A stretch of DNA of 64,000 nucleotides, from assembly GCF_018143015.1 (NCBI RefSeq), contig NC_054752.1, forward strand, positions 2,542,001-2,606,000, written 5' to 3'. Numbering within the stretch: position 1 is the stretch's first letter; each line of letters begins with the position of its first letter. The translations under genes were made by a program, and so were the position numbers. This DNA comes from Lytechinus variegatus (lineage: Eukaryota > Echinodermata > Echinoidea > Temnopleuroida > Toxopneustidae). The notes beneath the pieces were generated by a model. The model did not search any database. It was not told where the DNA came from and saw only the letters and a program-made list of their open reading frames with translations. This document shows, one piece after another, positions 1-64,000 of the stretch.

Positions 1-480
1 GGTTTGTATGATACTAGCATGGATCCCAGGAAGCCTATTGATTTTGAGTTTAAAAGGTCAAGGTCACAGTGACATATTTTCATCTTACCCTTCTGCCGTC
101 CTTGTAAACATGATAACTTCAGTGTAACTTAACCTTGGCTCATATAATTTGGTGTGTATGATACTAGCATGGCTCCCAGGAAGCCGATTGATTTTGAGTT
201 TAAAAGGTCAAGGTCACAGTGACATATTTTCTTCTTACCCTTCTGCCGTCCTTGTAAACATGATAACTTCAGTTTAACGTAAACTAGGCTCATACTATTT
301 GGTGTATATGATACAAGCATGGATCCCAGGAAGCCTATTGACTTTGAGGTCAATAGGTCAAAGGTTAAGATCACAGTGACATGTTTTCACCTTTCCCTTC
401 TGAAGATTTTTTAACGTGATAACTTTAGTTGAACTTAACCTAGGCTCATATAATTTGGTGTGTATAATCATTGCATAGAT
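1..480. repeat. ~150-bp tandem satellite, about 3.2 copies, running off the left edge
   Basis: Copies begin at about 1, 151 and 301 with GGTKTGTATGATACTAGCATGG-like starts; a diverged fourth begins near 456. Each unit carries AAGGTCAAGGTCACAGTGAC or a decayed version. Copies 1 and 2 are nearly identical and copies 3 and 4 are increasingly diverged, so the array decays rightward. Repeats with an AAGGTCAAGGTCA core are widespread in marine invertebrate genomes. No coding capacity is evident. Confidence 0.9.
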
Positions 481-1270
481 TCCAGCAATTATATTGATTT
501 TGATGTCTGAAGGTCAAAGGTGAAGTCACCACCTTCCACTTCTCTTGCTTGACCAATAACTCCATTTTCTGTGTTACAGGCGAGCGTATTATGTGCTCGC
601 CTTAGCGACACTCTTGTTTGGACTTGTGTTTGCATCACAGATCTTGCAATGGCTATGGCAGAGGCATACATTTTGACTGTGTTTCAAAGCAATACACGTT
701 CCATGATATACATGTATACAAATATTTATTTCAAAGGTTCAGTGTATATGATGACATACGTAACATTTTTTGTAATAGAAACATCAGCAGATCTAAATGT
801 GTTATGGGATAGTGTTCCAGATTAACAGTAAGATAATTGATATTTTGTATGAGATACTTAGATCTCTATCATTAGGGCCATTTTGTAATTTTCCTTGCAC
901 TATTGAGTGATTTGGTAATGCTGTATTTATAATAGTATTGCAATATGTAGGAGCCAAAAGTACATATTGAAAAGGTCATCCACGTTTGTATACATGTAGC
1001 TGGCATTACAATAATTCTTTCATTTGTTAATATCATTCGGTGAATGGCTTGATGGGGTCACTTATTGGTGCTCTATCTCAAAGAAACAAATTGTTATTAG
1101 ATATATTATACACACATTGGGATTGAATCATACATATATTATATATATGAATAAAAGAAGATGTTGTTACATGTATATATTGTTTGTGTGTACTAGTATG
1201 TGTGATCTTTACATCTAAGAATATAAAAATTTGTTACATTTTAATCTAGGCAGACCCCCCCCCCCATTGG
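481..1270. other. Gene-free stretch
   Basis: AT-rich sequence with no recognisable exon, RNA gene or repeat ends. The short open frames here show no family resemblance and no codon bias. A poly-C run of about nine bases lies near 1255. Confidence 0.6.
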
Positions 1271-1274
1271 AATT

Positions 1275-1771
1275 TAAAGGGGAAGTTCACCCTGACAAAA
1301 AGTTTATTGTAAAAATAGCAGAAAAAATGATAAAAAATATTGCCAAAGGTTTGAGAAAAATTCATCAAATAATTAAAAAGTTATTAGGATTTCAATTATT
1401 TGATTTGTGACGTCATATGCGAGCAGCATTCCTACATAGCGAATTGTAAAAAATCAATTAAATGTCATTTTCTCAGAAAATTGAAAATGGTTTTCACTCT
1501 ACCTTTTGTGTATCAATAAACAAATCATTTTCATACCTGATCATGAATAGAAAACAAAATTAAGTCATCAGGAACCATACAAAATTTGAAATTCATGCAT
1601 TTTATATTACATAACACATGGGGCAGCTGTTCGTTTATGATGTCACATATCCAAAACTTTGAACTCTAATAACTTTCTTACTCTTTAACAGGTTTTCCTC
1701 AAACCTTCACCAATATTTTTTTTTCTGCTATTTTTACAACAAAGTTTTCTTCAGGGTGAACTTCCCCTTTA
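1275..1771. mobile_element. Inverted-repeat MITE, TAAAGGGGAAGTTCACCCT family
   Basis: The left end reads TAAAGGGGAAGTTCACCCTG and the right end is its reverse complement (CAGGGTGAACTTCCCCTTTA). The inner arms also pair (AATAGCAGAAAAAA near 1315 against its complement near 1725), giving a ~500-bp fold-back without coding capacity. Related one-ended copies occur near 48180-48295 and 45694-45727. The superfamily cannot be assigned from the ends alone. Confidence 0.85.
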
Positions 1772-1896
1772 ACGGTTCCATGACATTTGCTCCACTATAA
1801 ATTCCACACAAATGGAATGACCAACTTCAACCCTGGATTTAACACTATACCTTATCTTAAACCTAACATAAAACCCAACCCTGACCCTATATCCTA

Positions 1897-2312
1897 TGGC
1901 CACTGCACACCTTACGACTGTTCGCGATCCGAGTTTGGAACATATCACATTTTGCTCATTTTCTGAAAATGTGAATGGAACATATCATTTTATTTGAGGT
2001 TAAAAGTAGTGGAAAGAATACTTATATGACAATTTTTTTGAAAGATTGCAAGCCTTTATATTGGAGTACAGGCCAAATTAGTTTCAAATCGTAGCCAATC
2101 GTACAACTGCTATGAAGTCATTACGACTAGATATTACATTTGCTTTTATTCTAAGAAAGAAGATAGCATAGTCACAGATTTTAACATAGGTATTCTTATG
2201 ATTTCGAACATTACACAGTAAGATATTCCAAGTCTCAGTATTGGCATCAAATTCTACTACGTTTTATTCCAAATTGAGTCACAGCCCAAGCGTAAGGTGT
2301 GCGATCGCCTTT
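1897..2312. mobile_element. TIR element, GCACACCTTACGA family, copy 1
   Basis: Ends are inverted: GGCCACTGCACACCTTACGA on the left and CGTAAGGTGTGCGATCGCC on the right. The body matches a second copy at 30262-30676 over its whole length with scattered differences. It is non-autonomous and has no coding capacity. Confidence 0.85.
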
Positions 2313-2424
2313 AGACAAAATGAATGTTGCCATAGCAAATATTATGTCACCAATTTAACATGAAATGGGGTCTTGAGAAATGATGCCTGAAATGAGGGAC
2401 TTGGGGAAGGGCGCGCAACCATTT

Positions 2425-2985
2425 AAGGCTTGGTCCCACTGCTTTTACAGATGCAAAAGAGATGTAAAACGGAAAAGAACCTTGCCATCCGTTGGAAAAC
2501 ATGTATCCGTTGTGTACTCATTCAGGGTTCCCAGCCCATCAGGGAAAATCGTTTTACTTTTTTCCAATCAGGGAATTTGATAAAAAATACCTCAGATCAG
2601 GGAAAATGCCTCAAATGAGAGAAAAATCTGAATTTTTATCAGCCCAAAAGTCAAAAGCACAGTAGTCAGACTTATATTTTGTAAAATATATAAACAATAT
2701 CCATTGAATGACTGGTTATGTTTTACATTATTGTTTTTATACTGAAAATAATTAACTCTAACAACTTAGAAAACATGCGAAATTGGGAATGGGTTTAAAT
2801 TATTATCAGGGAATTTTTAAACTTCATCAGGGAATTCTGTTTTCTTGAAAAGCTGGGAACCCTGTAATTACACGTGTTTCATACGCTCTATGACTAGAGC
2901 GGATGGAGCCACCCCGAAAGTTTGCTTTTCGGCTGTATCCGTTATGAGTACGTTTTGTGTCCATTGGCCGGTGGGACCAAGCCTT
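2425..2985. mobile_element. Outer TIR element (AAGGCTTGGTCCCACTG ends), split by a second element
   Basis: The left end AAGGCTTGGTCCCACTG is complementary to the right end at about 2969-2985 (GTGGGACCAAGCCTT). Its body contains degenerate inverted ATCCGTTGTG/ATCCGTTATG words. A different element occupies 2523-2864, so the outer element is the older insertion. Confidence 0.75.
2523..2864. mobile_element. Inner hAT-like MITE with CAGGGTTCCCAGC ends
   Basis: The left end CAGGGTTCCCAGC and right end GCTGGGAACCCTG are inverted, and the CAG...CTG termini are typical of hAT elements. The body repeats ATCAGGGAA several times. An 8-bp target duplication is not clear (TACTCATT against TAATTACA). It sits inside the element at 2425-2985. 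Confidence 0.75.
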
Positions 2986-4380
2986 TTATCCTATTCCTGA
3001 CCATTAATTTGCAGTTAATATTCAAATTCATGTTTTAGAGGGGTTTTTTTGGGGGGGGAGGGGCAGGAACTGTCAGAAACCAATGGCCTCTTCTACAATC
3101 ATTCAAAGTAATCTTACATAATTGTATAGGGTACACATTAATAACAATATTCAAAACATAATAGTGTAGAAAAGAATTTATTATCTCTTTAAAGTACAGT
3201 TTAATATTCTTTGCGACAAATCCCATCTCTTTTTAAACATGCATACAAATGGATGCAATGTGCTCAGAAAGGCACGTTCACATGTGAGGTTAAACGAAGC
3301 TGGCCTGTGTGAATGTGGTTTCATCTATACAAATGAAGTGGTTTCGACTGTTGTCATCATGAAATCAAATTGTAACGAGATTTAAACAAAGATGAATTAC
3401 AGAATGATTGAAAGTTGGCATGACTGCCAATTAAAAAAAAATACATATACATTATTGTTTTAATAGCAGGGGTCTATTTGTTCATGTACATTCATGTACA
3501 TTTCATGAAGCAGATTTATGATCATGATAGGTAAAAATTGAACTGAATCACAGTATCCTTTTTTCTGGGACACACTGTACAGTGTACATCAAAACATGTC
3601 AAATCATTACTCTATCGATTTCTAAAACGTAAGTTTTGTACTGCAGCGTTTTAGTCTTGGAGATTATCTCAAAAGAAAAGAACTCACCCACTACGTGTAC
3701 TTTTAACCCCGAAAGTCCACACAATAAAAAAATACACACATAAACTAGTCAATGACATAAAAATATATGGGCACTACATAATACACACATTGTACATGCT
3801 CAAATTGATTGTAGTTTTATAGTATATAAATCATATATTTCTTTTCATTCTTAAACCTACTCACAAAAGCAAGGATAAAATTTTAAAGCTAAAAAGATTT
3901 CTTTTAATTTGATAGAGTATCTACATAAATCTCTGATTGCAATCATTTGAAAATAATCTGTAAGAAAATATAGAAATATTTGACTCCATCTAACTCCAGT
4001 CTTATGTAGTATACAGAAAAGACACAAAATGTTACAGTATATACATTTTACAATACAGTATGTGCACATAACTCATAAAATAGGCCACTTTTGTTAGATA
4101 TATATATGTTACTTAATGTCACATCCCTTAGGAGGGCCAGGATACAACTGAGTGTCCCTCTAGCTATGCCTCTTTTTCTGAAGCAGGCAGAATAAAAAAA
4201 ATCACTCTGATAAATATATCTATCACATGACATACACTGTAGTATAAGACTACATGTAGAATGTATTGATACAGATTAGGGCACTTAAAATAATGCAATC
4301 ATTCGCTTGTACAGTGACTGTACAACACAACTGAATCAACATTTGAAAGTACAATGTAGGCATATCATAGTGTTAATAAA

Positions 4381-4949
4381 GGAAACCAAAACACGAGAAG
4401 AGAAGCAATCTTATTGAAAATGGGAAAATGAGATGAACAATTCAAAACAAGTTTCATCAAAATTGGTTATGAAATAAGCAAGTTATGGATGTTTAAAAAG
4501 TCTGTTGTACTTTCTTGGGTGATCCTTCAATTGGCCAGAATCACAGATTGCTGTGGACAACTCTCCACTTGTTTTGAGCACTAATTTTCAGATTTTTCCC
4601 ATTATTTTTCAAATTGCATCTTGCCTCCTTCTGAGCATTACATGTTAATATGGGAAAATATAATTCACACCACATATGTCAAGGTCAGGAGAAGATAATG
4701 TGAAATCTGTAAAATAAAGGGGAAAATCTGAAAATTTGTGTACAAATCCAGTAGAGAGTGGGCTACTAAATCAGCCATTTTAAAGCAAGTTTGCCAATTT
4801 AAGGATCCTCATAGAAAGTACAAGACTTTTCAAACTTCCATAACTCGCTTATTCTTTAACCGATTTTGATGAAACAAGTTTGAGATTGATGTGGAAGAGG
4901 TTCATCGCGGTGAAGGATTGAGCATAAGAAATAACCGGTTTCCTACTAT
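4381..4949. mobile_element. Palindromic MITE with GGAAACC ends
   Basis: GGAAACCAAAACACG at the left pairs with the right end ACCGGTTTCC. The interior arms also pair: CAAGTTTCATCAAAATTGGTTATG near 4449 (given in part) is mirrored near 4858-4880. No coding capacity. Confidence 0.75.
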
Positions 4950-5149
4950 GTTTGATACATCGAGAGACAACTGGTTAGTTCTTCTACTCAAGTCTTAGAT
5001 TGCTCCTCTCATTTCATTCTTGCTGATAAGATGGATCCTCTCCTTGTATTTTTGGGTTTCTTTTACAGTTTTTATCTAGTATACATTACATGTAAGCTTT
5101 ACCAAAGACTTTTATAGGGAGGTGCTCTTGATCTGCTTGGCTGCTATTA

Positions 5150-5625
5150 ATGGACAAGTCCACCCCAACAAAAAGTTGATTTGAGTAAAAGAGAAAATCA
5201 AACAAGCATAACACTGAAAATTTCATCAAAATCGGATATAAAATAAGTTATGACATCTTAAAGTTTCGCTTAATTTCAAAATAGTTACATGCACATCCTG
5301 GTCGGTATGCAAATGACGAGACTGATGACGTCATCCACTCACTCTTTCTTTTGTATTTTATTACATGAAATATGAATATTCTAATTTTCTCCTCATTGTC
5401 AAGTGAAACAGCTATTAATTCCTCCCTGAACATGTGGAATTAGCATTATTTATTTAGCAACTTGGTCCTTATTGTCAAATCTCTAAAAAATGAAATATTG
5501 TCTAATTCAAACAATAAAAAACAAAAGAAATAGTGAGTGATGGACATCATCGACTGACTCATTTGCATGACACTGAGTTGTGCATATCACTGTTTTGTGA
5601 AAAATAAGCGAAACTTAAGAATACC
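5150..5625. mobile_element. Partial MITE, AAGTCCACCxCA family
   Basis: It begins GGACAAGTCCACCCCAAC and carries the family line TTTCATCAAAATCGGATAT. The same line occurs in copies at 34531-34985 and 44954-45873. The right terminal repeat is not clear here. Confidence 0.6.
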
Positions 5626-8348
5626 ATAACTTTAAAGACATTCTTACTATCATCAATGGTATTATTTTCAGGTATCTATCTATTGTTCTATTGTCACTGG
5701 ATGGTTTGTATGGACATTACTGCTGGCATTTCTATTTAAAGGTTCTTTCATAGTATACATATATACATGTACAACAACAACAACAACCAAATGAGACAAA
5801 ATATTTTAAATTTGAAAGGCAATCACATATACAGTAGTTCTTGTTGCTTAAGTACAGAAATGAAAGGTATGCTCGTACACCAAACGTAATGCCTTTCAGA
5901 CCATGAATAAAATAATCAGTGATGTAGAAGAAAACATTTCCCATTTAGAATTTCCATTCATTCTATGTCAATACATGGAAACCAAAAGCAAACATGTACA
6001 TGTAGACACTCTACAAAGTTACAAACAAAATTTCAAGGTACTCTCATATCAGAGGGTCTTACATTTTACTCTTAATTAATTAATGTTAAAGTTATGATTA
6101 AATTTAATGGAAAGATCATTTTAACAATCGAACTCAATACTATGGACGATATCAAAATGTCTATGCATTGTGGAGTATATCCATCTATTCACCCGCAATG
6201 TTCCACTAGTTGTCAGACATAAGTAGCCATCATATTAAGTACAGGGCAGTATAAAGTATTCAGCAAGCAAAACACAAAAGAAAACTTATTCAGAATGTCA
6301 TTAAAACAAGATAATATTTACAACTTAGCATTTATAAAGGAAGAAAGAATTATGGAGAAACATTGAAATGATATTTTACACAGGAGTGTAGGGAATATAC
6401 CACATTGATGTGAGACATCTATTTCTGAATAGTCTGCAGGTACAGACCCTAATGAAATACATAAGTAACACACCAAACAAACAATAATCATACATGTATA
6501 TCAACAACTGGGTCTGGGGAGAAATCTAGCAGTAAGCAACAACTTCCAGTGTCAAAATAGGGGGGGGGGGGGGTTAGCAGGTTTGGAGCACAATCCCTAC
6601 ATCTCTATTTTAGTCTAAAATTCAAACTTTTTTGTTTCAACTAACCAGGACTTTGAGCACTCCTACACTGTAAATAAACTAATTTCTAAAGGTTGCATTG
6701 AATTTTTATGATGTTAAGTACCTGGGGCCCCTGTTTCATAAAACTTGTTATAATAACAAATTTGTATCAACAGTTAAAAGCTACTGAAATCCTTCAACTT
6801 GATTGGCTGATAGAAAACTTACTGAAATGGGACAATCAAGGCACAGTTTGTTATCAAAACAGTAAACAAATCTGTAAAGAAACAATTTTCTTTTTTTTTC
6901 TGAAACAGTATCATATCACTGTAAGTAATTCAAACATAAAATGACCATACAAAATAATGATCAATAGATTATAACATAAAATTCAGCTTATTTTTTATAC
7001 CTTATTTGATTGCAATAGAAGTACTAAAATATTCATCTTGGTATTTACATTTCAAAGGTCGATAATGAAGTGGAATGTGTGTGTGAATTCCAAATTGAAA
7101 AAAATAGTAGATAAGTACAAGAATTAAACTTATCTTTAGTCCAATTTACACTTTAACATGAAAATAGATTCAAGAAAGACAGTGAGAAATGCAATAAACA
7201 ATTATAGATATAGCAAGAAAAGTGATTTTATACAATGTACCTTTGTTTCTAGGCACGCAACTATTAAATCTTTCCATTAGAATCATACATACATACACAG
7301 TACTGCATACTTCAAATATTCCTGAAGTAATTAAGTACAAAGACCATTTCAGATATTTGCTTTCAATTTTTCTGGTGATAAAATCATAGTACAAGAGTAT
7401 AATTAGAATAAAAACATTTTTATGGCATACAGTACATTATCACATAATGTATAACAGACTAATTATTTGTATTTGCAGTAATAAAAAGATTGCTTAATGA
7501 CGGTAATTATAGTATGCACATGTACACGTATACATGGGTAGGGGGCAATTGTAGGTCTGTGTTGTCAAAGGAAGACGACTTGAATTTTGAAAATTTTGAC
7601 AAATTTAATATACTTCTACTTTTCATGTACTCATGTACATACATGTATGGTATTCATAAATTGGCATGGACTCTCAGATAGTTACAGATTATATTTTACC
7701 CAATTAATGGATTTTGGCATACAAAAATTATTGATTACATGTAGCCTGCATGTTGACCTGAAAATGAAGCTTTAATTCAATATTCAGCTAATTTTGGTAA
7801 GCATCTGTATGCCTTTGAAAAGTTTCCTTTGAAATTTGTTTCCATAGTTTAGATTTATAAAAGAATGGTCATACAAACATGTACACGTAAGCGCTGCAAT
7901 AGTACAATGCAATTAAAATAACATGTACATGTAACCTGTACATGTATATAAAAACTCTCAACAAATATGAAACAATTATTCCTATTAATCTATCTGAACA
8001 TGTACATATGTATTTAAAAATATATATTCACATGGCTAAGTGTTTACTGTACATTTGTTATGACTAGAGTGTACAAATGTAAAACATGCATGTATTATGG
8101 ATGGAAGAAGTGTGCCACGTTGTCTTAATAGCATCGCATCTTGAGTCAATATCACATTTAAACTTCACTTTGGAATTGAGTAGCAGTTTAGTGTTCACAT
8201 GCAATGTTACATGTAGAGCCCATCATTCAATACACCGATAGATGAAAGTGAAAGAAAACAGATTATTTTTGTTAACAATAACATTTTTTTAAAGAAAATA
8301 AAAATATACATGTTATTTGCAAATATGCTTATTTGGTGACTTTTCGTC

Positions 8349-8395
8349 TATCTCTCTCTCTCTCTTTCTACCTCTCCCCTCTTCTTCTCACTCCT
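8349..8395. repeat. Pyrimidine (TC)n tract
   Basis: A short TCTCTC/CTTCTTC simple repeat in the gene-free stretch downstream of TMEM98. Confidence 0.7.
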
Positions 8396-9880
8396 ACTTA
8401 TTTGACCATAACGACGGCCAATCATTCACAGTATTGGTCATAGTGATCAAAGCCACATCCACAATAAAAGATAACCAATAAAAAAAGTTCCAATTGACTC
8501 TATGTGGTCATGAATGCTCATGTTTTGAGCATGATACATGTAGTTAAAATATATACATGTAGCTAAAATATATATTCCCTGAACTCAAATATCTGTTAAA
8601 AGATTTGTTTTTGTGCAAATGCAATTTCAGGACAAATTTTGGCAATTAGTTAAGTATGGTTAGTTGCTTAAAAAATATTCAAAAATCAAATATTGCAAAC
8701 TTCTTAGTTACTTCTAATCAAACTAAAACGCCAAATTCATTGATTTAGACTGTACAAGTGTATATGAGTGTATTCTGGAGGATACATTCGGCATATCTTT
8801 TAAAGTTTTAGGAGAGGTTACAAGTTCTGTAACCTGTAATATAAAATATACAATCATTAACACAATTCACTATAACTGTACATCTATGGTAACACATGTA
8901 ACAAAGAACGCAATGACTGTTAAGACTGATTGCATCTTTTTATGCGAACAGAGTAGTGGCTGAGTACGTAACTCTGGTTTAAATGGGTCAATTATTTTGA
9001 AGCATGACCACTTTGTATGCTGATTTATCATCAGCATACACGAACATTACTTTTCACAATAAGAAATTGTCAGCCTAACGTATTGTATGTAAAATGGACC
9101 ATAGCCATATTCTACCCGGAAACAAAATATGGGGTGGAGCAGTGGCTGAAATACATGTACTAAAGCACAACCTTGCAGATCGAGTGATCTAGCTATTAGG
9201 TAACTTGCCACTTGGTCCACACCCACTTTGTCTACTTTCCATTTGGTCTCATCCCCTAAGGTTTAATAAAATACTCCCAAGAAGACTAGATGAGCAGGCC
9301 ATAGGACTAGTAATGATGATGCACCTCTAGCCATGGAAGATGGATCTTATTTGGCACTATGTTGTTTCTAAAGAAGCCCCCAACACATGGTCCTTCGAGC
9401 AACAACAGCTCCGCATGGAACCGGACCAGATTCCCTTGGTCTTGTGCAGAATGCAAAGCTAATGATAAATCCAGTTGTCACTTATAGTCAAGAAAGACAT
9501 GAATGGTCCAAAGACTTCCAGAAGCACCCTCTATTTCTCTAGGTATTCCAAAGATCAGTGGAAACATAAAATGCAGAAGGCTTCAATCATGCCTCAGAGA
9601 CGGATCTGGAGTATTTCATCAAGCGAGGTGCTCAAGGCACATGTCGAAAGGTAACGAAGGCAGACAACTGCATAGGGTTCAATCCCCAACAATAGATCTC
9701 TGATCAAGATCATCTTGGATGATCTGTCAAAGACAATACATCTTGTGTCCCGACACCATGTAAGTTATATTACATAACAAATACTGGCTACCATGACAAA
9801 TGCCCCCTTACTTCACATTAAGACGTGTCCATTGCACGATCGTAAAGTATTTCCTGGACAAAAGGATGTATTGCTGTTTT

Positions 9881-10009
9881 CTATACGTGAGAGGAAGAGA
9901 GTGATATTGCTGGAGCAGGCCCTACTGCACCAAGGGCAGGAGGTTGGGGCTGGTTGGTTTCTGGTACTGCTGTGGTAGCTTCCCAAGTAATGGCAGCATC
10001 TCTTAAGAC
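9881..10009 (-). CDS. TMEM98: TMEM98 coding exon 6 (C-terminus and stop)
   Basis: Acceptor TTGCAG|G. It begins VLRDAA (vertebrate VLREAA) and ends SLSSSHV then TAG. The last 30 residues are low-complexity Pro/Ala/Ser and not conserved. Confidence 0.93.
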   Translation of the reverse strand, partial: VLRDAAITWEATTAVPETNQPQPPALGAVGPAPAISLSSSHV

Positions 10010-13000
10010 CTGCAAAGGAGCATTGTACATGTATAATCACAATTAGTTGTTGTTATCAATATAATCTTTATTGAGAAGTTCAGAATGCTGTTTCATTGAG
10101 GAGAAAGAAAAAAAGAGAGGGGACCAATGGCCGTAAGGAGGAGGAGGAAGAGAGCGAGAGAGGAAGGGGAGATGGAGGAGGGGGAGGAGAAGAATGAAGA
10201 AGAGGAGTATGGAAGGGGGAGGGAAAGAGGAGAAGGAGGGGGAGGAGGAGGGGGAGAAGGAGGAGAAGGAGCAGGAGAAGGAGGAAGAGGAGGAGAAGGA
10301 GGAGGAGAAGGAGGAGGAGAAGGATCAGGAGAAGGAGGAGGAAGAGGAGAAGGAGGAGAAGAAGGAGGAGGGTGAGAAGGAGGGGGAGGAGAAAGAGGAG
10401 TAAAAAATAAAGAAAAAAATAATGTAAAGACAGAAAATATGATCCATTAGCATGAAATGCTAGAAGCACACTTGTGAGATATATTGAGCGACCAAAATAT
10501 GAAAAATAGAATAAACATCTTACATTAAGATGAAAAATAAATATGACCCAAGGTAAGTTCACCAATGATAATTAAATAATTCCCTATAATTCCTTATTAT
10601 GCATGTAGAAGAAGATCCTTGAATGGCAATCCTCATCTTCAAACTAGTGCCTACACTGATGAAAATAAGAAGTTATGGCAATGAAAGGGTAGCTGACCTG
10701 TAAATGTGATTCCATCTGTTTGATCGAGCCATCGATCCACTCCACGAAACTAGACATTTGACAGGCTTGTTTAGTGACCAGTACAAGATGTTGTAGTGAT
10801 AAGAGCAAGGCCGCTGACCTGTGTGTTACAAGGGGTCAAATGTAGAGTGAAACATCGGTCACATCAATTGTATGGACCAAGAAATACAGTGATTTGTATC
10901 ACTCAATTGGTTATCAATATAAAGTGGACTCTACTAGTCCCAATCAAACCAATGTAAAAGAAAGAGAAAAAAATAAAAATGCAATTTTAAAAGCACTCTT
11001 ACATACTTTGGAGAGTTTTGGTGTAGTAAGTGTCGTTATTTAGCCAAGCCAAATTGTCTTGTATTATCCAACATTAAAATTTTGTTCGTCAAATTTTCCT
11101 GAATATCTTTGCCTTTATGATTCCTTTTGTTTACATGTCAAAGCTTTGGCTGAGTTCATTATTTATTTCAACACCCTTACTGTTTGGCTAACTCACTTTG
11201 CTTTCTCAAATTTCCTTTCTGATACTACTAGTGCTCATAACACAAAATAAAGACTTTTTTTTCTTTATTTAACTATGAACTGACAGAACCCCTAACATTA
11301 TCTTTTTGGCATGTATGACTCTCATTTCAGCAGAATTCATGATTTATTTCAAAACCATTACTTGTTTGCTCGCTCAATTTGCTTGCTAAAATTTTCCAAG
11401 AAAACAGAGCACAGCAGATTGAGAGTAGAACACAAGCCAAGTCATAATTCTAATAAGCATGTATCTTTATCAGTGCGTTATACTAACCTTGCTTCCAGCA
11501 GCCGTGGATCAATGGGAGGATACATGCACTTCACCACATCATCAACCCTAGGAAAAATATAGAATATTAAGACTTGAAGTACAGCACATAAAAAGTTAAT
11601 AATACTGAATGTTATACTAAACGTGTGTTGGGTATACTGAATTGGGGGGAAAAACACACATTCAGACTTGAAGTACAGCAACATGTATGATTAAATATAT
11701 GTGTGGTTGAGTATGCATATGAAATCACACAGCTCAACAGACCGAAGTGCACCCTCACTAAGAGGGAAAGCGAAGTTGCTAGATCACATTCATTCACAGG
11801 CGATCATGTGTAAGTCTAAATCTTGTTCAGACTTGAGCGATCACATATAATGGAATTGTTGTCAAGAATGTTATTTGTTCTCTCACATGGAGTCGTGATT
11901 ACTTGTTAAGTTGCTGATAACATCAATATGCATAAGGTCTAGACTGAACTACATGTACGAAACAACAAAACATTTAGACTTGACGTGCAACGACAGAATT
12001 AGGGAACACATCATTAAGTCTTGAAGTACAGCTACAAAAAAGAGTGTGTTGAATATCAGGTTCAAAAATAAGTTTTGCATAACACATGTGGTAAACAGTC
12101 AGACTCAGAAACATCAATGAATTAAGACCAAAAGTACAGCTACATGTGTAAAGTATGTACAGCTATGTGTGTACAGTACAGTATGGCATAAAAATTCAAA
12201 TCTGAATGGTCCGCACCTGAAAACACAAAATAAACAATAACGTCATCTACTACTAAAGGTACAGAGTGAATTCTCTACTGCGAGGCAAGAAGGGTAGGTT
12301 TTCATATGTAGATTGTCAATAATAAAAAAAAAATGCTGTTTTGCAAAGAATTTTGTGAGTCATTCTAAAAGCACAAAGGTAGTTTTCAAGCCACATACTG
12401 TACTTCAATAAATCTTGAACCAATTAACACTACATGTTCCAGTCAGTTGTAAGTATATTTTCCATGCATAATCAATTCATTTGGAAAGATATTGAGTCCC
12501 TGTATTTCATGAGCTGCATAACTTGGGATCCAAGTAAACAATGATTCAGTGATTTTAAAGGTAGATTTACATCCAATTTTTTTTAAGTGTGAGTCACATA
12601 AACAGCAAATAAGCTTTCAAATAGACTATTGTTAATTATTTTGAATTAGAAAAAAAAATATGCACAACCCAAACTTATTTCATAACCTTCACATCATATC
12701 TGTTTTTAGGGTATAATCATTCATATAACATCTGATTTGAAATATTGACATTCACTATATGGGCAGGAATTAAACAAATTGTAAAGAGTGAATTGCAGAA
12801 AAGTTTTTGTTCCACAAGCCAAATCAAGAATTAAGATCTTCTCCCATCAAAATGAATTAATTTGCAATGGAGATATTGAATAATGTGGAGGCACCTTTTT
12901 TTGTCCTTTCTGTGAATTTTTTTTTTTCATTAGTGAGCAAACTCGCCTAAGCACTTTGAAACGCACATTTTAAGTGGCCTACGAAATGTCATTATCAGGG

Positions 13001-16000
13001 TAGGAAATACATGTAAGGATTATTATTATTCATTATTATTATAGGGTCTATTTTTTCATTTACACACTGGAGCAATCACAGAATTTGGGGCTGCTATTTC
13101 TTTCACTTCAGTGGCAAATTTTTGCATGATAAACAAATACGTGTATATGGTGAATGCAAATTATCATCATTCTGCGGAGAGTTGCATCAGTTTTTAATCC
13201 TACAAGTTTTCAGATCTGACAACTTTCCTAGATTTTGATTGGTTGAGAAGCACTGTTCCTATGGTAACTGTCAGATAAAATGGGATTTGTCGGATAAAAC
13301 GTCTGACAAGTCCTTTCATGAAATGCTCCTCAGGTGTATGGGTTAATTAATTTATTTTCAATTCATGAAATGGCAAATCGTCCAATTGCCAACTCTTCTA
13401 CTACCATTTGGTCTATCATCCGCTCACCTACTCACCTCATGGTCTACTTTCATTTAGTCTAATGCCATTCTGTCTAATAACCAGTTGGTCCAATAGCCAT
13501 TTAGTCCATATACCATTTGGTTTAATTAAACAAAAGTGTTAATAGTGCGAGAATGGGTATTAGACGAACTGATTATTAGACGAAATGGTAATAGACGAAA
13601 TGGTGATTAGACGAAGTGATGATTAGACTAAGTGGTTATTGGACCAAATGGTTGTTAGACGAAAGTTGATGGACGGAATGGAATTAGACTAAATAAAGGT
13701 AGACCATGTGCTGAGTGGACCAGTTGGCAAACAAAGGATGAATTGGCAATTTACCAGTGAATGTACATGTAGAATTTTTTTTCTTTAAAGGGGAATGAAA
13801 CCTTTGGAACAAATAGGCTTGTGTAGAAACAGAAAAATCAAAGAATAAGAATAAAGAAAGTTTGAGAAAAATCGGACAAATAATGAGAAAGTTATGAGCA
13901 TTTGAATATTGCAATCACTAATGCTATGGAGATCCTCCCATTGGCAATGCGACAAGGATGTGTGATGTCACTGATGAACAACTTTCCCTTTGGTGGACTA
14001 TAAAATACCCTCAAAATGTCTCTTTTTGCTTTTTCTTACGATGATACAAACTCTTTATCCATTACGTATTCTTAAAAAAATTGTATTACATGCCCTCATG
14101 TAGAAAGAACACATGATCTATGGATAGATGTGATAAAAGAGGCAATTCAAGTGAAATATATACTAAAGTAATGGGGAGAGTTGTTCATCAGTGACATCAC
14201 ACATCTTTGTCGCATTGCCAATTTGCTATCTCCATAGCAATAGTGATCGCAATTTTCAAATGCTCATAACTTTCTCATTATTTGTCCAATTTTTCTCAAA
14301 CTTTTGTTGATCTGTTTCTTTGATTTTTCTGTTTTCACACAAGCTATCTTGTTCCAATGGTTTCATTCTCCTTTAATATTGTTTGTGGTAGTTTACATGT
14401 AGATCTTTGGGTGGCTCTTGTAAAAATGGTCAACCCAAAGCACAATTTTTTTCAGGGAAATGGGTGATTTGGGCTGTTATTAATATCATCATTATGAACT
14501 AAGAGGATTATTACCTTGGATTGATCCTCTTTGCAACCTCAATAATATCAGACAAGCTCTCTGACATCTTGGGATGATGGGTGTTACCCATCGTCATGGC
14601 AACCAGCTTTTCCGTAAGCTCATGACACGTCTTCAGGATAGCGATGCAGTGTGGCATCAACCCTCTGTAAAAATAACCCACACGTGTGTCAATTTCAACA
14701 TGTACATGTATCTGCACAAGAACTTCATAATGACTATCAAACATGAAGAAAAAGCCTCAATCGCATAAATATCTGTAATAAAAGCTTTTGCGTAGCAATT
14801 GAAATAAAATTAATTGCCTAAATGTACAAAACCATGTTTGTCATAAGGAGGGCTGAATTGAAATGACTGGTCCACCGATGCCCGACCTAAATGTATGCAG
14901 CCGGTCACCAGTGTGAATTAATGCAGACCAGTGGACCATTGAAATAAAGAAATTTAAATTCAGTGTAACCAAAAGACTGCAATTATTGACAATTTTAAGA
15001 CATAAACTTCTTTTTAATACCTAGATACATGTACGTACAGATTCAGAACTTCATATGATATTCACTTGATATAAAATTCAAACCACTTCTCATCCAAGTT
15101 GGATTAAGGAAATAAGATCATTATGGAGCAGGATTTCTAATTTTCTTGCTTGAATTAATCTGCTCATAACATTATGATATTGTTGCTTTATGTATGGGCG
15201 TGGTCATTTTATTCTGCTTGTCTGCAGCTGCTGGTGAGACTTCTCTAATTTTCACACATTGATAGAGTAAGTGTATCTACATGTAAGTTGTTGATTGTTG
15301 GATTTTTTTCTCATTTGCCAGAGCACTGTAAGACAAAGGGTGACGATCAATCACTAGTTTGAAAGAACAATTCTGATTGGCTCCTCATCAGTATGAGCTA
15401 AATGCGCATCTTGATAGCAGTTTCATTTAGCGATTAACCGCTAACCTTTGTGTTACGGGGCCCTTGTTTATAAAGTATGCAGGGTCTGCCACAGAAACAG
15501 GCACAAGTCAGCACTTGTATGGTTAGGAGCTCTAGGTGCTTTATCAGAGGTTTGACTTACGTAGCATCATCCACCCATTCTTCATCTTCTAGAATCTGTT
15601 CAAGGCTGTTGTTTGCGCAGACATCTCTCAGCTCTACTTCAAAGTCTTCATGAGGCATCTCTGCATCGTTCACCAGGGACACATTCTGACGACCACTAGA
15701 AGAGCAACAAAATCATTTCAGAGTTGTTGTATATTCTTGCTCAGCAATTTGACCATAGATTGGGTTGCTTTTTGCTTTTTATAAAAGTTTTTAGTGATTT
15801 GGCAAAGCAGCTACATATCATAAAATACATGCATATCAGCACTAAACTACATGTAGAAGCTAGATTATTATCATAATCATAATCAATTTCACTATCATAA
15901 TCAACATAATCATCATCATCATCACTAGTTAGCATCATCATCTTCTTCATCATCATCATCATAATCATCATCATCCTAATCATCACCATCACCACCATCA

Positions 16001-16513
16001 CCATCACTATCACTGCCACTCTCACCACCATCACTCATCATCATCATCATCACGATTACAACCCTTTCCCAAAATCATCTGTCATAACACCACCACTTAA
16101 CTGAACCACCATCATCATCGCTGTTACCAATATTACCCAAATGAAATAACTTCTGAAGATATCCATCACAGAGAACGAATCATTATACATTACATGTACA
16201 GCATAGTACATGTACATACCGGTATTACTTTCTTTCATCGAAATATGATTTACAATGTAGATGATGAAGGGGGGATGGGGACCACAGCTATCTTTTTCAC
16301 CATCATCGTCATCATCATCATCTCAACATTCAACACAATCCTTTTAATCCAAATTCACTGATGAACTTCTTACCTGTTTTTCCTATGTATTGACTCTTTG
16401 ATATTAATATCCAAGACACGACATCGATGTCTGCAAGCGACGATGAGGGCCACAAAGGAGGCAATGAATAGAAGACCAAGGATGGCAATCGCTACTATGA
16501 CGACGATATCCAT
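9881..16513 (-). CDS. TMEM98: TMEM98, transmembrane protein 98 (complete, six coding exons)
   Basis: Joined coding exons on the minus strand are 16513-16374, 15695-15561, 14664-14515, 11547-11488, 10818-10698 and 10009-9881 (735 bases, 244 aa plus stop). All junctions are GT/AG and in frame. The protein begins MDIVVIVAIAILGLLF, like vertebrate TMEM98 (METVVIVAIG), with one hydrophobic segment at about residues 3-26 followed by a basic CRHRCR stretch. The conserved soluble core is clear: HCIAILKTCHELTEKLVAMTMG, SDIIEVAKRINPRVDDVV, MYPPIDPRLLEAR, LVLVTKQAC and WIDGSI (vertebrate family length about 226 aa). In vertebrates TMEM98 is an ER/plasma-membrane protein that binds MYRF and restrains its self-cleavage; that role is family knowledge, not shown here. 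The start is the first ATG after an in-frame stop. The C-terminal 30 residues are Pro/Ala-rich and diverged. Confidence 0.96.
10110..10400. repeat. (GGA)n/(GAGGAA)n purine microsatellite
   Basis: About 290 bases of near-pure GGA/GAA triplets in the last TMEM98 intron. Long open frames of poly-Glu/Gly on one strand and poly-Leu on the other are products of the repeat, not genes. Confidence 0.95.
10698..10818 (-). CDS. TMEM98: TMEM98 coding exon 5
   Basis: Acceptor ACACAG|G and donor TACAG|GTCAGC. The acceptor four bases further in would break the frame, so the first AG is chosen. It encodes AALLLSLQHLVLVTKQAC and WIDGSIKQMESHLQ. Confidence 0.95.
11488..11547 (-). CDS. TMEM98: TMEM98 coding exon 4
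   Basis: A 60-base exon, acceptor CCTAG|G and donor GCAAG|GTTAGT, encoding VDDVVKCMYPPIDPRLLEA. Confidence 0.96.
13183..13335. mobile_element. MITE of the GCGTTTCATGAAAGGACTTGTC family, decayed copy
   Basis: It matches the better copy at 24542-24704 in inverse orientation: CAGATCTGACAACTT, TTGATTGGTTGAGAAGCACTG and GACAAGTCCTTTCATGAAA are shared words. It lies in TMEM98 intron 3. Confidence 0.8.
13376..13765. repeat. Two opposed arrays of a 12-16-bp word (CCATTTGGTCTA / TAGACGAAATGG)
   Basis: About 13390-13530 carries repeated CCATTTGGTCTAAT-type words. About 13550-13740 carries the reverse complement, TTAGACGAAATGGT, several times. The two arrays face each other, so the region can fold as a slipped hairpin. 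A fragment of the same word occurs at about 9205-9250. Confidence 0.85.
13796..14375. mobile_element. MITE with TAAAGGGGAATGAAACC ends
   Basis: The left end TAAAGGGGAATGAAACCTTTGG pairs with the right end CCAATGGTTTCATTCTCCTTTA (given in part). The arms also pair inside (GAGAAAGTTATGAGCATTTG near 13890 against CAAATGCTCATAACTTTCTC near 14259). It lies in TMEM98 intron 3 and is non-coding. Confidence 0.85.
14515..14664 (-). CDS. TMEM98: TMEM98 coding exon 3
   Basis: Acceptor TTACAG|A and donor CCAAG|GTAATA. It carries GLMPHCIAILKTCHELTEK, the best conserved part of the family. Confidence 0.97.
15561..15695 (-). CDS. TMEM98: TMEM98 coding exon 2
   Basis: Acceptor TTCTAG|T and donor GCTAC|GTAAGT. 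It encodes an acidic stretch ending in ILEDEEWVDDA, which matches vertebrate ILENEDWIEDA. Confidence 0.95.
15885..16060. repeat. (ATC)n/(ATCACC)n microsatellite
   Basis: A triplet repeat in TMEM98 intron 1, with more diffuse CATCAT words near 16100 and 16300. The open frames across it (Met/Asp runs) are artefacts. Confidence 0.9.
16374..16513 (-). CDS. TMEM98: TMEM98 coding exon 1 (start and transmembrane segment)
   Basis: ATG at 16513-16511 in the context GCAATGG. It encodes residues 1-46 plus two bases of a split Ser codon, and the donor is AACAG|GTAAGA. The exon holds the whole membrane segment. Confidence 0.95.
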
Positions 16514-16865
16514 TGCCTTGCCGTTGAGGTGATCAACAAGGGTTGCTAAGTTTACATCAAATATCCTCAAGGTCCAATCAAGCTACGTTTGCATCATCAT
16601 GATGTGGAACTACATGTATAATGATAAACATAGAGAAAGACTTACATATGAATCATAATCAGGGAAAAAATTACACCAGGGCAGGGGGCGATTTAGCCCC
16701 CGAAATGCTCAAAGGAGACATGGAAATTCCCATTTATCACAATGTTGCAGATTTTAGGCAGTAAATTGTGAGACGTAGCCCCGAAAATAAAATAACTGTT
16801 TTCCTAACATGTAAACTGTAGGGCACTCAAAATCTCAAACTAAAAGATCTTGAACAGTGACCCGA

Positions 16866-17149
16866 GACACATCTTATAAAGAGTTGCGATTGATCCAATC
16901 AACCACAACTGTGGAAAGCCAGTAATGTTAACATCTACATGTAAAATGCAAATTTGTTCAACATATTTTCTAGATATGCTGTATATTCATACTGTACATT
17001 CATCGTTCTCTTGAAGATTTAGTGTGATTCTCTTAGTTCACTAAGGAGATTGTGCACATTTCTTGCAGAAAAAAATGATGGTATGGATGGATTTCCATAC
17101 AATTGAGATTGATTGGATCGGTTGTAACTTGTTGTAAGACGGGGCCCTA
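16866..17149. mobile_element. MITE, GGGCCCCGTCTTACAAAGAG family, copy 1 of a run of three
   Basis: Left end CTTATAAAGAGTTGCGATTG; right end TGTAAGACGGGGCCCTA. The inner word CCACAACTGTGGAAAGCCAG recurs in the next copies. It lies just upstream of the TMEM98 start. Confidence 0.85.
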
Positions 17150-17263
17150 GACTAACGTCAATCAAAGGTCATAGCATTGGATGGCCTATGCATTTGGTCT
17201 TAATGCCCCTCTCATTGGATAGTTTTGTGCCTTTTCTATATTTCCCCATTTGTGCTGCAGATC

Positions 17264-17538
17264 AGGGCCCCGTCTTCCAAAGAGTTGATCCAATCAATCG
17301 TAACTCTATGAAAATCCATCAGTGTCATAATTTTTTTCTACGAAAAACTTGCCCAATGTCCTCTGTATGCAAAGACAAACATAGTGAATTTTCAAGAAAA
17401 CAATGAATGCATGAATATACATCATAGCTGGAAAATACTTTGAACAAACATGCATTATAATAGATGTTGACGTTGCTGGCCGTCCATAGTTACAATTGAT
17501 CGGATCAATCGTAACTCTTTGTACAAGACGGGGCCCTG
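17264..17538. mobile_element. MITE, same family, copy 2 of a run of three
   Basis: Left end AGGGCCCCGTCTTCCAAAGAG and right end ACAAGACGGGGCCCT. Both ends are inverted repeats, separated from copy 1 by about 115 bases. Confidence 0.88.
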
Positions 17539-17539
17539 G

Positions 17540-17837
17540 ACCCCTTCTTACAAAGAGTTATGATTAATTTGATTAAAAACAACCATGGAAAGCCAGCAAT
17601 GTCAACATCTAAATTACATGTCTGTTTTTTTCAAAAAAAGGGTTTATCAAAGATTTTTTAGATATGTGTTCATTGTTTTCTTAAAAATTCATTTCAGTGT
17701 GCTTCTCTTTGTTTACAATATACTATATAGACATTGTGGAAATTTCCTAGAGAAAAAAAAATATGATATTGATGGATCATGTCCATTATAGTTGTGGTTG
17801 ATCAGGTCAGTCACAACTTTTTGTAAGACGGGGCCCA
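17540..17837. mobile_element. MITE, same family, copy 3 of a run of three
   Basis: It starts CCCCTTCTTACAAAGAGTTA directly after copy 2 and ends TTGTAAGACGGGGCCC. Its body contains the CATGGAAAGCCAGCAATG word shared with copy 1. Confidence 0.85.
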
Positions 17838-18141
17838 GCTAAACAAATATACTATATAGAAAGTTTGCCTCCCCCCAATAAAAAAAGAGGTCTAAGGCCA
17901 GAATTACACAAGCCCACCCACTTTGAGGGTCATTTCACTGTCAACCAAAAAGTTCACCATAAAAATTTGGTAAGTCAAATAAAAACAGAATATTTCCCAA
18001 TTTGCAACATGACCCAGATATTCCTTCAACAAACCTTGTCTTATTCTGTCTCAACAAAATTTACAAGATCAATAACCCTCCCAGTCCCATTTATGAGTCA
18101 GTAATAACTTGCACTTTTCATCGATTGTATCATATGGATGA

Positions 18142-18358
18142 AGGTCTACCGTGACACAGAATCCTGACATCCAAGGCTCAAAACTGGACCCTTAAGAAGT
18201 TCTGTCTCGTTCGTCTTCCTTCTTTCAAATTTGAAAACAAAATGGCTGATCGTTACCGAGAACGAACGCAACATGGATGGAGGTCTAACATGTTAATGTT
18301 CCCTTTTTTTGTGTCCAGTTTGTGCCTCGATGTCAGGATTCTGTGTCACGACAGACCT
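18142..18358. mobile_element. MITE with AGGTCTACCGTGACACAGAA ends
   Basis: AGGTCTACCGTGACACAGAA on the left pairs with TTCTGTGTCACGACAGACCT on the right. The inner arms CCTGACATC and CAAAACTGGAC are mirrored too. A relative lies at 28050-28210. Confidence 0.85.
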
Positions 18359-18530
18359 GCTTCTTTGAATCACTATACCTGTTTCAATCAGAGAACAGTA
18401 GATTCGGTCCACTGATTCTAACATTCTCTGACTCTGGCTGAAACAGTTATTGGCTAATAAAACTACATGTAGGCCTAAGACATGATGTAAGAAGAATTGT
18501 GAATGGTTGTCTGGTGACTCTCGTCGTGTA

Positions 18531-19046
18531 TAGTGAGTGATTGTATTACCGACCGGCCTTGTATTACCGAACGCGCACATCATATGCGTCAGAAAATAAT
18601 CAAATACGCTCAAACCTTTGCAACTTCCTTCCAAAGGGAACTTAAAAAGAAAAATGATGAAAAATTATCAAAAACACAATTTCAAAGTCTTTATATCCTC
18701 AAAACAATAAAATATGGTCAAAATAGCTCATGAGTGACTTTGTTGTTTTTCCAACTTTTCCCATAGAAAACACACGTTCGGTAATACGATACCTTTTCAA
18801 GTGACCAAAATATTTCACTTGCGAAGAGGGGTCCGATAATACGCCAGTGGCGGACTGTACCAGCCTGGAAGAAGAAGATTGGAAGCTGATGTCGTAAAAA
18901 TGAAACACAATTTCGGCAAAATTTCTGCATAATTATATTTTGTAGGTATTTGTGTATTTATGGTGAAAGTTTGGTGAATTTTATTGGAATAATGTGTTTG
19001 ATATGATCAAATTCATGAAAAGTGTTCGGTAATACGATCCACTACC
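18531..19046. mobile_element. TIR element with TATTACCGA ends and internal repeats
   Basis: The left end is TAGTGAGTGATTGTATTACCGA (shown in part) and the right end is TCGGTAATACGATCCACTACC (in part). Further TATTACCGA or CGGTAATACG words lie at about 18556, 18780 and 18833. Non-coding. Confidence 0.7.
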
Positions 19047-19049
19047 ATA

Positions 19050-20660
19050 AGTGTAAGTGCATAAATTATTTTTTCCTCTTTTTTCTTGTTTTAATTTGGA
19101 GAGCTATTGCGACCCCATTCTAGAATTCTAACCCATTTAGGAGAGTAACCATATCTGCCTAGTATTACACAGACGACTCCTGGCCCTGGGCCAACTACCG
19201 GCAAAGCTCAAAGTAGGCCTACAAAGTATACCCAGTTGTTGTGTATCCGGACGGGTTGTGTGTCCGGACGATCAATTTTAGAATGTCATTTGGAAAAATT
19301 TACCAGCGAAGTTTCATCAATTTTTAGTACAAAATGTTAGGAAATATTATATAGAACAAAATAGAAAATAATTACAAGTAATGGATTCATATTTTTAGTG
19401 TAATCCACAGACAAAAAAGAAGGCTTCAAAAAAATGAAGTGTCCGGACACCCGACCCCCCATCCTACATGTACTAGACGTAGAAATGAAGGGGTGGAACA
19501 ATAGTAAACAACACAATACACAACGACAGTGCACTGCATACTCAGGCTCACACTCAGTCACAGACTCCAGAAATGAAGATCAAGTCTGTCTAAAAGCCGC
19601 ATAAACAAAGATAAAAGACGCTAAAATTAAATTCATGTAGACGGAAATGATGTATGATTTCATCCCTTACACATTTTTTACTTTTAGAAGATTTACACAC
19701 CGGATTATAATGTAAAACATGCCAGTCCTGGTTCGTCTGTTTTTCGGTTGTCTCTCTCTTTAATTCTCTCGATCTCCGGATTCTCGATTCCCCATTTTCT
19801 TTTAACCGGCGCCAACGACAACCGCAAGTGGGCGCGCGCCACACAAAATTATTCAACAAGTTTCTTGTGTGAGTGTCTGAGGAAAGAGATGAGGGGCAGG
19901 GGGTATTGGGGGTAAGGTGAGTGTGTAGGGACGTTTTAGGATAATAACCTTCCTCTAAGTAACCTTTAAAAATAATCTTTTATCCTTTTTTATTCTTGTA
20001 CGATTAATATGTTCAAAAGAGATTATTTCTATTCTTTTCAGGGAAAAAAGTCATCTTTTACAAAGGATTTTTTTTATTTTGTCGATTGATATGGCTTTAA
20101 AACTTCATTTGTAATCATTTTAAGAATATTTGTAATCTCATTGATATTGATAGAATTATTTGTTTGATTTTTTATTTATTGTATACATGCAAAGAATCTT
20201 TATATGAATTGTGATTATAAACTTATTGATTTGAAAGAGGAAGAAAATAAAATATTATTCAAAACAAAAAAAAATCTCTCACTGATCCTCACCCGTTAAC
20301 ATGGTAAATAATATCAAGTGTAACTATCTTGTGACAAATGATTTATAATAGTAACAGTAGAATAATTACTAGTGCCATGTGAAACATGATGTGTTTTTAA
20401 TTAGATCCTTCATCTTTCACACGTTTGATTTTGTTTAATTGTTTTTGTTTTCTTTTTGTTATGTTTTTTTTTGGAGGCGGGTAAAATCTATATTCGGATT
20501 GTTGTATCACTTCTCTTCTAAGAATCAAGGAAGAGTGGCCAAGTACATAATCCAGATTATCCATCAATTAATATATTGATTTGAGTAATTTTCAAAAGAT
20601 GTGTCTTTTTATAATGATAATCATATAGCGCAAAACTAATCGTTTCTATATATTCTATTG
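19050..20660. other. Intergenic stretch; possible TMEM98 promoter near 19700-19870
   Basis: No exon can be supported. GTGTCCGGAC words recur at 19243-19452. The CpG-richest segment is 19735-19850, with CCGGCGCCAACGACAACCGC and GGGCGCGCGCC. Because TMEM98 reads leftward from 16513, a non-coding first exon or promoter here is conceivable, but no splice donor can be fixed. From 19900 to 20660 I see only AT-rich sequence. Confidence 0.3.
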
Positions 20661-20668
20661 TACTAAAC

Positions 20669-20918
20669 AGTAGTGTACGCAGGATATTTTTCAAAGGGGG
20701 AGGGGGGTTCATGCTGAATAAGAAGTGACAGCCAAAAAAGGGTCTTCACCAAAGAGTTGATGTCGTTTCGTACCCAAAAAAATATAAGCAAAAGGAAAGG
20801 TCTCCACCAAAAAAAGAGTAGGTCATTTTTTAATATTTCATACCCCCAAAAAAATTGACAAGCAAATTGAACCCCTGTACCACCCCTCCCCCTCCTGCGT
20901 ACGCTATGTACAGTCTGG
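20669..20918. mobile_element. hAT-like MITE (CAGTAGTGTACGCAGGA ends)
   Basis: Left end CAGTAGTGTACGCAGGA; right end TCCTGCGTACGCTATG. Its body is homologous, in opposite orientation, to the element at 36572-36840: both have a GGGTA(C/G)GAAACGAC word next to a TTTTTTGG run. The flanking duplication is unclear. Confidence 0.75.
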
Positions 20919-21559
20919 TATTTTATCAAAAAGAGCTCCCCAGATGCTGTACATAATACTAGTGGAATAAATAGATTTTAATATCAGTTTGAAATTGTTA
21001 TGTAAAGTTGTTGACTGATTCCAAATTTCATCGGGAAGTTTGTTTCATGGTTGTTGGGCTGATATTAGTGTTGGGGTGCTAAATTGCAGTGTGCCTGTAT
21101 CTCGCGAGCTGCGAAGGTGATGGTCATTCGTTTTTTTTATTTCAAGTTTTATTGCATGAAAACTACAATCATTTTTTAATGTAAAAACATTAATTGTTAA
21201 GAAGAAAAATAACGTATGACATTGTACAATTGTAAATATGGGCAAATTGTTTTTCTTTTTAATCCATGCACTTATCCAGATTATCATAACGTTATTTTGA
21301 TTTCAAAATAAATTTCAACATTTTCTTGATTTGGGTTTTTTATTTTCATAAATTATTACAGGCAAAATATATTTCATTGTAATATAATTCAAACATTATT
21401 TCGTTAAATGCTTGAAAAATCGCTCTAAAAACAATTTTCAAGTCTTGTATAGTTGCCACTCTTTATAATTCCTAAAATATTCAACAACAAAATAAAAAAC
21501 ACGAAAAATAATCAATAATCAACAAAGGAGTCAGTAGCACAATGAGCCAAAACTGTTAA

Positions 21560-21772
21560 GGGGGCTATATCATGGCGAATCGGGCAAACTTTTGAAAAGT
21601 TGCGAGCGAGAAAAAAAGTTTTGGCATTTTTATTGCAAAAAACAAATTTTGTGATAGATCTTGACATAATATTCAGAAAAACATTCTCTCTTTCTCTTTC
21701 TCTTTCTTTGTTTCTTGGTAGTGATTTTGGGGGTAGGCAAGCGCCCAAGGCCCCCAATCTGTACGCCACTAA
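21560..21772. mobile_element. hAT-like fragment, GTTGCGAGCGAGAAAAAAAG family
   Basis: It shares AGTTGCGAGCGAG and TTTGTGATAGATCTTGACAT with copies at 24109-24260 and 26398-26610. It ends CTGTACGCCACTA, the complement of the TAGTGGCGTAC terminus. Non-coding. Confidence 0.65.
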
Positions 21773-21842
21773 AACAAGTGCAAGTCTACAATTAGATGTT
21801 CAGCTTTTTACGAAAATTGCCTTTTACTGTAGTACATGAAAA

Positions 21843-22728
21843 TAATTTTCGTATGACATAATTTTTAGAAGCACGCATTAATTTTCTTTAATATGTTCCG
21901 TAAAAATGCTTCCGTACACAGCTACCCAACAAGGCAACGTCTATGTTATCATCTTCCTTTAACAAGAACTTTATTTGCAAAAAACTCGTTTGTCTTCTCC
22001 GGGCCTGCCTATTGGAACTCTCTGCCTCAAGATTTCAAAGAATCCCCTAATGTAAATATTTTTAAACGCAAACTGAAAAAAATGTTAATTCTGAAATATT
22101 CGTCGCAAACAGGTCAAGCTGAATAACTAAAATAACTGATTTAATTATGCTCAACTTTTATGTATATGAGTTTATATTATATACATATAGTCATGTATAT
22201 TATTTGTTTTACATTATTTTTTCTTCTTAAAACTGCAATTAGCCAAGTACCTGCTCCTGCTGCCTGCCATATTTCTTTTCTACTTAGTGTATTGCACTGC
22301 TCTGTCCCTTCTGCCCCCCCCCCTCACCTCCCCCTCTCTTAAAATATTGTATAACGTAAATATTTCTTTACATGACCCATCAGTTACGTTTTTTCAAGTG
22401 CACAAAAATTGTATTTATTTTTAAACAAATTTATTATTACAAACCAATATTTATTTGTTGTAGTTTTATATTGAAACTAAGTTAGGGGCTTGCCGCCTGT
22501 ACAAGCTTTGCTTTTTTCGGCAAGTCCCTCCGTTTTACTTTCAAATACAAATGTAATTTCAGACAAATTTATTTACTCAATTGTGTTCTTTAAATTTATG
22601 ATTATTTATGTATACATATTATATTTCGTAGTATTTTCGACCTTGTTTTGTTATGTTTATTGTATTATTGCTATGTTCATTATACTATTGTGAAACGGAA
22701 ATAAATAAATCAAATCAAATCAAATTAA
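21843..22728 (+). mobile_element. LINE 3' end (jockey/CR1-superclade), 5'-truncated
   Basis: An open frame at 21893-22126 reads VHSYPTRQRLCYHLPLTRT then SFVFSGPAYWNSLPQDFKE and FKRKLKK. This is the standard C-terminal tail of jockey/CR1/L2-type reverse transcriptase ORFs (HxYxTR ... GpxxWNsLP ... FKxxLK). About 600 bases of 3' UTR follow, ending in short tandem AAATAAATAAATCAAATCAA units, the usual tail form of this group. The catalytic part of the reverse transcriptase is absent, so it is a truncated insertion. The exact clade cannot be settled from this tail. Confidence 0.85.
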
Positions 22729-22904
22729 TCAGGCCTACAATCTGGCATTTGATTTTCTTTTATTTACAAAGAAAGAGTAGTGAACTATATAGTAACAGAA
22801 CTGACGTATAAATATAACATTGTAACCACAAAATATAGTCTTGAATAAATGTAAAGGCCACCTATAAGCAAAATGTAGGGAAAAGAAAAAAAAGAGGAGA
22901 AAAG

Positions 22905-22935
22905 GGCCAGAGAGAGAGAGAGAGAAAGAGAGAAC
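22905..22935. repeat. (GA)n microsatellite
   Basis: AGAGAGAGAGAGAGAAAGAG run between the LINE and the next repeat block. Confidence 0.85.
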
Positions 22936-23374
22936 ATCAAATGGAGAGGCCTGTCAAAATAGGCAACATGATTATATAGGATTATAACTTTAATAATGTA
23001 TATTGTTAAAAAGCATGTCTGTCCTGAAGCCACTAAATTGATAATGTGCATAATCCTGACTGTTAATTTTCCAAACTACGGTATCATTTTTTTTTAAATT
23101 TATCTTTTTTTTTTAAATGTTATGATTGGCACGAAGATGAGTTTTATTGTTAAGTGAGCGCTAATTTTCTTTTAGAAATTTACTTCTTTTCCATCAACAA
23201 TAATAATAAGTGGATCAACCCTCACCGTGGAATGCGTGGATATATCCGCCACTGAATTATCTACCCCCCCCCCGGCCCCCTCATAATTATGAGAGGGTAC
23301 GTGGTAGCGGCGAGCAAGACGACCAATAGACGGTCAAAATTATGACCTCTCCTTTTATATTCTTCCTACTTCTT

Positions 23375-23640
23375 TCCAGTGGCGTAACAGGCGGGGGGGG
23401 GGGACAAGCTTCCCCCTGGCGGATTTCACCGGGAAAATAAAAAAAAACAGGGAAAACAAAAGGGAGGGAGAAAGAAAGGGAAAGGGGAAAGAAAAGGAGG
23501 AAAAGGAAAGGGAAAACTGAAAAGAAAACGAAGAAATTTTTTTTTAAGTGGAAAGAAGAATAAATTTTTTTTTTTAATGGAAAAGGAAAGAATGAAGACG
23601 ATTGGAGAAAGAACAAATCATTCCGAAATATGCCCATGTA
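23375..23640. repeat. CAGTGGCGTAAC terminus plus purine-rich repeat
   Basis: CAGTGGCGTAACAGGCGGGGG at 23377 looks like a hAT-type terminus. It is followed by a GGGAAAGAAAAGG-rich low-complexity stretch. The opposite end is not identified. Confidence 0.55.
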
Positions 23641-24439
23641 ATGCAATAGCATAATGGGAAATAAATCAAAAGATTACAAAATGGCAAATAATAGCGGAAA
23701 TGAAGGTAGAATGGAATTGGTCAAAAGCTAAATTGGAAAACAAAGAAGGGACAAGAAAAAAAAAACAATTTAATAACACGACCGGACTGCCGAAGAATTG
23801 AAATAAAGAGCGGGAAGAAAAATGGACTGCACAGCATTGTGCGATATGATCTTGCTAAATTTTATGCAAATAAGCTACCGGGGCGCCCCGGGGCGTTGCC
23901 CCAGATCCCACGCAGTAGGGGCTCTTCATACGATCTTCATCTTTAACCTTCAAATGGAAATATAGGAAACAACGTACAATGAAATGAAAGGAAACGATAC
24001 AGGGGCGGATCAAGCTCCCGCCAATAGGGAGGGGGGGGGGGGCAAAAATTTCCGTGATCGGCCGCTCAAAGTTGATTTTTGTTTGTTTGTTTGAAGGGGT
24101 TGTCTCAGTGGCGTAATAAGCCAAAAAAATGAGAGTCTCGATATGGCGTATCGCGTAAATACAATAAGAAGTTACGAGCGAGCAAAAAAAGTTGCCTTTT
24201 TATTAAAAAAATCCAAGTTCGTGATAGATTTGGAAAATGATATTTGGAAAATGATATTATATTTAACCCTCATCCCCTTCCTTTTCTCTTTTTTTTTCTT
24301 GATCGTGATTTTTTTTAAATTTCATTTTATTTATTATTATTATGATTTTTTTTTTTTTTGGGGGGGGGGAAACGCCCATGTCCTAACAGTAATTTCTTTG
24401 CTTTATTCTTATCAACAACATAAATGTGTAATAATTAAG

Positions 24440-25880
24440 CCCTATTTAAAGTATGAGCGCGACGACCGTGCGAGCTAAACAAGTTTGAAATTTCAAGTAT
24501 TTTGTCCTGAAAATTGAACATTCTGGGCAATGTTTGTAAACCTGGGGGGCGTTTCATGAAAGGACTTGTCGGACGATTTATCTGACAAGTCCCATTTTAT
24601 CCGACAGTTACCATAGGAACAGTGCCTCTCAGCCAATCAAAATCATGGAAAGATGTCAGATCTGACAACTTGTCGGATGAAAATATTGATGAAACGCTCC
24701 CCAGAACAAGATGCGTATGTAACTAGATAATTACTGCAAGCGCTAAGCGCGAGCAGAATTTTTTTATAATGCGTTCTGGCCTTGTCGGAAAAGGACCTGG
24801 TAAGGACGTTGCAGTTAGCCATTAAGAATAATGCGAGCACGAAGCGCTAGCTGAAATTTTTTGACGTTCCGGCCTAAAAAATTAACGTTCTTTGCACTTT
24901 TGTAATCATGAACTGTATATGTATATAACTAAACAATTGATGCGAGCGCAAAGCGCTAGAATAAAAAATTGAGATTTCAAAACTAAAACTAAAAACGAGA
25001 CACTCTCTTCATGTTTTGTAAATCATTAAAAATATTGGGTATAATTTGGTATCTTCCTACATTAATAATGCGAGCGCAAAGTGTGAGCAGAAATTTTTTT
25101 CATATTCTGATCTGGAACTGGATATATAGGCTCATAATGATTTAAATATAGAACAAGCTGCGTATCTGAATAAACATGCGTGCACGTATTTCAGATTTTA
25201 ACCTAGAAATCTGGGTATTCTAAATACCCTTTTTCATCATGAAAATCGATAAAGTGAGCGCGAAGCGCGTGCTTAAATTATTTTATGCTCTGTATTTCAA
25301 GAACTTTGTAGGAAAATTGCGAGGTGGATCTGAAAAAGGGTCAGTTTATGCTTTGTATTTCAAGAACTTTGTAGGAAAATTGTGAGGTGGATATGAATCA
25401 CAGTCGAAAAAAAAAATCTGATATGTTTCATTATCATTACTTTGAGTTTTGACATAGGACCGGGACATTCTAAGAACATTATGTCATAATCTGAAAATGA
25501 TGAGTATCTTTCTATTTCTCTTCCTAAGCGGGAGATGCTACTTGTCGATATTCCATTCTGAAAAGGGTCAACTTGATTATAAAATTAATAACTTACTCAT
25601 TAATCTAAAAGCCTAATGAGAGCGAGGAATCAGTTAATTTATTATGACCTGAAAAATTGACATTTAAAGCACCTTTTTAATTATGAATAAGATGCATGAA
25701 TTAATATAATTTTAACAACCAATGCGAGCGCAAACCGCGAGTCGAAATTTTTGATAAACTGTCATGAAATTATATATATTGACCTCTAAATTTGATATTT
25801 AAGCTTCGTATTGAGCATGATATAATATAAATCACCTAAAGTCAATGTGAGCGCCAAGCGCGAGCGAAAATTCTATATTG
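24440..25880. repeat. Cluster of irregular repeats with AATGCGAGCGCAAAGCGCGAGC core
   Basis: About nine cores lie near 24455, 24738, 24829, 24940, 25069, 25254, 25619, 25721 and 25845. Each is followed by an AT-rich AGAAATTTTT stretch and often by CCTGAAAAATTGACATT. Spacing ranges from roughly 90 to 365 bases, so this is an interspersed array rather than a clean satellite. There is also a direct duplication of TTTATGCTCTGTATTTCAAG-type sequence at about 25280 and 25346. Confidence 0.85.
24542..24704. mobile_element. MITE with CTGGGGGGCGTTTCAT ends
   Basis: Left end CTGGGGGGCGTTTCATGAA; right end TTGATGAAACGCTCCCCAG. The body has paired TTGTCGGA and TCTGACAA words. It interrupts the GCGAGCGC cluster, so it is younger than that array. 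Confidence 0.85.
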
Positions 25881-26397
25881 TTTAGTGACATGAAATATTT
25901 TTTAAAATTATTTTCCAAGTCTCCCCCCCCCCATCTTATTTTGTTCACTCGTCTTCCTCCACGTCTGGGCTGCATTCTAGCCTTCTCCCTCTTATGCTTC
26001 CCCTTTTCCCCTCTCTTTTCTTTTTTCCCTTTTTTTATTCTTTTTTTTTTGCTCCGCCAATAGGGGGGGGGGGGGGCCTCGCCCCCCTAGATCCGCCTAT
26101 GACAATGAATGTGTTATTTGCTGAATCTATAACATAATTAGAATTTAATTTCAATATGCATTTTTTTCCAGCTCGCTTTGCTGGCGACTTTTAAACAAAT
26201 TTTCCCACATTGCTATCTGCAGCTAAATTTGCCCCTTCCAAATTATTTTGTTCATTACGAAACTGAGTTGAATAAATGTGTTGTGTAAAAGTCAATATAT
26301 ATTCTGTATATACCCGGGATTTGATTAAAGATAGCGGCATTAATCTGCGAGATTTAAATGGCTTTGATCACGCTGCTGCCGCAAAGAATCCTGTTCT

Positions 26398-26610
26398 CAG
26401 TGGCGTACAGACCACAATAAAAGGATTGGAAAGCTAGAGAGAAGAGTGAAATATACTATTCTCTGGATATCATGTCAAAATCTATCACAAAATTGGATTT
26501 TGTAGCAAAATGTCAAAATTTTTGCTCGCTCGCAACCTTTTTTTTAAGATAAATTTTGTCCGATATACGCAATGGCCCTTTCAAAATCGTCGCCTCATAA
26601 CACCATTACG
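26398..26610. mobile_element. hAT-like MITE with probable 8-bp target duplication
   Basis: It starts CAGTGGCGTACAGACC and ends ACACCATTACG. The flanks CCTGTTCT (26390-26397) and CCTGTTCA (26611-26618) match at 7 of 8 bases. The body contains GCTCGCTCGCAACC, shared with 21560-21772 and 24109-24260. An alternative right end three bases further in (CGCCTG) is possible. Confidence 0.65.
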
Positions 26611-26640
26611 CCTGTTCATGCCTTGATACAGGGAAATGTT

Positions 26641-26675
<35 letters not shown>
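26641..26675. repeat. Poly-C homopolymer, over 30 bases
   Basis: Near-uninterrupted C run. The Pro-rich and Gly-rich open frames across it are artefacts. It lies about 290 bases upstream of the TATA box of the downstream gene. Confidence 0.9.
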
Positions 26676-26678
<3 letters not shown>

Positions 26679-26962
26679 CACCGACGGGCCCATGTTACGC
26701 TGCTGCTTCTTTCTTCCCTTTACTCCCAATTTTTCTTTTCTTTCCTCCACTGGAACATCATTGGGTCGATCCCCCCCCCGCGCCCCCGATATACCGTCTC
26801 TTCTTGCATTGATCCCATTGAGCTCCAGGCGACAACTGTGAACATGTTCAGTGTTTATTATTGACATATTACCGAATGCGCTATATTTAGCTCCATGCTG
26901 CCAGCGTTTAGCAAAATACGCGATTCTGATTGGCTACCCAAAATAGACGTCTGCTACTTCCG

Positions 26963-26969
26963 TATAAAA
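26963..26969 (+). promoter_or_regulatory. TATA box of the Ubl-Ubl-vWA gene
   Basis: TATAAAA lies 184 bases upstream of the ATG at 27153, predicting initiation near 26993-27000. An inverted CCAAT box (GATTGGCTA) lies about 35 bases upstream, at 26928-26936. Spacing and order fit a simple RNA polymerase II core promoter. Confidence 0.65.
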
Positions 26970-27152
26970 CCCACCCTAAACACGGAAGAAAGGTTCACAA
27001 CATAAAATGGAACTGTAATTTTTGAACGTTCCACAGACTGAGGAGACATTCAGACTATTAACGTCGTGGGACTGGGCATTCGATAAACATTTTACCCGGA
27101 ATAGTGTGTCGATTGTTTGCAACATCAACCTGGTATAGATTTAACGCAAATC

Positions 27153-27377
27153 ATGGGTTTTGACACGAAACAAGTGCAGGTGAAGCTGACCGCTGGTCGC
27201 ACCGTTCGCATCCCCGTAGTTGCGGCGATGACGACCCAACAGTTATGCGAGAAGGTGGCGGAAGAGGAGAAAGCTCCCGCTGATGTCATTACTCTCAAAT
27301 TCGGTGGTAAGGTCTTGAAGAGGAGCAAGACGATGTATGATTATCTTGTCAGGGAAGAGATGGAACTAAAAGTGAAG
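27153..27377 (+). CDS. Ubl-vWA gene, coding exon 1 (first ubiquitin-like domain)
   Basis: ATG in the context AATCATGG; donor GTGAAG|GTACGT. 75 residues cover nearly the whole beta-grasp fold. An open frame extends 5' of the ATG without another ATG. Confidence 0.92.
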
Positions 27378-30300
27378 GTACGTATCCAGGCCCCAAATCT
27401 AATACATTCATGAATCATTCATTAATTGGTTGCATTGTGTTATCTGTTACTATACTGAGACAGAAAACCGACATGTTTGAGGAGTTACGTTACTTTTTAA
27501 TTGTTTTAGTTCTCCTCAGACCAAAAGCTTCCTATATTTCTCCTGTTTGCTGGTTGTTCCATTGAACTACATTGCATGGCTCTCTGCTTACAATTTCAGA
27601 AATAGAACTTTTAAATAAATCCCAGGACTAGAAACTAATGAGTTTCTATAGTCTCGGGTAGCCTGGAGGCTTCTGGGGAGTAAAAGTCATCTACTAACGT
27701 AGGCTTACTCTGATGACTTATACTCCCCAGAAGCCTCCAGGCTAGTCTCGGGTGGCTGACAGAAAAATAATTTTGTGAATAATTGTTTGGCCTATATGGG
27801 TACTCCAGATGGTTTTCAAGCTGTTTCTTAATTGCCTGAATTATAAACAAGTCTACCCAAATTTTCATTGATTTACTCTACCTCCCTGCAATAAACACCT
27901 TGAATTTTAACCCATGGAACTCCCGCCCGCGAGCCCAGGACCTTACCGTGTAATTGACCATACTCACGGGACTAGCTTGATTTATGGTCTAAATATTTCT
28001 CCAAATGACTTGTGAAAAGAGAAATTATGCACTTACCATGATTGTATGGATGAAGGTCTAACGAGTGGCAGTTTTCCTGACATCTGGGCACAGACTGGAA
28101 CCTCAAAAAAATGAAAAGTTCTCTCCTACCCCCGTCTCGATCGGCCATTTTTGTTAAGAATTGCAACAAAATGGCCAATCAAAACGGGGGTAGAAGGAGA
28201 GAACTTTTCGTTTCAATAAATATGAATGAAAATTGAAATTGTATTTTGACATTTTATTCTTTCAGCTTTTGGCAAAAGAAACTCTGAACATCAACCTGCA
28301 TCTTCCTGGTAAGGACAAAGAAGTCGTCTCAGTGAAGATCAACAATACATCATGTCACTCAGAAATTAAAACAAAGCTGGGAGAAGCAAAATCACATCTT
28401 GCTGGGAAATACACAACCTTTCATGTAAGTAACTTCATTTCAAATTATTAGAATAACAAAATCCCAGAAATGTCAGTGATAAGGATGAAAATAGCCATAT
28501 TCAAATTATTTAGAAAAATAGAGATAGTTTAGCGACCATCAGCCAAGGAGGACATTAAATGATTATTAACATTATCATTATTATCATGATTACTCTTATT
28601 ATTTTCTATCATTATTATTATTGTTGTTATTTGTACTACCCTTATCCTATAAGGCCGAATCAATTATATGAAAATGTATGATCTTAGAAATAAAAACTCC
28701 AAAAAGGTGGGTTCTTAATGTCTTTCTGAGATGAGAAAGTTGTGTCATGCTGCTGCGCCCCCATTATTTTGTAGACAAATCCCGAATCTCTTATGTCTAA
28801 ACTTCAAAGAAACTGGACTACTATACAGATAAAACATGATTAAGGCTTCCTTTTCTGTTGCAATCTTGAAGATCAAAATTAATTTACATAGGTGAGAAGG
28901 AAAGAAGGAAATCAACAACATGGTTTTGCAGGAGATTCTTATTCTTGAGACTGTCAAACGAAACTACATGTAATGTCCGGCTACGTTCGTTCTAAGTTTT
29001 GGATCAGCGTTCAGCGCCATCTTAACTCAACAATTTTACGTGAATTTTAATTCCATTTTGTGTTTGTAGATTGGCAACATGGAGCTGAAGATGACAGACT
29101 ATGCCTATGAAGACTGTCTGAAGGACGAAGAGAATATCATTGTTAAATTCCCTAATGATAATCAGGGAACAGAGGAAGAAGAAATGCAGGAAGATGAGAG
29201 ACAGGTTTGTTTGAAAAAAAGATAAGCTTTTATCCCCCCCCTGTCTATCAATTTCTTTTCTTACTATTATGTGCATTATGAGAGATACATACCCGTAGTT
29301 TTTTTTTAATAAAAGAAATCGTGATTTCACTCCTTGGGCGTAGATAGATGCATGACATCATGCTCTTCAATCTTGCAGATGACATACTATATCACCCCCC
29401 CTCCCTCGCCCAAACCTGAATGCTGCTTTAATCTATGCCAGTGTTTCACCCCTGCTGTAGAAATTACGAACGATTGATCTTAAGTAAAAGGTAAACAATA
29501 TGAATGAATTGATATGAATTAAAAAACAATCAAATGAAGGAGTATTTATTCTTTGAAAGCTACCATGTCCATTATTTGTTTTATCCACGTTTTATTTTTG
29601 CCAGGCAATTTGTATGAATTATGAACTATACCTGTCTTCTTTTTCTAGATATTTTAATCCCCCTCATTCACCTCTCATATACATCAAGATTAAATTGAAG
29701 TGTGAATTTGTTGTAAAGAATATTGGAATATTAGTCACTTATTATTTTACTTCAATTTGTTTCAACAGGAAGTCCTGAACAGCTTTGCATCGAGTATGTC
29801 CTCACGACGGAAAGTGGATATTGTGTTTTCCTTTGACACTACAGGAAGCATGTATTCTCTTTTATCAACGGTAAGGTCAAATCCAAGGTCACTTTGTAAT
29901 TGTATCACATCAATGTACATCTACTGTATGGCCTGTTCCATAATACTTTTATGATAACAAATTTGCAATAACAATTGAAAGCTACGTTCATCTGATTGGC
30001 TGATATAATCTTGTTTTAGAAATTATGCGTTTATTTCTTGAAGAAGTCTTTATGAAATCCTGGTATCCTGGTATGAGTCAGTGAATAAAAAGAACCATTT
30101 TGATGTTGATTTCTGAGGCGGTTCCTGTCTGACCTAAAAGTTTGCTTTTATTATTAGTAGAACTGTGTTTTTATTCTGAATGCTGGACAAATAATAAACT
30201 GCCTTTAACTCTTTGCCCGCTTTGTTAGACTACAGTCACATACAGCAGACTGCCAAGTTCGACTAAAGGCCACCGCACACCTTACGATTGTTTGTGATCC

Positions 30301-33300
30301 GATTTTGGAACAAATCGCATTTTGCTCATTTTCTGAAAATTTGAATGGAACATATCATTTTATTTAAGGTTAAAATTAGTTGAAAGAATACTAATATAAC
30401 CATTTTGAAAGATTGCAAGCCTTTATGTTTTGGAGTAAAGGCCAATTTAGTTTCAAATCGTAGCCAATTGTACGACTGCTATGACGTCATTACGACTAGA
30501 TATTAAAATTGCTTTTATTTTAAGAAGGATAGCATAGTTTGAACATAGGTATTCGCATGATGATTTAGAACATTACACAATAAGATATTCCAAGTCTCAA
30601 TATTAGCATCAAATTCTACTACATTTTATTCTGAAATCGGGTCGCAGACCAATCGTAAGGTGTGCGGTCGCCTTAAGCTCATTTTCACATTCACATTCTA
30701 TTCACTATACACACAGAGCTTTAATAATAAAGTTTATTGTTCATAAACACATACAAAATTGTGATGCATGCATCACATTGTCATTATACCATATACACAC
30801 AAAGCTTTTCTTTACAATTAACTAATCAAAAGCTATTGTGAGCTGAATTAGTATAGTCCATGTAAAACCCCTTTTAAATTTGCACCTTGAAATAAATGTG
30901 GCGCAGGAGTGATTTTGTCCATGGCGGGCAAAGAGTTAAACCAAAGATTGTAAACTTCCTGTAGTGTATATGATTCATTCAATCAGTGGTACGTGTAATC
31001 CTGTCTGATGGACCACTTCCTGAATCTGATATATCTTGGTATAGTGGTCCATGAACCTGCATGCAGTAGCCAGTAATTATGAGATCAATTTACGATATGA
31101 TAGTTGTGATACTACTACCTTGTAGATCAACCATGCATAACTTGTTTGAGTGTAGAATTCACTGTTAAAATATATAATGTGTAATTTTGTATTTGTTAAT
31201 CTTCTTTCTGTATAAGGGAGTCTTCACAGGTCTAAAAGGTGCTATATAAAAATGTGATTTTTATTTTCCTGTTATTATCATTGTTGTTATTATAATTATC
31301 ATTATAGTTATTACTGTTATTACCATCATCATTATTGTTATTGTTGTTGTTATTATTATTATTGTTATCATTATTATTTTTATTATTATTAGTAGTAGTA
31401 ATAGTAGTAGTATTATCATTATTATTATCGTTATTATTATCGTTAACACAGGAGCGCCAAATCCGAGAGAAATTGCGAGAGTCTGTTACCCGTCTCATGT
31501 CAGACATACCAAACATTCAGATCGGCCTGATGGCTCACGGAGACTACTGTGACGAGCACTCATATGTCATCAGAAAACATGACATCTCAGCAGATATGGC
31601 TGATCTGGTCCAGTTTGTACAAGCTACTGAGGGCAGCGGAGGCGAAGGACCATTTGCTGTAAGTCTTTAATGACAAACTGTCTGTCGTATCATGTGATCC
31701 TCAAATTGGCAAGCATGCTTCAAAATGATGGATTTTATGGACAGCTCTCCGTTGTGCACAGTATTTCAGGTTTTTCCCCTTGATTTGGATTATCTGCACC
31801 TGACCTTGACATGTAGAAACTTACTTAGCTTGTAATGGAATCATATAGCTTTGCAGGGGTGTAATAATGAGCTTATTGCTATCAAAAGTTTTGGTCAGTT
31901 TGATTTATTAATTGCCTTTGCGATTCCCTAATTTGAAAAAGTGAGACGATGATTTATTAAACCATATCTACCTTGATCAATTGTAAAGTAAATTCAAGAA
32001 TCTAAAATCCTTCGTACAGTATGTAGAAAACAATAATATTTGGTTCCAAAGAATGTAAAGGATCTTGTCAAGCTTATTATGCATCAGCTCATAGCCTGAG
32101 ATGATGACATCAGTATCTTCTAAAGATCTCCAAAGCGAATTCACTGGTAAATAGTTGTAGCCCAGTGGATAATTAATCTAAGGGCTTTGAAAGGGAAAGT
32201 CGTGGGTTTGAATTTCAGCTGCATGTGGCGTATTTTCCTTCAGCAAGTAATTTATCCTCATTGTACGCTCTCAACCCAGGTGAGGTAAATGGGTACCTGG
32301 CAGGCATTGATTCTTCAACACACTTCTGCAAGCTGTAAGAGGCTGCTATGCTGAAGCTGGGATAGTACATCTAAGTACGTTCCTTTGGAAGTGCATCATA
32401 GTGTGTTATAACTTTATACAAGAACTGTATATTCATTTGTATTATTTATCACAATTTCCTTTGAATTTTACAGTGCTATGAATGGGTTCTGAGACATGCC
32501 AATGGTTTATCGTGGAGAGAAGATGCTGCGAAGGCTTTGGTCATCATCGGGGATGTCGTGCCACATCCTCCCTCATATACAGACATCAATATCAACTGGC
32601 GGGATGAGCTGCAAGAGCTGTGTGACAAGGACATCAAGGTAGATACTGTTCTTCAAAGCTGCTAGATTCGTCAGTGGCACTTGTTGTTGCATGGTGTCTT
32701 TCACTCTTATTTTGATGTAGATGCCTTGTGCATCCTGTGAATTGTTATATGGGCAATACAGTTATTAATAACAGTATCATGTAGGATATCAAGGTAGATA
32801 CTGTTCTTCAAAGAATTCATCAGTGGCGCTTGGTGTTGATGTATTCTTTAAACTATTGTCTCAAATGCTATAGGTGGCTAAACACTAAGCATCTTTTGCC
32901 ACATCATACGACCATCACATTTTCCAGATATGAACAATTTTACTGTTGACCTACCATTGTTTATTTATGGTACATGTGTAAAGCCTTGTCTGCTTTTGGA
33001 AAGTGCTTACTGTATTTTCAGAATGGCTTCTTGGGTCAGATCTTTTTTCATTACAAATGTCTATTATGTGAGCAAAACGAATATCCATGTGGACAATAAA
33101 ATGAAATTGAATTTGAATTGAATATACATGCTCCTATATCCTGTTCCTGTCTCCATTTATACAAACATAAATCAAAGGCATGTCCCTTTAGCGTAGAAGC
33201 TGATACTATTTGGAAAGCTATATGATATTGTTTCTAGCTACTATCCTTTGTCTTCTTCTTTTTTATAATCAGGTGTATGGTGTTCAAGCGATGGATAATA

Positions 33301-35553
33301 GGCCAGCCAACTCTTTCTATGGTCACATGGCACAGAAATCAGGTGGTGCTCACATCAAATTCCAGCATTTCTCATTAATTACAGACATGTTCCTTGCAGG
33401 TAGGTTTTAAAGCAACATATTTGGTAAAGGAGTATATGCTATCCCTCTTTTGATAAGAGTGGCTACCAGTTCTTTTTCCTTCTAAACTTACCCTAAAATT
33501 TGCTTGCTTTTTCTCCTCAGTGATCTACTTGTAGTATTTCTCTCGATTTTTCTTGAAACTGCTGATTGTTTGACTTTGTAGGAATCAGTCCAACAAGGTT
33601 CTAGATATGATTGCATTAATACCTAATTAGGCCCTTTGAAGTCAGTGTATTATTGACCTTGTTCTAAATGTGTACAATCAGGCCAATTGTACATTGGTTA
33701 AGTCTGATCTTCCATAGGGGCCGCGGAACGGTTTTGAAAGTGAGGGGGGGGGGGGGCTGACCACGCAAAAAATCACAATCAGATGGTTGTTTTTACGGTT
33801 TTGGAAAAAAGTTATGGGGGAGGGGGCTGAAACTCTGTGGGGCCCCTGTTCCATGACTAGATAAATCTTCTTCGTTAAAGTAATATTTCAGACCAGGGTC
33901 CCGTAACACAAAGTTTTATAGCGATTGATCGTATGCTTGATTTTCACGATGGATTGTAAATTGTAGTCAGTGGAATATTGTAGAAAAATGTTCTACAATC
34001 ATTGTCAAGCTTTGTGTTACGGGCCCCTGATTAAGACAAAGATGTGCAATTCTTTTTCTCGAAGCTAAACTTCCCTAAATCAGACACATTTATGTGATCC
34101 CAACTTCCCAAGAGATTTGACTCTGTATGAATATCGGTTGTGATTTTCGCCATCCCCTTGTTTAGTGTGCTACAGAGAATCCGGTGATGACCAACTGAAG
34201 GCCTACGTCGACGAGGTCGAGAAAGAAGGGAGAATGACGGAAGAAATGAAGGATGTCATGAAGCAGCTGGAGAAGAAACCAGAGGAAGAGGAGAAGAAGG
34301 ATGAGGAGGAGAAGGAAGAGGAGGGAGAGGAGGGAGAGGAGAAGGAGAAAGAAGGAGGAGCATCGGCAGATGCAGCGGGAGATGCCGAGGTTGCAGCACC
34401 AGCTCCAGAGCGCCAACAGGTATTAGTTTGTACTTTGTATCTTTGCATCACGAGTGTAGTGGTTCTAACTCTCGTCTTTCAATCAGAATGTCATGGGTTC
34501 AGATCCTACTCCGGGCCAGGCGCCTATTACCTTAAAGGTCAAGTCCACCTCAGAAAAATATTGATTTGAATCAATAGAGAAAAATCAGACAAGCACAATG
34601 CTGAAAATTTCATCAAAATCGGATGTAAAATAAGAAAGTTATGACATTTCAAAGTTTCGCTTATTTTTAACAAAATAGTTATATGAACGAGCCAGTTACA
34701 TCCAAATGAGAGAGTCGATGATGTCACTCACTCACTATTTCTTTTGTTTTTTATTGTTTGAATTATACGATATTTCAATTTTTACGAATTTGACGATTAG
34801 GACCTCCTTGTCTGAAGCACAAAATGTTAAAATAATGGAATTCCACGTGTTCAGGGAGGAATGAAACTTCATTTCACATGACAATGACAAGAAAATACAA
34901 ATATTTCATATTTCATATAATAAAATACAAAAGAAATAGTGAGTGAGTGATGTCATCGACTCTCTCATTTGGATGTAACTATAGGGATAATAAAAGCTAA
35001 ATATATAGCAGCATCTAGAAATAATCAATTTTGATCCATACTATTATTTACGGTATTATTATTATGTCGGCTTTTGTTTGAGCTGCCGTTTCCAGTGCTG
35101 TGTATTCAAGGAATACCCATTCACCTCACCTGGGTTGAGTGCAACACAATGTGGGTAAGTTTCTTGCTGAAGGCAAACATGCCATGGCTGGGATTTGAAT
35201 CCACTGCCCTCTGATTGAATTGAAGACTAGAGTCAGAACCACTAGACCACTATGCCCACATGGTAAATTATATGCTGTCACTACACGAATAGTACTAATT
35301 ACTGATTGATATTTTATTCAGTTTTTGTTTTTCCTTCTTTTTTCCCCTCTTTATTCAGGAAGTGGAATATGTTTCGGAGCCATGGTGGGACCTGACCTTA
35401 GACACGGCAACAATGCCCAAATTCACATATAACAATGTCAATGACTTTTGGTCAAGATGTGGCCAACCAGCAGCTGCCAACAACTTCGATCGAAGAGCAA
35501 CAAGAAAGAGTTCAAGGAGAAAGACCCTAAAGAAGGCCTGTTCAGTGATGTGA
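27153..35553 (+). CDS. Ubiquitin-like x2 / vWA domain / CaaX-tail protein (nine coding exons, complete)
   Basis: Coding exons are 27153-27377, 28266-28424, 29070-29204, 29769-29870, 31452-31658, 32474-32638, 33273-33399, 34166-34419 and 35359-35553 (522 aa). All junctions are GT/AG; only the seventh intron is not phase 0. Residues 7-75 fit a ubiquitin-like fold (LKFGGKVLKRSKTMYDYLV matches the LIFAGKQLEDGRTLSDYNI part of ubiquitin). Residues 76-165 look like a second, diverged one. Residues 189-380 are a vWA domain: VDIVFSFDTTGSM (MIDAS D196, T198, S200), IPNIQIGLMAHGDYCDEHSY, ALVIIGDVVPHPP (D303), VYGVQA and ITDMFLAVCYRES. This resembles the vwkA-type vWA family. Residues 381-458 are Glu/Lys-rich, probably coiled or disordered. 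The tail is polybasic and ends CSVM, a CaaX-type prenylation motif. No signal peptide or membrane segment is visible, so a cytosolic, membrane-tethered protein is inferred. I do not recognise a named gene. Confidence 0.92.
27659..27744. mobile_element. 86-bp hairpin insertion with perfect 8-bp target duplication
   Basis: Arms TAGCCTGGAGGCTTCTGGGG... pair with the right arm over about 33 bases with one mismatch, leaving a ~20-base loop. GTCTCGGG flanks it on both sides (27651-27658 and 27745-27752). It lies in intron 1 of the Ubl-vWA gene. It is either a tiny MITE or an internal-deletion remnant of a TIR transposon. Confidence 0.85.
28050..28210. mobile_element. MITE fragment related to 18142-18358
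   Basis: It shares GGATGAAGGTCTA, CCTGACATC, CAGACTGGA and AAGTTCTCTC-type words with the other copy. An internal inverted pair, GTTCTCTCCTACCCCCGT and ACGGGGGTAGAAGGAGAGAAC, is visible. It lies in intron 1 of the Ubl-vWA gene, ending about 55 bases before exon 2. Confidence 0.75.
28266..28424 (+). CDS. Ubl-vWA gene, coding exon 2
   Basis: Acceptor TTTCAG|C and donor TTTCAT|GTAAGT, phase 0, 53 residues. It starts the second ubiquitin-like region (LNINLHLPGKDKEVVSVKI). Confidence 0.9.
29070..29204 (+). CDS. Ubl-vWA gene, coding exon 3
   Basis: Acceptor TTGTAG|A and donor AGACAG|GTTTGT, 45 residues. It completes the second ubiquitin-like region (NIIVKF), then an acidic linker EEEEMQEDERQ. Confidence 0.9.
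29769..29870 (+). CDS. Ubl-vWA gene, coding exon 4 (MIDAS motif)
   Basis: Acceptor CAACAG|G and donor TCAACG|GTAAGG, 34 residues. It carries the FSFDTTGSM metal-site motif. Confidence 0.93.
30262..30676. mobile_element. TIR element, GCACACCTTACGA family, copy 2
   Basis: AAAGGCCACCGCACACCTTACG on the left (in part) pairs with CGTAAGGTGTGCGGTCGCCTT on the right (in part). It is a full-length match to 1897-2312. It lies in intron 4 of the Ubl-vWA gene. Confidence 0.88.
31255..31445. repeat. (ATT)n/(GTT)n trinucleotide microsatellite
   Basis: About 190 bases of ATT, GTT and ATC triplets ending a few bases before the exon 5 acceptor of the Ubl-vWA gene. Open frames of poly-Leu/Ile and poly-Asn here are artefacts. 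Confidence 0.95.
31452..31658 (+). CDS. Ubl-vWA gene, coding exon 5
   Basis: Acceptor AACACAG|G and donor TTTGCT|GTAAGT, 69 residues with MAHGDYCDEHSYV. The acceptor abuts an ATT microsatellite. Confidence 0.93.
32148..32410 (+). mobile_element. tRNA-derived SINE
   Basis: A-box-like TAGCCCAGTGGATAA and B-box-like GTGGGTTTGAATTTC lie 40-50 bases apart, followed by a body with CTCAACCCAGGTGAGGTAAA and GGTACCTGGCAGG. It lies in intron 5 of the Ubl-vWA gene. Confidence 0.75.
32474..32638 (+). CDS. Ubl-vWA gene, coding exon 6
   Basis: Acceptor TTACAG|T and donor ATCAAG|GTAGAT, 55 residues with CYEWVLRHANGLSW and VIIGDVVPHPP. The donor region is duplicated 155 bases downstream. Confidence 0.93.
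33273..33399 (+). CDS. Ubl-vWA gene, coding exon 7
   Basis: Acceptor AATCAG|G and donor TGCAG|GTAGGT, 42 residues plus one base. It encodes VYGVQAMDN and SLITDMFLA, the end of the vWA core. Confidence 0.93.
33894..34029. mobile_element. Short hAT-like MITE with CAGGGTCCCGTAACACAAAG ends
   Basis: The right end CTTTGTGTTACGGGCCCCTG mirrors the left. The flanks TTTCAGAC and ATTAAGAC match at 6 of 8 bases. A fragment with the CCTTTGTGTTACGGGGCCC end lies near 15445-15465. It lies in intron 7 of the Ubl-vWA gene. Confidence 0.8.
34166..34419 (+). CDS. Ubl-vWA gene, coding exon 8 (acidic linker)
   Basis: Acceptor GTTTAG|T and donor CAACAG|GTATTA. It begins with VCYRES, then about 80 residues of Glu/Lys-rich sequence encoded by GAG/GAA-rich DNA. 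That is the same composition as the local purine microsatellites, so the linker length may vary between alleles. Confidence 0.92.
34440..34530 (+). mobile_element. tRNA-derived SINE head, truncated
   Basis: A-box-like TAGTGGTTCTAACTC and B-box-like GGGTTCAGATCC in tRNA spacing. It is cut off by the MITE that follows at 34531. Confidence 0.75.
34531..34985. mobile_element. MITE, AAGTCCACCTCA family
   Basis: It begins TTAAAGGTCAAGTCCACCTC and carries TTTCATCAAAATCGGATGT. The inner arms around GTTACATCCAAATGAGAGAG are mirrored near 34960-34980. It abuts the SINE head on its left. It lies in intron 8 of the Ubl-vWA gene. Confidence 0.7.
35090..35262 (-). mobile_element. tRNA-derived SINE, inverted
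   Basis: Read on the minus strand it starts GGGCATAGTGGTCTAGTGG, with B-box-like GTGGATTCAAATCCC, then a body with CAACCCAGGTGAGGTGAAT. It lies in intron 8 of the Ubl-vWA gene. Confidence 0.8.
35359..35553 (+). CDS. Ubl-vWA gene, coding exon 9 (polybasic tail, CaaX, stop)
   Basis: Acceptor ATTCAG|G. 64 residues, beginning EVEYVSEPWWDLTLD and ending RKSSRRKTLKKACSVM then TGA. Confidence 0.92.
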   Translation, partial: EVEYVSEPWWDLTLDTATMPKFTYNNVNDFWSRCGQPAAANNFDRRATRKSSRRKTLKKACSVM

Positions 35554-37960
35554 AATGGAGAATGGTATACTTAAATCAAGTTCATTTCATCATTAAAAAA
35601 AAAGAATTCAATGCAACACTATAAGCTCTGTTTTGTGTTAGCGGACAATTGTTGAGGTAAAGACACCAATGACTTTCATGCTTTTGTATCAGCAAAGATA
35701 ACCCTAGGAGGAAGACATTCAACCAAGTAGTTGAGGAGTTATTGTTATTCAAATTTGACAAATTATATATTACTTCAAAGTTTAGGATGTGCTTTATCAA
35801 ACTCAATAAAAATCTCAAAACGTTTATTTTGGGCAACTTATTGTTAGTTTCAGAATTGTAATGATAATTGACTTTTTTATTGTGTAACGATTGGTGACTT
35901 CTAATGAAGTAAGGGATAAGCAATATATATGCATATATAAGTGATATATCTTATTTATCAATATGTGATAACTTTTAAAATTGAATTTCTTAATTACTAT
36001 ACAAATCAACTGTTCAACATAATATGTTTTTTGCTTCAATTATTCTTTTCCAATATTGTACTGCCATGAATTTCATTCGTCATGGAAACAATGTTTTTTT
36101 TATGTTGAAATGAAATCCCTGTTGAGGGGAAAATAAATTTAATAATGAATATGTAATATGTTATTTGTCAGATGTCATTCTTGATTGATCTGACACCAAT
36201 AACTTCTGTTCTTATATACTCCTTCTGTACAAGGGAAATTTCCTTAAGAATTTAAGAAATGGCTGCTTGATGGTTTGAAATGAAATTCCAAAGTTTGGTT
36301 GCTTTGTGAAGAAATATCAACAATTGGAATAATTGGCTAATACACAATACTTAATTTGATACTTAGCAGGGTATTCTATTGGCTAATATATTGTACTAAT
36401 AATGCAGAGGGATTACCCTTAATATAAGCTTTGTCGGTTTCAGTATATCTGTCAATTATAAGTCATAAGTATTTTTATTATTTAACACCCAGCCTTTGTT
36501 AAAGGTGCACAAGCTCGTGAATGCATTTAACAACTGATGTTCTGTATCACTAATTCCTGTGCATTCATGTGCAGTAGCGTATGCAGGGGGGGGGGGTTAC
36601 AGGTATTCAAACCCCCTCTTAAATGTATTTTGATACCCAATTGCCCCAATAATTCACTCCCCCCCCCTACAATTTTTATGAAGGCTTTTTTTTTTAAATG
36701 CTTGTCAAAACGTTTGTTGTTACATTTTTTTTGGGTAGGAAACGACCTAAAATTGAAGACCTTTTTTTTTTGGGGGGGGGGGTTGTCAGCATTTCATTAG
36801 TTTGAAATCCCCCCTTTAACAAATCCTGCATATGCTACTGTTCCTGTGTAAGTGTTCTAGATGATTACAGTAGAATGCAGCAAACAAAATTGGAATTGTA
36901 TCATCTTCTTGTAAATATATGAAATTATGTTATTGCTTGCCATACATTCACCATTAATATGATTGCACTCATAGAGTGTGGTGTATCTCAAAGGTTATGA
37001 AGTATTTGAAATATATGCAAAACTTTCATCCAAATTTAAACATTGCCAGTATAATTTATACATGTATATATTTCTTCAGCAGAATTCGTTCAAATTCAAA
37101 CATTGCCATTTCAGAGTATACATGTATGTCAGATATTACTTCATATCAAAGGCCAGTTATAAATTACTTAAGCTGAAACTTTCATTTTTTTAGAAAGAAA
37201 CTAAACTTGGCTAATAATTAGTATTTTATTGTTAAGTTATTGTGTGCCTGTCTTTCTATTAGGAGAGATTTCAGTGCTTGATTGGCCATTATGTGCAATT
37301 CATTTGTGTGTGCAGTTTTGATGCGAGTCTTCCAAATTAACTATTGGTGTTTATAAAGAGAGGCTTTGACTTTCTAGGACTGAATTCATGCATTATCAGC
37401 AGCAAGCCGCAAGTTATTGTTTTAGGCTACTGACACCATGCAATTCGACAAGTGAAAAAATCAAGTCGTAGACTTCTATAGCAATTGATATTGGTTATAA
37501 ATCTTTTGAAAAATATTCTTGATCTGTATGTTTGCTATTTTACAATGTATTTAAGTACCATAATTATTCTTTTTATTAATCATTTTTCAAAAGCATAACT
37601 CGGAATCATGGGATGCATTTCTTTATATAATAAGAAGATCTTTTATTTCAACATTAGCAATCTATGTAATAGATATGATATATTTATACTGCCAGCAATC
37701 ATGATGGTATGTGCATGTTTTATGTCAAATAAGAAAATATTTGTCTATAGGGATCATGCACTTTATGTATGTCAGATATACTGGTCAAACAAAAAGAAGT
37801 CATATATAGAATGTAGATTTTTATTTATACATGGTATATTATTTGTATAGGGCCTATATGCACGTTTTCTATATGTATAAGTTTGTCTTTGTCTTTTCAG
37901 TGTCAGTCATTCTTTTGAATATGTTGATAATATCTGTAAATAAATGTACGTTTTATACAT
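35554..37960 (+). other. Probable 3' UTR of the Ubl-vWA gene
   Basis: AT-rich sequence without exons follows the stop codon. Candidate poly(A) signals are AATAAA at about 36131 and at 37939-37944. The second is followed by GT-rich sequence and would give a ~2.4-kb UTR. A hAT-like element (36572-36840) lies inside. Confidence 0.45.
36572..36840. mobile_element. hAT-like MITE with near-perfect 8-bp duplication
   Basis: Left end CAGTAGCGTATGCAGG and right end CCTGCATATGCTACTG. The flanks TTCATGTG (36564-36571) and TTCCTGTG (36841-36848) match at 7 of 8. Eight-base duplications and CAG...CTG termini are hAT hallmarks. Same family as 20669-20918. No transposase. Confidence 0.88.
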
Positions 37961-38139
37961 TTTTGTAACTTGGTTTATTAGAATGTGATTCCTTTTTTTC
38001 TCAGAATAGTCAATACAAAATGAATTGGTATTTAAAAAGTAAAGAAAATTATATAAATCAGAGAGAAAGATGTTAATATACACTAATTAAGAAAGAGGGG
38101 AGTGGTTAATGTATTTTGATTGATTCACAAAAGTATAAT

Positions 38140-38480
38140 GCAATTACAAAGAAAGAGAGAGGAAGAGTGAGGGGGGGGGAGGGGGAGATGGTGGGGGTGG
38201 GGGAAGAAGAAGAGAAGAAATAGAGGGGGAGTATGAAACAGAAAAAGAAGAAATAAAATGACATAGTAAAATATTTTAAAGAGGATCATTTACGAGACAC
38301 ATGAGTGAGAAGAGAGAGGGGGGGGGGGGGGGGAACGCCTAGAGACAGTTTGAGAAAAAGAAGGGGAGAGAGTGTCAGAAGGAGAGAGGCAGAAGCAGAA
38401 ATAGGGGAGGGGGAGAAAGAAGCAGCAAGAGAGAAAAGGAATGAGGGAGAGAGAGGGGTGGGAGGAAGAGGGAGAGAGAG
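38140..38480. repeat. Purine-rich (GA)n/(GGGAGA)n low-complexity sequence
   Basis: AGAGAGAGG, GGGGGGAGGGGG and a run of about 14 G at 38320, between the Ubl-vWA gene and YBEY. Arg/Glu-rich frames here are artefacts. Confidence 0.9.
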
Positions 38481-38485
38481 GGTGG

Positions 38486-38680
38486 CAGGGCCGTCACCAG
38501 CTTTTTTCTAGGGGGGTGCTGTTTATGAAAAAAAAAAAACAAAAACACAAAAAACAACGTTTTTTTTTTCAAAAGAGCCCTCAAGTATCCCTACCCCCCC
38601 CTCCGGTTTTTTTTTTTTTTTTTTTGGTTCTGAAGGGGGGTGCGTTCGCACCCTCCACACCCCCCCTGGCGACGGCCCTG
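38486..38680. mobile_element. Short hAT-like element with CAGGGCCGTCACCAG ends
   Basis: Right end CTGGCGACGGCCCTG mirrors the left. A sequence GGTGGGAGGAAGAGGGA occurs about 30 bases before the left end and again directly after the right end, so part of the flank is duplicated. Confidence 0.75.
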
Positions 38681-39473
38681 GGTGGGAGGAAGAGGGAAAG
38701 AGAGAGATCGAGAGAGAAAATAAGCCAAGAGAAAAGGAGGTATGAGGGAGGGGGTAGCTGGATGGATGGTATAGGGCAATACAAAGAAAGTGGCAGGTAA
38801 GGAATAGGTTATAGTATTTTTGTTACGAACATGAGACTTGAATAGTGGCAGAAAAAATAAATAGATAGACGAGGAAAGTGACATTGAACATTCAACATTT
38901 TCTTCGATCTTAAATTCTATTAAGAATCTGTCCTGCAATACCCTATATGATATTGCAATATAAGTCACTCTGCATGAGTCATCATAAAAAAATTAATGGC
39001 ATGTCTTTTGCAAATAGTGTGGGTTTACTAGCTGTTTGGAGGCTCATTAAGATGTGCAAAATCCCTCGGACCCCCCCTGTGATTTATCTATGGGATTTTA
39101 ATACTTTCATAATAGCAGACGACGATTATCTATGGGGCGCCATGATCGATGGTTTTATAAATGTGTTTCAAATTTTTAATCTGATACTAGTCTAGTACTT
39201 GAAAACAAATATTTTTTTAATCAAGAACCATAAAATATAAATTACAAATCAAAATGATAAAAGCTGAAGCACGGAGAAATAGACTAGGTCTTGGAAATGT
39301 AAAATTAAATGAAATGTATTCGGTATGTTCTCTAAACTAAACATAAACAAAACACACGTACAATCGGCACTCGATCTTCAATTGCATGTGTTGCGCTGAC
39401 CGACTTTTAAATTTGCTGGCAAAACCTGTCTTGGAATACACGGGTTGTATACACGGGAAATATCTATTTCACC

Positions 39474-39683
39474 ATGTCTATTATCGTGAGGAACTTTCAG
39501 AAGTCGGTGGCCTTTAATCTAGAAAAGATGAGAACTGACTTGAAAGCACTTCGTCGAATTCTTCGCGCAGAAAGATTTGATGTTTCAGTGATATGCGTGG
39601 AAGATAAAGACATCAGAGAAATGAACAGGATTTATCGGGCCACAGATGAACCTACGGACGTTCTCGCGTTTCCTGCCCACGAG
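39474..39683 (+). CDS. YBEY: YBEY coding exon 1
   Basis: ATG in the context CACCATGTC; donor CACGAG|GTAAGG; 70 residues through PTDVLAFPAHE. Confidence 0.96.
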
Positions 39684-42600
39684 GTAAGGCGCATAATAGT
39701 GACGCTACCCGCTACTCATGAAGAGAGGTGGCGCGCAATTAACATGCCATTGTTATTGTAAATTTTGTAATGCCGATGAATAGTTGACAAAAATGCCGGC
39801 ATCCATTCCCAGTCGGAATATTGAAGTTGTCAGAGATTAAGACAAAAAGTAAAGTAATAACTAATATTGAGCATTTTTTTAATGATTGAAAAGGAAAGTC
39901 ATAAAAGTGAAAACAGAAGTGAGATGAGAAGAAGGAGGAGGAGGATAATAAGAAGAATCTTGAAGAAGGAGATGAAGAAGAAGGGGAGGAAGAAGGATCA
40001 GGATGAGGAAAGAGGAGGGGGACAAAAAGAAGGAAGAGAAGAAGAAGAAGAAGAGGAGGATGAGAAGAAGAAAAAGAAGAGGAGGGGAAGGAGAAGAGGA
40101 GGAGAAGAAGAAGGGAAGAGGAGAAGGAGGGGGAGGAGGAGAAGAAGGAGGAGAAGGAGTATAAAAAGATAAAGACAAGAAGAACAAAGTGAAAAGGAGA
40201 AGAGTAGAAGATGGAGTAGGACTCAATGAGCATGAGGAGCTGGAGCCTTAAAAGGAAGAAGAAGAAAAAAAAGATACTAGCAAGTAGCAGTACTACATGT
40301 ACATGTAGTACGTAATTGGACTCAGGCGGGACTTCCAAGAAGAAGAAGAAATAGGAAAAACATTTACGGTAGAATAAGTATGAAGATCAAACTCAGGATG
40401 GTTGTACATAGGCCTGGGACTAAAACCCGGGTACCCGGGTCCCGCCGGAAGCGTCGGGTACCCGGGTAGAAAAATCAATAGCCGATACCCGAAAATTGCT
40501 CACCAGTATAACGTACATTTGATTTGTATTGCGTAGTGTAAGACATGATTGTAAACTCATCACAAAAGTACACAAGTCTCATTTTGAATCTCACCAATTA
40601 CCCTCGAAATATCCTTAAATATACTAGTTTTTCAAGTGTTGATGATGTGACTGAGATCGTTCAATCGTCGCCATGTTTTTTTTGAAGCGCAGTGACGTCA
40701 TCCAGCCACTGCGACGCAAGCCAATTTATGAATGAAAATATAGTAAGCATGCGCATTGCAAGCCTCAGCCCCACCCACGCAGTATTCCGTCAAAACAAGT
40801 TTGCAATACTCTGTCACCTCGTACCAAAATCGACCTAGAATTCCACTTTCCTTTATTTCATATGAATTATGAAAGGTATTCTCAGAGGATCTGTTTTCTC
40901 ACCGATACCACGCAAGTAAGGAAATTTTATTACTTCTTGCTTTTCCGTCAAAATCTTACGAAGTAGCGTCGATGTTGCATCGTGTTTGTTAGTTTGTAGA
41001 ATCTATCGCTACGTGAACAAAGTCAATTGATTTCCGGGTTTCGGAGCATATGAGGCGCCAGCCAATCACGTTCTTGATACCATTTTCAGTTCATCATAAA
41101 CCGAAAATGGTAACACGATCGTGATTGGCTGGCGCATTTGACGCTCCGAAACCCGGAAATCGATTGACTTTGTTCACGTAGCGATAGATTCTACAAACTC
41201 ACGAACACGATGTAATATCGACGCTACTTCGTAAGATTTTGACGGAAAAGCAAGAAGTAATAAAAATTTGCTTACCAGTGCGGTATCGGTGGGAAAACAG
41301 ATCCTCTGAGAATACCTTTTATAATTCATACAAAATATAGAAAAGTGGATTTCTAGGTCAATTTCGGTACGAGGTGACAGAGTATTGCAGACTCGTTTTG
41401 ACGGAACACTGCGTGGGGCTGAGGCTTGCAATGCGCATGCTTACTATATTTTCATTCATAAATTGGCTTGCATCGCATTGGCTTGATGATGACGTCACCT
41501 ATGGGGTTTTTCCACCAGTCATATTTCGAGCGACATGATTTTCGGGTACCCGGGTACCCGCCCGAAAATTACCACGGGTACCCGAAAAGAAAAAAACCCG
41601 AAAGTCCCAGGCCTAGTTGTACATGTATGTACTACAAATGTACCATATTGTATTACCATTGATTGATTCAAATGATTGCCTTCTTCATGTACTTTCTAAG
41701 AAAAAGGAGATTAATAACAACAACAACAACTTATTAATTAAATAGAAGTTCAAAAGTGAAGAAACAGAGGATGTTCAGAAGAATGGAGTGTTATGTTTAT
41801 TACTTTAAGAATAGTTGGCTCTACATTCATGTGAAGTTTATTGCAATAGTGTGCAACTGATTTTATCATCTACATGTATGCTTGTACAAAGCTGCCAAGT
41901 AGTATGGATTTTCAGTATTTAGTACTGAAAAATAAGAAGAATACTGATGGTTTCATGCAAAATACTGATTTCTAAAGTATCCGTTTCATGTGTTGTCTTA
42001 TGGTATTTCATTGAAAATACTGATGTCATCATCAAAATACTGATTTTCAGCTTTAAAAATACTGAAATGCAATTTTTTCAAGTTGGCAGCTCTGCTTGTA
42101 CTGTATATTGTATAATTCCCTGGTAGTATGCTGTGCTGCACGTACTGTATGTCCTTGTAGTGACTTTGAAGGCAATTGTCTGGTGGGTGTGTTCCAATTC
42201 TTGCTTTGTGATTGGATAGCTTTGTAGTACATGCCTCCATACATTTTCAGACAATAAACAAAACTCTGTAATGTAAACATAAAAACCTGTGACATTTGCA
42301 CACTCAAAGATTGCCTCAATTGCAGTCCTTAATATTATAAACAGTTTACAGTATGTACTGCACTTGAATTTCCAAACCAAAATTGAGCAAATTATTTTCA
42401 TACTATTTGGGTAGTAGGCCTACTTTGAAATTGTTTTCAATATTTGCATTGCCAAAAGTTAACAAGTAAATTTTCAAGGGAATGAAAATAAAGTTAATAC
42501 TGGAACACCATGGCTGAGGGCTTCAATATAATTCATGGGATCGCACTTTAAATTCCTTGTTAAATCTGGTGCATAATGATACAAAATTATTGTGCTTCAT

Positions 42601-45600
42601 TGAATTCATTCAAGTATGAATAATTAATTGCATGTTTTGCAAAAATTTTGCATTCGTGGATTTTTTTTTTATAAATGTTAAAGTGTAATTATTTACACAA
42701 AAACTACATAGTCCATAGATTGTGGTACAGTGGAAACCACCAATTATATTTGTTGGACTTTGTTGGTCAGACCAAGCCCAGTGGAATTGCTACATGTAAA
42801 CTCTAACTGCATACCCGGTACTAATCAGAGAAAAATTGTGCATTAAATGATTGTTACAGCTTTTCTCAGAAGTTATACATAGGCCTATACGTTAAATGAT
42901 GGTTACAGCTTTTCTTAGAAGTTATACATAGGCCTATATGTTAAACTGCAAATACTTTCATTTTTCTTCAAGAAAATTCATCTTTAAGAAAAATGGACAT
43001 GTACTACCCAGTGAGTGTACTATCTAATACCAGGTAGGTATGTGTTTTCATGACTAGATGAAGCTAGCAAATGTGGACAATTTATGATAGCACCTTGGCG
43101 TAACAAAAATCTCTGCGATGTGGAGCCCATCAGTTGGAATCTGACCTGGTTCAATTTCTTTTGCCTGTAATCCTTTTGGGTGGATTCCTGAATGCTGTGA
43201 AGCTGTATAAATGTGGATCTAACTAATGTAAAACTATGTACTGCACATGCATGTATCTTATTAAATAGTAAGTGTTCTTTTATTTGAGTGCAGTGCATGC
43301 AATAGGATGTACATGTACATGTACCTGTATGTTAACACAGGTCTACCTCTACTTGCATGTAACTTCAGACATTTAGTGACTTTGTTATGACCTCCATGCC
43401 CGGGGGGGCCACTTACATTGACGAGTGGATACCATGCGCGACCAAAAAAACACGTAAAAAGGATGTCCTTTTCACGATAGGGCACGTTACGTATGTAACG
43501 TGAAAAGGGTGTCAAAAACACAAAAATAATGAAAAAAGGGTATCTATTTCGCTAGGAAAATTACGTGTTTAGGGTCGAATTTGCGGGGATGATAAAACAA
43601 AATTAAAATGTTTTATAAAGGATGTCTTTTTTGCCCCAACACTACGTGTTTAGAGTCCTATTTGCGCGAGGTGTAGAAGGTGGGGTCGTACTAAACCAAA
43701 TAAGGTAAAGCCGACAACCAAAGGACCCGTAACAATAAAACATTCCTGTACTTGTTTAGGGGTTCATTTCAGGGAATATTTGCCAAGAGTATCGTTTTGT
43801 TTCCAATACTTGTTAAGGGTAGGGTTTCACACGCCAATACTTGTTAAGGGGTGCATTTTCAGAATATGGAAATTACGTGTTTAGGGTTCTTTTCGAGACC
43901 CCATGGTCACGCATGGTATCCACTCGTGAATGGAAGTGGCCCCCCGGGCCTCCATGGCATTGTAAATATGTATTGTGGGTGTGTCGGTTGCTTGCTTTGT
44001 GATTGGTTAGCCATGCACACACCTCCAAACAATACACAGTATTGTAAACACACCTCTTTGTACAGGACAAGATTCTGTCTATGTGTCAGGGGGGGGGGGG
44101 GGTTGGGGGGATGATATCAACTCGACAGAGTGATAAATAACAATGCCTGGAAGTGGAATTTACTGTTACCATTACTTTTTTGTTGTTGATTGCATACACT
44201 GTATACTGTACATGTATGATTTGCATTACAGGTGTATACATACAGGTACTTCACTAGTTTTTAACACTCTAAATATATTTGTCTAGGGGTCTAGTGCCAG
44301 ACATAATTTTTTCTCTCTTTATACATTATTGCTGAGACAGAGGGGTTCTTTGTTTTATTTTTCACTTGATATACATGTACACTGTACACTACTAGGTCAA
44401 TGCCAAACTTGCAGTGTGGTTGTCATGAGATGATAAGCTCCAGTCCTTACCAGCATCAGTAACGTGTACTATTCATGGAAGGGAGTTCAATTTAGGAGAA
44501 AATGAAAGAAAGAATGAAGGAGTGACTGAAAAGACAGAACAAAAGGGGAAAAGGGGAAAGAAAGATCTAACGGTAAACAGAATATAAGGGAAAATTATAA
44601 AAGAAAGAAAAGAAACTGAAGTGAAGGACAGGAGGAGAGAATTAAAGAAGGAAATGATGAAGGAAAAGGATGAAGGAAAGAAAGAATGAGGGACACAATA
44701 TTTTGTAAGTTTCAAGATCCGCCCTTTCTCTCTCTCTCTGTTACTCACTCACTCACTCCATTTTTCACTCTCCTCATCTCAGAATTTAAAGCCAGGACGA
44801 CTGCCAGACCCCTGGAGTGACTTAGCAGACTTGGGAGACATGTTCCTTGGGATGGAGTATATTGAAAGGGACTGTGCCAAACACAGCTCAAATATTGATG
44901 ATGTCCTGCCGGTAAGATGTACACCTCTATCCTCTTCTACATGTATGCTATTATTAAAGGGTTGCTCCGGATTGAAAATATTTGTATCTAAATAAATAGA
45001 GTAAAATTCACGAAGCAAAATGCTGAAAATTTCATCAAAATCGGATATATCAAATAACAAAGTAATCAAATTTTAAAGTTTAGCAATATTTGATGAAAAT
45101 ATTTACATACATTATATGCACGTCATTAGGAATATTCATTGGTGGGCAGATGATGTCACATCCCTACTTTCCTTTTTCTTATGTTATTACATGAAATCAT
45201 ATGAGTGAACAATGTGTCTCCTTTAACCTTTATAATGAAATAATTTTCAGCAACTTAATTAAAATCTAATGCATCAGTGTTCAATCCAATATTTTTTTAG
45301 TTCGTGGTAGAAAAAAATTGAATAAACTTTTATTTCATACCGGTATATAATAAAATGCAAAAGAACAAGTGGAGATATGATCATCAAATTGCTCATTGAA
45401 TATTCATGAAGACATGCATGCGTAGAACTAAAATGCCATAACTTTGTTAATTTTTGTCTGATTTCGATCAAATTTTCTGCAAGTGACTTGCATAAAACTA
45501 TTTTTTTCTCAGAAAATTTATTCATGTATCTTTTAATTGGAGCAGTGTTCACACTTTTTTTGCATATATACATGTACATGATGTTACAAATCGAAAAATT

Positions 45601-47772
45601 TCAAATTTTGTAGATTTCTTATTGTTGGATTTCACCAAAACTTCAATATTTTTCTCTATTTTCTGCTTTTATTTTTTAAAAACTAATATATCAGGGTCAC
45701 TCGACAGGGTGAACTTCCCATTTAAAACTTGTCTCTTACTTTAATAGTTAGATAATGGTAGTGATTGAAATTCCCAAAGGTGAAGGTGTAATAATTTCCT
45801 AAAAAATATGTCATAACTTTCTTTTATTCTTTGTTCTCTATTTATTTTTCAATGGGTGGACTTCACCTTTATCAAGAATCATACATATCATACAGCATGT
45901 ATATGTGTGTATTTCAGTGATTTACTTTCTAGAGTTGCTTTCAAATGCGGTGTACAGTAAAGATTGTTTTTATCATGGTTTTTAAAGGTTATCGTGACCC
46001 ATGGCCTCTGTCACCTAATTGGCTACAATCATAAGTCACAAGAACAATGGAAAATGGTAAGATGATACTGGTTTTGCTCATTTTATAATGCATGGATGGC
46101 GGGGGGGGGGGGGGGGGGTGGGGGGGGGTAGATGTTGTACTACATGTACATGTAGATAGTAATTGAAGCGAATTGAATTATTTGAACATTAAAAATATAT
46201 ATCACATGTGTTCTGTGTACAAACTCTAAATGCCTTTAAGTATTTTCAAGCTACAAAGCAGAGCTTCGTACAAATCAAAGCAACAATATCAACAGCTTGA
46301 AAAAGCAAAGCTGTATATAACTTGTCAAATTTGATCAACAATATTCCCTATTAAGTAGGTACTTGATTGAATGCAGAGGAAATTTTTAATTCAAAGAGCT
46401 CATTAAAAAGAGATTCAGGGATTGCTCAATCATGAGATGTGCAATCGAATTGCAACTTCCAAACAGTCTACAAAAGATGAAACTCTTGTATCATATTTTA
46501 TTCAAAGTAATTTCAGATTTTGACAGTTTGAGGAAGAAGAATACATGTACATGTAAGCTAAGAAGAATCTATTTTTTGCTGTTTTGTTATTCATAGAGAC
46601 GACCCATTCCTAGTGTCTTATAATTGGTATTGGTTTGGGGGTAACTGGTCACATCCCCCCCAAAAAAAAATATGTGATGCAAACCAAAGAATAGTTTAGC
46701 AAACTGCAGTCCAAGTATTACTCTCAAATTGATGCAGCCCGGCTGATTATATTGAGACCTCAGTTACTACATGTAGTTACAGTCTGTATTAAGTAATAAC
46801 TGACCTACATTTGTCTTGGTATATGTATGCAATTTGGCCATTCCTAATGAGAGAGCATAAGACTTAAGAGTGACCCCCTGTCAGTCAGTGATCTGGTTAT
46901 GATTATGAATATGAATTAAGTTCTGTTACCCCTGAATCAAGGTTAAGAATGATGAGGCCTGCCAAGCAGTATCAAATTTTACATTTATCACAGAAGAGGA
47001 GAATATATTACCCAGGCATGTAAAAGTACATGTAAACTTACATGTAAGGCTCCACACTAACATTCTTGGTGGCCCGATAAGTCCTCCCAAATCATCAATT
47101 TCATATACACTGTATTTGGTGGCCCGCAAACAATAGGAAACATTACAATTTATCAAGGCGTTGGTGACCCAAACAGGCTACATGTACCAAGTAGGGGTTT
47201 TTACCTTTTTTACCTTAAAAAAATCCTATACGCTACTGGTTAATTTACCCACTCAGTATCCGAATCGATACAAGTATTTCTATTTTCTAACTCCCTCTTT
47301 CTGATGAATTAAAACTCAAGGCGGTATAGCCAGGACATTGATCAAATATCATAAAATTAGGACTCATAATTACATGTACAATGTATGCTCCTGTGTAAAA
47401 CTACTGGTAAAACTTGTGATTAGAAATCATTTGTATGAAAGTTATCTTACCTTTTATAATTGGTTAAATATTACAACCCCTAATATCAAGAAATTATTCA
47501 GGAATATGCAAAGTTTGTGAAATCAGAAACTGTTTGAAAGTGATTTTTTTCTTTTTGATAGTGAGCTTAGATTTCTGCAAAGTTTTATATACACATATTT
47601 CTTTTTTTTTTTCTGACTTGTTTGATTTCAGATGTATGATCGAGAGTTACAAATCCTGGAACAGTTCAAGAAGTTGACCGGTCAAGATCTCCAACCACTG
47701 ACTGGACGTTCCGATTTCCTTCAGGCTAATCATATAGACCAACAGAATCAGAGCCAACCTACTCAGATCTAA
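39474..47772 (+). CDS. YBEY: YBEY endoribonuclease homologue (four coding exons, complete)
   Basis: Coding exons are 39474-39683, 44783-44911, 45988-46056 and 47632-47772 (549 bases, 182 aa plus stop), all phase 0 with GT/AG junctions. The protein starts MSIIVRNFQK, close to human YBEY (MSLVIRNLQR), and has MNRIYRATDEPTDVLAFP (human INRIYRDRNVPTDVLSFP), LGDMFLGMEYI and the metal site HGLCHLIGYNH. That is H-x3-H-x5-H at residues 118, 122 and 128. In the YbeY/UPF0054 family this zinc-dependent RNase acts in rRNA and ribosome maturation; the animal protein works in mitochondria. All expected conserved blocks are present; human YBEY is about 167 aa. The extra length is a polar C-terminal tail (NHIDQQNQSQPTQI). 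No clear TATA box was seen upstream. Confidence 0.97.
39905..40170. repeat. (GAA)n/(GGA)n purine microsatellite
   Basis: About 265 bases of AGAAGAAGGAGG-type triplets in YBEY intron 1. Long Ser/Phe-rich and Lys/Arg/Glu-rich frames across it are artefacts. Confidence 0.95.
40409..41615. mobile_element. 1.2-kb hAT-type fold-back element with perfect 8-bp duplication
   Basis: Left end TAGGCCTGGGACT and right end AGTCCCAGGCCTA are inverted. GTTGTACA flanks both sides exactly (40401-40408 and 41616-41623). Inside, 40690-41085 and about 41105-41500 are near-identical reverse complements around a short centre, each carrying a TGACGTCA word near its outer edge. Repeated CGGGTACCCGGGTA words mark both termini. 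No transposase frame is present. It lies in YBEY intron 1. The 8-base duplication and TAGGC terminus fit hAT. Confidence 0.93.
41888..42092. mobile_element. 205-bp TIR element with perfect 9-bp duplication
   Basis: Ends AAAGCTGCCAAGT and CAAGTTGGCAGCTC are inverted. TGCTTGTAC flanks both sides (41879-41887 and 42093-42101). The body repeats AATACTGAT. It lies in YBEY intron 1. Confidence 0.85.
43399..43948. mobile_element. 550-bp TIR element with perfect 8-bp duplication
   Basis: Left end CCCGGGGGGGCCACTTACAT and right end TGGAAGTGGCCCCCCGGG. The TIRs continue as GAGTGGATACCATGCG on the left and its complement on the right. CCTCCATG flanks both sides (43391-43398 and 43949-43956). The interior repeats ACGTGTTTAGGG and ACTTGTTAAGGG. 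Non-coding, in YBEY intron 1. Confidence 0.92.
44783..44911 (+). CDS. YBEY: YBEY coding exon 2
   Basis: Acceptor ATCTCAG|A and donor CTGCCG|GTAAGA; 43 residues with DLGDMFLGMEYIERDC. Confidence 0.95.
44954..45873. mobile_element. Composite of AAAGGG...-type MITEs
   Basis: It starts TAAAGGGTTGCTCCGGATTG with TTTCATCAAAATCGGATAT. It contains a CAGGGTGAACTTCCCATTTAAA end at about 45707-45727 and ends GGGTGGACTTCACCTTTA. At least two related elements seem merged. It fills most of YBEY intron 2. Confidence 0.65.
45988..46056 (+). CDS. YBEY: YBEY coding exon 3 (metal-binding site)
   Basis: Acceptor TTTAAAG|G and donor AAAATG|GTAAGA; 23 residues containing THGLCHLIGYNH. Confidence 0.96.
46099..46130. 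repeat. Long G tract
   Basis: Two G runs of about 19 and 9 bases separated by one T, in YBEY intron 3, about 45 bases after the exon 3 donor. It is one of more than fifteen G/C homopolymers in the window. Confidence 0.9.
47632..47772 (+). CDS. YBEY: YBEY coding exon 4 and stop
   Basis: Acceptor ATTTCAG|A; 46 residues, MYDRELQILEQFKKLTGQDL then QPLTGRSDFLQ, and TAA. Confidence 0.95.
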   Translation: MYDRELQILEQFKKLTGQDLQPLTGRSDFLQANHIDQQNQSQPTQI

Positions 47773-49217
47773 GAACAGTGCAATTTATGTCTCTTTTCTT
47801 TTCTCTCTATGTCTGTGTCTATCTCTTTTTCACTTGATCTTTCTCTCTCATCCCGTTCTCATAACTAAAATTGGAAACCAGTCTAACGTGTAATATTGAA
47901 TGGGAATGCTTGAAGCGGTCTTGGAAGTGTTGATATAAAATGTGGTCTTCCAAACCAGTTTGGAAAGCCTCCTCGCGATGTGATTTTCAAGACCGCTTGG
48001 CCTCGTTAAACTTGTTTAACTTTAATAAGCATACATGTAGGTGATGACGCAATCATTCTTGAGAAGCGATCTTCACACGAAACTACAGGGAAAAATGACA
48101 TTTCATTGATTTTTTAACCATTAGCTATGTAGTAATACTGCTCTCATATGACGTCACAAATGAAATAATTAAAATTGTAAACTCTTTATTTCTTTGATGG
48201 TTTTTTTCTCAAGCCTTTGGCAATGGTTTTAATCATTTTTATCTGATATTTTTTTCAATAAACGTTTTTTTTCAGGGCGAACTTCCCCTTTTAATGCCTT
48301 TTTTTATTGTCATCATCTACTTCCCTCTCTTTTTCTTACTCTTGAACCCCTCAAGTTCTCTCTTTCACTCTTTTTCTGTCTCTGTCGCACGTCTTTGAAA
48401 TAAAATTCCATTGTTTTAAAAATACCTTGAGTATCATGTTGAAATAAACATTTTTTTATTAAATCCTCACCAACAATTGTTCTCTAATTTCTCTGCTTTA
48501 TTAAAATCAACTTCTTATATCAGGGTGATCTTTCCCTTTAACAATGCCATAGGATAGATGTTGCATGGCTTAAGTTAATCCATGTCATTCAAGGCCTGTT
48601 TTGGGAATGTCTGGGTGGAAACATTTTTGCGTGTTTGTAGTTATTCTGTATTTTGGAGTGGGTACTCAGAGTACCCCTTCCATTTTAAGAACTCTCAATT
48701 TTTGCCAAAAGCAGAACATCTCCTTTCAATGCAAAAATATTTGTGCATAAATGTTAAGAGAGTTCGAGCCTATTTTTGCACCATTGCAGGGCCCCTATTT
48801 CAACTCTGGGTGACCTACATGTACATGTAATTAAATCATTTTAACCTTTACATCTTAGCTAAAATATTAGGTACACTGTACATGTACCAGTATGGTATGT
48901 TTTTGCACAATATATACATTGTAGAAGGTATGAGGTAATACCTTCTTGCATTGGTGTAAGGTTTAAAACTACATTAGCACATCTGTCATTGCCGCATTGA
49001 AACCTGGAATAAACACTGGGTTTTGAGCTACATGTAAAATGTGATTGTTGTAATTTAATACACCCTGGCCCAAATAGAGTTTTAGGCCTGATATTGCAAT
49101 TATTATTCTATACACCCAAATATGGTGTTTTGCATGCATAATTACGTAAATGATAGTTATTTCATACACCTGAATGTGGTATCAAGCTAGTCTGCAAGCA
49201 CAGTCTCTTATTTGGCC

Positions 49218-49702
49218 GTGTTTATGCTTCCACTTTTCAGGCCAGAATCAGCGTTTCCAAGCGTGATTAGTCCAAAACACGGTTGCGTCCATGCTTACTT
49301 TCATTTAAACGCTGTTTCAAAACGCCGATCGTAAACTCACAAAAAGGTGCGTTTGTAAACGTCGTTTGACCAGAATCGGGCTTTCTGGGGAAGTATAAAC
49401 AGAACCACGATCGTAAACGTGTTTAAATGACGTCATTTAAACATGAGATGTAAATCCATGGGGAAATACAGTCGTATTGCTCCATGTTATCTCTACGTAA
49501 TAACCACAATCGCAAAAAAGAGTTTCGAAAAAAGGCGCGCCCAATTTGACCTCGCTTTACGATGCGAAGCCAGCTGGAGATCATGATTTGCTCTGAAAAG
49601 TTAAGCATGAACAGCACTCCCAGAACCACGTTTACGATCGGCGTTTTGAATCGACGTTTGAAATCGCTGATTCTGTCCTCGCAATGGAAGCATAAACACA
49701 CC
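49218..49702. mobile_element. TIR element with GTGTTTATGCTTCCA ends
   Basis: The right end TGGAAGCATAAACAC mirrors the left. The flanks ATTTGGCC and CTTTGACC match at 6 of 8. The interior carries inverted GATCGTAAACG/CGTTTACGATC words. It is inserted in an older repeat whose halves lie at 49183-49210 and 49710-49880. Confidence 0.75.
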
Positions 49703-50149
49703 CTTTGACCGATTACAGGTCTAGAGTCAGAGTGAAGACTAGACTCCAAAGACTCTGTTAAATACATTCAAGTAGAGCCAGCCACAGTACATTGTGAATC
49801 TAGTCTCATTACTTCAGACTCTGTGTTATGCACTATGCGAATTACGAAAACAAGGTCTGTGCCTGCAGACTAGTGTCAAGCCTGCATGATAATGCAATTG
49901 TTATTCTGTCATAAACCTAATATGGTATAGGACTTGCAGTTTGGATCACAATTTTATCCTCTCAACACTAACGCAATACCAAACTTAAAGTCACCCAGTG
50001 TTACATATAAAGAGAGAAAATATATGTACAGTGTACATGCAACTTGTACATGATGGGTGTGATGTTCAAATCAAATTTCATTGCAGAAGTGCAATATATT
50101 TTCACAAGTTACTAATGTTGAGTGCATTTGTAGGGATACAAATAATTTG

Positions 50150-50249
50150 TTTTCATGATTTACCATCTCTCATGTCAGATCGCGAAGCCTGGCGTACCAT
50201 TGTTGCTTCATTCTCGGATGCGTCCAATTTGAAGTGTAGTGAAGACTAA
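50150..50249 (+). mobile_element. Possible LINE C-terminal fragment
   Basis: An open frame ends DLPSLMSDREAWRTIVASFS and a few more residues before a stop. The DRxxWR motif near a terminus resembles the end of several non-LTR retrotransposon ORFs. Nothing upstream supports it, and chance remains possible. Confidence 0.3.
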
Positions 50250-50849
50250 ATGCAATATTTTCTATAATCCTGTTTTTCCTTTATCACATTGATTTTTTAA
50301 TTTGAACACATACTGTTTATGGAGATATGGTATTTATTTTCTTGTGGATAACATGTATGTTTTGTAAATATGATAATTGGCAAAATGATCTGAAAATTTG
50401 CTGTATTTTTCAGATTGTATCATGTTCTTGTATACATATGTTTTTCTTGATTAGGTTTGAATGTAATTATGAGGAAATTCACATGAAATAAACATTCATG
50501 TATTGAATATGTATGATGTGTGTGGCTTCGCCCTTTATAGTTCAGGTGAAAAATCAGTGTGTGATACTTTTGAAAGGAAGTTAATGTTACAGTATAAATC
50601 ATACATATTGTTTCCATGACATATCCAGCAGACACAAACATTTTCAGAACATTAATTAGAATGTTTTATAAAACTAAAAAATTTGAAAACAGTTTTGCAT
50701 GTCCCAAAAATGCAACAGTTTGCTGAGATACAACTTCTTGTTTAGTAGTGTTAATGTCTTCTCTATCTACTGTATTTATTTATTCAACCTTGTATTCATG
50801 CCATTTTAAATCATGTATATTTTAAATAAATTCTATGAATTTTTCACTT

Positions 50850-52320
50850 GTGCATTTAAATTTCTCTAATCTGAGAGTTCTAGAAGATATTAGAAATAAT
50901 ATTAAACAGGGTAGAGTGTTATTTTTAATAAAAGGTATCAGAAGTATAAGCACATTCCATGTTGGCATTCATAGTTTATCCTTTTGGTGTTTCTTGACAA
51001 AAAAATTGTTTTGACCGTGGGGAATTTTAGAAGGTGTACTTCTCCAAGTTTACCTGTGCATGTATGCAATAGAATGTTTCAATTATATTCACATGTAATT
51101 TCTCTAGTTTTAGGATTTTTTTATGGGGGGAGGGTAATATGTTGAAGTTCATTGAATAAGAAATATTTTCCTGCTTCTTCAAAGGAATTTACATGAAGAT
51201 GATACTTCCATTGTTTGTAAAAATGGTTGATTTTGTTGACTTTTTAGCACACTGTGAAATCATGGCCAATGTGTAAAGATAAAATAATAATATTGTGATG
51301 CATCTTATACATTGCATTGAAAAATCTTCCAGTGATTTTTGACAATGTACCGTATACACCTTATTTGTGTGATCTTAAACCTTGCTTCCAATGTAAAGTT
51401 GTACTTTGCATATACATGTAGATAGAATGATTTCTAACAGGGCAATGCAAGAGACTTACATTCAATTCTGAAAAGTTCAGAAATTAAGTGCAAGTCATTT
51501 ATAGCTTACATGTAAATGTCAAAGTGTAGTTCGATTTATGTTTAATTACAATTGATTTCTTCTCTCTGGCAATGCTTATATTTGAGGTTTTCACATATGC
51601 TTGACTTTCAATTGAACTGTAGTTTCTTACAATGCCCCATATGATGTATATTTTTAGACTATTTATCTTATTTGTACTTCTATTAACTTTGCTTTATTAT
51701 AAAGCAATTTAAGCCTTTATGAGGGGCAGTATTAAAGAAATCAATTTAATCAATTTTAGGACTCCCGTGCACTAGTGTTGGTAGTGTTTACTGTATTGAG
51801 TGGGAAAATATGAGAAAGTTTTTTTTTTGTTGATCTGACAAAAAGATACGAGGTTGAAATTTTATTTTAGGATATTTTGTAGGGAGGTAATATAACAAAG
51901 AGGGAGAAGAGAATAAGAAGGGGGGGTAGAGATTTTAGGGGATGAGAGAGAAATGGAGAGGGAAGAGCAAGGAGAGGGGGAAGGGAGAGTAAAGGGGAGG
52001 GAGAGGAAGAAAGAGAGGGGGGAGGAAACGAAAGAGAATAGAGCAAGTTACTGGTGGAAAATATAAACTTTCTGTGATATCAAGCATTAAAGTATGATTT
52101 TGGAGGGGGGGGGGGGATATTTGGGAGAGAAAAAAATGCAAAATAGTCTTTTTGAAAAGGAGCAGTTTTCAATTTGAGGGTATAACATACATGAATTTAC
52201 CTGCTCTGCGTGATTCCCCAGAGTAGAGACATGGAAAACCAAAAAAAAATCTACAGAAATATGTCTGGATATGTACCCTTTTTTTCTTTTCCACTTTGAA
52301 TAGAAAGCACAAGATGACAC
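50850..52320. other. Gene-free stretch
   Basis: AT-rich sequence with a purine-rich GGGAGAGG block at about 51895-52035 and a run of about ten G at 52105. I see no exon, RNA gene or clear transposon end. Confidence 0.55.
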
Positions 52321-53154
52321 CCAACCAACAAATCAATTGCTTGTCGTTTATTCAGCTGTTTACACCATCCTCTTGACAACGTTTGGGGAACAACAAATAT
52401 CATACACAAACAGTGAATATATAGCGAGTGTGAATCATCTCTGTACCAATACACAAAACCTGGATAGCATTTGTACAAGTGCAATATAGAGCAAGATATC
52501 AAATATGAATATTCATTCACACATGAATATATTCATTCACACATGAGTTAATCATTCTTAACTTAAACGCGATCAATTTGCTCTTAATGTAGTAGTGATT
52601 GATTTGGTTTACTGACTTGAGATAAATTCTAAGCTTGCTAGACATACATGTATATCCATGTTATTAATATGTTGTTCATACTCTAACAGAATATATATTG
52701 AAGATTGCCAAACTTTTATAGCCAAGGGGAAAAGGGCTTAACGAATGATTACTAAATTCAAGATGGGTTAAAGTCAGGGGTATGGTGCTCTAGAATAGGA
52801 ACAAATTTAGGATTTTTTTAGTTTTGCATAGAGGGGCATTTATACCAATATGCCACATGTCTAGGGCATGGGAGGGGGGGGGACTACATACATGTACAGA
52901 GTGCACCAGTAATATACACTTCAAGCAAGTCAGGGGGGGGAACAAATTCAAAAGTTTATTGATATAAAATCCTGACATTGAAGGATCATCATCAAAAACA
53001 AAGAAACATAAGAAAAAAATTAATAAAATAAAAAAACATGCAAGGCCAAATAAAAAAGAAAGGATGAGGGGGGGGGGGACAGAAAATAATGAAAGTATAC
53101 AGAGCAAAAAATGTGGTGTTACAGGTGCACATAGAGGACGACACCAAGTCTTTC

Positions 53155-53290
53155 CACCATGGTGTTAAATTGACAGTGTTAGTTCAACACCCATGGGTGT
53201 TATTACTACACATTTGGTTTTTACTTTAACACTCTTAAGTGTTCTGTTCAAACTCTAGTGTGTAATTCTAACACCTTTAGTGTGGGATCC
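53155..53290. repeat. Short repeat rich in inverted GTGTTA/TAACAC words
   Basis: GGTGTTAAATTGACAGTGTTAG, CAACACCCATGGGTGTT, TAACACTCTTAAGTGTT and CTAACACCTTTAGTGTG follow each other as small palindromes. Probably a MITE relic; the ends are not fixed. Confidence 0.6.
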
Positions 53291-56200
53291 TCTAGAAAAC
53301 CAATTGGTGTCAAATGTAAAGTGTATGGGTAAACAGAAGGAAAAAATTCAAAGGCTATCAAAATGATGGGACAACGAAAATTATGAAAATATAGGGGTAT
53401 TAATGAAAGGCAAATCAAAAGAACGAAAAGCAAGCATTGTTTTTGACTGATGGATCCCGTAAAGGATCGTTTTATTTCATTCGCTTTGGTCTGCATTGTG
53501 CATCCCGTCTTCAATCAAACATCAAATAAAATCATGGAAACAAAAAATATAAATAATAGAAAAGAAAGAATGAATGAATATATTAACTCATTATGTGTGG
53601 TCCGCTAAACCCCATACATAAACCACTAACCATTTTGCTACGGGGAACCATATGGGCATTTTACAAAGAGTTGAAGATAAATACCAGTTGTGGTAACGAT
53701 TTCAAATGAGTTCGAACAGAATCCCATGAAATTACCACCAAAGTGTTTGTATACAGGGTAAATAAAAAATGTTCCAAATAGCTTTGGAAGATAATGCGTA
53801 ATTGCTGAGAAATGAGCAAAATAAGCTCGGAATCCCATCAAATGTTGGGTATTTTTTCGAAGCAATATTAATACAATGTCCCACATATGCTTTTCTGTGT
53901 ACGTGATCATCAGAATTATCGATTTTGAGCTAAGATTTCATGATTTTGAGAGAGAAGTTTATATTAATGTACCGGATCAAGATATGACCTCATGAATACA
54001 TAATAGCCCCCATTTCAATCAATGTATCACTGGCCTGGTTCAAAATGTTAGAACCTTTCGGATGTTTATTAAATAGCAAAGAGTCTGTACAAGAATGATT
54101 ATGTGTAGGAATTGCCAGTTTCAGATGAAAAGGAAAGTAAAAAATAAATCATCGATAAAGACTTTGTTTGAAATAAAACAAAAGTTGTTCATCCCCACAG
54201 CTTACTGCAGTTTACATACATACACCATGTACATATATGAAAATCACTGAAACACATAGGAAGCGAAGATAACCGAGGGCAAATAAATCAATGTATCTTT
54301 CAATTGGAACAAATATTACACTTTTTTTTTCTAATTACTGTCTTTGCAATAAAGGTCATTTCTCAAATGACATCAGCACAAAAAAGCCGTATTGATCACA
54401 TTTTCACTTCATTTTGAACTCTGTCATGCAAAATACATTCAGCAAGTTTCATTCACTAATGAGAAAAAAAATGATATAACTTTATGGAACATAATCAAAT
54501 TAATTCAATAAAGTAAACATAATTCAACAAACTGGATGTATATCAATTGAAATAATCATAATAAATGGCAGTAATTTACAACATAATGTACATACTTTTT
54601 CTTATTTAGCAAATACATGTACTTAGCTAAAATTCTATCCTACATTTGCTCTGTTACAGGTCTACAGCGCATAAATTCAACTCTAATTTTCTTTTCTTTC
54701 TTTACAGTAAAATGTACACATGAACCTCAGCACCGAGGCCAAATATATTCTTTAATACTAAATGTATACACTGGAAATATTTATATCACTGCAATACATA
54801 TTTTTCTCTCTACACTACCACACGCAATTAATTTTTTCATCTCATTGTAATAATTTTTCAGAAACCATATTGAAGTGAAAAGAGAAAACATGAATATGCA
54901 CCAGCTATCATGGGTAACAACATCATGAATATGCATTAATAGATGAATATGCATTAAAACATGAACCCACAGAGTATTATATACCCTAATATGCAGTACA
55001 GAATTTCTTTTACACACATACATTATGGAAGGGATAGCATTTTATTTACAGCAATGAGCCACTCTCAAATCAAAATTGAAAAATTAAGTATACAGTGCGC
55101 TTGTCATGAATAGTTTAGTTTGTGTGAAATGAATATGCATCTTAAATATATATACAATTCAATTATTCTCATAATGTATTCTAATTCTGCGAGAGTTGTA
55201 CTATAAACTGTACAGCTTTCTATAGCACAGGTTTCATACATTAAAACAATCTACTTTTACAAGGAAAGAGAGGAGAATTTATACAGTTTATTATTGGATT
55301 GTTAAATATTGAAAATTGCAATGAAAGTCATATATACAATTTAATCTAAATACAATATTTTGGAAATAATCCTTAAACCTCTGGTCCTCTATGACATGCA
55401 GTGAAAAAATGAAACATTTTGTTAACCAGTTGATAAATTGGATAATGGACATTATGATAAAAAAATATAAATTAATTCAAATTACCTTCACTTATATTGC
55501 TAAATGTTCAATTTTTATACTGAAACAAAAATCTTTGGGTTTAACTATGTGATATGGAGCATAGAAAATTGAGCTTTGGGCTTGGTGAAAATATTTTGCA
55601 AGATTTGTGGTTAGTTACTCAGCAAAAGAAAAGAAATTGATCCCTTCTTTAACAGACATTTTATCATTTTTGGTAACTTTTCCTCTGTAAGTAAACACTA
55701 CCAATAATGGTAATACTAAGACGAGTAATTTGTATTTAATTCGCAAGGACTATGCTACCCAATAGTGAGAGCAGAGAAACAACCTTTATCCCAACACATC
55801 AAGATTTAATGCCATTTTCTTCTCGATATATACGTATACTATAAGTCAATCATCATAAATGTGACATGGTCTAAAGCAATATGATATTTCTATGCAACAA
55901 TACTGCAGAATCAGTCGTTGGACACATTCAGTTGTAGTAGCCACATTGCATTACTGAAAATCTACCCGAAATAATGTGCATTTACTACTGCATCTACATC
56001 TGTACATTGAAGATGCTCTACAGTACACACACAACACACACAAACAAATGATGATATAAATCTGTGTGTGTGCAGATCATTGATAATATATACATACACA
56101 TAAACACCCTTACACACACACATACACAAGACTAGATCTAGAGTACATATAACTGGCCACCTCCCAGAGCTTAGAGTTCAAAGATCATTATATCAATGAC

Positions 56201-57289
56201 CTTGACATCTTTTGTACACATTAATAATACAATTGTTTTTATGTAGATCATCGAATCTGCACACATATCGCATTGCATTTTTTTTTTAAAGAGGCATGAG
56301 GTTGAGATTATGAAATGAATATAAATAACAGTTCTACATAATTATCGATAGTGAAGTACACTGTACTACTAGAATACTTATCTTCAACCACTATCACTGA
56401 ATAACAGGAAATCGAAACCTTACAAACATTTTAGGCCACCGTTCTGCACTTTTCTATCCCAAAACGATTAAAAGAGATGAAAAGATAAATTTGAGTTCAT
56501 TAAGTCCTATTACGAAGCTGCTTGTAATCTAGATTATTTTATGTCCCAAAATTTTTCTGTTTGATTGAATAATATTTTATTATGCATTGGTAATTCTTTT
56601 GTTAATTTCTTTTAATTTTCATATCTAAACAGCTCTTTGAAACACTGGTCTAAATCACTATATAAATCTCAATTTTAGTATTATTATTGTTATTATAGAT
56701 AGAAAGAAAGAGGGATGAAAATGACAGAGTGAAATAGTGTGCATAGTTTATAAGTTTATATCAGAAGGGTTAGACTTGAAACCAGACTCTTGTACGACAC
56801 ACCCAAAGGTGCTTCACTGGAGCACTGGATCAATCTAAACTCCTGGCTGATAAGACTAACTGAAACAGGTCGAGTGCCACTTGAAATTTCTCCCATACTA
56901 AATCAATGAGTAGTTAACTATTTCACCAAGGTAGATTTGTCAGTGATTTGAATAATGATTAAAGGTCTTGCACACATGCTATCAGGAGCAAGGACATATT
57001 TCATGAATGAAATGATGGAAAGGGGAAATAGATTGCACAGAATGAATCTTGCTGGTATTTTTTTTTCTGCGCAGTCTTACAAGACTGAAGTTGATGATCT
57101 TCCCAACATATGGCCTATGGGGCTCTTGGTTTCAAATTATTCACCTTCCGATAACATTAGTATGCTGTTCTATACTTGACAAACTACTATTTATTTGAAA
57201 TACTAGTAATAATTCTGTCTGTTTCTGTCTGTGGTTAATTACAATAATAACAATAAAAATAAAATGCAACATAGTGCTTAATACAAAGG

Positions 57290-57470
57290 TTTCTAAGCAC
57301 TGCATATTACCCCTGCTTTAGCACACCTACTCTCATTGGATGCTACAGCCTTCAAGAAATTTCTCCCTACCGGGTTCCCATTTACTACACCTGGGTGGAG
57401 AGTGCCAAATGTAGATTAACGCCTTGCCAAAAGATGCGGGTGCGGAATGAAAAAGCACTGTGTTCCTTTG
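57290..57470 (-). mobile_element. SINE body fragment, inverted
   Basis: TACCGGGTTCCCATTTACTACACCTGGGTGGAGAGTG-type sequence (about 57369-57405) and GCCTTGCCAAAAG match the body of the SINE at 58680-59005. The tRNA head is missing. Confidence 0.65.
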
Positions 57471-57626
57471 GTCAATATGACTGTGACTTCGTAAGTCAAC
57501 TTGCAACATGTTTTTTTTTTATTTATATATTTATTTATGCCTAGCTCATTTATTTGAAATGTTTTCTTTTTTAAAAGCTAGTAATAAAGCTGGTAATGTA
57601 TCAATGTATCATTTTACATGTAGAAC

Positions 57627-57910
57627 AGGGCCCCATCTTACAAAGAGTTGCGATTGATCCAAACAATCACAACTATAAAAAGCAAGCAACATCACTATCC
57701 ACAACGCATGTTTGTTCAAAATATTATCTACATAATGTACAGTGTACATTATATTCATGAATTCATTGATTTCTTGAAAATTCATTGCGCTTGTCTTTGC
57801 TCACATAGGAAATTGTATAAATTTCCTTTAGAAAAAATTATGACAATGATGGATTTCCAGATAATTAATGTTAATTGGATCGATCATAACTCTTTGTGAG
57901 AAGGGGCCTT
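57627..57910. mobile_element. MITE, GGGCCCCATCTTACAAAGAG family, copy 4
   Basis: The left end GGGCCCCATCTTACAAAGAG and right end CTCTTTGTGAGAAGGGGCC are inverted. Same family as the three copies at 16866-17837. Confidence 0.85.
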
Positions 57911-58679
57911 GAAATACTATCTCAATGAGAAATAACTAGCATCACCTGGCATTTTGACATTCAGTTTACATGTGCTCATATTCTGTTTTTAAAATACAGC
58001 AAGACTAGTGATTTAACTGGCATCTTTTAGAAGATCTAAATGAGGTCTATTGGATTCCACAAAAAGCACACGCAATTTTTTTCCCCAAGATCAAAAGAAA
58101 TATAGCGATCAAATGCTATACAAAGCCAGGCAACAATTGCATGTTGTATTACAATTGACTGCTACACATGGGTGTCAGCGTAGAGGACTGTGTTTGTTTG
58201 TTGTTGGGTTTTTTTTTGGGGGGGGGGGTGCAACAATAGATATCCCTCCCCCCAAGATCAAAAGATAATCGGTCCTCTGCCTTGATGCCCATGGCTATAC
58301 TGATGTCAATAAAATGATCAAAATATTGCTCTATTCTTAAAATAATGATGTTCCGTTGCTGGGTGCCATATATGTACACACTGCAAGCCTGTTTAAAACA
58401 TTGAACAGTCAAATATGTTTTATCGACTTGTACATTAAGACCACGATTGTTGTTACTTGATGCGCTGTTTGCATTTAACTATCTACTAAATTACTTTGCC
58501 CACAAACATCACCCACTCATAAAAAAGACTTTCTTGTCTCCCAGAGATGGTCTTTACAGGTTTGACGGGAAGCTGTTTATAAACAACATCTGCTCATAAA
58601 AACCACTTTTTTGTCTTCTGTGAGAGATCTCTATATTAAGGTTTCAATGCATTGAAGGAACCGATCCATAAATAATAAT

Positions 58680-59005
58680 AATAGTTCTTTTTTCCATAAT
58701 GGCCCAAAGCGCTTTACAGCATATTATCATCCAGGTCATCAGACCCTTCCACGCCCGCATACAATGTATGCACCTTCTCCACTCCCTGGGGAGCATTCCA
58801 ACAAGATTTCCAACTTCTAAGACTCAATTGCTAGGCATACTACATAGGCTTTCGCATCCTACCGGGTATCTATCTAGCACCTGGGTCGAGAGTGGCAAAG
58901 AGTGGATTGACGCCTTGCCAAAGGACGTTAGACCACAGTGGGATTCGAACACACGACCCTGTTTTCAAGGCGAGACTCAGAACCACTACACCACGGCTCT
59001 TCCAT
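58680..59005 (-). mobile_element. Full-length tRNA-derived SINE, inverted
   Basis: On the minus strand it starts GAAGAGCCGTGGTGTAGTGG (A box), with B box GTGTTCGAATCCC. The core has CTCGACCCAGGTGCTAGATA, and the 3' part has TGTAAAGCGCTTTGGGCCAT with an ATT-rich tail. This layout fits a tRNA-headed, core-containing SINE. Open frames across it are artefacts. Confidence 0.85.
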
Positions 59006-60459
59006 AAAGACCAACTGCTTACAAAGACTGCTGTTCGTGTCCACCTTGGGTAGTCTTATACAGGTTACAATGTACCAAAGAAAAATGGGAAATTTTATTA
59101 TATCTTATCAAAAGGGTGAGGAATACTTTCAAACTAATCAATCTTTGATTTGTAAAGAGGGCCATTACTGCATAAAACATTGCTTTTAGTACGTCCAACT
59201 AGCAATTGTACAAGGAATATCCTGCAACATTTATTAACATTTCACACGAGAAAAGAATGACAGGCCAGGTAAATTAGCAAAGAACTACCATTTAATTCCC
59301 TCTTCAAACCCGATATGAAAAAGACTTGGATGATCTAACTCTCCCTAATGTACAGTACCAACAGATTACTGGCTTGACAATACATGCATATTTAGCAATA
59401 TTGTATCTAGTGTATGTTGACTTAAGTGAATGCTATTATCTTACAACGCACACATACACAATATGAAAACTATGACAATATCAAATAGCGTATCATCATA
59501 TAGCAATGGTCGACTTTATTGCACTACAAAACATACAACTCACTACAATCAATCAGTTGCCAATCAAAATTTGATTTTGAAAATTAATTACATTGTGATA
59601 GCTTTATCTACTATACAGTACTTGTATACCTCAATTAGTTTTCGTTTGCTGTTTGCCTTGATGGTTTGAAAGCTACCATACAAAGCAAACACACATGTAA
59701 TCAAACGGTAGCGCAATACAAGTCTACAACTCTGTGAACATATTTAATTCAGTATCATACCTGTATTAACAAATTTCCTTTAATGAAAAATATGACATAT
59801 TATTAATATTCCAACTGCAATTTAAACCCCATATACCTGAATCTGAACACACTTATTAATCATCAGACAATTATTGATGAAATATTCAGTGCAATATGAA
59901 TCTGAGTATGATCTGCACTACTGCACTTATCACATGTAAGATAAAGAAATGTCTGAACACAACTTGGAGTGAGTACCTTACTCTAATAGGGTTTATGTAC
60001 AACGAACCAAGTGTGAATGTACAGGTATGACTGGATTTGAGTAACCTTTATCTAAGAGCACTACGAGTCTAGTGTGAACGCAAAGCATGTGAACACAATT
60101 TCAAATACTTAATCATCATTATCACTAAGTCAAATGCAGAATGTGTTTACACAACACAGAACCACCTTATAGCGCTACGATAGACCCAATACAATATCTG
60201 TCAAAGTAAATATTGGTACATATTTTGAGTAGGTTATGTGTAGAGAATTGCAATGAGAATCGTGTGAATGAGCCATCGTCACGTGTGAACACAACAGAGT
60301 TCCATACATTACAAGCATCACACTCATTTGTTTACAATGTACAATGCATATATACTTTGATTCGTATTACTACTACCTAGCTAAAACAGTTGCACATGAT
60401 GTTTTTAGTGGAATCTTACTCTACGTGTATCGTTTCCGACGACATCTGGGGCTCACGCA

Positions 60460-60482
60460 TTAGCTTCCTTGCTCCCCGCTAG
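60460..60482 (-). CDS. KIF5: Kinesin heavy chain candidate last coding exon
   Basis: Acceptor CTCACAG|C with a TAA after 23 bases. The join from the penultimate exon gives Ala, then SGEQGS. The frame and acceptor fit, but the coding part is too short to confirm by homology, so another last exon is possible. Confidence 0.5.
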
Positions 60483-63400
60483 CTGTGAGATCGATTCAAG
60501 AATTGAGAGATAGGAGAAAAAGAAGAGGAAGAGAAAGAAGAGCAGGAGGAAGAGAAAGTAAGGTAGAAAGACTTTTATTCTAATGTGCAATCACAAGATA
60601 CAAGAATGATATATGCTCAGAGGGACCAAAACAGAATCGAGATGGATAAATTAATGGCTTATGCGGGGGAGGGTGTTCGGTCGCCTCAGCTTACAAATAA
60701 AATAATTCATGAATAATATCGCGAGGCTTATTTGGTTAATGAAAAATATCTGAAAGTCTTCAGAATACCAACACTACTAAAAATTGGCGTAAACTGTATG
60801 GCTTTGAAGTTAATAAGATATTGACTAAATTCTGCACACAGAAAATGCATGTATTGCACTATACACCAATTTTCAGTCTAAGAAAATTAATATCATTGTG
60901 ATATTATGATTGGGATATCATTTGAAACCAATCCTTTAGGGGGAACAGTTTACCATAATATACTTTCTAAATAAAATGTCAAGTCATATAGAAAGAGTGA
61001 ATGTTCTCTTTCCTTATAGAGTACCGAAGTGTGACGTCTTCAATTTTCACTTTTTGCATAGCAGCGTTTTTTTATACCATATTTTGGTATAGCAGGATGA
61101 AAAATCCCCACTACCAAAGTTTGGTGGGGATCGGTCCATGGGGGGCTGAGATATGACCTCATGAATACATAAATAGCTCCATAGAAGACAATGTAATATT
61201 GGCCTGGTTCTAAATGTTAGGAAACAGGTCAATAATACACTGACTTCAATGGGGCTAATTATGTATTCATGAGGTCATATCTTGGAACCCCCACGGACCG
61301 ATTCCCACCAAACTTTGGTAGTGGGGATTTTCATTGTGCTCTACCAATATATGGTGTCAAAAAAGCTGAAATTTATGCTAAAAAAGGTTTTTTGTGAGGT
61401 TACAACTTTGGTACTTTATCATTCTTTATTAGGAGTCGTAATACACTTACTTGTTAAAGGGGCTTTCCCTGGTGTGTTACTTCTTGCCTTGCTTCTTGCT
61501 TTCATGGCAGCGATGTCGGAATCAGTTAATTTGTTACCTGATGAATCAATGCAAACACATTTAATAAAAAACATAGTCCCATCATTTTTCTTGATTTTTA
61601 CTTTAATTCTCGCTCTTTGTGCAGGACAAAGTGCATTGAACTGCATTGAATTGAAAAGGAATTGAATTGGACCAACTTGGATGGAATAGAAGAGTTAATT
61701 GAATTGCATTGGATTAGAATGAAGTGGACTGGATTGAAATAATTTTGATTAAAGTGGATTGAAATGAATTGGTTTGGATTGGATTGAAATGAACTGGAAC
61801 AAAGAAGAATGGCTTGGATACAATTACATTTCTATTGAATTTGATTGGATTCAAATGTTAAATTGAAGTGGTTTGGAATGAATCGAGTAATGAATTGGAT
61901 TGAATCAAATTGAAATTTCATTGAACTGGATTAAATTGAAGTGGACTTAGACTAAAACAAAACAAATTGGATTGAATTGGTTTGAATTGAAATTGAATTG
62001 AGTGATGACTCACCACCTGGTGGCAGTTTGGGCAAGCGTTTGTTGGCCTTCTTCTCCATGTTCTCAGCATCATTGGGATTCAATCTGATTGGGAAAAAAA
62101 GCAATGTGATCTCAATGTAAATTCATAAGACTTCCTTTTACTCCATACAAACAGTCAGTCATCAAGGTTTTGAGTCCGATTGAGTCCAGACTACGGGGGG
62201 TAGCCGTATTCACCTTACACTCACAGAGATCATTCTCATCCCTCCCTCATTCTATTCAGTGCATCCTCCTTCCTCAATTCAGCCCTCCTACTCTACTCCA
62301 CCACTAGTCCAGATTGGACCTTGTTGTTTGGAAGTTCCCTTTCCCAATGCTAGCAAAGAGGGCACATGTCTCCCAATCTCTCATCAGCGCAAATCCACTC
62401 GTCTTCTCTCCCCACCAAGGGAAGATGAGTGGATTGGCGCTGATTAGAGATTGGGAGACATGTACCCTCTATGTTACCTTTGGGAAAGGGAACTTCCAAA
62501 CACCACGGTCCTATCTGGACTACTCCACCACTTGCTCCTTCCATGTCTTCTTAAGTTGCCCCCTTCCAAAGGAAGGGTCCCTCATACATGGCCCACATCT
62601 TGCTTTCATTTCTCAATTACGATCGTAATCACCAATCTCCTCCTCTTTCACTATTGAAGGACCCTCCCACTCCTCGTTTGCATGCAAAGCAATTCATGCA
62701 AAAACCTGGAAGATCTAAGACAAGATGTGCAGAAGTATTGTAAGATGTAATATAATGACATTAGTATTTCCAATCATTTCTTTCCATACACCATCCTGGA
62801 AAGGGATTTAAAGAGAAATGCCAGTAGTTTCAGTAAACACTTATTTCATGAGAAAGTCTGTAAAACCAGGCTTAATTGTCAGTATATCATCGAGGATCTA
62901 GATCTGGTATAGTTACATAAACTGAACTTTATGAAATCTTGAAATCTATGCTGAAAAATGTTCACACTGAAGATCACCAACACAGATAAGCACACGTGAG
63001 ACAGTGTATTATTATTGCTGGAATAAAGACCCGACGGAGGTGACCGAATCCACGCTTATTTTGCTTATTTCTCAGCAATTACACAATTTCTTCCAAAATC
63101 CTTTGACACATATTTTTTAATCATACAGACACTTCGGTGGTCATTATATTAGATTCTGTAAAAAGTCATTTTGAGATCGTTACCAGAACTGGAATTTATC
63201 TTTAACTTACGACTTCTCAAAGCTGTTGTTCTGTGCGATGGGGTCGGGGCTGCCTTGAGAGGGGGCCCTGATGACGGGAGATCCTCCGCTCCCTCCTCCT
63301 CCTCCTCTGATACCGGAGTATCCTCCACCACCCCTGATGCCCACAGGTCCCCCAGGAGACGTGGGCGGATGACCAGCTCGGATTGCCTTGGCTGGGGAAG

Positions 63401-63849
63401 GACAAAAGTCGAAATAGAAAATCAAAGTACATAAAAAATGCAAAATTAAGCGAGTATTGTGAAAGAATGTGGTAGAATTTTATGAGTGTATTCTTATCAT
63501 GAAGAAATGAATGTAAATATGTCCATATCAAATGTTTACAACTAAAATTTCCTATCTTAAAATTGACCTATTGCTTAAAGTAGGTTTATAATTCAATGAT
63601 CCCCCACTCTTGCTTTTCTGTGCAGAGGAAGCTTTGATTATTCACACAAATATTTCAATTTACAATGAAGATAATATATCCAGACTTGCTCAACAAAACT
63701 ACGAGCACATAAAATACACTTGTGAATATGACTATAAGGTTTTTGCTGTTAATGTATGAAATGACTTACCAATCTGAGCACTGTTACCCCTCTTAGCAAA
63801 GTTCCTCTGTCTGACAGCTTCTCGGATTCTGTCGACTTCTTGCTGATAC
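60460..63849 (-). CDS. KIF5: Kinesin heavy chain (KIF5 type), C-terminal exons, partial
   Basis: Exons on the minus strand are 63849-63770, 63391-63211, 62084-62014 and, less surely, 60482-60460. Earlier exons (motor, stalk) lie beyond the right edge. The first exon reads [20 protein letters not shown] and on to GNSAQI; the second continues AKAIRAGH. Together these match the KIF5 tail (human [20 protein letters not shown] ... QIAKPIRPGQH). The QIAK motif in this tail folds back on the motor and autoinhibits it. A Gly/Arg region with repeated GIRGGGG follows (human AIRGGG, VRGGGG), then a Ser/Pro stretch and [14 protein letters not shown]. Kinesin-1 is a plus-end microtubule motor for vesicles and organelles. 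The Pro of QIAKPIR is Ala here. The species-specific extension after the Gly/Arg region is longer than in human KIF5B. The terminal exon gives ASGEQGS then TAA. Confidence 0.93.
61050..61390. mobile_element. 340-bp palindromic element
   Basis: ATCCCCACTACCAAAGTTTG near 61105 is mirrored by CAAACTTTGGTAGTGGGGAT near 61310. ATATGACCTCATGAATACAT near 61150 is mirrored by ATGTATTCATGAGGTCATAT near 61260. Only about 50 bases lie between the arms. A one-arm copy lies at about 53984-54050. It lies in the last kinesin intron. Confidence 0.88.
61632..62003. repeat. Degenerate (ATTGGATTGAA)n minisatellite
   Basis: About 370 bases of ATTGAATTGG/ATTGGATTGAA words of unit length 5-11. It ends about 10 bases from the donor of the kinesin exon at 62014-62084. 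Confidence 0.9.
62014..62084 (-). CDS. KIF5: Kinesin heavy chain penultimate exon
   Basis: Acceptor AATCAG|A joins in frame to the preceding donor (TC+A gives Ser). It encodes [20 protein letters not shown] then PPG, with donor GGTG|GTGAGT. It fits my recollection of echinoid kinesin tails, not checked. Confidence 0.85.
62305..62522. mobile_element. 218-bp hairpin TIR element with perfect 9-bp duplication
   Basis: Ends TAGTCCAGAT and ATCTGGACTA are inverted. The whole arms pair (GACATGTCTCCCAATCTC-type sequence against its mirror). CTCCACCAC flanks both sides (62296-62304 and 62523-62531). It lies in a kinesin intron. Nine-base duplications suggest a Mutator-like or Merlin origin. Confidence 0.88.
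63211..63391 (-). CDS. KIF5: Kinesin heavy chain exon with IAK/Gly-Arg tail
   Basis: Acceptor CCCCAG|C and donor [26 protein letters not shown], then [16 protein letters not shown] and [14 protein letters not shown]. Confidence 0.95.
63770..63849 (-). CDS. KIF5: Kinesin heavy chain exon with QI(AK) tail start
   Basis: Acceptor ATACCAG|G and donor CAGATTG|GTAAGT; 26 full codons ending SAQI plus the first base of Ala. Confidence 0.95.
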
Positions 63850-63859
63850 CTGGTATAGA

Positions 63860-63985
63860 ACAACAAATAATGTTAACCACGGTTCCCACAGAAATTTGAT
63901 CACAGAATACCATGACTTTTCCATGACTAAATTGCTGCTTTCCATGACTTCCTTTCTGGCATGGTTTCCACATCAGACACATTAT
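63860..63985. repeat. Dispersed repeat with CCATGACTT words
   Basis: GGTTCCCACAGAAATTTGAT followed by CCATGACTTTTCCATGACTA and TTTCCATGACTTCC. A common interspersed repeat type, in the kinesin intron upstream of the QI exon. Confidence 0.6.
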
Positions 63986-64000
63986 GATGGCCTCCACCTC

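Follow-up and report, generated by a model that had tools for sequence, protein, structure and literature searches.

Gene structure

The 64-kb window, by which we mean the whole stretch of sea urchin DNA that was analysed, holds a nine-exon gene on the forward strand at 27153-35553, and assembly of the exons within the window gives a single frame of 522 amino acids. All eight introns (8/8) carry the GT..AG splice signs, and no earlier in-frame ATG lies between the start codon and the preceding in-frame stop at 27102. The nine exons and the clean frame described in the earlier note were thus reproduced, coordinates included. Of 20,000 random segments per exon length taken from the remainder of the window (lengths of exons 1, 2, 3, 8 and 9), 1.3-8.8% stay open in any one chosen frame. 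Judged from these signals, the gene model is sound and the gene apparently real. Its features are as follows.

Exon 1, 27153..27377 (+), residues 1-75: ubiquitin-like domain 1, by Pfam and structure model
Exon 2, 28266..28424 (+), residues 76-128: beginning of a possible second beta-grasp region (about 80-157); GT..AG
Exon 3, 29070..29204 (+), residues 129-173: end of the possible second beta-grasp region, then an acidic linker
Exon 4, 29769..29870 (+), residues 174-207: vWA begins; DTTGSM, the first metal-site motif, at 29835-29852
Exon 5, 31452..31658 (+), residues 208-276: vWA; AHGDYCD, with HGDYCD at 31536-31553
End of exon 5, 31635-31658 (+): SGGEGPFA, against TGGGDAPE in relatives
Exon 6, 32474..32638 (+), residues 277-331: vWA; VIIGD with the last metal-site Asp, D303 (codon 32552-32554)
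Exon 7, 33273..33399 (+), residues 332-374: the vWA core ends here
Exon 8, 34166..34419 (+), residues 374-458: last part of the vWA homology, followed by an E/K-rich linker (34273-34359)
Exon 9, 35359..35553 (+), residues 459-522 with the stop codon: basic tail at 35491-35535, CaaX box CSVM at 35539-35550
Polyadenylation signal AATAAA, 35805..35810 (+)

An exon-by-exon search of the genome returned eight matches within this gene itself, plus 17 to polyubiquitin with E values of 0.009-0.043. No second copy of the gene was found in this search, and close paralogues in this genome are ruled out, the other matches being polyubiquitin. The gene lies on a 35-Mb contig (C13), beside a YbeY gene.

The N-terminal ubiquitin-like region

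Residues 8-73 match the Pfam ubiquitin family (PF00240) with E 1.2e-6 and 28.6 bits against a cut-off of 25.4, and residues 7-75 align without gaps to residues 2-70 of ubiquitin with 21/69 positions identical. The predicted structure of residues 6-76 reaches a TM score (target) of up to 0.93 (about 0.9) against ubiquitin, with an rmsd of about 1 A. The model was limited to the N-terminal region and was built from an alignment with seven viral ubiquitin rows; alignments that put viral ubiquitins inside the vWA were kept out of the folding. A single-sequence model of residues 1-173, without the viral ubiquitin rows, is poor even for the first domain (mean pLDDT 45). By the profile cut-off and the modelled fold, residues 8-73 are a ubiquitin-like domain. 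The first 75 residues had been equated with the second half of ubiquitin, which is ruled out by the Pfam span and the alignment to residues 2-70: the whole ubiquitin domain is covered instead.

This domain differs from ubiquitin in its surface and in its end. The hydrophobic positions L8, I44 and V70 are T13, K49 and K75, so that the I44 patch is replaced (with K73 as its fourth changed position) and the face is basic, not hydrophobic. The positions of G75-G76 are occupied by E80-T81 and the chain continues; without a Gly-Gly end, the usual conjugation of the ubiquitin-like domain(s) would therefore be impossible.

Over residues of about 80-157 the model places strands and helices in the order strand-strand-helix-strand-strand-helix, which is beta-grasp-like at low confidence (pLDDT 30-52 in blocks of ten over residues 81-160). 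No PDB sequence matched residues 76-165 at E <= 10, and the Pfam search of the region gave a single weak match, to WWE (E 0.069). For the shuffle tests 5000 shuffles were made each and the scored subsets counted: the real score was reached by 218/4662 scored shuffles, which is not significant, and by 808/4726 when the first domain was left out of the profile. We regard a second ubiquitin-like domain here as plausible on the basis of the model. The tandem proposed in the earlier note therefore stands for its first member, by Pfam and fold, while the second is not established, given the lack of a significant sequence match and the low pLDDT. Relatives of neither region were found in the viral contigs.

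The vWA domain and its metal site

Residues 190-358 match the Pfam VWA family (PF00092) with E 5.3e-4 and 20.7 bits, below the cut-off of 23.8. The domain is 43-51% identical to the 80 bacterial relatives retained out of 138, and 33-49% identical to 31/32 viral-contig relatives with 28% for the remaining one. Its sequence makes it a member of the vWA superfamily that is not of the usual animal kind. When the vWA alignment was used as a profile against the PDB, 19 sequences matched at E <= 1 with a best E of 0.1, and 16/19 of these are integrin beta. We take DxPE to be part of the metal site, from integrin-beta structures and these weak profile matches.

The DTTGS, HGDYCD and VIIGD blocks recognized earlier are all present; DTTGS is retained, as are D303 and the aspartates of HGDYCD. 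The third metal motif, GGGDxPE, has become GGEGPFA. Judged against the bacterial and viral-contig relatives, a metal-site Glu kept in 106/106 is A276 here, and a metal-site Asp kept in 103/106 is G273. The complete integrin-beta-like site (DxTxS, D..E of GGGDxPE, IGD) is thus absent. E272, the neighbour of the replaced Asp, might allow metal to bind again. The sequence suggests that the site is degenerate and that metal binding would be lost. The metal-dependent face proposed for this vWA is weakened because the conserved Glu and Asp are replaced by Ala and Gly; with a degenerate site, the vWA probably docks proteins while depending on metal little or not at all.

Prokaryotic and phage relatives

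In the bacterial genomes and viral contigs searched, the closest relatives found come from cyanobacteria, myxobacteria and large phages, and one genome scan confirmed 138 relatives among 183 pattern matches. This family (Fischerella, Nostoc, Myxococcus, Virus Rctr197k and IMG/VR contigs) shares with the sea urchin protein the vWA core, DTTGSMY, AHGDYCD and IGD..PH, with up to 51% identity. In contrast, the C-terminal QSTS motif of 102/106 relatives is absent from the sea urchin protein, which accordingly falls outside a vWA-QSTS family defined by a C-terminal QSTS domain. A 3-residue insert after DTTGSMY is found in the sea urchin protein only (0/106 relatives), and the relatives tested have no ubiquitin-like match and no CaaX end.

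The C-terminal (QSTS) half of one relative, L059, had no match in this genome at E <= 10. Among four relatives scanned, L059 (51% identity) and L112 (45%) pass Pfam VWA_4, L051 passes both VWA and VWA_4, and L027 is barely under the cut-off (26.5 vs 27); the C-terminal halves of L059, L027 and L112 match no Pfam family at E <= 1. The family is widespread and, in the libraries searched, unnamed; its Pfam matches are to general vWA models only. A local ubiquitin-like profile, run over 863 reading-frame records from bacteria and viral contigs (overlapping sets made up of 112 relatives and their surrounding reading frames), gave 0 matches at E <= 0.1, so a link to bacterial ubiquitin-like systems is unsupported. 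A cyanobacterial relative searched against the sea urchin genome has its best match at exon 5 (E 3.1e-16); the next best place has E = 0.67 and an internal stop.

The C-terminal tail and known systems

The protein ends in KKACSVM, a lysine/arginine-rich CaaX tail whose final 24 residues hold 9 K/R and 1 D/E. From the protein's own composition, a CaaX of this kind would arise by chance at a given end with a probability of about 0.0015. The tail noticed earlier is therefore present as a motif with its basic stretch, and one ubiquitin-like fold, a vWA and a CaaX end are joined in one frame as had been described. The motif suggests that the CSVM tail may be prenylated (farnesylated) and that the protein would be at the membrane.

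The blocks of the vWA core were called vwkA-like in the earlier note; vwkA of Dictyostelium is an alpha-kinase with a vWA motif. Both proteins contain a vWA, but no alpha-kinase domain was matched by Pfam in the sea urchin protein at E <= 10; the three alpha-kinase matches in the genome are all on contig C10 and none on C13. The NCBIfam scan gave no meaningful match. Ubiquitin-fold proteins anchored at membranes are known as UBL3/MUB, which likewise combine the fold with a CaaX prenylation motif. UBL3 is a single small domain, whereas in the sea urchin protein the fold is separated from the CaaX by a vWA and a long acidic linker.

Rpn10/PSMD4, whose vWA presumably belongs to a different subfamily, resembles the role proposed below, as protein docking by its vWA and ubiquitin-like partners have been reported. 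Its ubiquitin-interacting motifs are not matched here: Pfam gave none at E <= 10, and such short motifs are easily missed. A passage of PMC4453063 reports that the Rpn10 vWA binds FAT10, a ubiquitin-like protein, so a vWA/ubiquitin-like pairing has precedent. Residues 6-76, and perhaps the second beta-grasp region, have the fold seen in ubiquitin and in the tandem ubiquitin-like modifiers ISG15 and FAT10, but the sea urchin protein lacks the Gly-Gly end and the I44 patch and is fused to a vWA.

Interpretation

We favour, at about an even chance of being right, a single-copy animal gene for a farnesylated, membrane-tethered adaptor that is not itself conjugated and has a degenerate vWA metal site. 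The adaptor would be cytosolic and held at the membrane by its farnesylated basic C-terminus (CSVM). The N-terminal ubiquitin-like domain, and probably also a second beta-grasp domain, would not be conjugated in the usual way, and the vWA of the prokaryotic/phage family would probably dock partner proteins, by analogy with the Rpn10 vWA, with weak or no metal dependence.

It could also be, with a probability a little short of even, that this is an ordinary protein, conserved among invertebrates and present already among the predictions for other animal genomes. Proteins of such kind carry automatic names such as vwkA-like, and the gene is intron-rich, single-copy as far as found and adjacent to YbeY on a 35-Mb contig. 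However, the searched literature has no paper with vWA, ubiquitin-like domain and CaaX together and no use of "alpha-protein kinase vwkA-like", although most annotation never reaches papers.

Transfer of the vWA into the animal line, with a cyanobacterium, some other bacterium or a large phage as donor, followed by loss of the C-terminal partner domain and gain of introns, ubiquitin-like domains and CaaX tail, seems unlikely. The identity of up to 51% to cyanobacteria, against E = 0.67 elsewhere in the own genome, points that way, as does an unconstrained quick tree that places the sea urchin vWA among Nostocales. But a tree with the cyanobacteria held together excluding this protein had a likelihood 10.3 higher (AU p 0.68, four long-branched viral rows omitted), and the claim drawn from the quick tree was dropped because this constraint test did not uphold the placement. 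The sea urchin row is moreover a long branch (1.55), the bacterial rows were picked by similarity with eukaryotes represented by this protein alone, and the divergence and three introns inside the vWA point to age.

The function suggested in the earlier note, a prenylated scaffold that recruits ubiquitin-binding or proteasome factors through its Ubls and whose vWA holds a ligand by way of a metal ion, is improbable. Ubiquitin-like fold, vWA and CaaX are all there, with DTTGS, D303 and the HGDYCD aspartates retained, but the case for recruitment is weakened by T13, K49, K73 and K75 in place of the I44 patch, and the change of GGGDxPE to GGEGPFA removes a Glu that all 106 relatives keep.

We give a rather low probability to a bolder proposal, in which a bacterial/phage vWA was taken by an animal lineage, lost both metal site and C-terminal partner domain, and was inserted by fusion between tandem ubiquitin-like domains and a farnesylated tail. 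The product would be a membrane-bound adaptor with its ubiquitin-like domains acting on the vWA in cis, a one-chain counterpart of the reported FAT10-Rpn10 vWA pairing. A mistaken joining of two adjacent genes, exons 1-3 and exons 4-9, is very improbable: the exon 3/4 joint sits in a linker, no relative examined spans it and the ubiquitin-like profile matches none of the 863 records, but frame and phase run on across consensus-like splice sites, the intron is only 564 bases and exon 3 reaches its GT donor without a stop.

As far as the sequence tells, the domain arrangement of our favoured adaptor would be new and its parts known, unless it is already catalogued in other animals. In this protein a ubiquitin-like signalling part would be connected with a probable membrane anchor by a type of vWA found, in the other collections searched, in prokaryotes and viral contigs. 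Should the animal form prove to be conserved, it would serve as a test by nature of whether metal site and I44 patch are dispensable, and would give an unstudied family of bacteria and phages a counterpart in animals.

An apparently single-copy gene of nine exons

The nine exons and clean frame of 522 residues described in the earlier note were recovered when we rebuilt the gene from the sequence (coding sequence of 1569 bases). All eight introns are GT..AG, with lengths of 564-1581 bases, and the intron phase is 0 at 7/8 joints and 1 at the seventh. Random segments of the window are open in a given frame in 1.9%, 5.6% and 8.8% of draws for the lengths of exons 1, 2 and 3, and in 1.3% and 3.4% for those of exons 8 and 9. 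The gene looks real, and its domain set unusual. The features in and around it, in window positions, are as follows.

26644-26675: 32 consecutive C, upstream of exon 1
27102: in-frame stop upstream of the start, with no ATG between the two
27153: start ATG
31452: acceptor of exon 5, CAGGAG, a tandem acceptor through which a splice variant without E208 is possible
35805: AATAAA, downstream of the gene
39411-39758, forward strand: downstream of the gene, a YbeY endoribonuclease exon (Pfam YbeY match, E 1.3e-9)
44690: reading frame that may be a further YbeY exon (nothing in Pfam at E <= 0.01)

We searched the whole genome (869.6 Mb, 33 contigs) with the protein and found at least eight places in its own gene, matched exon by exon, followed by at least 17 polyubiquitin places (E 0.009-0.043). 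The gene appears to be single-copy, since the places listed are its own exons and then polyubiquitin.

The ubiquitin-like N-terminus

Residues 8-73 match Pfam ubiquitin above its cut-off. The first 75 residues had been said to align with the second half of ubiquitin; this does not hold, as phmmer pairs residues 7-75 with ubiquitin 2-70 without a gap (identity 21/69). The AlphaFold2 model, whose alignment includes seven viral ubiquitin rows, has strands at 6-11 and 17-22, a helix at 28-39, a strand at 46-50, a short helix at 61-64 and a strand at 71-76. Its block pLDDT over residues 1-80 is 57-84, and only 30-67 without the seven viral rows. The proposed Foldseek comparison with beta-grasp folds found ubiquitin, with TM (target) up to 0.93 and rmsd ~1 A. 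Most ubiquitin receptors bind the I44-type face of ubiquitin. In the domain this face is gone and now basic, because T13, K49, K73 and K75 replace L8, I44, H68 and V70. The domain has no Gly-Gly.

A second ubiquitin-like domain at ~80-157 is no more than plausible. The tandem proposed in the earlier note fits the order of elements in the model, which is that of a beta-grasp (strands 81-87 and 95-101, helix 106-120, strands 125-129 and 132-136, helix 141-146), but the block pLDDT is 30-52. Several Foldseek alignments to linear di-ubiquitin, of 111-141 columns and mostly with rmsd 5-13 A, are a weak point in its favour. Against it, the region has no PDB sequence match at E up to 10. When its residues are shuffled and scored with a profile of nine ubiquitin-like domains, 218 of the 4662 shuffles with a score do at least as well as the real order (808/4726 when the first domain is removed from the profile). 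Pfam gives WWE alone, weakly, and no alignment was obtained between the two N-terminal halves.

Other ubiquitin-like frames were observed in the genome. Five, on contigs C1 and C14 (L172, L173, L174, L176 and L177; one checked in Pfam), encode one protein ending GR(L/M)(R/M/L)GGKD(Y/N)MHR(A/V)GFV before the stop, a multi-copy family with Gly-Gly plus a short tail. The frames L179 and L183 stop after LPLKGGK and LRGGSQ, respectively, and L181 reads on after LPLKGGK.

A prokaryote-type vWA with an altered putative metal site

More than the proposed ubiquitin-like tandem, it is the vWA that is the central surprise: it is of prokaryotic type and has lost a metal motif. Residues 190-358 match Pfam VWA under its cut-off. 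Phage records gave 37 matches (best: Virus Rctr197k, 39% identity, E 1e-48), and plasmid records eight weak ones of 25-32% identity. In a single IMG/VR scan we found 32 loci with identities of 28-49%; 13 lie on contigs >200 kb. From the 138 relatives found in a single scan of genome contigs we retained the top 80, which their record titles assign to 62 cyanobacteria, 16 Myxococcota, one Ktedonobacteraceae and one Harrisonbacteria MAG; they have 43-51% identity, over ~220 residues as a rule. The constancy of FDTTGSM and AHGDYCD is partly selection, because these two scans were seeded by such conserved patterns. The Fischerella protein matches exons 5, 6, 7 and 8 in the Lytechinus variegatus genome (exon 8 at E 0.1), and its next place, on contig C12 at E 0.67, has a stop inside. 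By Pfam the genome has 19 PF00092 and two VWA_4 matches in other vWA exons, none on the contig of the window.

Motifs were counted in 106 of the 112 relative reading frames, six being left out as short, without DTTGSM or identical. The third motif is most commonly TGGGDAPECYE; the Glu of its PE is kept in 106/106 and the Asp three residues before that Glu in 103/106. Our protein has SGGEGPFACYE, with Ala in place of this Glu, Gly in place of this Asp, and E272 adjoining the lost Asp. Weak matches to integrin beta, together with integrin structures, point to a role of this Asp and Glu in holding metal ions. DTTGS and the Asp of IGD are retained, and our protein has a three-residue insert after DTTGSMY that is found in none of the 106 relatives. 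QSTS, a motif of the ~120-residue C-terminal domain, occurs in 102/106 relatives and is absent from our protein. For the C-terminal half of the Fischerella protein, nothing was reported from the Lytechinus variegatus genome, nor did any Pfam family match it at E <= 1. The last ~120 residues of L027 and of the Fischerella locus L059, an unnamed region, end FVQSTS..FLYEV and likewise match no Pfam family at E <= 1. Within this region, L059 243-346 (E 4e-21) and L027 241-353 (E 2e-24) match phrog_26613 in its C-terminal part.

A quick tree of 106 rows places the window vWA within Nostocales on a branch of 1.55. In a constraint test leaving out four long viral rows, the likelihood was 10.3 higher when 58 cyanobacterial rows were forced into a group that excludes the window vWA (AU p 0.68), and the same constraint on cyanobacteria plus 16 myxobacteria gave p 0.682. 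What this says on the origin of the vWA is limited, because the set has no other eukaryotic row and the bacterial rows were picked by similarity. In 43 of the 58 loci grouped as cyanobacterial (L059-L117 without L112), the vWA gene has close by a reading frame that belongs to one shared cluster. In Fischerella, at L059 3989-7346, this frame is just downstream of the vWA gene and is a NAD-dependent DNA ligase. The proximity may reflect a functional link or simply shared ancestry.

The tail and a possible role

An E/K-rich linker precedes a basic tail with 9 K/R and 1 D/E in 24 residues, plus CSVM. The chance of such a CaaX at a random end is ~0.0015 from the protein's composition. A CaaX with Met as X predicts farnesyl.

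Our literature search found no paper combining a vWA domain, ubiquitin-like and CaaX, none combining ubiquitin-like, von Willebrand factor and vwkA, and none with 'alpha-protein kinase vwka-like'. One review mentions vWA domain, ubiquitin-like domain and domain architectures (PMC7344625). The domain set may be new among animals. The sole precedent given for pairing a vWA with a ubiquitin-like protein is Rpn10, whose vWA is reported to bind FAT10 (PMC4453063).

A farnesylated basic tail would bring the protein to a membrane, where it would present a ubiquitin-like domain lacking Gly-Gly and the I44 patch and a vWA keeping its core. Because of these losses and that of the full metal site, our analysis favours a docking adaptor rather than a metal-dependent adhesion module.
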